NCBI GenBank assembly: GCA_017561085.1
Contig: JAFZDQ010000123.1
Location: 1 to 40,619 of the forward strand
DNA length: 40,619 nucleotides
DNA from: Lachnospiraceae bacterium
GTDB taxonomy: Bacteria > Bacillota > Clostridia > Lachnospirales > Lachnospiraceae
Direction of reading: 5' to 3'
The notes beneath the pieces are model-generated. The model was not told the origin of the DNA. It did no database searches and saw only the letters and a program-made list of their open reading frames with translations. The stretch's first letter is position 1; each line of letters begins with the position of its first letter. Position numbers and translations under genes: made by a program. This document shows, in pieces, positions 1 to 40,619 of this stretch.

Positions 1-983
1 GTATGATGAGTGCACGTCTTGCAACCAGCGTTTCCGACATTGCGGACAAATTCAACCATACCGAGAAGGATGTTATGCGTGCGCTGAAATATTGGGAGAA
101 GATGCGTCTTCTCTCCTTAGAATACGATGAAAGCAAATCCTTAACCGGCATCCGCCTTTTGGATGTGAATCGCCGTCCCGGAGGGGATGTATTTTCCCTT
201 GCTCCCGTGGTGCAGCTTTCCTCCAAACTGCCTGTGGACAGAACCGGTATTTCCGCACTGCCGGCAGAGCGGACAGAGGCACCTTCCCTTGTAAGCAGTC
301 CTGCACCGGAACGTGTTTCTTTCGAGAAACCCGCATATTCCGCGGACGAACTGCGCGCTTTCAAAAACAACGAAGAAACTGCCCAGATTATTTTTGTGGC
401 AGAGCAATATTTGGGCAAGCCTTTAAGTGCCTCCGAAATCAAGACCATTCTCTTCTTTTCGGACAAGCTTGGTTTTTCTGCCGACTTAATCGACTATTTA
501 ATCCAGTACTGCGTTGACCGCGGTAAGAAGGATTTCCGTTACATAGAAAAAGTAGCTGTCAGCTGGGCCGAGGAAGGCATTACCACCCCCAAGCAGGCTG
601 CAAACGCTTCCCGTAAGTACGACAAGACTGTCTATGATATCATGAAAGCCCTTGGCAAATCTGCCGCCCCCACACGGGCCGAAGCAGATTATGCAACCAA
701 ATGGATTCAGGAATACGGCTTTACCTCTGATATCATCCTGGAAGCCTGTTCACGTACGGTTCTTGCCACTGACAAGCACCGCTTTGAATATGCCGACAGC
801 ATCCTGAAAAACTGGCACACCAAAAACGTCCGCCACAAAGCAGACATCAAGCTTTTGGACGATGCCTTTACCGGCACCAGGAAAAAGGCACCTGCCAAGA
901 ATACAAGTGCAGGCCAGTTCAACCAGTTTATGCATACCGATTATGACTTTGATGCCCTCGAAAGAGAAATCTTAAGCAATTAA
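1..983 (+). CDS. DnaD/DnaB_2-domain replication initiation protein, 5' end outside window
   Basis: The protein belongs to the DnaD family, which helps load the replicative helicase in Firmicutes. An N-terminal winged-helix-like stretch (around residues 7-40, SVSDIADKFNHTEKDV then RALKYWEKM) is followed by two DnaB_2-type helical repeats (around 125-205 and 207-275). The second ends in a tract resembling the YxxxILKNW motif of DnaD proteins (YADSILKNW). The first in-frame ATG is at position 3. Relatives normally carry about 50 more residues before this point, so the gene almost certainly starts outside the window and is 5'-truncated here. The next gene, a DnaC-like loader, follows after about 25 nt, which is the usual clostridial pairing and implies one operon. 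Family assignment is confident; a specific symbol (dnaD or dnaB) is not. Confidence 0.88.
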   Translation, partial: MMSARLATSVSDIADKFNHTEKDVMRALKYWEKMRLLSLEYDESKSLTGIRLLDVNRRPGGDVFSLAPVVQLSSKLPVDRTGISALPAERTEAPSLVSSPAPERVSFEKPAYSADELRAFKNNEETAQIIFVAEQYLGKPLSASEIKTILFFSDKLGFSADLIDYLIQYCVDRGKKDFRYIEKVAVSWAEEGITTPKQAANASRKYDKTVYDIMKALGKSAAPTRAEADYATKWIQEYGFTSDIILEACSRTVLATDKHRFEYADSILKNWHTKNVRHKADIKLLDDAFTGTRKKAPAKNTSAGQFNQFMHTDYDFDALEREILSN

Positions 984-1008
984 GGCTATATGATAAGGAG
1001 ATATACCC

Positions 1009-1980
1009 GTGGCCCTGAGTAATACCCAGTATGATACCATTATCCGAAAGTACGAAGAACGCCAGTTAAACAGCAGAACCCTCCTGCAGGAGCGTAAGGA
1101 CTATGTTTATGCCCATGTAGAAGGCTTCCGCGAACTGGAGGACTCTATCTCCTCCGTTTCCGTGGCGCAGGGAAAGAAATTATTAGAAGGGGACGACAAT
1201 GCCCTTGTAGAATTAAAGGACATTTTAAAGGACCTTTCTTCCATGAAAAAGCAGCTTCTTTTATCCGCCGGTCTTCCGGAGGATTATTTGGAGCCTGTTT
1301 TTATTTGTCCCGATTGTAAGGATACCGGATATATCGGTACCGCGAAATGTCATTGCTTTAAGCAGGCTGAAATTTCCATGCTCTATGAGCAGTCCGGCAT
1401 CAGCGAACTTCTTGAAGAAAATAACTTTTCCACCCTTTCTTTTGAGTATTATGAGGGGGAAGATTTACAGCGTTTTAAAAATACTGTCGTTACCTGCAAA
1501 AATTTTATCAATAATTTCAATTCGGACTACCATAATTTATTCTTTTATGGTACAGTAGGTACGGGCAAATCTTTTTTATCCGGGTGTGTGGCGAAAGAAT
1601 TACTTGAACGCGGACATTCTGTCATTTATTTTAGTGCCGCCGCACTTTTTGATGTATTATCCAAAATAAAATTTGATTACAGGAGTACGGAAGACCTTCA
1701 TAATTCTTATGAAGATTTATTTCAGTGCGATTTGCTGATTATAGATGATTTGGGAACCGAGTTTACCAATAACTTCGTTAATTCCCAGTTATTCTCTTTG
1801 ATTAATGACCGCCACTTAAGACAAAAAGCCGTCATTATTTCAACCAACTTATCACTGGCTGATTTCAGGGACCGCTATTCCGACAGAATCTTCTCCCGTA
1901 TCACCAGTAATTATGAAATATGCAAAATCACCGGACCCGACATCCGGATGTACAAAAAGAAACTGCAAAACAGAAAGTGA
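1009..1980 (+). CDS. DnaC/DnaI-like helicase loader ATPase
   Basis: This 323-residue AAA+ ATPase of the DnaC/DnaI/IstB group loads the replicative helicase at origins or restart sites. An N-terminal helical part is followed by a four-cysteine zinc-binding cluster (CPDCKDTGYIG then KCHC, around residues 99-117). The ATPase core has Walker A GTVGTGKSF (around 184-192), Walker B LLIIDDLG (around 244-251) and a sensor region SRITSNYE (around 297-304). The start is a GTG at 1009, preceded by AAGGAG at 995-1000 with 8 nt spacing. It lies 25 nt after the DnaD gene, and the prs start codon follows 8 nt after its stop, so the three genes look co-transcribed. DnaI-type loader is my preferred reading because of the zinc cluster and the DnaD neighbour. 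Confidence 0.92.
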   Translation: MALSNTQYDTIIRKYEERQLNSRTLLQERKDYVYAHVEGFRELEDSISSVSVAQGKKLLEGDDNALVELKDILKDLSSMKKQLLLSAGLPEDYLEPVFICPDCKDTGYIGTAKCHCFKQAEISMLYEQSGISELLEENNFSTLSFEYYEGEDLQRFKNTVVTCKNFINNFNSDYHNLFFYGTVGTGKSFLSGCVAKELLERGHSVIYFSAAALFDVLSKIKFDYRSTEDLHNSYEDLFQCDLLIIDDLGTEFTNNFVNSQLFSLINDRHLRQKAVIISTNLSLADFRDRYSDRIFSRITSNYEICKITGPDIRMYKKKLQNRK

Positions 1981-1988
1981 GGTACCTC

Positions 1989-3179
1989 ATGTCTCAGCAT
2001 GAAGAAACAAGAAATCTGGAAACCATCCCTGTAGGTTCTCTCGGCATCATTCCCTTAGAGGGCTGTAAATCCCTCGGCGAAAAGGTGAATGATTACCTGG
2101 TAGAATGGAGAACCGTACGTGAAAGTGAGCACAAAGAAAGCCTGGCATTTTCCGGCTATCAGCGTGACTCCTATATTTTGAAAGCAAAGGTACCGCGTTT
2201 CGGTTCCGGCGAAGCCAAAGGTGTCATCCTTGAATCTGTCCGCGGAACAGACCTTTACTTACTGGTAGACGTTGCCAACTACAGTCTTACCTATTCTCTT
2301 TGCGGTAAAGAAAACCATATGTCTCCCGATGACCATTATCAGGATTTAAAGAGAATCATTGCCGCAGTAGGCGGAAAGGCAAGAAGAATTACCGTTATTA
2401 TGCCTTTTCTTTATGAAAGCAGACAGCATAAGAGAACGGCCCGTGAATCCTTAGATTGTGCTATCGCACTTCAGGAAATGGTAAACATGGGTGTGGACAA
2501 CATTCTCACCTTTGATGCACATGACCCCAGAGTCCAGAATGCGATTCCTCTTCACGGCTTTGAAACAATACGCCCTACCTACCAGTTCATTAAAAACCTC
2601 TTAAAGAACGTAGATGGCTTACAATTAGACTCTGACCATATGATGGTAGTCAGCCCCGACGAAGGCGGTATGAGCCGTGCTATCTATATGGCTAACGTAG
2701 TCGGCCTTGATATGGGTATGTTCTATAAGCGCCGCGACTATACCAGAATTGTAGACGGACGTAACCCTATCGTTGCACACGAATTCCTCGGCACTTCCGT
2801 AGAAGGCAAGGATATGATTATTATAGATGATATGATTTCTTCCGGAGAAAGCGTACTGGAAGTTGCCGCAGCCCTGAAAGAGCGTAAGGCAAACAGAATC
2901 TTCATCTGCTCTACTTTCGGTCTGTTTACCAATGGTCTGGACCGTTTTGACAAGGCTTACGAGCAGGGACTGATTGACAGAGTCCTTACCACCAACTTAA
3001 TTTACCAGACACCCGAACTTCTTTCCCGTGAATGGTACATTAACTGTGATATGAGTAAGTATATTGCATACCTGATTGATACACTCAATCACGATGCATC
3101 CATCAGTGATTTGTTAAATCCTAACAAGCGTATCCAGCATGTTGTTGCGAAGTACAGAGCAGGCGAGGAAATCGACTAA
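1989..3179 (+). CDS. prs: Ribose-phosphate pyrophosphokinase (PRPP synthetase), long clostridial form
   Basis: The enzyme transfers pyrophosphate from ATP to ribose 5-phosphate, giving PRPP for nucleotide, NAD, His and Trp synthesis. The start ATG at 1989 lies 8 nt after the dnaC-like stop and gives 396 residues; upstream in-frame codons lie inside dnaC. Visible motifs are FLYESRQHKRTARESL (ATP-binding region), the metal-binding tract TFDAHDPRVQNAIP, and the PRPP loop IIIDDMISSGES near residue 275. At about 396 residues it is longer than the classical enzyme of about 315. The flexible loop reads YKRRDYTRIVDGRNP rather than the usual KRRPGPN type. This matches the divergent PRPP synthetase subgroup seen in Lachnospiraceae. 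A strong terminator follows. Confidence 0.93.
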   Translation: MSQHEETRNLETIPVGSLGIIPLEGCKSLGEKVNDYLVEWRTVRESEHKESLAFSGYQRDSYILKAKVPRFGSGEAKGVILESVRGTDLYLLVDVANYSLTYSLCGKENHMSPDDHYQDLKRIIAAVGGKARRITVIMPFLYESRQHKRTARESLDCAIALQEMVNMGVDNILTFDAHDPRVQNAIPLHGFETIRPTYQFIKNLLKNVDGLQLDSDHMMVVSPDEGGMSRAIYMANVVGLDMGMFYKRRDYTRIVDGRNPIVAHEFLGTSVEGKDMIIIDDMISSGESVLEVAAALKERKANRIFICSTFGLFTNGLDRFDKAYEQGLIDRVLTTNLIYQTPELLSREWYINCDMSKYIAYLIDTLNHDASISDLLNPNKRIQHVVAKYRAGEEID

Positions 3180-3215
3180 TCACTTGAACATACGAATTTC
3201 AACTAAAACCAACAT

Positions 3216-3253
3216 ACAAAAAAAGATTGCGCAGCTTGCGCAATCTTTTTTCT
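3216..3253. terminator. Bidirectional terminator between prs and the glycosyltransferase gene
   Basis: A perfect hairpin AGATTGCGC-AGCTT-GCGCAATCT is flanked by a run of A on the left and a run of T on the right, so it can act in both directions. It separates two convergent genes. Confidence 0.9.
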
Positions 3254-3298
3254 ATTTCTAATCTTCTTTCAAATTATTTTCTTTCTCTTTATCTTTTC

Positions 3299-4243
3299 TC
3301 AATGATCTTCTCTCAATTTCTGTTCCTTTTCGCAAACCGCAATCAAATCCATTTCAAAATCCCTTCGGTTTTTTTGTGCCATATTAGACAACATCAATCC
3401 CGCAAAAAAAGCCTGAATGGCGGCCAGCATCACAAATCCGCAGACAATCAAGGTAGGGAACCTGAGCACCAATCCCGTTTTAAAATACTCTATCAAAACC
3501 GGAATGAAAAATACCGCAGAAAGAAGTACCAGCATCACAGCCAAAATACTGAAAAAGCCAAGCGGCTTATAATCCTTATAAAGCTTAGCAATGGTTTTTA
3601 ACACCTTAAAACCGTCCGCGTACGTATTTAACTTGGAAACACTTCCTTCCGGCCTGTCACGATACTCTACTACCACATTCTCTATCTGCAAATGGTTATA
3701 GACCGCATGAATGGTCATTTCCGTCTCAATTTCGAATCCTTTAGAAAGCACCGGGAACGTTTTTACAAATCCGTAACTGAACGCCCTAAAGCCGGTCATA
3801 ATATCTTTGATATCACAGTCAAAAAGCCGGTTAATGCTGCTACGCACCACAGAGTTCCCCATATTATGAAAAGGCCGCTTATTCTCCGTAAAATAAGTGG
3901 AGGAAAGCCTGTCTCCTACTACCATATCCGCATGGTGCTCTAAAACCTTATCCGCCATTTCACGGGCAAATTCCATGGGGTAAGTATCATCACCGTCTGC
4001 CATAACATAGCACTGTGCATCAATTTCCCGGAACATACGGCGGATGACATTTCCTTTGCCCTGCATATATTCGTGCCGCACTACCGCTCCTGCCTCTTTT
4101 GCAATCTCCACGGTACGGTCCGTCGAGTTATTATCATATACGTAAATCACCGCCTCAGGAAGCGCAGCTTTCGCATCTGCCACTACCTTGGCAATGGTTT
4201 TTTCTTCATTATAGCAAGGAATTAATACTGCAATTTTGTCCAT
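3299..4243 (-). CDS. Family 2 glycosyltransferase with C-terminal membrane anchor (dolichol-phosphate-mannosyltransferase-like)
   Basis: A 314-residue GT-A fold transferase. It starts with the GT2 signature AVLIPCYNEEKTIAKVV, has the metal/nucleotide-sugar motif VMADGDDTYP (around residues 80-89), and an acceptor-side stretch DIMTGFRAFSYGF. Two hydrophobic helices near the C-terminus (around 228-255 and 265-290) should anchor it in the cytoplasmic membrane. This layout is typical of enzymes that transfer a sugar to a polyprenyl phosphate carrier; the actual sugar cannot be read from sequence. GGGAGG lies 5 nt before the ATG. The gene stands alone, divergent from plsC and convergent with prs, with its own promoter at 4301-4329. 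Confidence 0.85.
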   Translation of the reverse strand: MDKIAVLIPCYNEEKTIAKVVADAKAALPEAVIYVYDNNSTDRTVEIAKEAGAVVRHEYMQGKGNVIRRMFREIDAQCYVMADGDDTYPMEFAREMADKVLEHHADMVVGDRLSSTYFTENKRPFHNMGNSVVRSSINRLFDCDIKDIMTGFRAFSYGFVKTFPVLSKGFEIETEMTIHAVYNHLQIENVVVEYRDRPEGSVSKLNTYADGFKVLKTIAKLYKDYKPLGFFSILAVMLVLLSAVFFIPVLIEYFKTGLVLRFPTLIVCGFVMLAAIQAFFAGLMLSNMAQKNRRDFEMDLIAVCEKEQKLREDH

Positions 4244-4300
4244 GAAACCCTCCCAAAGACGCTTCTCTTCGCCCGATTACTTTTTCTTGCGATATTTCAT

Positions 4301-4329
4301 ATTGTACCAAACATTTAATGGTTCGTAAA
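4301..4329 (-). promoter_or_regulatory. Sigma-A promoter of the glycosyltransferase gene
   Basis: On the minus strand, TTTACG (4329-4324), a 17-nt spacer, then TACAAT (4306-4301). Transcription would begin about 50 nt before the start codon. Confidence 0.6.
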
Positions 4330-4386
4330 GTCGCCGGCAAGGTTCCCTTTCCGTTCTCACTTTATCCTTCCAACAATAGTGTCCTA

Positions 4387-4415
4387 TTGCCAAAAGCAGG
4401 CGTTTCCGATATACT
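4387..4415 (+). promoter_or_regulatory. Sigma-A promoter of plsC
   Basis: TTGCCA (4387-4392), 17 nt, TATACT (4410-4415). Transcription would begin near 4422, downstream of the in-frame GTG at 4379, which supports the ATG at 4451 as the real start. Confidence 0.7.
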
Positions 4416-4450
4416 ATAACTGCCAAATAACAAAAAATGAGGGTAAATAC

Positions 4451-5191
4451 ATGATTCGTTTTATTATTGTAGCAGGCTTTGTGGTTTTATTCCTGATATG
4501 CAGCATTCCGCTGTTAATCATCGAATGGATTATCGGCAAATTTAATATGGATTTCAAAAATAAAAGTTCCCTGGCCATTGTGCTTTGGGCATTCCGTGTA
4601 TGTCTTTTCCTGGCAGGCACTACCGTAGAATACCGCGGCGAAGAAAACGTGCCCAAGGATGAGCCGGTTCTTTACATCGGCAATCACAGAAGCTATTTTG
4701 ACATCTTGATTACTTACGTGCGGGTACCCCGCCCCACCGGTTATATCGCGAAGAAGGAAATGCTCAAATGGCCCCTTTTAGTAAACTGGATGAAGAATCT
4801 CCACTGTCTGTTCCTGGATAGGGACGATGTGAAGCAGGGGCTGAAAGTCATCCTTACCGCCATCGAAAAGGTGAAGTCCGGTATTTCCATCTGTATCTTC
4901 CCGGAAGGTACCAGAAACCGCGAAAACCATACCTTTATGGAATTCCATGAGGGCAGCTTCAAGGTGGCATCCAAGAGCGGTTGTCCCATTGTTCCCATGA
5001 CCATCTACAACGCAGCGGACATCTTCGAGGATCATCTTCCTAAGGTTAAGAAAGCACATGTCATCGTGGACTACGGCAAGCCCATCTATATTCAGGATTT
5101 GCCCAAGGAAGACCAGAAGCACATCGGTGCTTATACCAGAAATATTATTATGGATACTTACTTTAAAATCAAAGAAGAAGCAGGCGAATAA
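4451..5191 (+). CDS. plsC: 1-acyl-sn-glycerol-3-phosphate acyltransferase
   Basis: This enzyme acylates lysophosphatidic acid to phosphatidic acid at the membrane, the second acylation of phospholipid synthesis. The 246-residue protein begins with a hydrophobic helix (residues 2-25). It carries the catalytic NHRSYFD (HX4D motif, around residues 79-85) and the acceptor-binding FPEGTRNR (around 152-159). The ATG at 4451 is chosen because GAGGG sits 7 nt before it and the promoter places the transcript start at about 4422. An upstream GTG in the same frame (4379) would precede that transcript start. The terminator hairpin overlaps the last codons. It is monocistronic. Confidence 0.92.
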   Translation: MIRFIIVAGFVVLFLICSIPLLIIEWIIGKFNMDFKNKSSLAIVLWAFRVCLFLAGTTVEYRGEENVPKDEPVLYIGNHRSYFDILITYVRVPRPTGYIAKKEMLKWPLLVNWMKNLHCLFLDRDDVKQGLKVILTAIEKVKSGISICIFPEGTRNRENHTFMEFHEGSFKVASKSGCPIVPMTIYNAADIFEDHLPKVKKAHVIVDYGKPIYIQDLPKEDQKHIGAYTRNIIMDTYFKIKEEAGE

Positions 5192-5206
5192 CCTGCTTCT
5201 TTTTCT
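5174..5206. terminator. Terminator shared by plsC and murF
   Basis: AGAAGCAGG and CCTGCTTCT form a 9-bp stem over a 7-nt loop that includes the plsC stop codon. T-rich tracts occur on both strands, so it can serve both convergent genes. Confidence 0.8.
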
Positions 5207-5259
5207 TTATCCAATCGATATATCTCAATCGTTCAGTTCCAAAATCACTCTTCCGAATT

Positions 5260-6690
5260 CTAAGCTTTTAAAAATTCCACCACTTTTTCGAAATGCATGC
5301 CATGGGAGGCCTTCACCAAAATACTGTCACCTGTCCGCAAAATCTCCGGAAGCTTTTCCAGTAGTTCCTCTCTGGTTGCAAAATAGTAAACAGCCTTCCG
5401 TTCTGCTGCCGTCAGCACATTCACTTCCTGCACATCCGCTTCCCGCCCCATATCTTTACCGTCCCCGGCATTTAAGGCACCTTCATACATGTGCGCAGAA
5501 AGATTACCGGTACAAAGAATCACATCAATGCCCTTCTCTGCCGCATAAGCTCCTACTTCTGCGTGAAGATTACACTCATCTGCACCAAGTTCAAACATAT
5601 CCCCAAGCACAGCTACCTTTCTTCCCACTGCCATGGTAAGCAAATCAATGGCTGCCTTCATGGATACAGGATTGGCATTATAGCAGTCGTCAATCACCGT
5701 ATAATCCGCAAGTGCCATCACATTGCTTCTGCCGCCCACTGCCTGTACGGAAGCAATTCCTTCTTGAATTTGTTCCTTAGAAAGTCCCAGGCAATTCCCG
5801 ACTGCCGCAGCTGCCAGGGCATTATACACCATATGTGTACCCGGAAGGGGAATTTCTATAGGAAATACGGAAAGCCCCAGATGTACCACTGCTTCAGAGC
5901 CCAAGAGCCCTTTATTCATCACATCGGAAGCATATACCTCATTTGCAGGCTCCATGCCAAAGCAAACCGGCGCATGGATTCCCTTTGCCTTTACAGTGAT
6001 TAACTTATCATCATCCCCGTTTACAAAAATATGTCCTTCCGGATTCATAAAGTCAAAAATCTCTGATTTTGCCTTCAAAATACCGTCTCTGGTTCCCAGA
6101 TTTTCCAAATGGCACTGTCCGATATTGGTGAGCACACAAATATCCGGCTTCGCCATTTTACTCAAGCGGTGCATCTCTCCGAAGTCACTGATGCCCATTT
6201 CTACAACCGCTGCTTCGTGCTCTTGCCTAATCCGCAAAAGGGTCAGAGGAAGTCCAACCTCATTATTGAAATTACCTTCTGTTTTTAACACGCAAAAGCC
6301 TTGTGAAAGCACTGCCGCAATCATCTCTTTGGTACTGGTTTTCCCTACGCTTCCGGTAATACCCACTATCGGAATGGTCAGCTGCTCTCTGTAAAATTCG
6401 GCAATCTGCTTTAATGCCACAAAGGAATCTTCTACCAAAATATAAGGAATATCACAATCCTGCGGTGCCTTCTCGCAAACGACACCAAGTGCTCCCTTTT
6501 CTGCTACCTGTGCAATGAAACTATGGCCATCCACTCTTTCGCCCTTGGTTGCAATAAAGACTCCGCCGGCTTCTATTTTACGGGAATCAATTTCTACGCA
6601 AACAGCTTCTTGATCCGCGCATTCCTTCGTAATTCCTGACAAAGTGCCGTTGCAGGCTTTTGCAATATTTTCCAGTGTCATATTTTTCAT
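5260..6690 (-). CDS. murF: UDP-N-acetylmuramoyl-tripeptide--D-alanyl-D-alanine ligase
   Basis: The enzyme attaches D-Ala-D-Ala to the UDP-MurNAc-tripeptide, the last cytoplasmic step of wall precursor synthesis. Mur ligase features are the P-loop GITGSVGKTSTKEM (around residues 109-122), VEMGISDFGEMHRL (around 168-181), and DDCYNANPVSM (around 335-345), which is typical of MurF. The ATG at 6690 has AAGGAG 8 nt upstream. A GTG three codons earlier lies directly against that ribosome binding site and is unlikely. It is the last gene of the minus-strand group GH9-like lipoprotein - ddl - murF; ddl makes its dipeptide substrate. Confidence 0.95.
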   Translation of the reverse strand: MKNMTLENIAKACNGTLSGITKECADQEAVCVEIDSRKIEAGGVFIATKGERVDGHSFIAQVAEKGALGVVCEKAPQDCDIPYILVEDSFVALKQIAEFYREQLTIPIVGITGSVGKTSTKEMIAAVLSQGFCVLKTEGNFNNEVGLPLTLLRIRQEHEAAVVEMGISDFGEMHRLSKMAKPDICVLTNIGQCHLENLGTRDGILKAKSEIFDFMNPEGHIFVNGDDDKLITVKAKGIHAPVCFGMEPANEVYASDVMNKGLLGSEAVVHLGLSVFPIEIPLPGTHMVYNALAAAAVGNCLGLSKEQIQEGIASVQAVGGRSNVMALADYTVIDDCYNANPVSMKAAIDLLTMAVGRKVAVLGDMFELGADECNLHAEVGAYAAEKGIDVILCTGNLSAHMYEGALNAGDGKDMGREADVQEVNVLTAAERKAVYYFATREELLEKLPEILRTGDSILVKASHGMHFEKVVEFLKA

Positions 6691-6743
6691 AACACGCACT
6701 CCTTAGACAAATATCATTTACGCACTCTCCAAAGCACAATCGC

Positions 6744-7769
6744 TTATCTTAATGCCGCTGCGATAATCTTCTCACAAAGTTCCCCAAAGGAAACACCTGT
6801 TGCTGCCGCTTCCTGGGGTAATAAGGACGTAGGAGTCATGCCGGGAAGCGTATTAGCTTCCAGACAATAAAGATTCTCATCTTTATCCATCATAAAGTCC
6901 ATTCTGGCGTAATTCTTCAGACGCAGCGCCACAAAAGCCTTCTCCGCATAGCCCTGCATTTCTTTGGTTTTCGCCTCGGAAATTTCTGCGGGGCAGGTTT
7001 CCACCGCAGAGCCTGCCTGATACTTATTCTTATAATCATAAAAACCTACAAGGGGCGCAATTTCAATAACCGGAAGCGCTTTGCCGTCCATAACGCCTAC
7101 GGAAAATTCCCTTCCTACTATGTACTGCTCTACTACCACTTCTTCCCCATAGCGGAAGGCTTCTTTCAAAGCAGTTTCATATTCCGCATCATCATTTGCA
7201 ATATACACACCTACGCTGGAACCGCCGCAGCTGGTCTTAACGATACAGGGATAAGGAACCTTTTCCTCCTGCTTTTCGCCCTTTTTCAGACGGATCCCCA
7301 TAGGCGTGGGGATATGATAAGCACCAAAAATATCTTTGGTAATTCCCTTATCCATACAAATTGCGCTGCTTACGGAATCAGTACCGGTATAAGTGATACC
7401 CATCAAATCAAAACAAGCCTGAATCTTTCCATTCTCACCGTTCTCGCCATGAAGTGCCATAAATACCACATCAGCTTCCTGGCAGGCCTTAATTACATTG
7501 GGCCCGAAGAAGTTCTTATCTCCGTCCGGACGCATTGCTTTAATCTGTTCAATATCCGGATTATCTTCGGAAATGGCACCCATTTCCTTCGCCCAATCCT
7601 CTTCTGTTTCAAAAATGCGGTCAGCATCTTCGCCTTCATATCCCAAATACACGTCCAGAAGCACTACCTGATGTCCGTTTTCTTTTAATGCTTTATAAAT
7701 CTTGGAACCGGAGCAAAGGGAAACGTCCCTTTCCGTGCTGATTCCTCCTGCCAGTACAACAATTTTCAT
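6744..7769 (-). CDS. ddl: D-alanine--D-alanine ligase
   Basis: An ATP-grasp enzyme joining two D-alanines for the peptidoglycan stem peptide. The sequence shows the N-terminal MKIVVLAGGISTERDVS, the substrate region LHGENGENGKIQACFD, the ATP-grasp loop VKTSCGGSSVGVYI and the C-terminal LEANTLPGMTPTSLLPQ that contacts metal and substrate. The length (341 residues) is normal. I take the ATG at 7769 because family members begin at that MKI-type sequence; an ATG four codons upstream overlaps the AAGGATGG ribosome binding region. It sits 22 nt after the GH9-like lipoprotein gene and 53 nt before murF, consistent with an operon. Confidence 0.94.
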   Translation of the reverse strand: MKIVVLAGGISTERDVSLCSGSKIYKALKENGHQVVLLDVYLGYEGEDADRIFETEEDWAKEMGAISEDNPDIEQIKAMRPDGDKNFFGPNVIKACQEADVVFMALHGENGENGKIQACFDLMGITYTGTDSVSSAICMDKGITKDIFGAYHIPTPMGIRLKKGEKQEEKVPYPCIVKTSCGGSSVGVYIANDDAEYETALKEAFRYGEEVVVEQYIVGREFSVGVMDGKALPVIEIAPLVGFYDYKNKYQAGSAVETCPAEISEAKTKEMQGYAEKAFVALRLKNYARMDFMMDKDENLYCLEANTLPGMTPTSLLPQEAAATGVSFGELCEKIIAAALR

Positions 7770-7791
7770 AAATTCATCCATCCTTTTTTGT

Positions 7792-9360
7792 CTATTTTCG
7801 TCCGCCGTTTATCACGACTTCACTTAACATAAAAATAAATTTACTGTCCGTTTCAAACTGCTTCATCAGGCCCAATGTGCCTGCTGCCTGCTCATAACCG
7901 CGCTCGCCGGTATTTTCCACATAACTGATGGCCTTCGCATTTCTACCCAGAAAATAATGCAGATGGTCCTCTATCACCGTTTCATATTCATGATTGGAAA
8001 TAATATAATTAACCACCGCCAGATACATCATATCCGAAAGCAGCTCCATATTATTATCCTGGGCTTCATTTCCTTTCGTCAAATAAAGGGCCTCTTTGGA
8101 TTCCAAGGAAATCTCTTCCGCGCGGGACATAAGCCTTTCCATAATTTCTTCACAAAGATCGGTCCTTACCCGGTGCTTGGTAGAAAGATAGGTTACGCCC
8201 CCAAGCAAATCCATCTCATCCTCATAAAGATTCTCTTTGTTATTTTGCAAATAGGAGGTTACCTGCTGATGAAAACTCTGCTGCCCCGCTGCACGATACA
8301 GCTCCGCAGCTGCCGCAAACAACATACTGTCCGCCTCTTCTTCATGAAGCAGTGCATGCTTATATGCCCTATCTGCCGCCTTTAAGCAGGTCGTGGCAAA
8401 AGCCGCATCATACTGCTGGTACAAATAACTAAACTTGGCAAGGGCCATGGCAAAGGCCTTCTCCGCCGCCGCACTTGCCGGCTCCACATAAATGTCTGAT
8501 GCCTTACCGGAGGCATCTAGCCCCGGCGTAAACACGGAAATCCCCGCGTAAACCGCTCCCGTTTTTGCATCCTGCATCTTCAACAGCAGGTCTACTTCAT
8601 ATTTGATTTCATCCAGTAAATCCGGAATTTCGTTTCCGCTTTCCGGTATCCCCATATCATCCGTAAAGGCTTTCGGATAGAGCTCATAGGAAAGGCACAT
8701 TCTGGCAATCGCACCGGATGCCGCGACCACACTTTTCTGGCCCTTTTCATCCTGATGCCAACCTCCGGTCACATCCATACTGACCGAAATATCTTCTACC
8801 AAAACAGCATTTCCGATGTGGCAGGCATTATGGGCCGCACTTCCCGCAAAGGCTTCCGTCAGGGTCATCCCGCACCTGTTATAATAATACTGCTTACAGG
8901 CCTCCCGGAACATATCATCATAGATATTCTCCTCTATCATAAAGGAATAAGACCTGCCCAAAATGGGAGCTTCTATGTAATAGGTCCCTTCCGCCTTTAC
9001 TTGCGAAAAGTCCCCATAACTTATATATTCATCCTTCGCCTTGTCATATACCTCTTCATCCGGTCTCCCGATAAATACAATTTCACCGGTTTCTTCCTTA
9101 ATCACATGAAAAACATGGGGAATCTCTTTCCCTTGAAAAACCGCCTTCTTCGTACCGGTGGGCAAATAACCCAGTTGATTGACCAAAATCCCGGGAATAC
9201 TCTCCGGCACTTCGTAAGAAATTACCGGCTCTTCTTCCATACTGGTAATGTTTTCTTCACCCGGCACCTTGGGTTCCACCGCCGTGGCGGCAGGTACCTT
9301 CCCGCATCCGGAAAAAAGCAGCAGACAAAGCAGAATCACCGGCAGTTTGACTTTTTTCAA
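7792..9360 (-). CDS. Degenerate GH9-like lipoprotein (CelD-type Ig domain plus altered family 9 domain)
   Basis: A 522-residue predicted lipoprotein with a signal peptide ending in the lipobox LFSGC (Cys near residue 19). An N-terminal cellulase Ig-like domain follows (GILVNQLGYLP onward, around 58-135), then a GH9-like (alpha/alpha)6 domain (around 145-520). GH9 landmarks remain: DVTGGW near 197, EIPDLLDEIKYEVDLLLKMQD near 245-265, and LGRNAKAISYV near 468. The tract after GGW reads HQDEKGQK instead of YDAGDYGK, so both catalytic-base aspartates are replaced. No PHHR-type motif is seen; the late NE(V) glutamate region survives only as SEVVING. Activity is therefore doubtful, and binding or scaffolding at the wall is an inference. 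TTG at 9360 has GGAGG at 6 nt; the ATG two codons earlier abuts the ribosome binding site. First gene of the ddl-murF operon. Confidence 0.72.
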   Translation of the reverse strand: MKKVKLPVILLCLLLFSGCGKVPAATAVEPKVPGEENITSMEEEPVISYEVPESIPGILVNQLGYLPTGTKKAVFQGKEIPHVFHVIKEETGEIVFIGRPDEEVYDKAKDEYISYGDFSQVKAEGTYYIEAPILGRSYSFMIEENIYDDMFREACKQYYYNRCGMTLTEAFAGSAAHNACHIGNAVLVEDISVSMDVTGGWHQDEKGQKSVVAASGAIARMCLSYELYPKAFTDDMGIPESGNEIPDLLDEIKYEVDLLLKMQDAKTGAVYAGISVFTPGLDASGKASDIYVEPASAAAEKAFAMALAKFSYLYQQYDAAFATTCLKAADRAYKHALLHEEEADSMLFAAAAELYRAAGQQSFHQQVTSYLQNNKENLYEDEMDLLGGVTYLSTKHRVRTDLCEEIMERLMSRAEEISLESKEALYLTKGNEAQDNNMELLSDMMYLAVVNYIISNHEYETVIEDHLHYFLGRNAKAISYVENTGERGYEQAAGTLGLMKQFETDSKFIFMLSEVVINGGRK

Positions 9361-9399
9361 AATCATTCCTCCTTAGGGCATTATCATCCACTATGAATG

Positions 9400-9428
9400 A
9401 TTATACCTTTTTTCCCACGTAAGGTAAA
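9400..9428 (-). promoter_or_regulatory. Promoter of the GH9-like/ddl/murF operon
   Basis: TTTACC (9428-9423), 17 nt, TATAAT (9405-9400) on the minus strand. Transcription would begin about 35 nt before the TTG start. Confidence 0.65.
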
Positions 9429-9466
9429 GTAAATGATTCATCCGTAACCTGATTTTTAACTTATGA

Positions 9467-10507
9467 CTATTCATGCAGTCTGGTCATAGGATTTAAAGCT
9501 TCCCCGTCTTTGGTCAACATAAAGTATACATTGGTTCCTTCTAAGCTGTAATACTTAGTGGGCGCCGCTACTTCAGCAATCAAATCCCCCATTGCTACAT
9601 AGCTTCCTTCCGTAACCAGAATATTCTGCAGCTGGCCATAGGTAATCTCGTAACCGTTTCCCAAATCCATTTTTACCGCGTTTCCGATTTGGGCATCATA
9701 AAATACGCTTGTCACTTTGCCTGCTGCCGCTGCGGTTACCATGTCACCTTCATTTGCCGCAATCACAATGGCAGGATTGTATTTGTACTGGTCTAAAGTC
9801 TTAAAATAAATGGTTTCATCCATGCTGTAATTGATGAGCACATTTCCCACAATAGGCCATACCAGGGTATCCTCTTCCCCAAAGGAAAGGGTGGGCTGCA
9901 TGGCTGTGGAAATGGCCTGTTCGCCGCTGGTGGTATCTTCCACAAAAACATCATCCATTACGGCACCGGAGCTTGCTGTTTCTGCAGCTGTTTCCTCTGC
10001 CGCCGCTTCTTCTGCGGTTTCTTCTGCAGATGTAGCAGCAGAAGTTGCTTCACCGGCACCTTCTGTTATCACATCTTCCATAGCGGCTGCTTTTGCCTCT
10101 GCAGATTCCGCCTCTGTCAGTTCCGCTCCCGTTTCCTTTTGTGAATTCGCAGCGGAATTATCCTGCGGCAGCTCTGCCTTCGCTCCCGTTACACCCTCTG
10201 ACATGCTTACACTTCCGGATTCATCGGGATTTTCTACCTTAGTGGAATTGGTCTCCTGGAAGTAAGGATCATAATCCAAATCATCAGAAAAACCGGCCTT
10301 GGCCCCTTCCATCATTCCATTGTTTTCTTCTCCGTCTACAACAATTTCTGATTCAATGGTACTTAAATCCACCACATTATCCTCCGGATTATCCGAATCG
10401 GAACCAAGCCAGATTCCTGTGGCCGTAAGAGTTCCCAAAATCACTACGGAAGATACCGCCATCACGATACGTTCTTTTGAAAATACACTTCTTTTTCTTC
10501 TTCTCAT
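9467..10507 (-). CDS. Membrane-anchored protein with degenerate LytM/M23 domain (SpoIIQ-like)
   Basis: A 346-residue protein: basic N-terminus, one membrane helix (around residues 15-34), a long extracellular Ala/Glu-rich linker (around 100-200), and a C-terminal M23/LytM beta-fold (around 215-346; LVWPIVGNVLINYS, AAAAGKVTSVF, LGNGYEITYGQL). Active M23 enzymes carry HxxxD and HxH zinc ligands. The equivalent positions here read NPAIV instead of HxGID, YGQL instead of YAHL, and NVYFM instead of HLHFE, so zinc binding and peptidase activity should be lost. Topology and degeneracy resemble the sporulation channel protein SpoIIQ, but there is no sporulation gene next to it, so that name is tentative. 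GGAGAG lies 7 nt before the ATG. It is upstream of, and separated by a promoter from, the wall operon. Confidence 0.7.
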   Translation of the reverse strand: MRRRKRSVFSKERIVMAVSSVVILGTLTATGIWLGSDSDNPEDNVVDLSTIESEIVVDGEENNGMMEGAKAGFSDDLDYDPYFQETNSTKVENPDESGSVSMSEGVTGAKAELPQDNSAANSQKETGAELTEAESAEAKAAAMEDVITEGAGEATSAATSAEETAEEAAAEETAAETASSGAVMDDVFVEDTTSGEQAISTAMQPTLSFGEEDTLVWPIVGNVLINYSMDETIYFKTLDQYKYNPAIVIAANEGDMVTAAAAGKVTSVFYDAQIGNAVKMDLGNGYEITYGQLQNILVTEGSYVAMGDLIAEVAAPTKYYSLEGTNVYFMLTKDGEALNPMTRLHE

Positions 10508-10616
10508 CTCTATCTCTCCAATCTTCTTTTTCCTGATTTATCAATTTACTTCTGTTTATTTGAAGTTTTTCTTTATGGATAGTTTTGCCCTTTTTGGCAT
10601 CTTTATTCAAAAAAAT

Positions 10617-10674
10617 CCCGATTAAAATTTTCCGCCGTTCTAATCCTCTTTCAAGACGAAATATTTTAATCGGG
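10617..10674. terminator. Terminator after the PD-(D/E)XK nuclease gene
   Basis: CCCGATTAAAAT (10617-10628) pairs with ATTTTAATCGGG (10663-10674) over a 34-nt loop. T tracts follow on both strands. On the minus strand it lies 46 nt past the nuclease stop. Confidence 0.75.
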
Positions 10675-10719
10675 TTTTTATTTTATGAACTATTTTAAAT
10701 TACTGACAACATATCATGC

Positions 10720-11820
10720 CTATGACATGCGTAAGAAGTCGCTGATTTTTTGTTTATCATAATCAGGCGCTGTTTTAAGTACCGCATCATAGATTCTCTG
10801 AATCACGGCAGGTTCTTCTTCCAATTCCTCCGCTATAGTGGATACATCTTTATTCTTCTGCATTTTACGACATATCTGTTCGATTAACTTATTCACTTCT
10901 CCGATTTCCAGTCCCCTTTCCAGTCCCTTCATAATGCCGCGTTCTTCAATCGCATCACTTAAATTACACATCCTGCTCATTCCCTCCTTTACGGCTTTGG
11001 TGGTTTCTATCTGATATTCCTGATTTAATATATTTTCTTTTTCCTGATAGTTTAATTCTTCCGAAAAAATAGTTCCCAGAAGCCCGTGCAACGGTGATTC
11101 CTTCCTTAAATAACTTTCGCCATTAACACATATCATCACAGCAGACATCAAATCATATCTGGGATTCCCCTTCATCTCGCCTACGATATTTTCCGGCTTG
11201 ATACTATAGTTTGTAATCGTATCTGCCAGATAATCCGGCGCATTCATGCAAATCCAGATAGAATATACCTTCTTGATGTTGTCATAATTATCAGCGGTAA
11301 ACTCAGTATCCAGCTGGGCCGAAAGCATACGTGCGCAATAAAACAGTGCCCGTGTCACCAGGTCATATCCCGGATAAAAGTTCTTCTGCAGCTCAATGTT
11401 GACAATGATTTTAATTCTTTCACCGGATGGTACCAGAAGATAAAACCTCACATCATAGGTCACCACACCTTCGTTAGGGACGTTATCTTCCGTAGAAATT
11501 CCTGTGACAGCGGCAGTTTCATACCTTCTGTCTGATGTAGTTTCCACATGTCCTATGTCTTCTAAGGTGCGGGCATTTCCTGAAACATTCCGTTTTACAA
11601 CGCCCGGATAAACCGGCATGGTGGCCACCTCCGGCTCTCCTTCAATACAGTTCCTGATTTCTTCGATGCTATAGTCCTTCAGTTCCTTGATGGTGTACTT
11701 GGCTATCCAGGAAAGAATCGTCCTATCACTGATAATTCTTTTGGCGTAGGTATCGTACTGCGCCTTTACATCGGCGGTTTCCATGCTCCGCCCCAGATAA
11801 TTTTTCTCTTTATAATTCAC
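10720..11820 (-). CDS. Rpn-family/PD-(D/E)XK nuclease family putative transposase
   Basis: A 366-residue protein of the PD-(D/E)XK group often annotated as a recombination-promoting nuclease or nuclease-family transposase. The catalytic core is visible as YDVRFYLLVP (Asp, around residue 124) followed by IIVNIELQKNFYPGYDL (the ExQ form of the ExK motif, around 137-153). The C-terminal half is helical and charged, with EERGIMKGLERGLEIGEVN near 287-305, as seen in this family. Such proteins occur in many copies in Lachnospiraceae genomes; no terminal repeats mark it as an intact insertion sequence here. The start is either the GTG at 11820 (GAGGG only 3 nt away) or the ATG 12 codons later; I keep the longer form without conviction. 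It has a promoter at 12033-12061 and a structured leader of about 200 nt. Confidence 0.8.
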   Translation of the reverse strand: MNYKEKNYLGRSMETADVKAQYDTYAKRIISDRTILSWIAKYTIKELKDYSIEEIRNCIEGEPEVATMPVYPGVVKRNVSGNARTLEDIGHVETTSDRRYETAAVTGISTEDNVPNEGVVTYDVRFYLLVPSGERIKIIVNIELQKNFYPGYDLVTRALFYCARMLSAQLDTEFTADNYDNIKKVYSIWICMNAPDYLADTITNYSIKPENIVGEMKGNPRYDLMSAVMICVNGESYLRKESPLHGLLGTIFSEELNYQEKENILNQEYQIETTKAVKEGMSRMCNLSDAIEERGIMKGLERGLEIGEVNKLIEQICRKMQKNKDVSTIAEELEEEPAVIQRIYDAVLKTAPDYDKQKISDFLRMS

Positions 11821-11954
11821 TGTCCCTCACTTTCCCTGCGTAAGCAGAAAGACTTCTGTAATCACAGAGATTGAGGTTACCTTATTATAGCAGACCTTCC
11901 CTGTCATTACTACAATCATTTAGTTGTTTGTTAAAAATGTTTGTTTGAAATTTA

Positions 11955-12024
11955 GGGCGATTTGCCCGATAGAATACCAAATGGTATTTGAAATTTCCGG
12001 GATGAGGCAGAACGGTTCATCCCG
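11955..12024 (-). other. Three successive hairpins in the nuclease gene leader
   Basis: Three inverted repeats follow one another: GGGC-GATTT-GCCC (11955-11967), AATACC-AAAT-GGTATT (11973-11988) and CGGGATGA...TCATCCCG (11998-12024). A direct repeat TTTGAAATTT occurs at 11944-11953 and 11987-11996. None has a T run, so they are not obvious terminators. The third begins within about 2 nt of the predicted transcript start. Confidence 0.55.
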
Positions 12025-12032
12025 ATTGATTT

Positions 12033-12061
12033 ACTATAGCACGAATGATAAATATCAGCAA
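12033..12061 (-). promoter_or_regulatory. Promoter of the nuclease gene
   Basis: TTGCTG (12061-12056), 17 nt, TATAGT (12038-12033) on the minus strand. The rest of the 392-nt gap 11821-12212 holds the hairpins described separately, an inverted repeat at 12106-12165, and no recognisable gene. Confidence 0.55.
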
Positions 12062-12105
12062 TTGTGAAAAGTGCCGAAAAAGTATCCAATTACCGCCCTA
12101 AAAGA

Positions 12106-12165
12106 AAACTGCACCACTTAAGTCATATCCCAACTTTACAGGACCCAACTCAAATCGTGCAGTTT
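12106..12165 (-). repeat. Inverted repeat AAACTGCAC/GTGCAGTTT, possible terminator or element end
   Basis: AAACTGCAC (12106-12114) and GTGCAGTTT (12157-12165) flank 42 nt. On the minus strand the second arm is followed by TTTTCTTTT, so it could end the transcript of the calcium-loop gene that stops at 12213. The inner sequence contains no gene. Confidence 0.4.
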
Positions 12166-12212
12166 AAAAAAGACTATAATTTTAACGTATCAAAGACTCT
12201 AAGTTCCGGCTC

Positions 12213-13355
12213 TTAACCGGCCTGATTATATTTGGCTACATCCACATGCTGGATGGTGCCCGCTCCTCCGTTTTCATAAAGGAAAAAGCCTGTTTTTCGA
12301 ATCATTCCTTTCAGGGAATTATCCTGATTTGTCAAAGAAAAATCCGTGGATGCATTCTTAAGCGCGATTGCCCCTACTCCTTTTTCCAAAAGGGAATAAA
12401 GCCGGCGGTTGCCATTTTCATCCAATACCCAGATTTTCAGTTTGGCAAAAACAGAATCCGCTTCATCAATAAAACCGTTTCCGTCCTCATCATAAGCGGC
12501 AAGGTCTGCAAATCCGTCTCCCGATTTGGTGCCGAACAGCTCTGAGCCGTCATTAATCACACCGTCACCGTTTCCATCCAGTGCCAGATAACCGCTGCCT
12601 GCTGCCAGTTCATTCACTTCGTCAATTACGCCGTCCGCATCAATATCAAAGAAAAAGGTCTGATCGGTCATTTCCGCAATATTACCATCCAAATTAATCA
12701 CAAGGGGATCCGTAAGAGATGCCTGGGCCACAAAATAATTTTCTTCATAATATTCCCGGAAACTGCGGCTCATCTCTACATTTAAGTTAAAGTCCAGTTC
12801 CCTGCCGTCCGCACATTTTACACATCCCTTTGTGGTAAATGTGGTACTTTCCGTCTCTTCGTAGTAATACTGTCTGCCAAAGGAAAAGGTTGTCATTTCC
12901 GCAGATACCGCTTTGCCTTCACTAAGGAACTGTGCGCCACTGCCTGCATTACCTTCTGCTGCGCCATCCTCACCATTTTCTTCTCCATACCCATACCGTT
13001 CTCTTCTCGAAGGAAAAAAGAGCTCCATCAGGAAATTCAGACACTGTTGTCTGATATCACGATACTGCTTTTCCGTTTCCTCAAGGTCAATGGTACGGAT
13101 ATTTCTATTCCGCGCTTTTTCTAACTTCGCACGCATTTCTTCCATGGTTTTTTCCACGAAATTGCCGGAGGTTTTTCCTTCCTTTACCTGCGATTCCTCT
13201 TCCCCCTCCGGTGATAAAAGGTTGCCAAAAAGACCGCCGGTTCCGTCCGCAAGGGTCTTTTTACTATGTGTCATGGTTACTTTCGTTTCTCTGGTTGCTT
13301 TCACAGAGTATCTTCGTTCGGATTCCATTCCTATTATGCTGGAATCAATTCTCAT
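12213..13355 (-). CDS. Calcium-loop (RTX/EF-hand-type) protein of unknown function
   Basis: A 380-residue protein without signal peptide or membrane helix. The N-terminal 115 residues are charged and probably helical (MRIDSSIIGMESERRYS, then EETEKQYRDIRQQCLNFLMELFFPS). The C-terminal part (around 215-370) matches the DPLVINLDGN...FFFDIDADG...DGNGDGVINDGSELFG...YDEDGNGFIDEAD pattern known from C-terminal parts of large RTX-type proteins, with at least three DxDxDG-like calcium loops. Here that module stands alone on a small cytosolic-looking protein. AAGGAGG lies 4 nt before the ATG. It is preceded by a sigma-D-type promoter about 170 nt upstream and two leader hairpins, which hints at co-expression with motility genes. 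No specific function can be assigned. Confidence 0.7.
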   Translation of the reverse strand: MRIDSSIIGMESERRYSVKATRETKVTMTHSKKTLADGTGGLFGNLLSPEGEEESQVKEGKTSGNFVEKTMEEMRAKLEKARNRNIRTIDLEETEKQYRDIRQQCLNFLMELFFPSRRERYGYGEENGEDGAAEGNAGSGAQFLSEGKAVSAEMTTFSFGRQYYYEETESTTFTTKGCVKCADGRELDFNLNVEMSRSFREYYEENYFVAQASLTDPLVINLDGNIAEMTDQTFFFDIDADGVIDEVNELAAGSGYLALDGNGDGVINDGSELFGTKSGDGFADLAAYDEDGNGFIDEADSVFAKLKIWVLDENGNRRLYSLLEKGVGAIALKNASTDFSLTNQDNSLKGMIRKTGFFLYENGGAGTIQHVDVAKYNQAG

Positions 13356-13410
13356 TTAGCCTCCTTTGCTGTTTAACCCTTTCTTCTCTGATATCAATTA
13401 AGTGCACGGG

Positions 13411-13465
13411 AAACAAAAACGGATGGTATTTTTAACAGCATCACTCGCTTTAAAATACCATCCGT
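13411..13465 (-). terminator. Strong hairpin with T tract: hydratase terminator or attenuator of the calcium-loop gene
   Basis: ACGGATGGTATTTT (13419-13432) and AAAATACCATCCGT (13452-13465) form a perfect 14-bp stem over a 19-nt loop. On the minus strand it runs into CCGTTTTTGTTT. It lies 106 nt past the hydratase stop and also 3' of the sigma-D-type promoter, so it sits inside the calcium-loop gene leader. Confidence 0.8.
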
Positions 13466-13483
13466 GGCTAAACTTTGTCATAT

Positions 13484-13514
13484 GGACACATACATCCGGC
13501 CGAGATGTGTGTCC
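13484..13514 (-). other. Second leader hairpin upstream of the calcium-loop gene
   Basis: GGACACAT...ATGTGTGTCC form an imperfect stem. On the minus strand it would begin within a few nucleotides of the transcript start predicted from the sigma-D-type promoter. It has no T tract. Confidence 0.5.
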
Positions 13515-13525
13515 CTGTACTTAGT

Positions 13526-13552
13526 ATATCGGACACTTTATGAAATTCTTTA
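13526..13552 (-). promoter_or_regulatory. Sigma-D (flagellar sigma) type promoter for the calcium-loop gene
   Basis: On the minus strand, TAAA (13552-13549), 15 nt, TCCGATAT (13533-13526). The known sigma-D pattern is TAAA-N14-16-GCCGATAT, so this matches all of it but one base. It lies between the hydratase stop and the calcium-loop gene. Confidence 0.6.
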
Positions 13553-13570
13553 GCCTGTAATTTGCAAAGA

Positions 13571-15913
13571 TTATTTCACCCTGTTGTAATTAATCAGACA
13601 ACCGTCAAGAATAATCTGTCTTTCTTCATTGGTCAGTTCGCCAAGTCTTACGGTAAACTCAGTCATAGCGTTTTCGCCAACCATATAACCCTTGATTTCT
13701 TCCGCTTTTTCTTCTACTGCCTTACGGATACCGGGGAAGAATAAATAATCTTTATTCTTGAAAGGAAGTTCTCCTTCTTCAATGAGGAAGGGAAGCATAC
13801 CCCAGTTAATTAAGTTGGAACGGTATCTCTTGGTGGCGTATTCATTGGCAATATTTGCCCATCCGCCAAGCACCTTCTGACAGGATGCTGCCTGCTCACG
13901 GGCAGAACCGTCACCGGGCTTTACAGCAAAAATGGTGGAACCAAAGCCTAATGTACGAGGCTTTCCGACTTCTGCATTCTGACTAAAGGATGTTGCAACA
14001 ATTTCCGGGAATTCCGGGAACTTAGTAGAGATTGCATCAAACACTTTTTTCAATTCCAGTTCCGGACAAGCTTCTCCGGGACATTTACCTTCCATTACTG
14101 CTTCCTGCGCCGCACGGACTTCCTTCGCAAGGCCTACATACGCAGGGTCTTTTCTGGATAAAGTAAACTCTGCAAGTCCCAGAGGATTGGAACGGTAAGA
14201 GGAGGTTTCACCGGAAGGAATCAATTCGTCCGTCGTGGTAACAGGGTCGTGAATTTCGGATACTACACGAAGTACCAGATTTTCAGGAAGTTCTGTCATT
14301 GCCGGCCAGTCCTTGATATTGGGACCAAACTGGATTTCCACAGAAGAATCTGCCACGCCCTTGGAATCAAATACGCGGTTTTCATAAATCTTAGAATCAA
14401 AATGATATTTGTACTTACCGATATTTCCGTCAAACTCGGTTGCAGGTGTAAGAACGCCCTTGTTCGCTGCCGTAGCTGCGATGGAACGTGCATCCATCAG
14501 TGCCACAGACGCAATCTGTCCGCTCTGGAGCTTACTTCCTTCACGGTTCGGGAAGTTACGGGTTGAGTGACGGATACTGAATGCATTGTTAGCAGGTGTA
14601 TCACCGGCACCGAAGCAAGGTCCGCAGAATGCAGTCTTCAGAACCGCACCGGTTTCCATCAGTGTCGCTGCACAGCCGTTCTTAATCAGTTCCATATAAA
14701 CAGGCATGGATGCAGGATATACGCTTAAGGTAAATCCGTCTGCACCAATGTAGCTGCCCTTCATAATGTCTGCTGCCGCACAAATATTTTCAAAGCCACC
14801 GCCGGCACAGCCTGCGATGATACCCTGGTCTACCATCAGCTTGCCGTTTACTACTTTGTTCTTTAAAGTATAATCAACAGCGCCGTCAAGGGAAACCATT
14901 GCCTTCTTTTCTACATCATCCAGAATATCCAGGAGATTTGCGTTTAATTCTTCAATGGTATAGGTATTGCTGGGATGGAAAGGCATTGCAATCATGGGTT
15001 TTACCTTGGAAAGGTCAATCATAATCATGCCGTCATAATATGCTACATCCGCAGGATTTAATTCTTTGTACTCTTCACTTCTGCCGTGAATATCATAGAA
15101 TTCTTTAATTTCATCATCTGTTTTCCAGATAGAGGATAAACAGGTTGTCTCTGTGGTCATAACGTCGATACCGATACGGAAATCAGCACTTAAGGAAGCC
15201 ACGCCGGGACCTACGAATTCCATCACTTTATTCTTTACATAACCGTTTGCAAAAACTTCACCGATAATGGCAAGAGCAACGTCCTGCGGACCTACTCCCA
15301 TCATCGGCTCACCGGTTAAATAAACACCAACCACGCCGGGCATATTGATGTCATAAGTCTGGTTTAACAACTGTTTTACAAGTTCGGGACCGCCTTCGCC
15401 CATCGCCATGGTACCAAGTGCACCATAACGGGTATGGGAGTCAGAACCTAAAATCATCTTTCCGCCGCCTGCAAGCATTTCTCTTGCAAACTGATGGATA
15501 ACTGCCTGATGAGGAGGTACATAGACTCCGCCGTATTTTTTCGCACAGCTAAGACCAAACATGTGGTCATCTTCGTTAATGGTTCCGCCTACCGCACAAA
15601 GGGAATTGTGGCAGTTGGTAAGTACATAAGGAACCGGGAATTTCTTAAGACCTGATGCACGTGCAGTCTGGATAATACCCACAAAGGTAATATCATGGCT
15701 GGTCAGCTTATCAAACTTAATTTTCAGTTTGTCCATATTACCGGAGGTATTGTGGGATTCCAAAATACCATAAGCAATGGTACCTTTTTTTGCTGCTTCT
15801 TTGGTTACTTCTTTTCCTGTTTTACTTGCTACGGCTGCAGATGCCTCGGGGCCGTCCGGAATGATTTCCATGCCGCCGATAAGGTATGCACCACCGTTTG
15901 AAACTGATATCAT
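13571..15913 (-). CDS. Aconitase-superfamily hydratase (YbhJ-like)
   Basis: A 780-residue aconitase-superfamily protein, probably a [4Fe-4S] dehydratase in the cytosol. Motifs include [13 protein letters not shown] (around residues 162-174), the first cluster cysteine in IIAGCAGGG (around 383) and the CxxC pair FCGPCFGAG (around 446-449). The substrate arginine loop reads [12 protein letters not shown]. The first cysteine motif differs from the GSCTNS of true aconitases, and the overall pattern is closer to the YbhJ-type hydratases, so aconitate may not be the substrate. The ATG at 15913 has GAGGAGGA 6 nt upstream. It has its own promoter and no metabolic partner gene adjacent, so the pathway is open. 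Confidence 0.82.
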
Positions 15914-15974
15914 AACTGTTCCTCCTCGTAATTTATAAAAATGTATCAATATTTACCTATTCGCAACTTTATAC

Positions 15975-16003
15975 ATTATAGAATAAAACGCAGTGGTTTG
16001 CAA
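15975..16003 (-). promoter_or_regulatory. Promoter of the hydratase gene
   Basis: TTGCAA (16003-15998), 17 nt, TATAAT (15980-15975) on the minus strand; untranslated leader about 55 nt. Confidence 0.75.
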
Positions 16004-16098
16004 TTCCCCGACAAATACTTTTTGCTACATTAACGTAATAAATTGTAAAAACATTTCTACTAAATCATAATTTTAACAAAATAATAGGAAATTAGTAC

Positions 16099-16126
16099 TA
16101 AATCTTTCTTGCTAATCAGCCGATAT
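16099..16126 (+). promoter_or_regulatory. Sigma-D (flagellar sigma) type promoter for the 76-residue gene
   Basis: TAAA (16099-16102), 16 nt, GCCGATAT (16119-16126): a full match to the TAAA-N14-16-GCCGATAT pattern of sigma-D promoters. Transcription would begin near 16133, about 75 nt before the ATG. Confidence 0.65.
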
Positions 16127-16207
16127 ATAAAATAAGAAGAACCGTAGCCTATTCAAATACGCATCCAAGGAGGGATTCACGCAGAAAAAGGATTTACAGG
16201 TATTTTT

Positions 16208-16438
16208 ATGGTTCACACAATACCGGTTGTTGCGTCCGGCGCAAAGGTAAACAGGGATTCCCGTCATTCATCCGGTAACGGTGCAGGCGGAAATCAGTCT
16301 AACCATCTTTTCGCTCAAATCCTGGAAAGTGCTGTTAACGAACAAACCAAGGCACCTGCCCACTGTCATACCGTAACCTACGGCAACGACAGAAGGCTTC
16401 ACACATTCCTTTATCAGACAAGGGAATATCAGCTTTAA
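16208..16438 (+). CDS. Small orphan protein, 76 residues, probably sigma-D controlled
   Basis: I do not recognise this protein. It is hydrophilic, without membrane helix or signal peptide. A Gly/Ser/Asn-rich stretch (around 20-30) is followed by NHLFAQILESAVNEQ, likely a helix, and a C-terminal CHTVTYGNDRRLHTFLYQTREYQL region rich in aromatic and charged residues. Support for a real gene is positional: a full sigma-D-type promoter match upstream and a strong terminator 42 nt past the stop. The start is uncertain. The best ribosome binding site (AAGGAGGG, 16168-16175) is 33 nt from the ATG and has no ATG, GTG or TTG at normal spacing; only a weak AGG lies 7 nt before the ATG at 16208. A motility role is inference. 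Confidence 0.6.
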   Translation: MVHTIPVVASGAKVNRDSRHSSGNGAGGNQSNHLFAQILESAVNEQTKAPAHCHTVTYGNDRRLHTFLYQTREYQL

Positions 16439-16472
16439 GAGTGCGCTGCTTTGCGTAATTTCCGAAAACCAA

Positions 16473-16514
16473 AAGAATGCATCCTGACTTACTCAGAATG
16501 CATTCTTTTTTTAT
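16473..16514. terminator. Terminator shared by the 76-residue gene and glgP
   Basis: AAGAATGCATCCTGA pairs with TCAGAATGCATTCTT (one bulge) and is followed by a T7 run on the plus strand. On the minus strand it lies just past the glgP stop. Confidence 0.85.
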
Positions 16515-16516
16515 AT

Positions 16517-19006
16517 TTATTTATTTTTCTTTTTGGTTAAAACTACTTTATCAAGGTGCCAGATATCGTCTACGTATTCCTGGATGGTTCTGTCGGATGT
16601 AAACTTACCACAGCTTGCAACGTTTAAGATTGCGCTCTTTGCCCAGCCCTTTTCATCACGGTAAGCAGCTTCTACTCTTCTCTGTGCTTCCGCATATGCC
16701 TTGAAGTCCTTAAGGATGAAGTAGGTATCTGCCTTGGATGTGCTGATGGTATTTAATAAAGAGTTATAAAGTGTTCTGAATCTGTCAGGGTCATTAGGAG
16801 AATAAGTACCGTTAATGAGCTGCATCAGAACTCTTCTTACATCAGGGTCATTGTTGAAAATTTCGTTAGGGTCATAACCGCCGAAGTTTTCATATCTGAT
16901 TACTTCGTCAGAAGAAAGACCGAAGATAAATGCATTTTCTTCACCAACTTCTTCCACGATTTCTACGTTTGCACCGTCCATGGTACCGATGGTTAACGCA
17001 CCGTTTAACATAAACTTCATGTTACCGGTACCGGAAGCTTCCTTACTTGCTGTAGAAATCTGTTCGGAAACATCTGCTGCCGCAAAGATAAGCTCTGCAT
17101 TGGAAACTCTGTAGTTTTCGATAAATACAACCTTAATCTTACCGTTAATGGCAGGGTCGTTATTTACTACATTTGCTACGGAGTTAATCAGCTTAATGGT
17201 CATCTTCGCATTGTAATAACCTGCTGCTGCCTTTGCACCAAAGATAAATGTTCTGGGATAGAAATCCATCTCCGGATTGTCCTTCAGTACATTGTATAAA
17301 TACATTACATGAAGAATATTTAAAAGCTGACGCTTATATTCATGAAGTCTCTTAACCTGCACGTCAAAGATGGAGCGGGGGTCTACTTCGATTCCGTTGT
17401 GTTCCTTAATATACTGCGCAAGACGAACCTTATTCTGATACTTAATGTTCATGAATTCCTGCTGTGCCTTCTCATCATCCGCATAAACACGTAACTTGCT
17501 GATTTTGGGAAGGTCTGTAATCCAGTCATTACCTACATGATCGGTTACCCAATCTGCAAGAAGAGGGTTACCGTGAAGCAGGAAACGTCTCTGGGTAATA
17601 CCGTTGGTCTTGTTGTTGAACTTTTCGGGCATCATTTCATAGAAGTCCTTCAGTTCCTGATTCTTTAAGATTTCGGTATGAAGTCTTGCAACACCGTTTA
17701 CGGAATAACCTGCAGCAATTGCAAGGTGTGCCATCTTCACCTGGCCGTCATAAATGATTGCCATTTTACGCACTTTATCCTGATTTCCGGGATACATCTG
17801 CTGAATCTTCTCGATAAATCTGCGGTTAATTTCTTCGATAATCTGATATACTCTGGGAAGCAGTCTGGAGAACAGCTCAATAGGCCATTTTTCAAGTGCT
17901 TCGGACATAATGGTGTGGTTGGTGTAAGCACAGGTCTTGGTGGTTACTTCCCATGCTTCATCCCATGTAAGGAAGTATTCATCCATTAAGATTCTCATCA
18001 GTTCCGCTACAGCAACGGTAGGATGGGTATCATTTAACTGGAAGGTTACCTTCTCATAAAACTTACGGATATCATCATGCTTACGCATATATTTTTCAAC
18101 TGCTTCCTGAACGGATGCAGAAATAAAGAAATACTGCTGTTTCAGACGAAGTTCTTTACCTGCATAATGATTATCATTAGGATAAAGTACTTCTACGATA
18201 TTTCTTGCAAGGTTTTCCTGTTCAACTGCCTTCTGGTAATCACCCTTATCAAAGGAATCAAGCTTAAAGCATTCTACCGCTTCCGCATCCCAGATACGAA
18301 GGGTATTTACGATGCCGTTACCATAACCTACAATAGGAAGATCGTAAGGAATTGCTCTTACGCTCTGATAGCCTTCCTGTCTGAAATGGTTTCTGCCGTT
18401 TCCGTCTACATGAACATTTACATAACCGCCGAACTTAACTTCCTTCGCATATTCGGGTCTGCGAAGTTCAAAAGGATTACCGTCTACTAACCAGTTATCC
18501 GGTACTTCCACCTGATAACCGTCTCTGATTTCCTGCTTGAACATACCATAACGGTATCTGATACCGCAGCCGTAAGCTGCATATCCTAAAGTAGCAAGGG
18601 AATCAAGGAAACATGCTGCAAGTCTTCCGAGACCGCCGTTTCCGAGTGCTGCATCGGGCTCCTGATCTTCAATTACATTCAGGTCAAGACCTAATTCCTG
18701 ACATGCTTCTTTTACATCTTTATATGCCTGCAGGTTGATAATGTTATTACCAAGTGCACGACCCATTAAGAATTCCATGGACAGATAATAAACTGTCTTA
18801 GGATCTTTCTTTTCATATTCCTGCTGGGTAGTCATCCATTTATCAATTACTGCATCCTTAATTGCATAAGCTACTGCCTGAAAAATCTGCTGCTGGGTAG
18901 CTTCTTCAATATTTTTTCTGTATAAAGTTTTTACGTTGTACAACACACTTCTTTTGAATAATTCTTTATCAAAAGAATCAAGTACCTGGGCTTTCTTCGC
19001 TGCCAT
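16517..19006 (-). CDS. glgP: Glycogen/starch (maltodextrin) phosphorylase
   Basis: The PLP enzyme releases glucose 1-phosphate from the non-reducing ends of alpha-1,4-glucans in the cytosol. The 829-residue length is normal. Visible family motifs are YYLSMEFLMGRALGNN (around residues 73-88), DAALGNGGLGRLAACFLDS (around 119-137), and the PLP-lysine signature EASGTGNMKFMLNGALTIG (around 665-683). GGAGGAG is 4 nt before the ATG. The gene is monocistronic, with its own near-consensus promoter and no other glycogen gene beside it. Confidence 0.96.
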   Translation of the reverse strand: MAAKKAQVLDSFDKELFKRSVLYNVKTLYRKNIEEATQQQIFQAVAYAIKDAVIDKWMTTQQEYEKKDPKTVYYLSMEFLMGRALGNNIINLQAYKDVKEACQELGLDLNVIEDQEPDAALGNGGLGRLAACFLDSLATLGYAAYGCGIRYRYGMFKQEIRDGYQVEVPDNWLVDGNPFELRRPEYAKEVKFGGYVNVHVDGNGRNHFRQEGYQSVRAIPYDLPIVGYGNGIVNTLRIWDAEAVECFKLDSFDKGDYQKAVEQENLARNIVEVLYPNDNHYAGKELRLKQQYFFISASVQEAVEKYMRKHDDIRKFYEKVTFQLNDTHPTVAVAELMRILMDEYFLTWDEAWEVTTKTCAYTNHTIMSEALEKWPIELFSRLLPRVYQIIEEINRRFIEKIQQMYPGNQDKVRKMAIIYDGQVKMAHLAIAAGYSVNGVARLHTEILKNQELKDFYEMMPEKFNNKTNGITQRRFLLHGNPLLADWVTDHVGNDWITDLPKISKLRVYADDEKAQQEFMNIKYQNKVRLAQYIKEHNGIEVDPRSIFDVQVKRLHEYKRQLLNILHVMYLYNVLKDNPEMDFYPRTFIFGAKAAAGYYNAKMTIKLINSVANVVNNDPAINGKIKVVFIENYRVSNAELIFAAADVSEQISTASKEASGTGNMKFMLNGALTIGTMDGANVEIVEEVGEENAFIFGLSSDEVIRYENFGGYDPNEIFNNDPDVRRVLMQLINGTYSPNDPDRFRTLYNSLLNTISTSKADTYFILKDFKAYAEAQRRVEAAYRDEKGWAKSAILNVASCGKFTSDRTIQEYVDDIWHLDKVVLTKKKNK

Positions 19007-19057
19007 TTTCTCTCCTCCGATTGTTATTTCATCTATTCCTTCACTAGTTTACGGCTT

Positions 19058-19086
19058 ATTATACAATAAAAAAATTTGAATCTCAA
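19058..19086 (-). promoter_or_regulatory. Promoter of glgP
   Basis: TTGAGA (19086-19081), 17 nt, TATAAT (19063-19058) on the minus strand. Confidence 0.75.
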
Positions 19087-19142
19087 GATGCACATAGCCA
19101 AGACTTTTTTTCGCAAATTCACGAAAATACGACACCTTGCAC

Positions 19143-19173
19143 AAAAAAAGCCGGCTTTTTACGCCGGCTTTCT
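19143..19173 (-). terminator. Terminator of ileS
   Basis: AAAGCCGGC-GTAAA-AAGCCGGCTTTTTTT on the minus strand: GCCGGC arms pairing with a T7 run, about 27 nt past the ileS stop. Confidence 0.85.
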
Positions 19174-19198
19174 TCTGTGACTTATTTCCTATATGTTT

Positions 19199-22100
19199 TT
19201 ACTGCTTTTCTACACCGATGGTTACTGTCTCACCATTGACATTCCATTCTTTGCTGTTTGCAAGACCTGCATCTGTCACAATTACATCTGCCAGAACCTT
19301 TTCGGAAATTGCTTTTTCATTTGCCTTAACGATATCAGCAATCTTTTGATTGCCGTCGATACTTACTTTGATGTGGTCCATCACTTCGAAGTCAGAATCC
19401 TTACGCATGGTCTGGATTTTGCTGATTACTTCGTATACAAAACCTTCTTCGATGAGTTCTTCGGTCAGGTTGGTATCCAGCACAACAGTTACATAGTTAT
19501 CCGCTTCGGATACGTAGCCTTCCTTCTGGCTCATTTCGATTAACAGGTCTTCTTCCGTAAGAGATACTTCACTGCCGTTTACGTCAAATACCAGAGCACC
19601 CTTTTCTTTCAGTTCGTCCATAGCGGCATTGCCGTCAAGACTGCCTAAGTATTCCCTGATTCCACCAAGCTGCTTACCATACTTAGGACCTACTGTCTTA
19701 AGCTGGGGCTTGAAGCTGTAGCTTGTAAAGTCTCTGACATCATCGGTAAAGGTTACAGTCTTCACATTCAGCTCATCTTCGATGATTTCCTTAAAGAATT
19801 CATCCAGTTCGCTTTCTGCTTTGACAAACATGGTTCCGATGGGCTGACGGTTCTTGATGTTTGCCGCATTACGTGCCGCACGTCCCATAACAACCATCTT
19901 AAGGGCTGCATCCATGCTTTCCTCTAACTTCTTATCGATCATAGTTTCATTCACTGCAGGGAAATCGCATAAATGAATACTTTCGGGTGCATCCGCATTC
20001 ACACTCTTTACCAGGTTCAGATAAATTTCTTCTGTCATGAAAGGAACCATGGGAGCTGCTGCCTTACAGATTTCTACAAGGGCGGTATACAGTGTCATGT
20101 AAGCATTGATCTTATCCTGTTCCATGCCCTTTGCCCAGAAACGTTCACGGCAACGGCGCACATACCAGTTACTCATTTCATCCACAAAGTTATCCAGCAC
20201 TCTGGCTGCTTCGGGAATTCTGTAATTTTCAAGGTTGTAGTCAACTTCCTTGATAGCGGTATTTAACTTGGAAAGTAACCACTTATCCATAACGGGAAGT
20301 TTCTCATATTCCAGCGCATACTTGGTAGCGTCAAATCCGTCAATATTTGCATAAAGCACGAAGAACGCGTAGGTATTCCAAAGGGTTCCTAAGAACTTAC
20401 GCTGTCCTTCCTGAACTGCTTTGCCATGGAAACGGTTAGGAAGCCAAGGTGCGGAGTTGATGTAGAAGTACCATCTGATGGCATCTGCACCATAAGTAGC
20501 AAGGGCATCAAAAGGATCTACCGCATTTCCCTTAGACTTACTCATCTTCTGTCCGTTTTCATCCTGTACATGACCCAGAACGATAACGTTCTCATAAGGA
20601 GCTTTATTAAATAATAAAGTAGATTCAGCCATTAAAGAGTAGAACCAACCACGGGTCTGGTCCACTGCTTCAGAGATAAACTGTGCAGGGAACTGTGCTT
20701 CAAAAAGATCCTGATTTTCAAAAGGATAATGATGCTGTGCAAAGGGCATCGCACCGGAGTCAAACCAGCAGTCGATTACTTCGGGAACTCTCTTCATGGT
20801 CTTACCGCACTTAGGACAGGTGCAGGTAATTGCATCGATATAAGGTCTGTGAAGTTCAACTGTCTTCGCTTCGGGATTGCCGCTCATTTCTTCCAGCTGG
20901 GCACGGGAACCGATTGCTTCCTGATGTCCGCAGTCTTCACATTCCCAGATATTTAAAGGAGTACCCCAGTAACGGTCACGGGAAAGTCCCCAGTCCTGGA
21001 TATTTTCAAGCCAGTTGCCGAAACGGCCTTCACCGATGGATTCGGGAATCCAGTTTACAGTCTTGTTATTACGAACCAGGTCATCGCGGACAGCTGTCAT
21101 CTTGATGAACCAGGATTCTCTTGCATAGTAAATAAGGGGAGTATCACATCTCCAGCAGAAAGGATAATCATGTTCAAACTTAGGTGCTGAGAACAATTTT
21201 CCTTCTTTATCAAGGTCTACAAGGATATCCTTGTCAGCATCCTTTACGAATTTGCCTGCGTATGCGGTTTCTTCTGTCATGTTACCGGCGCCGTCTACAA
21301 ACTGTACGAAAGGCAGGTCATATTTACGTCCCACCTGGGCATCGTCTTCACCGAATGCAGGTGCAATGTGAACGATACCGGTACCGTCGGACATGGTTAC
21401 ATAACCGTCACAGGTTACGAAATGACCTTTCTTGTTCTGCTTAGCTGCTGCTGCGCCCGCACAAGCAAAGAGAGGCTCATATTCTTTGTACTCTAAGTCT
21501 TTACCTACGTAGGTTTCCAGCACTTCATAAGCCTTTTCACCTTCCTGTGCAAGGCTGCCCAGTACATTGTCAAGGAGTGCCTGTGCCATATAATAGGTAA
21601 AGCCGTCTGCTGCCTTCACCTTCACGTAAGTTTCTTCCGGGTTTACACAAAGAGCCACGTTGGAAGGCAGAGTCCAAGGGGTTGTGGTCCATGCAAGGAA
21701 ATAAGCATCTTCGCCTACTACCTTGAAACGAACTACTGCGGAACGTTCCTTAACCGCCTTGTAGCCCTGTGCCACTTCATGAGAGGACAAAGGAGTACCG
21801 CAACGGGGGCAGTAAGGTACAATCTTAAAGCCTTTGTATAAAAGCTTCTTGTCCCAAATCTGCTTCAACGCCCACCATTCGGATTCGATGAAATCATCAT
21901 GATAAGTTACATAAGGGTCATCCATATCAGCCCAGAAACCAACGGTGCCGGAGAAATCCTCCCACATTCCTTTGTATTTCCAAACACTTTCCTTACACTT
22001 ATCGATGAAGGGATCTAAGCCGTATTCTTCAATCTGCTCCTTGCCGTCAAGGCCGAGAAGCTTTTCTACTTCCAGTTCTACGGGAAGACCGTGGGTATCC

Positions 22101-22354
22101 CAGCCGGCTTTACGGGGTACCATATAGCCCTTCATGGTACGGTATCTGGGAATCATATCTTTAATTACACGGGTAAGCACATGGCCGATGTGGGGCTTAC
22201 CGTTTGCGGTAGGGGGACCGTCGTAGAAGGTATAGGTAGGGCCTTCCTTGCGGTTTTCCATACTCTTTTTGAAAATGTCATTGTCAGTCCAGAATTTTTC
22301 GATGTTCTTTTCACGATCAACGAAGTTTAAGTTTGTGGATACTTTTTGATACAT
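19199..22354 (-). CDS. ileS: Isoleucyl-tRNA synthetase, long (type 2, eukaryote-like) form
   Basis: This enzyme charges tRNA-Ile. The 1051-residue class I synthetase has the HIGH-type motif PPTANGKPHIGHVL (around residues 46-59), the KMSKS loop QKMSKSKGN (around 595-603), the CP1 editing domain between them and a long C-terminal extension. Length, the start MYQKVSTNLNFVDREKNIEKFW and the C-terminal architecture point to the type 2 group rather than the 920-residue bacterial type. Type 2 enzymes are known to be little affected by mupirocin; applying that here is inference. AAGGA lies 9 nt before the ATG. Expression is under an Ile T-box, with a very long leader between the T-box terminator and the start codon. 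Confidence 0.96.
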   Translation of the reverse strand: MYQKVSTNLNFVDREKNIEKFWTDNDIFKKSMENRKEGPTYTFYDGPPTANGKPHIGHVLTRVIKDMIPRYRTMKGYMVPRKAGWDTHGLPVELEVEKLLGLDGKEQIEEYGLDPFIDKCKESVWKYKGMWEDFSGTVGFWADMDDPYVTYHDDFIESEWWALKQIWDKKLLYKGFKIVPYCPRCGTPLSSHEVAQGYKAVKERSAVVRFKVVGEDAYFLAWTTTPWTLPSNVALCVNPEETYVKVKAADGFTYYMAQALLDNVLGSLAQEGEKAYEVLETYVGKDLEYKEYEPLFACAGAAAAKQNKKGHFVTCDGYVTMSDGTGIVHIAPAFGEDDAQVGRKYDLPFVQFVDGAGNMTEETAYAGKFVKDADKDILVDLDKEGKLFSAPKFEHDYPFCWRCDTPLIYYARESWFIKMTAVRDDLVRNNKTVNWIPESIGEGRFGNWLENIQDWGLSRDRYWGTPLNIWECEDCGHQEAIGSRAQLEEMSGNPEAKTVELHRPYIDAITCTCPKCGKTMKRVPEVIDCWFDSGAMPFAQHHYPFENQDLFEAQFPAQFISEAVDQTRGWFYSLMAESTLLFNKAPYENVIVLGHVQDENGQKMSKSKGNAVDPFDALATYGADAIRWYFYINSAPWLPNRFHGKAVQEGQRKFLGTLWNTYAFFVLYANIDGFDATKYALEYEKLPVMDKWLLSKLNTAIKEVDYNLENYRIPEAARVLDNFVDEMSNWYVRRCRERFWAKGMEQDKINAYMTLYTALVEICKAAAPMVPFMTEEIYLNLVKSVNADAPESIHLCDFPAVNETMIDKKLEESMDAALKMVVMGRAARNAANIKNRQPIGTMFVKAESELDEFFKEIIEDELNVKTVTFTDDVRDFTSYSFKPQLKTVGPKYGKQLGGIREYLGSLDGNAAMDELKEKGALVFDVNGSEVSLTEEDLLIEMSQKEGYVSEADNYVTVVLDTNLTEELIEEGFVYEVISKIQTMRKDSDFEVMDHIKVSIDGNQKIADIVKANEKAISEKVLADVIVTDAGLANSKEWNVNGETVTIGVEKQ

Positions 22355-22395
22355 TTTAGTTCGTCCTTTCTTAAGCTTAAAACTGTTTTTCCTAA

Positions 22396-22544
22396 GCTGT
22401 TCTGCTATGTTTTTTATTCAAATCCTATTATGCCAGGCATTCCGATAAGCCCGAAGCACTCTGCATGTCAGCAATGGCTGCCATGCATCGCCGGTCTTAT
22501 CTCCATGGCATACAAGGCTTTTCACAAAAAACATAGCAGAACAG
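22396..22544. repeat. 149-bp long-hairpin element in the ileS leader (MITE/REP-like)
   Basis: A perfect 20-bp inverted repeat (GCTGTTCTGCTATGTTTTTT at 22396-22415; its complement at 22525-22544) encloses further nested pairs: TATGCCA/TGGCATA, GATAAG/CTTATC and GCATG...CATGC with CAGC/GCTG at the tip. The 13-nt stretches between the outer and next stems are equal in length on the two sides. The whole element can fold into one long cruciform or RNA hairpin. Terminal inverted repeats around a non-coding core resemble a miniature mobile element, but no target-site duplication is clear. Confidence 0.65.
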
Positions 22545-22596
22545 CCTTAACATACATTTTGAAAATTCAGACGTACGAGTCCTCGTTACGCCCTCT

Positions 22597-22722
22597 GCGC
22601 GCGAGCGGGATTGCGCATGCAATCATCTTCCTCTCCGCGAGCTGTCTTTTAATAAGTTGCGCATCAGCGCAACTCCGCGCGCGAGCGGGTCGCGCATGCG
22701 ACATTTTCCTTTCCGCGAGCTG
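22597..22722. repeat. Pair of GC-rich repeats with compensated stems in the ileS leader
   Basis: Two copies of a unit of about 47 nt (22597-22644 and 22677-22722) both read GCGCGCGAGCGGG, a short palindrome, then TTCC-TTCCGCGAGCTG-type sequence. The inner palindromes differ by paired changes: ATTGC-GCAT-GCAAT in the first, TCGC-GCAT-GCGA in the second. Between them lies a third hairpin, GTTGCGC-ATCA-GCGCAAC (22656-22673). Base composition is strikingly more GC-rich than the surroundings. Confidence 0.65.
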
Positions 22723-22730
22723 CGCATAAA

Positions 22731-23012
22731 AGAAAGCCCCGTCCTGTAAAAGGACGAGGCTATATAAGCTCGCTACCACCTGTTACATCATACGCGCCGC
22801 AATCCGAATCATCTGCCTTAAAATTCAAATCATGTATCATGCGGTTGAATATGGCTTCCTTTAACGGCGGAAAACCGGCGTGGCCTACTTGCAACTTCCC
22901 GTTCGGCTCGCAGCTCAGAAGTGATATTCTCTGATTTCTTACTGGTACCGGACTTGCACCCTCTCCGGCTCGCTGTAACGTTTGGAAAACCAGTTACTGT
23001 CTTCGTCATAGC
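22731..23012 (-). promoter_or_regulatory. T-box riboswitch (Ile) controlling ileS
   Basis: Read on the minus strand. A Stem I region (about 23012-22895) carries the specifier loop GAATATCACTTC with codon ATC (22925-22923), isoleucine. It is followed by the T-box sequence AACAGGTGGTAGCGAGC (GGTGG at 22780-22776), and then a terminator stem AGCCTCGTCCT/AGGACGGGGCT (22761-22735) with TTTCTTTT. In known T-boxes uncharged tRNA stabilises the alternative antiterminator, so ileS is transcribed when Ile-tRNA is uncharged. A TTGACA at 23071-23066 may be the -35 box; I see no convincing -10 at the right spacing. The gap 22355-22730 between this terminator and ileS holds only the two repeat elements. 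Confidence 0.88.
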
Positions 23013-23146
23013 TTTTCATGGTTATTTTAGATACTATACCAAAATTACACCATATAAATCCGTTTTGTCAAGGGGAAAACAGAAGAATCCTCCAAATATA
23101 TGGCGATTTCCTATGATTAGAGTAGATAGAGTTATAATGAGATTTC

Positions 23147-23950
23147 TTATACTTCCTCCTCATCATCTTCCTCTTCCGGATAGTCCGCAATCATTTCCTT
23201 CACAATATCCATATCAATCATGAAATTTCCTTCGTACAAACCTACGGGAATCTTCCCTTCAATTCCGCAGACCATAGGATACATTTCCTGCTCAAACTGA
23301 TAGATAATTACCTTCCGCTTATAGGGATCAATCATCCAGTATTCCTTCACCCCTGCTTCCCTGTATTTCTCAAGCTTCTTAATACAGTCTTTACGCTTCG
23401 TGGAGGGGGAAAGTACTTCCAAAATAAAATCAGGGGCTCCCATAATTCCCCAACGTTTCATCTTGCTACGGTCACACAAAATCAGCACATCCGGCTGAAC
23501 CATGGTCTTATTATCACAATCAAGACGCACATCTACCGGAGACATCATGGGAATACATTTTCCTTTATTCCCCCGGATATAATTGGCAATCTGACGATAA
23601 ATTTCTCCTCCAATCAGTTGGTGGTTGCAAGTAGGCGCCGACATATCATAAATCACGCCGTCAATCAGCTCCACTCTCCGTTCATCAGGCAAAGCATAAT
23701 AATCATCCACCGTGTAATCTCCCTGTTTCTTAGAACTTCCGTATTCAGGGGAATTTTCACGCAATACATAGGTATGGGATTCTCCCGCAAAAAAACGCTC
23801 CAATGCCAAAAGTGTATCATATCTGGGATTCTGCGTTTCTCCGCAGAATATCTTTTGGACGGTTCCAAGCGGTACCCCGGTAAGCTCCGCAATCTGCGCA
23901 TAAGAATAACCCTTTTGACGTTTAATCGCTTTCATTTCCTCTATCGTCAT
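23147..23950 (-). CDS. XRE-type HTH fused to Uma2-family (DUF820) PD-(D/E)XK domain
   Basis: A 267-residue two-domain protein. Residues 1-55 form a Cro/CI-type helix-turn-helix (YSYAQIAELTGVPLGTVQKIFCGET). Residues about 75-250 are a Uma2-family PD-(D/E)XK nuclease-like domain. Landmarks are RRVELIDGVIYDMS, the Asp in VQPDVLILCD, and FILEVLSPSTKRKD, whose Glu and Lys complete the motif. Uma2 proteins are abundant in cyanobacteria and some Clostridia; their substrate is not established. The ATG at 23950 has GGGAGG 7 nt upstream, so I prefer it to an ATG 22 codons earlier. It stands just upstream of the ileS T-box on the same strand. A self-regulating nuclease or a DNA-targeted effector would both fit; neither is shown. 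Confidence 0.82.
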   Translation of the reverse strand: MTIEEMKAIKRQKGYSYAQIAELTGVPLGTVQKIFCGETQNPRYDTLLALERFFAGESHTYVLRENSPEYGSSKKQGDYTVDDYYALPDERRVELIDGVIYDMSAPTCNHQLIGGEIYRQIANYIRGNKGKCIPMMSPVDVRLDCDNKTMVQPDVLILCDRSKMKRWGIMGAPDFILEVLSPSTKRKDCIKKLEKYREAGVKEYWMIDPYKRKVIIYQFEQEMYPMVCGIEGKIPVGLYEGNFMIDMDIVKEMIADYPEEEDDEEEV

Positions 23951-24084
23951 AACATCGCCTCCCTTTTTCCATATTATATCCTTTATATATCCAAATATCA
24001 ACCGTTTTGTTTCCATTTGTTAACAAAACAATCTGTTACCGCATTTTTGGGTGTGTTTTGTACGCAAGAAATCAAATCACTGTC

Positions 24085-24113
24085 TTGTCAGTCCGGACAA
24101 TTAGGTGTATATT
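24085..24113 (+). promoter_or_regulatory. Promoter of pncB with overlapping palindrome
   Basis: TTGTCA (24085-24090), 17 nt, TATATT (24108-24113). The -35 box is part of an inverted repeat TTGTC-N6-GACAA (24085-24100), a candidate operator. Confidence 0.7.
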
Positions 24114-24146
24114 AGTTAAAAAATAATGACCAAAGGAGGGTTTCTC

Positions 24147-25601
24147 ATGGACAGACAAAACTTAACTCTGCTCACCGACCTTTATGAACTGACTATGATG
24201 CAGGGCTATTTCAAACACAAGGACCGCAATGAAACCGTTATTTTCGATGCTTTTTACCGTACCAATCCCTGTGAAGGCGGCTATGCCATCGCAGCCGGTT
24301 TGGAACAGCTGATTAAATATATTAAAGAATTACACTTTTCTCCGCAGGATATTGATTATCTGAAGGGACTGGGTATTTTCGAAGAAGACTTTTTGGAATA
24401 TCTGGCAAACTTTAAATTTTCCGGTGATATTTATGCTATCCCCGAAGGAACGGTGATGTTCCCCAGAGAACCTTTTGTAAAGGTGATTGCCCCCATTATG
24501 GAAGCACAGCTGGTGGAGACCGCCATCTTAAATATCATCAATCATCAGAGTCTGATTGCCACCAAAGCCGCCAGAGTCTGCCACGCAGCTAAGGGAGACG
24601 GCATCATGGAATTCGGTCTCCGTCGTGCCCAGGGCCCCGACGCCGGCATTTACGGCGCCCGTGCAGCCATGATCGGCGGTTGTATCGGAACCTCCAACGT
24701 GCTTTGCGGCCAGTTATTTGATGTTCCCGTAAAAGGAACCCATGCCCACAGCTGGATTATGAGTTTCCCGGATGAATATACAGCTTTTAAGACTTATGCG
24801 GATATGTATCCTTCTGCCTGCATTTTACTGGTAGATACTTATGATACCTTAAAATCCGGTGTACCCAATGCAATCAGGGTTTTCACCGAGATGCGTGAAG
24901 CAGGCATTCCCCTTAGTTTCTACGGCATCCGCCTTGACAGCGGAGACCTTGCTTACCTTTCCAAAAAGGCACGTAAGATGTTAGACGAAGCGGGCTTTAC
25001 CGACGCAGTGATTTCCGCCTCCAACGACTTGGATGAATACTTAATCGAAACCCTGAAGGCTCAGGGCGCAGCCATCACCTCCTGGGGTGTAGGCACCAAC
25101 TTAATTACTGCCAAGGATAATCCGGCCTTCGGCGGTGTTTACAAGCTGGCCGCCATCATGGGAGAAGACGGCGAGTTTATCCCTAAGATTAAGCTTTCCG
25201 AAAACACCGAAAAGGTTACCAATCCCGGCAACAAAACCATTTACCGTGTTTATGAAAAAGAAACCGGCAAGATTAAGGCCGACTTAATTTGCCTGGTGGA
25301 TGAGGTATTTGACGAAAACGAGCCGCTACTTTTGTTCGACCCGGCAGAACCCTGGAAAAAGACAAAGCTTGCTCCGGGCAGCTATAGCCTGCGTGAGATT
25401 TTGGTCCCTATCTTCAAGAACGGCCAGTGCGTTTACGAATCTCCCAAGGTAATGGAAATCCGCGAATACTGTAACCGCGAAAAAGACACGCTTTGGGACG
25501 AAACCAAGCGTTTCATCAATCCTCACAAGGTTTACGTGGACTTGTCCAAGAAACTTTATGATATCAAGATTCAGTTACTGGATCAGATGAGCGAGAAATA
25601 A
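24147..25601 (+). CDS. pncB: Nicotinate phosphoribosyltransferase
   Basis: The enzyme joins nicotinate and PRPP to nicotinate mononucleotide, the entry step of NAD salvage. The 484-residue protein shows LTDLYELTMMQGY at the N-terminus, FGLRRAQGPDAG (around residue 160), GTHAHSWIMSFPDE (around 203), LVDTYDTLKSGVPNAI (around 231) and GIRLDSGDLAYLS (around 262), all typical of this family. The ATG at 24147 follows AAAGGAGGG with 5 nt spacing; an ATG seven codons upstream overlaps that ribosome binding site. Its promoter carries a palindrome that may bind a NAD-pathway repressor; the repressor cannot be named from this window. A strong terminator follows. Confidence 0.94.
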   Translation: MDRQNLTLLTDLYELTMMQGYFKHKDRNETVIFDAFYRTNPCEGGYAIAAGLEQLIKYIKELHFSPQDIDYLKGLGIFEEDFLEYLANFKFSGDIYAIPEGTVMFPREPFVKVIAPIMEAQLVETAILNIINHQSLIATKAARVCHAAKGDGIMEFGLRRAQGPDAGIYGARAAMIGGCIGTSNVLCGQLFDVPVKGTHAHSWIMSFPDEYTAFKTYADMYPSACILLVDTYDTLKSGVPNAIRVFTEMREAGIPLSFYGIRLDSGDLAYLSKKARKMLDEAGFTDAVISASNDLDEYLIETLKAQGAAITSWGVGTNLITAKDNPAFGGVYKLAAIMGEDGEFIPKIKLSENTEKVTNPGNKTIYRVYEKETGKIKADLICLVDEVFDENEPLLLFDPAEPWKKTKLAPGSYSLREILVPIFKNGQCVYESPKVMEIREYCNREKDTLWDETKRFINPHKVYVDLSKKLYDIKIQLLDQMSEK

Positions 25602-25639
25602 AACAACAAGGGGAAATCCAACGATTTCCCCTTGTTGTT
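25602..25639. terminator. Terminator between pncB and the lipoprotein gene
   Basis: A perfect 16-bp stem AACAACAAGGGGAAAT/ATTTCCCCTTGTTGTT over a 6-nt loop between two convergent genes. The T tract is weak on both sides, but the stem is very strong. Confidence 0.75.
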
Positions 25640-25666
25640 ATAGCAACCATATATTAAAAATACATA

Positions 25667-26764
25667 TTAATTTAGTGTCTCAAAAACCCCAAAATAATCG
25701 TCATAGTGATTGCCTTCTTTATAATCTATATTTATTGACCATGTAGAATTATCAGAATAGAATAACCATTCTTCATCACCATTTGCATCTTCACCTTCAT
25801 TACGGCAAATAGCGCCTCGTCCTAAAAAAGTATTGTTTCCAAAGTTTATTTCTGACGTATCCTCAATTATTTCAACTGTACCCATCGAATTATTTATCCC
25901 TTCTACAAATGTGTCCACTACTTCTTGTGCATTATGGGTATCATATACATAATACATCTTCCCCCATCCTTCAACACTTTCATCTGATAACTTTATCATA
26001 GTATTATCTTCAGACCAGCTCAATTGCACTCCTATACCATTAATAACATGCTCACTTTCATCACATGAAATTTTAAATCCTAATGAAGGTACATATAATC
26101 CACAATTATTAATATATGCTAAATAATCAGTCTCGTCTTTATCATATTCTCTTATCAATTGAACTCTATCAAGATAATCATTAATACTCTCTCCCTCTTT
26201 TATTTCTTCTAGTTCTGTTGCAATCTTAATTCCATTTCCTATAAAAACAATTCGTTTTGCACTACTTCTATAAATTCCATCTCCATACGCATATTCAATT
26301 TGTTTATAATTACCTTTTTGCATGTTACTATTATCGGAAATATAAGTATCTAAATCCCCGTCATAATAATTACAAAATACAATACCTTGATAACCAGAAT
26401 TTGTTCCGGTATGTACACCTATATTTCCCCACAATTCAACTGTCTGAAACACTCCGTTATCTTTTTTCACTACTAAGCCTAATTCTTCACTTTTTATTCC
26501 CTCTTCATCCATATACCATGTCGGTTTACTCTGGGTTTCAACTTCTTCACTTACATCTGTTTCAGTTGCCTCAATCACATTTTCTTGTTCTACTTCAACT
26601 GCCTCGTCAACTTCCGACACACTTTCATCCACCTTTTCCTCAACTGCAACAGGGGTTTCTTCTATTTCAGCACTTTCTGCCGCAGCCGGATTTTCAGTCC
26701 CACAAGCTAACATTCCCAGGGATAGCATTGCTACCAATACAATTGCTAATAATTTTCTTTTCAT
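25667..26764 (-). CDS. Lipoprotein of unknown function, AT-rich gene
   Basis: A 365-residue predicted lipoprotein: signal peptide MKRKLLAIVLVAMLSLGML followed by the lipobox cysteine (LGMLAC, Cys near residue 21). An acidic, Glu/Val/Ala-rich linker (around 25-80) tethers it to the membrane. A globular extracellular part follows (around 85-365; GIKSEELGLVVKKDNGV, then ISDNSNMQKGNYKQIEYAYGDG). I recognise no catalytic motif. The ATG at 26764 has GGAGGA 7 nt upstream; codons before it lie outside the ribosome binding site. The gene is clearly more AT-rich than its neighbours, and together with the divergent XRE gene it may be a recent acquisition. Confidence 0.75.
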   Translation of the reverse strand: MKRKLLAIVLVAMLSLGMLACGTENPAAAESAEIEETPVAVEEKVDESVSEVDEAVEVEQENVIEATETDVSEEVETQSKPTWYMDEEGIKSEELGLVVKKDNGVFQTVELWGNIGVHTGTNSGYQGIVFCNYYDGDLDTYISDNSNMQKGNYKQIEYAYGDGIYRSSAKRIVFIGNGIKIATELEEIKEGESINDYLDRVQLIREYDKDETDYLAYINNCGLYVPSLGFKISCDESEHVINGIGVQLSWSEDNTMIKLSDESVEGWGKMYYVYDTHNAQEVVDTFVEGINNSMGTVEIIEDTSEINFGNNTFLGRGAICRNEGEDANGDEEWLFYSDNSTWSINIDYKEGNHYDDYFGVFETLN

Positions 26765-26909
26765 CTGTATATCCTCCGATAAATTAATATTTATTCTCAT
26801 TATATTCTTTTTAACGAAGATATTCAAGTATAAGAATATATCATATCATTATTTACATACTAAGAAATAAAATATATCTAAACTTCACATATATTTCTTT
26901 GGAGGAAGA

Positions 26910-27128
26910 ATGATTGATTATTCACCTTTTTGGCAAACATTAGAACGTTCAACTGAAAATTGGTATACACTCACTGCTAAACATCATTTATCACATAGCA
27001 CGCTTCATCGACTTAAACACAACAAAGATATTTCGACCAAAACTATAAATGATTTGTGCAGAATTTTGAACTGTCGAATCGAAGACATTATTGTATATAT
27101 TCCATCAGAAAATGACCAAGCCTTATAA
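26910..27128 (+). CDS. Small XRE/Cro-type HTH regulator
   Basis: A 72-residue DNA-binding protein that is essentially one helix-turn-helix domain (WYTLTAKHHLSHSTLHRLKHNKDISTKTINDLCRIL), with a short tail. It resembles the single-domain Cro/CI-like regulators common in Firmicutes. TTGGAGGAAG lies directly before the ATG at about 5 nt spacing. It is divergent from the AT-rich lipoprotein gene across 145 nt, so it may control that gene or itself. The terminator hairpin begins within its last codons. Confidence 0.85.
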   Translation: MIDYSPFWQTLERSTENWYTLTAKHHLSHSTLHRLKHNKDISTKTINDLCRILNCRIEDIIVYIPSENDQAL

Positions 27129-27183
27129 TTCTATGCATCCCATATTCCGGGTACATATCGAAGTAAGACTTGGTCATTTTTAT
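27112..27183 (+). terminator. Terminator of the small XRE gene
   Basis: ATGACCAAG (27112-27120) pairs with CTTGGTCAT (27169-27177), with CTTA/TAAG extending the stem after a mismatch; TTTTTATTTT follows. The left arm lies in the coding sequence. Confidence 0.65.
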
Positions 27184-27188
27184 TTTAC

Positions 27189-30100
27189 TTATTTCAAAAG
27201 TTTATTGATATTGTCTAAAACCGCTCTCTGATTCTTCCCCGCCACGAAGTAAAAATCCAGCTGCTCCTCTTCTGCCGCCAGATAAGAACCGTAGGTAGGA
27301 ATATCGCAGCAGATGACATTCTTCCCGGGCATCACGAGGGCGTAGCCTTTATCGGAAAGTACCACAGAAGGTTTGGCTTTGGCCTTTCCCGAATTCTCAG
27401 CCTCTCCCGAAACTTCTGTTTCTCCCGACAGATAATAGGCTTTCCCGTTTAACTTCAGCTCTTCCTGTCCGTTTCCGCCAAGGCCCGAGAGCAAATCCTT
27501 TTTCCATTTAAAGAATGCCCATGCCTTCCCTTTGCCCGAAGCGGTGGCACCCACTCTGCGGGCGGGCTCACTCTTTTCCACAAGAAGAACCTTCTTTTTA
27601 TCATTCATATAGGTCACTGCGCCGGTCTTTTTATCCACCTGCAGAATCAAATCATCGGTAGAAAGTTCCACAGTAAGGGGCATATCCTTGTACATCCAGT
27701 ATTTCTCGGTTTGGTCGAGACCAATGCCTGCATGCGGCTCTTCCTTTGGCTGTCCGTTTCCGTCAAAAGTTACCCTGATGATTTCACTTGTCACAGGAGA
27801 AAGACGCAGCATGCCGTATCTGCTCTGCAAATACAAGCCGTCCGCCTGCTTGTAGGTCCACTTAATCCCCAAATCAATTTTGGCATGACCGCCGGGATTT
27901 AATGCCTCCGTAGGCGGCATATCCCCAAACTTAGGGGCGTCCTCCTGCCGCAAAACGCCGCCGCTCCTTCGCTGGGCGCGTCTGGTATCGGCCTCTCTGC
28001 TATCCGGCTTACAAGCCAGGATTTTTTCCGTGGAGGATAAAGGCGTCTTGATGGAAATCTTTTCCCTTTGTCCTTTTTGTACGCCGGTGAGAAGTACCGT
28101 CTTAGGCGGCACTGCCCTGCCGGACGCGGTGTTGATGGTTGTAGCCGCAGGCTTTAAGGTAGCTACTGCTTTTACCCGTTTTAGTGGCGTAATGGGTTGC
28201 GGTACAGGGAATTCCGGAACAGGCGCTTGTGTGTCAGATGTTTGTGCTGCGGGGGCATCCGCACCTTCTTCGTCGGCTGCTTCTTTCGCTTCTCTCGCTT
28301 CTTCCGCTTCTTCCACAGTATTTTCCACAGCATCTTCCGCCACTTCTTCCCTATCCTTTACCGGCGTGGTAATCAGCTCCGTCAGATTTCCTGTATGGAG
28401 GACACAAAGTTCATGAAGGGCTCTGGTTGCCGCCACATAAAGGAGCTTGGCATGTCCGTCGTCTAAGGGATAGTCGTTTGTATCCGGATCTAAGATCAGT
28501 ACCGCATCAAATTCCAGACCTTTTGTATACGCTACCGGAAGCACCATGACACCGTTTGCAAAAACTGCCTTTTCCAAATCGCTTTCCGCAACCGGAATAA
28601 AGTTCGACAAATCTTTCGCGGCCTTTGCTGCCGCTTTTTCATCCCTGCAAATCACGGCAATGGTATCAAGTCCCTGTTCCTGCCAGCTTTTACAAAGGTC
28701 GGCGGCCTTCTTTATCATATCCTTCCTGCCTCTGCACTCTTCCACAGACACCGGATTTCCGTGACGGATAATAGGCTCTGCCGCATAAGGGGTAAAACTG
28801 CCGTGGCGCAGGATATTCATGGCAAATCCTGAAATTTCCACCGTGTTTCGGTAGCTCTTTTTGAGCACTCCGAAGTACGCTCTCTCTCCGGAAAGCATCA
28901 GGGTTTTCAGTTCTTCCCAGTCGTTTAAACCGTAGCCGAACCAAATATTCTGGGACACGTCTCCCATAATGGTATACGTACAATCCTTGATACAAAAATC
29001 CAGCACGCTGTAGGCCATCATTCCAAAATCCTGGGCTTCATCAATCACCACATGGTGTGCTTCGCTGATGATTTCGGTTTCTTTCACCCTTTTGTATAAA
29101 TAGGCAAGGGCCGCCAAATCATACACATCAAACTCTACGCCGGGTATTTCCACGGCGTAGCCTTTTTCAAATTGCTCGGTGAGGAACTGCGTGTACAAAT
29201 CAAAAATCGATGTTTTCCACTCGTTCTTCCCATATCTGCCCCGATAGGCCCGAAGGATGGCTTTCTTTTCTTCCTTGGTATATTTCGTAGGGCTCTTCAA
29301 AAACTCATCCTGGAGTTTTACTACCAACCGCTCATTGAGCATATTAATCTTACTCTGGATGGACATAGCCGGATTCTGGCGCAGATAATCCTTCACATCT
29401 TTCCCTGCCACAATTTCAATCAAGTCCGCAGGATTGACAGACTTTCCGACGGTTTCATCAAAAATGCCGGTCTTTCCGTTCTTAAAGCCTTCCACAAACT
29501 GCCTGGGATTTAAGTAAATACTTTTTTGAAAAACGGTTTCATCTTCCAATCTCTCACAAAATGCCACCAAATCCCGGAACCAGGATAGGCCTCCCCGGAT
29601 GCTACCGTCTGCCACAGTCCCTGCCTGCATCTTAATCTTGTGCTTTTTCTCATCCCAATCCTCATACAAAAGCCGCACAAAAAGCTGCTCCATGGTCATC
29701 TGCCGGATGCCGTATACATCAAGGTCCGGCAACACCCCGGTAATATATTCCAGCAAAATACGGTTACTTCCCACAATATAAAAATCGTCCGGCTTAAACC
29801 GTTCCTGATAATTGTACAAAATGTAGGAAATTCTGTGCATCGCCACGGTGGTCTTTCCGGAGCCCGCCACCCCCTGGACGATCATATTATGAAAAGGGCT
29901 CTTCCTTATAATGTCGTTTTGTTCCTTTTGGATGGTGGCGATAATTTCTCCCAAAACCGCCTGTTTGTTCTTGGCCAGGTACTTGGTCAGCAAATCATCA
30001 TTGGCAATGACCTCCGAATCAAAGAAATCAAGGAGCCTTCCGTCTGCGATTTCATAGGTTCTTTTCTTTTTCAGATCGATGGCAAAGGATCCGCCGTCGG

Positions 30101-30533
30101 GAGCCGGGTAGCTGCACTTCCCAAGGCCGTTTTCATAATAGGCCGTGGCCACCGGTGCTCTCCAGTCAATGACCACTTGATGGGTGGTATCCCTGGCAAT
30201 TCCGCCTCTTCCGATATAAAGCATTTCTTCTTTTCCCAGCTTTTCATCCAGGAAATCGATTCTGCCGAAGTAGGGCTTTTTCAGCGCCTTCTTGTTCCGA
30301 AGAAGTGCCCGCTTCATACTTTCCTGCATGGTAATGGTGTTATTGAGCGCCGTATAAAGCTCCACATCATTATCGTGATAGTGGTCCAACATTTCTTTGA
30401 TTTCTGCCTGCATTTGCGTGGTCTGGGCTTCATAACTTGCCACATTCCTCTTAACTACCTTCAGGGTATCCTCAAGATAGGCTTCCTCTTCCTGCCAGCC
30501 TGCTTTCATCCCTTGTGCTTCTTCGTTCTTCAT
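27189..30533 (-). CDS. HelD-type helicase fused to a GH31 N-terminal-like beta-sandwich
   Basis: A 1114-residue protein. Residues about 1-725 are a HelD/UvrD-like superfamily 1 ATPase. They comprise an N-terminal coiled coil that in HelD enters RNA polymerase, Walker A GVAGSGKTTVA (around 220-230), VVIDEAQDF (around 495-503), GDVSQNIWFGYG, and the motif VI region LLYVAATRALHEL (around 697-709). HelD recycles stalled RNA polymerase in Bacillus and ends near 775 residues. Here a Glu/Ala/Pro-rich linker (around 725-880) leads to about 230 residues resembling the N-terminal sandwich of GH31 glycosidases: YGMLRLSPVTSEIIRVTF, LILQVDKKTGAVTYMND, then YGSYLAAEEEQLDFYFVAG. There is no GH31 catalytic barrel. 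The ATG at 30533 (AAAGGAG, 6 nt) is preferred over one 9 codons upstream. The helicase assignment is firm; the sandwich is by pattern only. Confidence 0.82.
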   Translation of the reverse strand: MKNEEAQGMKAGWQEEEAYLEDTLKVVKRNVASYEAQTTQMQAEIKEMLDHYHDNDVELYTALNNTITMQESMKRALLRNKKALKKPYFGRIDFLDEKLGKEEMLYIGRGGIARDTTHQVVIDWRAPVATAYYENGLGKCSYPAPDGGSFAIDLKKKRTYEIADGRLLDFFDSEVIANDDLLTKYLAKNKQAVLGEIIATIQKEQNDIIRKSPFHNMIVQGVAGSGKTTVAMHRISYILYNYQERFKPDDFYIVGSNRILLEYITGVLPDLDVYGIRQMTMEQLFVRLLYEDWDEKKHKIKMQAGTVADGSIRGGLSWFRDLVAFCERLEDETVFQKSIYLNPRQFVEGFKNGKTGIFDETVGKSVNPADLIEIVAGKDVKDYLRQNPAMSIQSKINMLNERLVVKLQDEFLKSPTKYTKEEKKAILRAYRGRYGKNEWKTSIFDLYTQFLTEQFEKGYAVEIPGVEFDVYDLAALAYLYKRVKETEIISEAHHVVIDEAQDFGMMAYSVLDFCIKDCTYTIMGDVSQNIWFGYGLNDWEELKTLMLSGERAYFGVLKKSYRNTVEISGFAMNILRHGSFTPYAAEPIIRHGNPVSVEECRGRKDMIKKAADLCKSWQEQGLDTIAVICRDEKAAAKAAKDLSNFIPVAESDLEKAVFANGVMVLPVAYTKGLEFDAVLILDPDTNDYPLDDGHAKLLYVAATRALHELCVLHTGNLTELITTPVKDREEVAEDAVENTVEEAEEAREAKEAADEEGADAPAAQTSDTQAPVPEFPVPQPITPLKRVKAVATLKPAATTINTASGRAVPPKTVLLTGVQKGQREKISIKTPLSSTEKILACKPDSREADTRRAQRRSGGVLRQEDAPKFGDMPPTEALNPGGHAKIDLGIKWTYKQADGLYLQSRYGMLRLSPVTSEIIRVTFDGNGQPKEEPHAGIGLDQTEKYWMYKDMPLTVELSTDDLILQVDKKTGAVTYMNDKKKVLLVEKSEPARRVGATASGKGKAWAFFKWKKDLLSGLGGNGQEELKLNGKAYYLSGETEVSGEAENSGKAKAKPSVVLSDKGYALVMPGKNVICCDIPTYGSYLAAEEEQLDFYFVAGKNQRAVLDNINKLLK

Positions 30534-30670
30534 GCTGCGCTCCTTTCGTTTCATCTGCATTTTCTTCTCCGTTTCATCCTACAAAAACCATTTTATAGAA
30601 AAGAAAAATAATTACTAGACTTATATTTTCATTTATGTTAAACTATATAATGAAGTGTGCGAAAAATTAA

Positions 30671-30711
30671 GAAACGCTGTATACCCGGTGTGTACAGCGT
30701 TCTTTTTTTGC
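30671..30711. terminator. Terminator of the peptide-transport/M20 operon (hairpin works both ways)
   Basis: AACGCTGTA (30673-30681) pairs with TACAGCGTT (30693-30701). The plus strand continues into a T7 run, the minus strand into TTTCTTAATTTTT. On the minus strand it lies about 35 nt past the M20 gene stop. It is followed only by the short gap before the HelD start. Confidence 0.75.
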
Positions 30712-30744
30712 ACGTAAATCCTATATCGTAGTACTATATCTATT

Positions 30745-31863
30745 TTACATATTTGAAACTATAACTTCTTTTAAATACTGCGCCGTCTTTTGCAGCGCTC
30801 TCTGATCAATGGCAAAGCCCGGCTGATGGATGGTCTGTCCCTTGCCGGTTCCCACCTTGATATAGCAGCCCGGTATCTTTTCTTCATAAAAGGAAAAATC
30901 ATCGCCGCCCATGGAGCATTCATTTACCACGGGCTGCAATCCACATTCCTTCGCTACTTCAGTGGCTTTATCCACCATTTCAGCGTCATTATAGGTTGCC
31001 GGTGGTCCCGGCATCCAAGTAAGCTCCGCCTTCACACCATAAGCCTGTGCGATACCGCTTACGATTTCCCGGATTCTTTTTTCAAAGAGCACACGGTCAG
31101 TTTTTTCCAAGGTTCGTACCGTTCCCTCTAATTCAGCCTTTTCCGGAATCACGTTCCAGGTATTTCCCGCCTGAAAGCGCGTCACGCTAAGGAGCGCCGG
31201 ATGAAACGCATTCACATTCCGGGTTACAATGGTCTGCAACGCCTGCACCATTGCTGCCCCTGCCGGTATAGGGTCCACGCCGTCATCAGGATGCGCCCCG
31301 TGACAGGATACTCCGGTTACGGTAATGACAAACCGGTCTACTGCCGCGGTGACAAAACCTTCCTTAATGCCCATCACCCCTACATCACGGGTAGGGTCCG
31401 CATGAAGTCCCCAGATACAGTCCACATCCTCCATCACATCGGTTTCCAATATTTTATAAGCACCGATGGAGGCTTCTTCTGCCGGCTGGAAAATAATCTT
31501 CACAGCCCCTTTCAGGGATTCTTTTTGCGACTGTAGCAAAAGCGCACAACCGATTCCCGCCACGATATGGAAATCATGGCCGCAGGCGTGCATTTTACCT
31601 TCGTACAAAGAAGCATAGGAAAGCCCGGACTCTTCCAATATGGGCAAAGCATCAATATCACAGCGCAGTGCCTGCACAGGTCCTTCCAAAGCCCCCCTTA
31701 CGATGGCAATCAGGCCGGTTTCCAGGGAGTAGGGCAAAATTTCCACACCTGCATCTTTCAGTATTTCTTTTATCTTAGCCGTAGTTTCGTATTCTTCATA
31801 AGAAAGCTCCGGATGGGCATGAAACCATTCAAACCATTCCGATAATTTCTGTTCCAAATCCAT
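30745..31863 (-). CDS. M20 family amidohydrolase/peptidase
   Basis: A 372-residue M20 metal-dependent amidohydrolase of the group that includes hippurate hydrolase and N-acyl-amino-acid deacylases. Metal-binding and core motifs are MHACGHDFHIVAGIGCALLL (around residues 88-107), FQPAEEASIGAYKILE (around 123-138), the HADPTRDVGV stretch and the late GGDDFSFYEEKIPG. The dimerisation insert carries GVSCHGAHPDDGVDP. The ATG at 31863 has AAAGGGTGG nearby; earlier in-frame codons lie inside the permease gene. It is the last gene of the transporter operon, 19 nt after oppC-like, so it likely hydrolyses imported peptides or N-acyl amino acids in the cytosol. Confidence 0.88.
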   Translation of the reverse strand: MDLEQKLSEWFEWFHAHPELSYEEYETTAKIKEILKDAGVEILPYSLETGLIAIVRGALEGPVQALRCDIDALPILEESGLSYASLYEGKMHACGHDFHIVAGIGCALLLQSQKESLKGAVKIIFQPAEEASIGAYKILETDVMEDVDCIWGLHADPTRDVGVMGIKEGFVTAAVDRFVITVTGVSCHGAHPDDGVDPIPAGAAMVQALQTIVTRNVNAFHPALLSVTRFQAGNTWNVIPEKAELEGTVRTLEKTDRVLFEKRIREIVSGIAQAYGVKAELTWMPGPPATYNDAEMVDKATEVAKECGLQPVVNECSMGGDDFSFYEEKIPGCYIKVGTGKGQTIHQPGFAIDQRALQKTAQYLKEVIVSNM

Positions 31864-31882
31864 TTCGTCCACCCTTTCCAAA

Positions 31883-32776
31883 TCAACCTTTACTGTTAGG
31901 GTCAAGTGCATCACGAAGAGCATCCCCGATAAAGTTAATGGCCATAACCAGCACCACAATCATTACCCCGGGTGGAATCCAAAGCCAGGGCTGTCTGGTC
32001 AGCACCGTTAAGGATTCGGCGCCGTTTAACATATTTCCGAGACTGGCCGTAGGCGGCTGTACCCCCATCCCTAAAAAGCTCAGCGCCGCTTCATCCAGCA
32101 TGGACAGTGCCAGCACCGATGTGGCGTATACCAAAATAGGCGCCACCGTATTAGGTAAAATTTCAGAGAACAAAATATGCTTAAGCGGCATTCCTGCCAC
32201 AATACTTCCTTTGACAAAATTGCTTTCCCTAAGGTTCAGCACATTCCCCCTTACCAGACGGGCAATTCCGGGCCAGTCCACAAATCCCAGAATCAGGATG
32301 ATACTCCAAAGTCCGGGTTTAAAAATGGACGCCGCAACCAGCACCAGTAAAATATAAGGGAAGGACATCACCATGTCCGTAAAACGCATAATAATCATAT
32401 CTGCCACACCGCCGAAATAACCGGCAATGAGGCCAAGAATCACTCCGATTACCGTGGAAATCAGGGTCGCCATAATTCCCACCAGTAAAGAAATTCTCAT
32501 GGCATAAAGAAGTCTGCTAAATACATCCCTGCCGATTTGGTCTGTTCCCAGCCAGTGCTCTAAATTGGGCGCGCCGCTGAAATTTCCCACAATCGCATCC
32601 GGGTCATAGGGTGCAATGATTGGTGCAAAAAGGGCAGCCGCACCTAAAATCACCAAAAGAACGAGACTCACCATAGCCAGACGATGCCGCTTAAATCGGC
32701 GGAATACCGTCTGGGAATAACTTTCTTTTGTAATATCATTCTTACTATTCATTTCCATTTTCATCTGCTTTTTCAT
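31883..32776 (-). CDS. Peptide ABC transporter permease (OppC/DppC type)
   Basis: A 297-residue membrane permease. It has a cytoplasmic N-terminus with the OppC_N helix (RFKRHRLAMVSLVLLVILG), the typical GTDQIGRDVFSRLLYAMRISLLVG region and about six membrane helices. The EAA-type cytoplasmic loop lies near ESNFVKGSIVAGMPLKHILF, where it contacts the ATPases. AGGAGGG lies 4 nt before the ATG. It follows the OppB-type gene by 9 nt. OppC and DppC forms cannot be told apart here, nor can the exact peptide. Confidence 0.92.
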   Translation of the reverse strand: MKKQMKMEMNSKNDITKESYSQTVFRRFKRHRLAMVSLVLLVILGAAALFAPIIAPYDPDAIVGNFSGAPNLEHWLGTDQIGRDVFSRLLYAMRISLLVGIMATLISTVIGVILGLIAGYFGGVADMIIMRFTDMVMSFPYILLVLVAASIFKPGLWSIILILGFVDWPGIARLVRGNVLNLRESNFVKGSIVAGMPLKHILFSEILPNTVAPILVYATSVLALSMLDEAALSFLGMGVQPPTASLGNMLNGAESLTVLTRQPWLWIPPGVMIVVLVMAINFIGDALRDALDPNSKG

Positions 32777-32785
32777 AAGACCCTC

Positions 32786-33733
32786 CTACTCTAACGTAAT
32801 GGTAGGGTCTACCAATGCATACATAATATCCGTAAGCAGGTTCGCCGCCAAAACAACAATTGCAGACAACAGGCAAACGCCCATTATCACCGGATAATCA
32901 CGGGCCGTAATGGCACTCATGGTCATCAGTCCCAGTCCCGGCCAGGAAAATACCTGTTCAATAATCACCGCGCCGCCAAACAACATGGGAATCTGCATAC
33001 CGATTACCGTAACAATCGGTACCAGCGCATTTCGGAGGGCATGCTTATAAATCACCTTAAAGCGGCCGATTCCCTTAGCTCTTGCGGTCCGCAAGTAATC
33101 CTGCTGCAGGATTTCCAGCACCGCACTTCGGATGTATCTGATGTTACTTCCCGCCAGGGAAAATGCCAGCACCAAAACCGGCATAATCATATGCTTCAGC
33201 ACATCAGTAAAACCGCCGTCCGTTCCCAGGGTAGTCATTCCGCTGGAAGGTAAAAGTCCCAATTTCACCGTAAATACATAAATCAATAAAAGGGCAAGGA
33301 AAAAGCTGGGCACACTGCTTCCCAAAAAGGAAAAAGTAACCACCGCATAATCCCCTTTGGAATACTGATGTACCGCACTGTAAATTCCCGCAGGAACCGC
33401 AATCAGTAAACTCACAACCAAGGATACGCCCATTAAAAGCAGGGTGGGGCCCAAATGACTCCCTATCATCTCCAGCACCGGCTGATAGGATTTCACGGAA
33501 TATCCCATATTGCCCTGCAAAAGCTGCTTTAACCAAATAAAATACTGGACATAAAAGGGTTTATCCAGACCCATGGCAATGGCCTTGGCCTCCAGCGCAG
33601 CTTCTGACACACGGGGTCCCTGCAACATCTCCAGGGGACTTCCCGCCAGACACATAATACCGTAGTCAATAATGGTAATACCGATTAAAACAGGAATCGC
33701 AATCAAAATACGCTTCCAAATATATTTCCACAT
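32786..33733 (-). CDS. Peptide ABC transporter permease (OppB/DppB type)
   Basis: A 315-residue permease beginning MWKYIWKRILIAIPVLIGIT, the usual OppB/DppB start, with six predicted helices. The EAA loop is YLRTARAKGIGRFKVIYKHAL (around residues 215-235), which engages the ATPases. AGGAGG precedes the ATG by 9 nt, and the upstream OppF-type gene ends 2 nt before it, so translation is probably coupled. Confidence 0.92.
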   Translation of the reverse strand: MWKYIWKRILIAIPVLIGITIIDYGIMCLAGSPLEMLQGPRVSEAALEAKAIAMGLDKPFYVQYFIWLKQLLQGNMGYSVKSYQPVLEMIGSHLGPTLLLMGVSLVVSLLIAVPAGIYSAVHQYSKGDYAVVTFSFLGSSVPSFFLALLLIYVFTVKLGLLPSSGMTTLGTDGGFTDVLKHMIMPVLVLAFSLAGSNIRYIRSAVLEILQQDYLRTARAKGIGRFKVIYKHALRNALVPIVTVIGMQIPMLFGGAVIIEQVFSWPGLGLMTMSAITARDYPVIMGVCLLSAIVVLAANLLTDIMYALVDPTITLE

Positions 33734-33735
33734 AC

Positions 33736-34812
33736 TTACGATTCCTCCTTTTGTAACATTACGATAGGGCAGGCCACCAGATGATCGCCTGTCGCGCCGG
33801 CCGAATTCACACCCGCCATTCCGGCAGCCTTCAGTTCATCCGATTCTCCTGCCGCGCCGGCACTGCACACTGCCTGAAGCGACGGTTCCTTCTGCTTACA
33901 AATCTCCGTCGCATAAGGACATCTTTGGTGGAATCTGCAGCCGGCGGGAATATTGTTATTGGCTGCCACTTCTCCCTGAAGCAGGGCCTTCCCGGGCACT
34001 CTGTCTTCCGGGTTCGGTACCGGTACTGCACTAAGCAGCGCTTTGGTATAAGGATGGATGGGATTTTTGAAAATCTCCTTCGCTTCTCCCATTTCCACTA
34101 TTTTGCCTAAATACATAACCGCGATTCTGTCGCTGACATAATTCACTGCGCCCAGTCCGTGTCCCACGAACAAAAGGGTAAGTCTCAGTTCCTCTTTCAG
34201 GCTGCGCAGCAGATTCAAAATCTGTGCCTGAATGGAAACATCAAGGGCACTGACAGGCTCGTCACAAACTATAAACTCAGGCTTTAAAGACAAGGCTTTG
34301 GCAATGCCGATTCTTTGTCTTTGTCCCCCGGAAAATTCATGGGGATATCTGCCCAGTACACTTTTGGGCAGTCCCACCATATCCAGCAAATGCTCAATCT
34401 GCGCATCCACGGTATCCTTGGTGGCTACCTGATGATAAAGCATGGGCTGCGCCAAAATTTCATAAATATGTTTTCTCGGATTCAAAGAAGAATAGGGGTC
34501 CTGGAAAATCATCTGTAAATTGGTACGGATGCCTGCAAATTCCTGCTTGGAAAAAGAAGACAAATCCTTCCCTTTGTAATAAACGCATCCTTCCGTGGGT
34601 TTTTCAAGGCCCACCAGCTGTCTTCCGATGGTGGACTTGCCGCAGCCGGATTCTCCCACAAGACCCAGTGTTTCTCCCTGCATAATGGAAAAGCTCACGC
34701 CGTCCACCGCCTTTATTTCCGCAGTCTGATGGGGAATAATGCCTCCCTTTACAGGGTAATATTTTTTCATATTTTCTACTTGGATTAAGGGTGTCTTTCC
34801 TGCTTCTTTCAT
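33736..34812 (-). CDS. Peptide ABC transporter ATPase (OppF/DppF type)
   Basis: A 358-residue ATPase energising the importer. Walker [15 protein letters not shown] (around residues 52-65), the ABC signature [15 protein letters not shown] (around 162-176) and Walker [13 protein letters not shown] (around 182-193) are intact. The C-terminal oligopeptide-transporter domain has a cysteine cluster ([15 protein letters not shown]). After it comes an unusual Ala/Gly/Ser-rich insertion (around 325-345, [18 protein letters not shown]) before the final conserved LVACPI. The start overlaps the OppD-type stop by 4 nt (ATGA). Confidence 0.93.
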
Positions 34813-35789
34813 GCAAAAATCCCCCTTTCCTTACTAACGATACATTTGGCCGTATGGTCCTTAGCAAAGACGTAATCTTCCTGTTTCTTTGCACACGCAT
34901 CGCACCGGTAAGCACAACGGTCCGCAAACCTGCAGCCTTCCATCTTGTCATAATTTTCCGGCACAATACCGGGAATGGATACAAGTTCCCTGTCCTTATC
35001 ATCCCGGATAGTAGGCACGGTATCTAAAAGTGCTCTGGTATAAGGGTGCTGCGGATTTGCAAACAGCTCCTTCACCGGGGCCGACTCTATCATCTGTCCC
35101 GCATACATCACTAAAACCCTGTCCGCCATCTGCGCCACCAAACCGATATCATGGGTAATTAAAATCATGGCCATGCCGGATTCCTTCTGCAAATCTTTCA
35201 GCAAGGTCATAATCTGCGCCTGGATGGTCACATCCAGTGCCGTGGTAGGTTCGTCCGCAATTAAAAGCTTCGGATCACAGGCAAGAGCCATGGCAATCAT
35301 CACTCTCTGGCGCATTCCGCCAGACAACGTGTGGGGATACTTTTTCATGGTACCCTCCGCATCCGGCATCCCTACCTTTTGCAAAAGGGAAACCGCACGG
35401 TTATAGGCTTCCTTCCTACTCATCTTCTTGTGTGTCCTGATGCTCTCCATCAGCTGATTTCCCACCGTAAACACCGGATTTAAGGAGGTCAGCGGGTCCT
35501 GAAAAATCATGGTAAGACTGTTGCCCCTAACCTGATCCATTTCCTTCTCCGTAAGAGAAAGAAGTTCCTTTCCGTCAAAAAGCACACTGCCTTCCGTCAC
35601 TTCTCCGCCGCGGCCGAGAAGCCCCATAACCGACAAAGAAGTCACACTTTTACCGCAGCCGGATTCTCCCACAATACAAAGAACCTCGCCTGCGTCTACA
35701 TGAAAATTAACATGATCTACGCTGATATTTTTTCCGTAATCCCCTGTAAAGGCGGTGGTAAGCCCCTTTACTTCCAATAAATGTGCCAT
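34809..35789 (-). CDS. Peptide ABC transporter ATPase (OppD/DppD type)
   Basis: A 326-residue ATPase partner of the OppF-type subunit. Walker [15 protein letters not shown] (around residues 34-47), signature LSGGMRQRVMIAMAL (around 153-167) and Walker B LLIADEPTTALD (around 173-184) are all present. The C-terminal cysteine cluster GCRFADRCAYRCDAC is typical of the oligopeptide ATPases. It is the first gene after the substrate-binding protein, separated from it by 122 nt holding a hairpin, which probably lowers its expression relative to the binding protein. Confidence 0.93.
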   Translation of the reverse strand: MAHLLEVKGLTTAFTGDYGKNISVDHVNFHVDAGEVLCIVGESGCGKSVTSLSVMGLLGRGGEVTEGSVLFDGKELLSLTEKEMDQVRGNSLTMIFQDPLTSLNPVFTVGNQLMESIRTHKKMSRKEAYNRAVSLLQKVGMPDAEGTMKKYPHTLSGGMRQRVMIAMALACDPKLLIADEPTTALDVTIQAQIMTLLKDLQKESGMAMILITHDIGLVAQMADRVLVMYAGQMIESAPVKELFANPQHPYTRALLDTVPTIRDDKDRELVSIPGIVPENYDKMEGCRFADRCAYRCDACAKKQEDYVFAKDHTAKCIVSKERGIFA

Positions 35790-35854
35790 ACTCTTCCTCG
35801 CATTTATTTTCCATCATCATTCCGGCATCAAACTTTTCTGTTGATGTCACAAAA

Positions 35855-35884
35855 ACCACAGAGCCCCTTAAGGCACTCTGTGGT
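35855..35884 (-). terminator. Intra-operon hairpin between the binding protein and oppD-like genes
   Basis: ACCACAGAG/CTCTGTGGT (35876-35884 and 35855-35863) over a 12-nt loop, followed on the minus strand by TTTTTGTG. A partial terminator here would give more binding protein than transporter, as in many ABC operons. Confidence 0.7.
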
Positions 35885-35911
35885 ATTTTCTTTTTTAGTC
35901 AAACGACCGTC

Positions 35912-37531
35912 CTATTTCACGATTTCCCACTCATGGATATTGTTAAAGAATCCATAAACATTGGAATTTACATTTGCAAGACGCTTGTTCACTGCACCCT
36001 GGGCACTGATTACGTAAGCAGAAAACATGGGAACTTCTTCCTGTGCCTTTCTGTTTACCAAAGAATAATATTCTTTACTTTCTGCAGTGCTAGCTGCTGT
36101 CTGGGTTTTGGCAAGGGCATCGTTGATTTCGTCATCCGCATAGCCCGTCCAGCTGCCTTCTCCGGAAAGAAGCCAGGACATATCCGGGTAAGGATCTACC
36201 GGTGCATAGGTGTACTGTACTGCAAGCAGTTCGTAATCGGTGGTTCCCGCAACTGTCATCAGGGTTCCCAAATCCACGGTCTGTACTTCTGCCTTGATTC
36301 CTACATTGGCCCACTGGGCTACCATAACCTGGGCTGCATTGACAAATGCGCCGTCACCGGAATTCACATAAAAACGGATGGTCTGACTGCCGTCCCAGCC
36401 TGCTTCAGCTAAGAGCGCTTTCGCTTTTTCGGGATCGTAAGTAACCGGTGTCATGGTCTCATCATAGAACGGACTTGCAGAAGAAAGGAAACCGTCCACG
36501 ATTTCGCCGTGTCCCTTCATCAGCTGGTCTAAAATCTGCTGTCTGTCGATGGCATACAAAAGTGCCTGACGCACCTTCACATCCGGAAGGTTTTTCGTCT
36601 GCACAAAGACAGACTGGTTGGTAATGGGAGAACCGTAGATTACATCTACATTTTCCAATGCTTCGATGCTTTCATAATCCTCCTGGGGAATGGCTGTCAT
36701 GGTGTGATGGGTCACATCAATTTCACCGGACTTAAGACCTGCATAAATCTGGCTGGCATCCATAATCTTGAAGTTTAATTTCTTCACCTTCGGGGCACCC
36801 TTCCAATAATTTTCGTTTGCCTCGTAAGTAATGAAATGATTCACATCATAACCTGTCAGCTTGTAAGGTCCGCTCACTACATCAGGATGGTTAAACCAAT
36901 CTAAGGTGGTCAGCTCCTCTTCCGTATATTTTTCAATAATATGCTTGGGCATGGTAGGTAAGTAACATGCATAGGTATTCTGGAAGGTAGTCAGAGCAAT
37001 GGGATATTTAGTGGTAAACTGTACCGTCTTTTCATCCAGAACCTGAATACCTGCGATACTTGTGGCGCCTTCTTCCACGAAACCGTCATCACCCACGCCT
37101 TCAAATGCATAAAGAAGGAGTGTGGCATTGGCTACTTTCGGGCTGGCAAGACGAAGTACGGAGTATTCCAAATCGTAAGCCGTTACCGGTGTTCCGTCAG
37201 ACCAGGTAGCCTTTTCATCAATGTGTACCACAAAGTTCTGATTGTCCGCAGTGGTAATGGAATCTGCCAGCATCGGCTGGAAATTCAGGTCTGCATCCAG
37301 TTCCATCAGCGGTAAAAACTGCAGTCCGACCGCGTACTTATTAATCCATGTCTGGTCAATGGTAAAAGGATTCACACTGCCCAGGGAATCGGTAATACCA
37401 ATGTTTACGATTTCACTGTCCAAAGCGCCTGTGCTACCTGCGCCCTCTCCGCCTTTGGCACAGCCCGCAAGCGCCAGAACCATCGCAAAAGCAAGGGCAC
37501 ATGCCGTCCATTTTCTAATCATTTTTTTCAT
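35912..37531 (-). CDS. Peptide ABC transporter substrate-binding lipoprotein (SBP family 5)
   Basis: A 539-residue extracellular binding lipoprotein. The signal peptide ends in the lipobox LALAGC (Cys near residue 23). It has the family 5 fold with YDLEYSVLRLASPKV and LDWFNHPDVVSGPYKLTGYD, the conserved SGPY region, and VRQALLYAIDRQQILDQLMKG. It should capture peptides outside the cell for the OppBCDF-type importer. The ATG at 37531 has AAGGGG 7 nt upstream; the earlier in-frame ATG ten codons upstream lacks this. First gene of the operon. Substrate (di- or oligopeptide) is not readable from sequence. Confidence 0.93.
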   Translation of the reverse strand: MKKMIRKWTACALAFAMVLALAGCAKGGEGAGSTGALDSEIVNIGITDSLGSVNPFTIDQTWINKYAVGLQFLPLMELDADLNFQPMLADSITTADNQNFVVHIDEKATWSDGTPVTAYDLEYSVLRLASPKVANATLLLYAFEGVGDDGFVEEGATSIAGIQVLDEKTVQFTTKYPIALTTFQNTYACYLPTMPKHIIEKYTEEELTTLDWFNHPDVVSGPYKLTGYDVNHFITYEANENYWKGAPKVKKLNFKIMDASQIYAGLKSGEIDVTHHTMTAIPQEDYESIEALENVDVIYGSPITNQSVFVQTKNLPDVKVRQALLYAIDRQQILDQLMKGHGEIVDGFLSSASPFYDETMTPVTYDPEKAKALLAEAGWDGSQTIRFYVNSGDGAFVNAAQVMVAQWANVGIKAEVQTVDLGTLMTVAGTTDYELLAVQYTYAPVDPYPDMSWLLSGEGSWTGYADDEINDALAKTQTAASTAESKEYYSLVNRKAQEEVPMFSAYVISAQGAVNKRLANVNSNVYGFFNNIHEWEIVK

Positions 37532-37554
37532 AATATTCCCCTTTCGATATCTTC

Positions 37555-37583
37555 TTGACAAATAAGATATTCCGCGTTATATT
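37555..37583 (+). promoter_or_regulatory. Promoter of the C39-like peptidase gene
   Basis: TTGACA (37555-37560), 17 nt, TATATT (37578-37583): close to consensus. It lies 24 nt upstream of the divergent binding-protein gene's start codon, so the two transcription units may interfere. Confidence 0.75.
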
Positions 37584-37645
37584 ACTATCACTTTGCAACT
37601 TCATTATTTTACTACATTTTTAGCAAAAGGTACATAGGCACTTAT

Positions 37646-38257
37646 ATGAAAAATCCATTAAATTATCAATCATCCGAATACGATTGCGGACCTGTATGCT
37701 TAATTAACGGCATCCGCTACTTATTTGACAGAGAGGATGTCTTCCCCGAAGTTCTGAAATTTATCAACCTGTATTGCATGGATACTTATAATGATGCCGG
37801 CGAAATCTGCAAAAAAGGCACCTCTGCAGCGGCCATGGACTATATTTCCTGCTGGCTGAACCATTTCAGTCAGGTAAAGGGCTTCCCCATTTGCTGCGAG
37901 CACATTACCGCAGAAGAGGTAACCATTACGGACGAAAGTAAAATCACGAAAGCCCTGCAAAAAGGCGGCGTCGTGGTATTACGCCTTTATTTGGAGGTTA
38001 GCCACTATGTACTTTTGACCGGCATTGAAGAAGACAGGATTCTGTTATTTGACCCCTACTACGAAGAGGAATCAGACCCTGATTTTGACGAAGAATACAA
38101 GACGGAAGAAATCCGCTTTATTCACGATATGCCCAAGAAGGCAAACCGCAGCGTCTCTGCAGATCGTATGAACCGGACAAGCTGTGATTACTATGAAATG
38201 GGTGATTTCGCCTGCCGTGAAGCATTGATTATGTTCAATAAAAATACTTGTAAGTAA
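37646..38257 (+). CDS. C39-like cysteine peptidase, standalone
   Basis: A 203-residue protein with the papain-like C39 arrangement: oxyanion Gln near residue 8, catalytic Cys in EYDCGPVC (residue 14), His in LEVSHYVLLTG (around 122) and Asp in LLFDPYYEEE (around 136). C39 peptidases usually sit at the N-terminus of bacteriocin transporters and cleave double-glycine leaders. Here there is no membrane helix, no ATPase and no signal peptide, so a cytosolic processing or housekeeping role is more likely. The acidic stretch EEESDPDFDEEYKTEE follows the active Asp. The promoter is close to consensus; the ribosome binding site (AAAGG) is distant from the ATG. A terminator follows directly. Confidence 0.78.
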   Translation: MKNPLNYQSSEYDCGPVCLINGIRYLFDREDVFPEVLKFINLYCMDTYNDAGEICKKGTSAAAMDYISCWLNHFSQVKGFPICCEHITAEEVTITDESKITKALQKGGVVVLRLYLEVSHYVLLTGIEEDRILLFDPYYEEESDPDFDEEYKTEEIRFIHDMPKKANRSVSADRMNRTSCDYYEMGDFACREALIMFNKNTCK

Positions 38258-38273
38258 ATCCGATTATCAGATG

Positions 38274-38312
38274 AAAAAATCCCTGTTGCCCAAAAGCAAC
38301 GGGGATTTTTTT
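38274..38312. terminator. Terminator shared by the C39-like gene and spoVT
   Basis: AAAAAATCCC-TGTTGC pairs with GCAACG-GGGATTTTTTT over a short loop. A tracts and T tracts flank it, so it can act in both directions between the convergent genes. Confidence 0.85.
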
Positions 38313-38348
38313 CGTTATTGTTTCATTCATGCCACCATTTAACCGGCA

Positions 38349-38894
38349 CTACTGTTCCATCTGCCTGCCCAAAAATCCGGCCGCAGACTGGATTAATTTT
38401 TGTTCCACTTCTCCCATACTTCCTTTTTCACTGACACTTACCAACATCACTGCCCCGATAATATCACCCTCGCAAATAATGGGACTGATTGCTTCGTACA
38501 AAATCTCTTCTGCATACTCTCCTGCAATGGGAATAAAATTCTTATCTCCCTTAGGTGCAATCACAATCTCACGGGCATTTACCTTGTCCTCCAGTTCTTT
38601 ACTGACAGGTTTGCCAATCAATCCCTTCAGACCGCCGGACACTGCAATAAACTGGTCTCTGTCCGCAATCAACGCTATATGGCCTGACACCTGACACAGG
38701 CTCTCTGCATACTGCTTGGCAAATGTATTCATTTCCCCGATGGGAGAATATTTTTTCAGGATAATTTCGCCCTCCCGGTCCGTAAAAATCTCAAGAGGGT
38801 CACTTTCACGGATCCGTAAGGTTCGTCTGATTTCTTTGGGAATCACCACACGGCCAAGGTCATCTATTCTTCTAACAATTCCTGTTGCTTTCAA
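38349..38894 (-). CDS. spoVT: Stage V sporulation protein T (AbrB-type regulator)
   Basis: SpoVT controls forespore genes during sporulation. The protein has the swapped-hairpin AbrB domain (KATGIVRRIDDLGRVVIPKE, residues 2-21, to about 50) and a C-terminal GAF-like domain (around 55-180; AKQYAESLCQVSGHIALIAD). The start is a TTG at 38894 with GGAGG 8 nt upstream, which gives the MKATGIVRRIDDLGRVVIP start known from Bacillus SpoVT and 181 residues. An ATG 14 codons earlier at 38936 lies at or before the predicted transcript start. A sigma-G-type promoter matches its known regulation. Confidence 0.93.
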   Translation of the reverse strand: MKATGIVRRIDDLGRVVIPKEIRRTLRIRESDPLEIFTDREGEIILKKYSPIGEMNTFAKQYAESLCQVSGHIALIADRDQFIAVSGGLKGLIGKPVSKELEDKVNAREIVIAPKGDKNFIPIAGEYAEEILYEAISPIICEGDIIGAVMLVSVSEKGSMGEVEQKLIQSAAGFLGRQMEQ

Positions 38895-38944
38895 ATCATT
38901 TTCCTCCATATTTATACTCATTTCATTCATTTTCAATATGGAGT

Positions 38945-38973
38945 TATTATGTGGAAATGTTCGGAAAATATAC
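38945..38973 (-). promoter_or_regulatory. Sigma-G-type promoter of spoVT
   Basis: GTATA (38973-38969), 17 nt, CATAATA (38951-38945) on the minus strand, matching the GHATR-N17/18-CATNHTA pattern of sigma-G promoters at every fixed position. Transcription would begin near 38938. Confidence 0.65.
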
Positions 38974-39019
38974 CATGCCGCATACGTACAAATAAAATTT
39001 TTAATTCAAAAGCCCAATC

Positions 39020-40619
39020 CTACTGTTCTTCCGGGAACATATATCTTGCTTTATACTTTGCAAACTGCTCTGCAAATGCCGCACTTTCATGAAGTTCGCC
39101 GGCCTTTAAGGCATTTAAGTACTCATGTGCTTCCAACTTACCTTCGGAAACCTGCAACATTTCTACTGCCACATTGGAACAATGGTCCGCAGTACGCTCG
39201 CAGGCAGTCAGTAAATCTTCCAGCACAAAACCATATTCCACGGTACAAAGACCGTCTCTCAAACGACGTACATGGCGGGACTTCACTTCACGTACCAGGG
39301 CATCTACAACCTGTTCCTGAGGTTCAATCTTAATGGCCTGTTCCAAATCAAAGGTGCCGTAAGCAGCTACTGTACGGTCCACGATATCCAGTACCGCTCT
39401 TTCCAATACAGCAAGCTCCGCTTTCGCCTGGGCAGAAAATTCGATGTTCTTTTCTTCAATTTCCTGGGCAACTTTTGCCACTGCCGCTGCATGGTCTCCC
39501 ATACGCTCAATATCAGAAACGGTATACAACAAAGTATTCAAAATACGATTGTCACTAACGGACAGATTGATATTGGATAATTTCACCAGATAGGTACCAA
39601 GGGCATCTTCATAGCGGTCTGTACTGTCCTCCAGTTCCATAACCTTTTCCAGTACAGCTATGTCATATTTCTTGGTAAGTCCGATCGCCAGACGCATTGC
39701 TTCTGCTGCATCTGCCGCCATTTGTCCAGCAATCTCATGGGCACGCTGTACAGCTACCGCAGGAGTTGCCAACAGACGCTCATCAAGCAATGCCTGTTTC
39801 TGAGGAGTTTCTTCCTTGGGAATAATCACATAAGCTAATTTTACAAGCAAGTTGCTCATAGGCATCAGCACACAGGTGGCTGCCACGTTGAAGCAGGTAT
39901 GGATTACCGCAATATTCCAAGCACCGATTGTTTCATTCAGGAACTTCCAATCAATAAACAATCCCAGACCATAGAAAAGAACCGCGAAAATCACTACACC
40001 AACCACATTAAATAAAAGGTGCACTACCGCAGTTCTGCGAGCATTCCGGTTTGCACCCACTGCTCCCAATAACGCAGTGATACAGGTACCGATATTCTGT
40101 CCCAAAATAATCGGAATGGCTGAGCCAAAGGTTACCACACCGGTACCGCACAACCCTTGTAAGATACCGATAGATGCGGAAGAAGATTGGATAATCGCAG
40201 TTAAAACAGCACCAAATAAAATACCAAGCAAAGGATTGGAGAAAGAAATCATAAGTTCACCAAACCATGCTTCATTTTGCAAAAACTTCATGGAGCTACT
40301 CATAATATCCATACCGGTCATCAGCGCCATAAAACCTAACAAAATGGTACCGATACTTTTCTTTTTTGCACTCTTGGTAAACATAAACAATACAATACCA
40401 ATGACACCAAGAAGCGGTGAAAGTGTACTGGGCTTAAACAGCTGGATAATAAAGCTGTCCCCCTCCAGTCCGCTTAAGGAAAGGATCCATGCCGTAGCAG
40501 TGGTACCGATATTGGCACCCATAATAACGCCTACCGCCTGCTTTAAGGTCATAATACCGGAGTTTACAAAACCTACCACCATGACCGTCGTTGCCGAGGA
40601 AGACTGAATCACTGCAGTA
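39020..40619 (-). CDS. Na/Pi cotransporter with C-terminal PhoU-like domain, 5' end outside window
   Basis: A NptA/PhoU-type sodium-phosphate symporter. The visible part (from about the second QSSS motif) has the family repeat AVIQSSSATTVMVVGFVNSG and, later, AIIQSSSASIGILQGL, inside a block of about eight membrane helices. A PhoU-like helical domain (around residues 275-525 of the visible part; EVMELEDSTDRYEDALG and YTVSDIERMGDHAAAVAKV) fills the C-terminal half. The reading frame is open to the window edge with no start codon in a plausible place, so the N-terminal helices lie outside. The spoVT gene follows 125 nt downstream on the same strand but has its own sporulation promoter. Confidence 0.92.
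   Translation of the reverse strand, partial: TAVIQSSSATTVMVVGFVNSGIMTLKQAVGVIMGANIGTTATAWILSLSGLEGDSFIIQLFKPSTLSPLLGVIGIVLFMFTKSAKKKSIGTILLGFMALMTGMDIMSSSMKFLQNEAWFGELMISFSNPLLGILFGAVLTAIIQSSSASIGILQGLCGTGVVTFGSAIPIILGQNIGTCITALLGAVGANRNARRTAVVHLLFNVVGVVIFAVLFYGLGLFIDWKFLNETIGAWNIAVIHTCFNVAATCVLMPMSNLLVKLAYVIIPKEETPQKQALLDERLLATPAVAVQRAHEIAGQMAADAAEAMRLAIGLTKKYDIAVLEKVMELEDSTDRYEDALGTYLVKLSNINLSVSDNRILNTLLYTVSDIERMGDHAAAVAKVAQEIEEKNIEFSAQAKAELAVLERAVLDIVDRTVAAYGTFDLEQAIKIEPQEQVVDALVREVKSRHVRRLRDGLCTVEYGFVLEDLLTACERTADHCSNVAVEMLQVSEGKLEAHEYLNALKAGELHESAAFAEQFAKYKARYMFPEEQ

Follow-up and report, generated by a model that had tools for sequence, protein, structure and literature searches.

A Lachnospiraceae HelD-type protein with a predicted C-terminal beta-sandwich derived from GH31 glycosidases

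The window analyzed here, the whole stretch of 40,619 nucleotides from a Lachnospiraceae bacterium (assembly GCA_017561085.1, contig JAFZDQ010000123.1, positions 1 to 40,619), carries on its minus strand a reading frame that is uninterrupted from position 30533 to a stop codon at 27191-27189. An alternative in-frame ATG at 30560, nine codons upstream of the start at 30533, would lengthen the product from 1,114 to 1,123 residues. Judged from its sequence, the product is nearly certain to combine a HelD motor, a linker, and a tail homologous to the sandwich of GH31 enzymes. The features are as follows.

27189..30533, minus strand: open reading frame of the whole fused gene, 1,114 amino acids plus stop (P0001)
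28359..30533, minus strand: HelD motor core, residues 1-725 (NF041464, E = 2.7e-98; 6wvk, E = 1.6e-66)
30360..30368, minus strand: D56 and E58, conserved acidic residues of the N-terminal arm region (D in 27/30 and E in 29/30 fused proteins)
30153..30167, minus strand: DWRAP motif, residues 123-127 (W124 in 30/30 fused proteins)
29850..29873, minus strand: Walker A, GVAGSGKT, residues 221-228 (K227 and T228 in 30/30)
29028..29042, minus strand: motif II, DEAQD, residues 498-502 (D498 and E499 in 30/30)
28506..28523, minus strand: motif V, KGLEFD, residues 671-676 (invariant columns)
28419..28439, minus strand: motif VI, YVAATRA, residues 699-705 (R704 in 30/30)
27936..28358, minus strand: low-complexity linker by composition, residues 726-866, little conserved (identity 12-97% in 11 pairs)
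27192..27935, minus strand: putative GH31-derived N-terminal beta-sandwich tail, residues 867-1114, alignable with GH31 from about residue 889

The original prediction that the first 725 residues form a HelD-like ATPase was borne out by the matches to NCBIfam HelD_BACSU (NF041464; 329.8 bits, aligned from residue 10) and to the B. subtilis HelD structure 6wvk and by the retention of UvrD-like SF1 ATPase motifs, which we take to be Walker A, II, III, IV, V, and VI. The curated NCBI cutoff for HelD_BACSU (419 bits) is missed by the window core, as it is by the fused protein of a genus-mate (319.9 bits) and by the tail-less relative L010 (404.8 bits). The second of two 6wvk-matched stretches ends at window residue 724, which corresponds to residue 765 of 774 in Bacillus HelD, so Bacillus HelD does end where the linker begins, as had been proposed. 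Residues 286-471, where the clamp-arm region of domain 1A was sought, lie between the two stretches and do not align with 6wvk. The window protein shares with B. subtilis HelD (6wvk, 6zca, and 6zfb; Class I) the SF1 motor motifs, the end of the core, and the DWR[A/S]P motif, which is described as a HelD motif (PMC8655204); acidic residues conserved around the N-terminal arm are probably a further common feature. D56/E58 may be a counterpart of the acidic arm tip (D56/D57) described for Bacillus HelD (PMC7749167). Whereas the Bacillus protein ends at residue 774, the window protein continues for 389 residues beyond the core (299-405 in 29 relatives). The HelDs covered in PMC8655204 are 671 to 872 aa long, and their length differences are attributed there to the arms.

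The linker would be a flexible tether of 63-172 residues carrying the sandwich: across 30 fused proteins, order-promoting residues make up 19% of linkers compared to 36% of cores and 35% of tails. It had been called acidic, which is true of the window linker in its first part (net charge, −3) but not of the family, since 27 of the 30 fused linkers (the window's not among them) are net positive.

The tail had been predicted to be a GH31 N-terminal sandwich lacking a barrel. The window tail scanned alone fell below the Pfam gathering score (Gal_mutarotas_2, E = 0.007; 17.1 bits versus 27), and its best match among PDB chains was an unrelated protein (E = 0.77). Single-sequence scans of 32 related tails found Gal_mutarotas_2 at E values of up to 0.1 in 21 (best, 3.5e-5). 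A profile of the 32 tails matched the GH31 alpha-xylosidases 7kmp (E = 2.5e-13) and 5jou (E = 3.8e-13), and hhalign aligned the tails with eight GH31 enzymes over 215 columns at a probability of 99.9 (E = 2.8e-35, an E value for this one comparison). The Pfam check therefore failed for the window tail by itself, and it is the family profile, not the single sequence, that makes the assignment decisive. By that profile, the fold of the tail is predicted to be a GH31-type beta-sandwich. The homology (240 residues) spans nearly the whole N-terminal sandwich and stops where the barrel begins. On BoGH31 (5jou), the tail profile covers residues 49-201 as well as 370-395, the latter weak alone (i-Evalue, 4.6); the BoGH31 sandwich comprises residues 16-213 and strands from 363-383 that follow a PA14 insert, with the barrel starting at 384 (PMC4967831). 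All nine GH31-like reading frames matched by the tail at their N termini have a GH31 barrel in Pfam. The window frame ends before such a barrel, and no barrel model was among the Pfam matches of its product. By sequence profile, the sandwich is common to the tail, to the GH31 alpha-xylosidases 7kmp, 5jou (BoGH31), and 2xvg (CjXyl31A), and to the long GH31s found in this family and order; unlike these, the tail lacks the barrel, the C-terminal domains, PA14, an insert of about 35 residues present in long GH31s, and the GLGQ and QAN motifs, is basic rather than acidic, and is fused behind a motor protein.

That a sequencing or assembly error had joined two genes was a concern, given that the assembly containing the window is a draft in 131 contigs. 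A survey of HelD homologs for the same fusion, which had been suggested as a check, found the tail in 33 of 397 family genomes, and in 30 of the 33 it shares one reading frame with HelD; in the remaining three, the contig ends (two cases) or the frame is broken (one case). Among the best 80 named loci, 78 encode the fusion as a single frame; these include several named strains and one record whose title reads complete genome. Since the fusion recurs as one reading frame in a HelD clade from Lachnospiraceae-type genomes, an artefact is refuted for practical purposes.

We built trees of the core and of the tail from the tail-bearing genomes (32 of the 33, G245 having no locus, with one full reading frame in 30) and their relatives. 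In a 58-row core tree, which omitted the distant or oddly fused loci L017, L019, L022, L025, L138, and L139 (an earlier version omitted L139), 31 fused HelDs formed one clade (support, 100/99; present in 100% of 200 bootstrap trees). None of the 27 tail-less rows fell within this clade, and the tail-less HelDs G115, G096, and G127 branched just before it. The frames of these sisters (706, 702, and 762 aa, respectively) contain nothing beyond the core, unlike the window protein, and their motor stretches are 60-61%, 48-62%, and 48-57% identical to the window's. In the tail tree, 32 tails formed one clade (100/100) nested inside the long GH31s. On the trees made, a single capture of the tail is very probable: a HelD ancestor within a group of gut bacteria, apparently Lachnospiraceae, would have gained, at its C terminus, the sandwich of a long (about 790-aa, alpha-xylosidase-like) GH31.

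The tails differ from long GH31s in motifs and in charge. GLGQ is absent from all 32 tails and from the 78 of the named set but occurs in 26/26 long GH31s, and QAN (QAN-KI) is found in 0/32 tails versus 22/26 long GH31s. Short GH31s have the GLGQ pattern in 3/9 and QAN in 0/9, so loss of GLGQ, a trait typical of long GH31s, is uninformative for GH31s at large. Over 224 shared columns, the net charge of the 32 tails ranges from +1 to +14 (mean, +8.2) and that of the 26 long GH31s from −14 to +2 (mean, −6.8); the P value of 8.6e-11 overstates independence, the sequences being relatives of one ancestor. Only part of the GH31 loci gathered entered this test and the tail tree, L113, L122, L123, L124, L136, and L137 being omitted for N-terminal matches judged weak or partial. 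A net gain of K/R is seen in 69-94% of tails at window columns 891, 925, 949, 1011, 1033, and 1054. Within single genomes, tail and GH31 differ in the same direction (+5 versus −4 in G318; +6 versus −8 in G378). The shift has exceptions. In the named set, 4 of the 78 tails are not net positive, and the mean over the entire match is lower, at +5.3. Of the pair of GH31s closest to the tails, one has no net charge (0), and the genome of the window encodes two GH31 sandwiches at a greater distance whose charges, with other boundaries used, are −6 and +1. The window tail itself is no longer basic at some sites (G925, P952, and Y1033), is only 43% identical to the tail of a genus-mate, and has an insert of about 11 residues.

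The reading of the tail that we favor, and hold to be somewhat probable, is that it is a domesticated, noncatalytic, tethered basic module that would bind RNA polymerase or nucleic acid. As for its parts, the tail is almost certainly not catalytic, and we are fairly confident that it is a binding module under selection. It could instead be an inert passenger of an accidental gene fusion, given that it evolves faster than the motor (identities of 45-51% versus 68-72% in three window-like pairs) and that one very close pair has a tail dN/dS of 0.58 (dS, 0.013). However, the absence from the fused clade of all 27 tail-less HelDs in the tree argues against this, as do the residues conserved across 32 tails (six without variation and 19 nearly so) and tail dN/dS values of 0.07-0.36 in 7 of the 8 pairs for which the ratio was finite (out of 11 pairs, picked by hand as tree neighbors; dS was under 1 in only 3 of the 8). 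Tail and core distances correlate across 30 genomes (r = 0.91; 0 of 2,000 permutations as high). The tail thus appears to be mostly under purifying selection and to diverge in parallel with the motor, and an inert passenger is very improbable. The original prediction had offered a binding module or a fusion trace, and both descriptions seem apt: the tail is a fusion relic that kept only the sandwich, since remodeled under selection.

Within the favored reading, the motor would bind and open RNA polymerase and leave using ATP, as in Bacillus, and the sandwich, no longer part of an enzyme, would serve as a basic docking module on a tether, most likely keeping HelD near its target by contacting either an acidic surface of the polymerase or nucleic acid, be it nascent RNA or DNA that lies upstream or has been freed. 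That nucleic acid rather than protein is the main partner is possible, at somewhat less than even chances. A purely protein-protein role strikes us as rather unlikely; in it, the partner of the tail would be a subunit of RNA polymerase, sigma, some other factor, or a second HelD, and the contact would control polymerase recycling or dormancy. A compact domain on a flexible tether is a common docking-module layout, and the conserved tail residues include the nonbasic stretches W-YFDW and CC-IP-YG; but no result names a partner, and nucleic acid is the simpler explanation of the positive charge shift, although a protein with an acidic surface would suit it equally. The docking role also draws on the delta subunit, which helps HelD in Bacillus (PMC7749165): its HARE-HTH domain (PF05066) was not detected in the window's genome, while a B. 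subtilis control was positive. More specifically, the enzyme sandwich might have become a tethered nucleic acid/RNA polymerase clamp, a built-in partner for stalled polymerase where delta seems to be missing, a proposal that we regard as speculative. Lachnospiraceae live on glycans, and a tail descended from a carbohydrate enzyme could be a sugar or metabolite sensor coupling polymerase recycling to carbohydrate supply. This is quite improbable, as 32/32 tails have lost GLGQ and QAN-KI, motifs of the long GH31s, the charge has turned basic, and 10 neighborhoods had no sugar gene in common, nor any other common gene hinting at a role. Moreover, in BoGH31 it is the barrel and the PA14 insert that make the described sugar contacts (PMC4967831), and the HelD tail has neither.

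The tail does not appear to be a known HelD C-terminal domain, none being described in the excerpts of the HelD literature in PMC8655204. Among the matches listed for the open PubMed Central literature (titles and abstract openings), none showed a HelD extended at its C terminus by a GH31 domain or any other, and the excerpts of PMC8655204, PMC7749167, PMC7749165, PMC11464796, PMC10719064, and PMC4967831 do not contain the HelD-GH31 fusion; the architecture may be visible in InterPro, UniProt, or AlphaFold DB. A single domain capture on one tree branch here links two unrelated worlds, glycan enzymes and transcription machinery, and the tail-less sister HelDs provide built-in controls. If the sandwich does bind nucleic acid or polymerase, it would show how a structural domain of an enzyme takes on a regulatory role, and also how help for HelD may arise where delta is lacking. 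For 20 of the 33 family genomes with the tail, none of the HelD matches seen exceeded the level of the fused proteins themselves; the fused protein may therefore be the main polymerase recycler there.

The window, contig 3 in a draft genome of 2.96 Mb (95.9% complete), carries one gene joining a HelD motor, a linker (residues 726 to 866) and a tail derived from a GH31 sandwich (residues 867 to 1114).

30533 (or in-frame ATG at 30560) to stop at 27189, minus strand: fused HelD-GH31 tail gene, 1114 (1123) residues, uninterrupted

By sequence, residues 1 to 725 are HelD, as originally predicted. They matched the NCBIfam HelD_BACSU model (E 2.7e-98, 329.8 bits, short of the curated cut-off of 419) and B. 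subtilis HelD structures (E 1.6e-66). The alignment with Bacillus HelD ran in two stretches and ended at residue 724, nine residues before the Bacillus C-terminus, bearing out the claim that the Bacillus protein stops where the linker starts; residues 286 to 471, the region where the Bacillus clamp arm sits, were unaligned. SF1 motifs and DWRAP were found in the motor, and the catalytic residues checked were invariant in 30/30 fused proteins. D56 (27/30) and E58 (29/30), in the N-terminal arm region, lie near the place of the acidic tip in Bacillus HelD. Searched against its own genome at E 0.001, the whole fused protein matched only itself.

The tail had been predicted to be a GH31 N-terminal sandwich, and profile comparisons agreed. 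A profile of 32 related tails matched solved GH31 alpha-xylosidases (7kmp, 2.5e-13; 5jou, 3.8e-13; 2xvg, 3.5e-8), and hhalign of the tails against eight GH31 enzymes gave a probability of 99.9 and an E of 2.8e-35 (one comparison) over 215 columns. Using BLAST against a local set, the window tail matched the N-termini of nine GH31 ORFs (E 1e-13 to 2e-5), all nine of which carry the GH31 barrel by Pfam. The Pfam check of the tail itself agreed only in part: with the model of the GH31 N-terminal domain, the window tail alone reached 17.1 bits (E 0.007), below the gathering threshold of 27, but 21/32 related tails matched that model at E <=0.1 (best 3.5e-5), and each other Pfam model was matched by a single tail among the 32 scanned. 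In the part of the BoGH31 report available (PMC4967831), the sandwich comprises residues 16 to 213 plus strands from 363 to 383; a PA14 insert separates these two parts, and the barrel begins at 384. The tail profile covered residues 49 to 201 of BoGH31 (5jou), plus 370 to 395 (weak on its own); judged against those boundaries, the tail corresponds to nearly the whole sandwich without PA14, ending at the barrel. Tails likewise ended at the barrel in a joint tail/GH31 alignment, confirming the predicted absence of a catalytic domain.

The tail was present in 33 of 397 genomes of the window's family, and the same 33 were recovered by single-sequence and by profile search. The former matched 43 genomes (33 of the fused-tail kind and 10 GH31), and the latter matched 57 at E 1e-10, the remaining matches being GH31-size ORFs or short fragments; bit score by itself does not split tails from GH31 (weakest fused tail, 130.8; best GH31, 129.9). 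HelD and tail shared one ORF of 1011 to 1145 aa in 30 of the 33 (one frame measured 1157 aa in the profile search), in agreement with the core search. The exceptions were G048 (split at a contig end), G149 (frame change) and G006, whose contig ends within the linker and in which the HelD core was not seen. Among named sequence records, core and tail occupied a single ORF of 1041 to 1283 aa in 78 of the best 80 of 411 relatives; one of the other two was cut at a contig end and one was frame-broken. This recurrence rules out a sequencing or assembly artefact. These best 80 were filed under Lachnospiraceae, Acetatifactor, Eisenbergiella, Parablautia, Blautia or, loosely named, Clostridium, Clostridiales, Eubacteriales and Bacillota. 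Tail matches above 90 bits occurred in five of 295 genomes sampled from the order, all of the window's family, and in only the window's own genome among 299 from the phylum; the tail may also occur outside the family.

Several loci were irregular. In G149 (L068:2779-5887, plus strand) and in CAMQOJ010000223.1 (L217:100-3508), HelD and tail are encoded in two reading frames that overlap, by a different length in each locus, reflecting either sequencing error or a real frame break. Two contig ends of G048 (C156 and C92; L002 and L069) carry fused-gene parts reaching residue 924 on one and spanning 699 to 1107 on the other (window numbering); since these parts overlap, the bin may hold two copies or strains. 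A complete 1083-aa fused frame (L225:964-4212, plus strand) is present on MT836747.1, an unverified 8.9-kb faecal scaffold filed as "Bacteriophage sp."; either this is a bacterial contig under a wrong label or the copy is carried by a phage.

A careful tree built from 58 HelD cores placed the 31 fused cores (one frame-broken) in one clade (100/99), recovered in 100% of 200 bootstrap trees, with the tail-less HelDs of G115, G096 and G127 diverging successively just ahead of it; on this tree the tail was gained once, with no visible loss. The fused grouping had also been obtained, with support 94, in an earlier quick tree (51 rows). The 32 tails also formed one clade (100/100), nested within the long (~790-aa) alpha-xylosidase-like GH31 enzymes, and their nearest relatives were two GH31 enzymes from another family of the same order (98/89). 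Tail and core distances correlated (r 0.91; 30 genomes). G115, which holds the closest tail-less sister HelD, also carries a broken GH31 gene (C172, L243:463-1316, plus strand) in which a sandwich fragment immediately precedes a mid-barrel fragment that lies in a different frame.

Tail dN/dS was 0.07 to 0.36 in seven of the eight pairs with a finite value; the eighth gave 0.58 at a dS of only 0.013. Of these eight pairs, only three had dS <1, and three further pairs were saturated. An insert of ~35 residues present in GH31s is gone from the tails. The GLGQ motif occurred in 0/32 tails versus 26/26 long GH31s (3/9 short GH31s), and QAN-KI in 0/32 versus 22/26 (0/9 short GH31s). Over 224 shared columns, tail net charge was +1 to +14 (mean, +8.2), compared with -14 to +2 (mean, -6.8) for the 26 long GH31s; the full set of 35 GH31s ranged from -15 to +2 (mean, -6.0). 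The two GH31s nearest to the tails carried 0 and -7, and the two genomes with both tail and GH31 gave +5/-4 and +6/-8. Two more distant GH31 sandwiches from the genome of the window carried -6 and +1 (over the Pfam match, with other boundaries). The window tail, at +6 on the shared columns, has lost a few conserved basic sites. Within the best 80 of the 411 named relatives, 74/78 tails had a positive net charge when the full match was counted, averaging +5.3. Fused cores ranged from -8 to -34. Order-promoting residues made up 19% of linkers versus 36% of cores and 35% of tails. The linker had been described as acidic; the window's does start acidic, but 27/30 linkers were net positive, so that start is a local feature.

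Bacillus HelD enters the RNA polymerase channels, prises the enzyme open and leaves on ATP, as described in the available parts of two reports (PMC7749165, PMC7749167), and the motor of the fused protein would, by analogy, work similarly. The acidic delta subunit aids HelD in Bacillus (PMC7749165) and is stated to be absent from Clostridia (PMC7749167); no delta-subunit domain was found in the window's genome. The tail gives an acidic motor a tethered basic domain. We infer that its simplest use would be to keep DNA, RNA or an acidic surface of the polymerase close to the enzyme being cleared. That the tail serves instead as a sugar sensor is less likely: GLGQ and QAN-KI are gone from it, and in the available part of the BoGH31 report (PMC4967831) the contacts to sugar are described as made by the barrel and PA14.

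An additional, tail-less HelD outscored the fused one in 12 of the 33 tail-bearing genomes: above the cut-off in G028, G042, G090, G102, G118, G204, G253, G347, G358, G388 and G394, and below it in G114 (an 858-aa frame). In 20 others the best HelD match was at the level of the fused proteins (E 1e-52 to 1e-59); the fused place was directly seen for at least six (G046, G105, G245, G290, G318 and G362), and for the rest the identity of the best HelD is deduced from E-value. G006 was too incomplete for this comparison.

Nothing unusual was seen among the tested neighbours of the fused gene. One flank has a nicotinate phosphoribosyltransferase next to a lipoprotein-like ORF (no Pfam match), and the other an M20 peptidase and an oligopeptide ABC transporter. 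Two further ORFs of the window were recorded.

23150 to 24016, minus strand: Uma2-type putative nuclease domain with an N-terminal helix-turn-helix
26910 to 27128, plus strand: 72-aa ORF past the 3' end of the fused gene, on the opposite strand; by eye, a putative small Cro/C1-type DNA-binding protein

Both HelD and GH31 are familiar proteins; the combination, a HelD with a captured, remodelled GH31 sandwich, appears to be new. Surveyed HelDs span 671 to 872 aa, with length variation ascribed to the arms in the part of that survey available (PMC8655204), and no HelD with a further C-terminal domain was found among the titles and abstract openings listed for HelD in the open-access literature. 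Two other HelD frames were unusual. A 1032-aa frame in G032 (C53, L138:1257-4352, minus strand) has a 2-dehydropantoate reductase (ApbA/PanE, residues 57 to 357) joined at the N-terminus of an otherwise typical HelD (445 bits, above the cut-off), representing either a second, unrelated fusion or a stop lost between neighbours. A divergent HelD-like frame of 1131 aa in G047 (C8, L139:1159-4551, minus strand) has a long stretch preceding the motor, its match to HelD_BACSU (51 bits) starting at residue 452.
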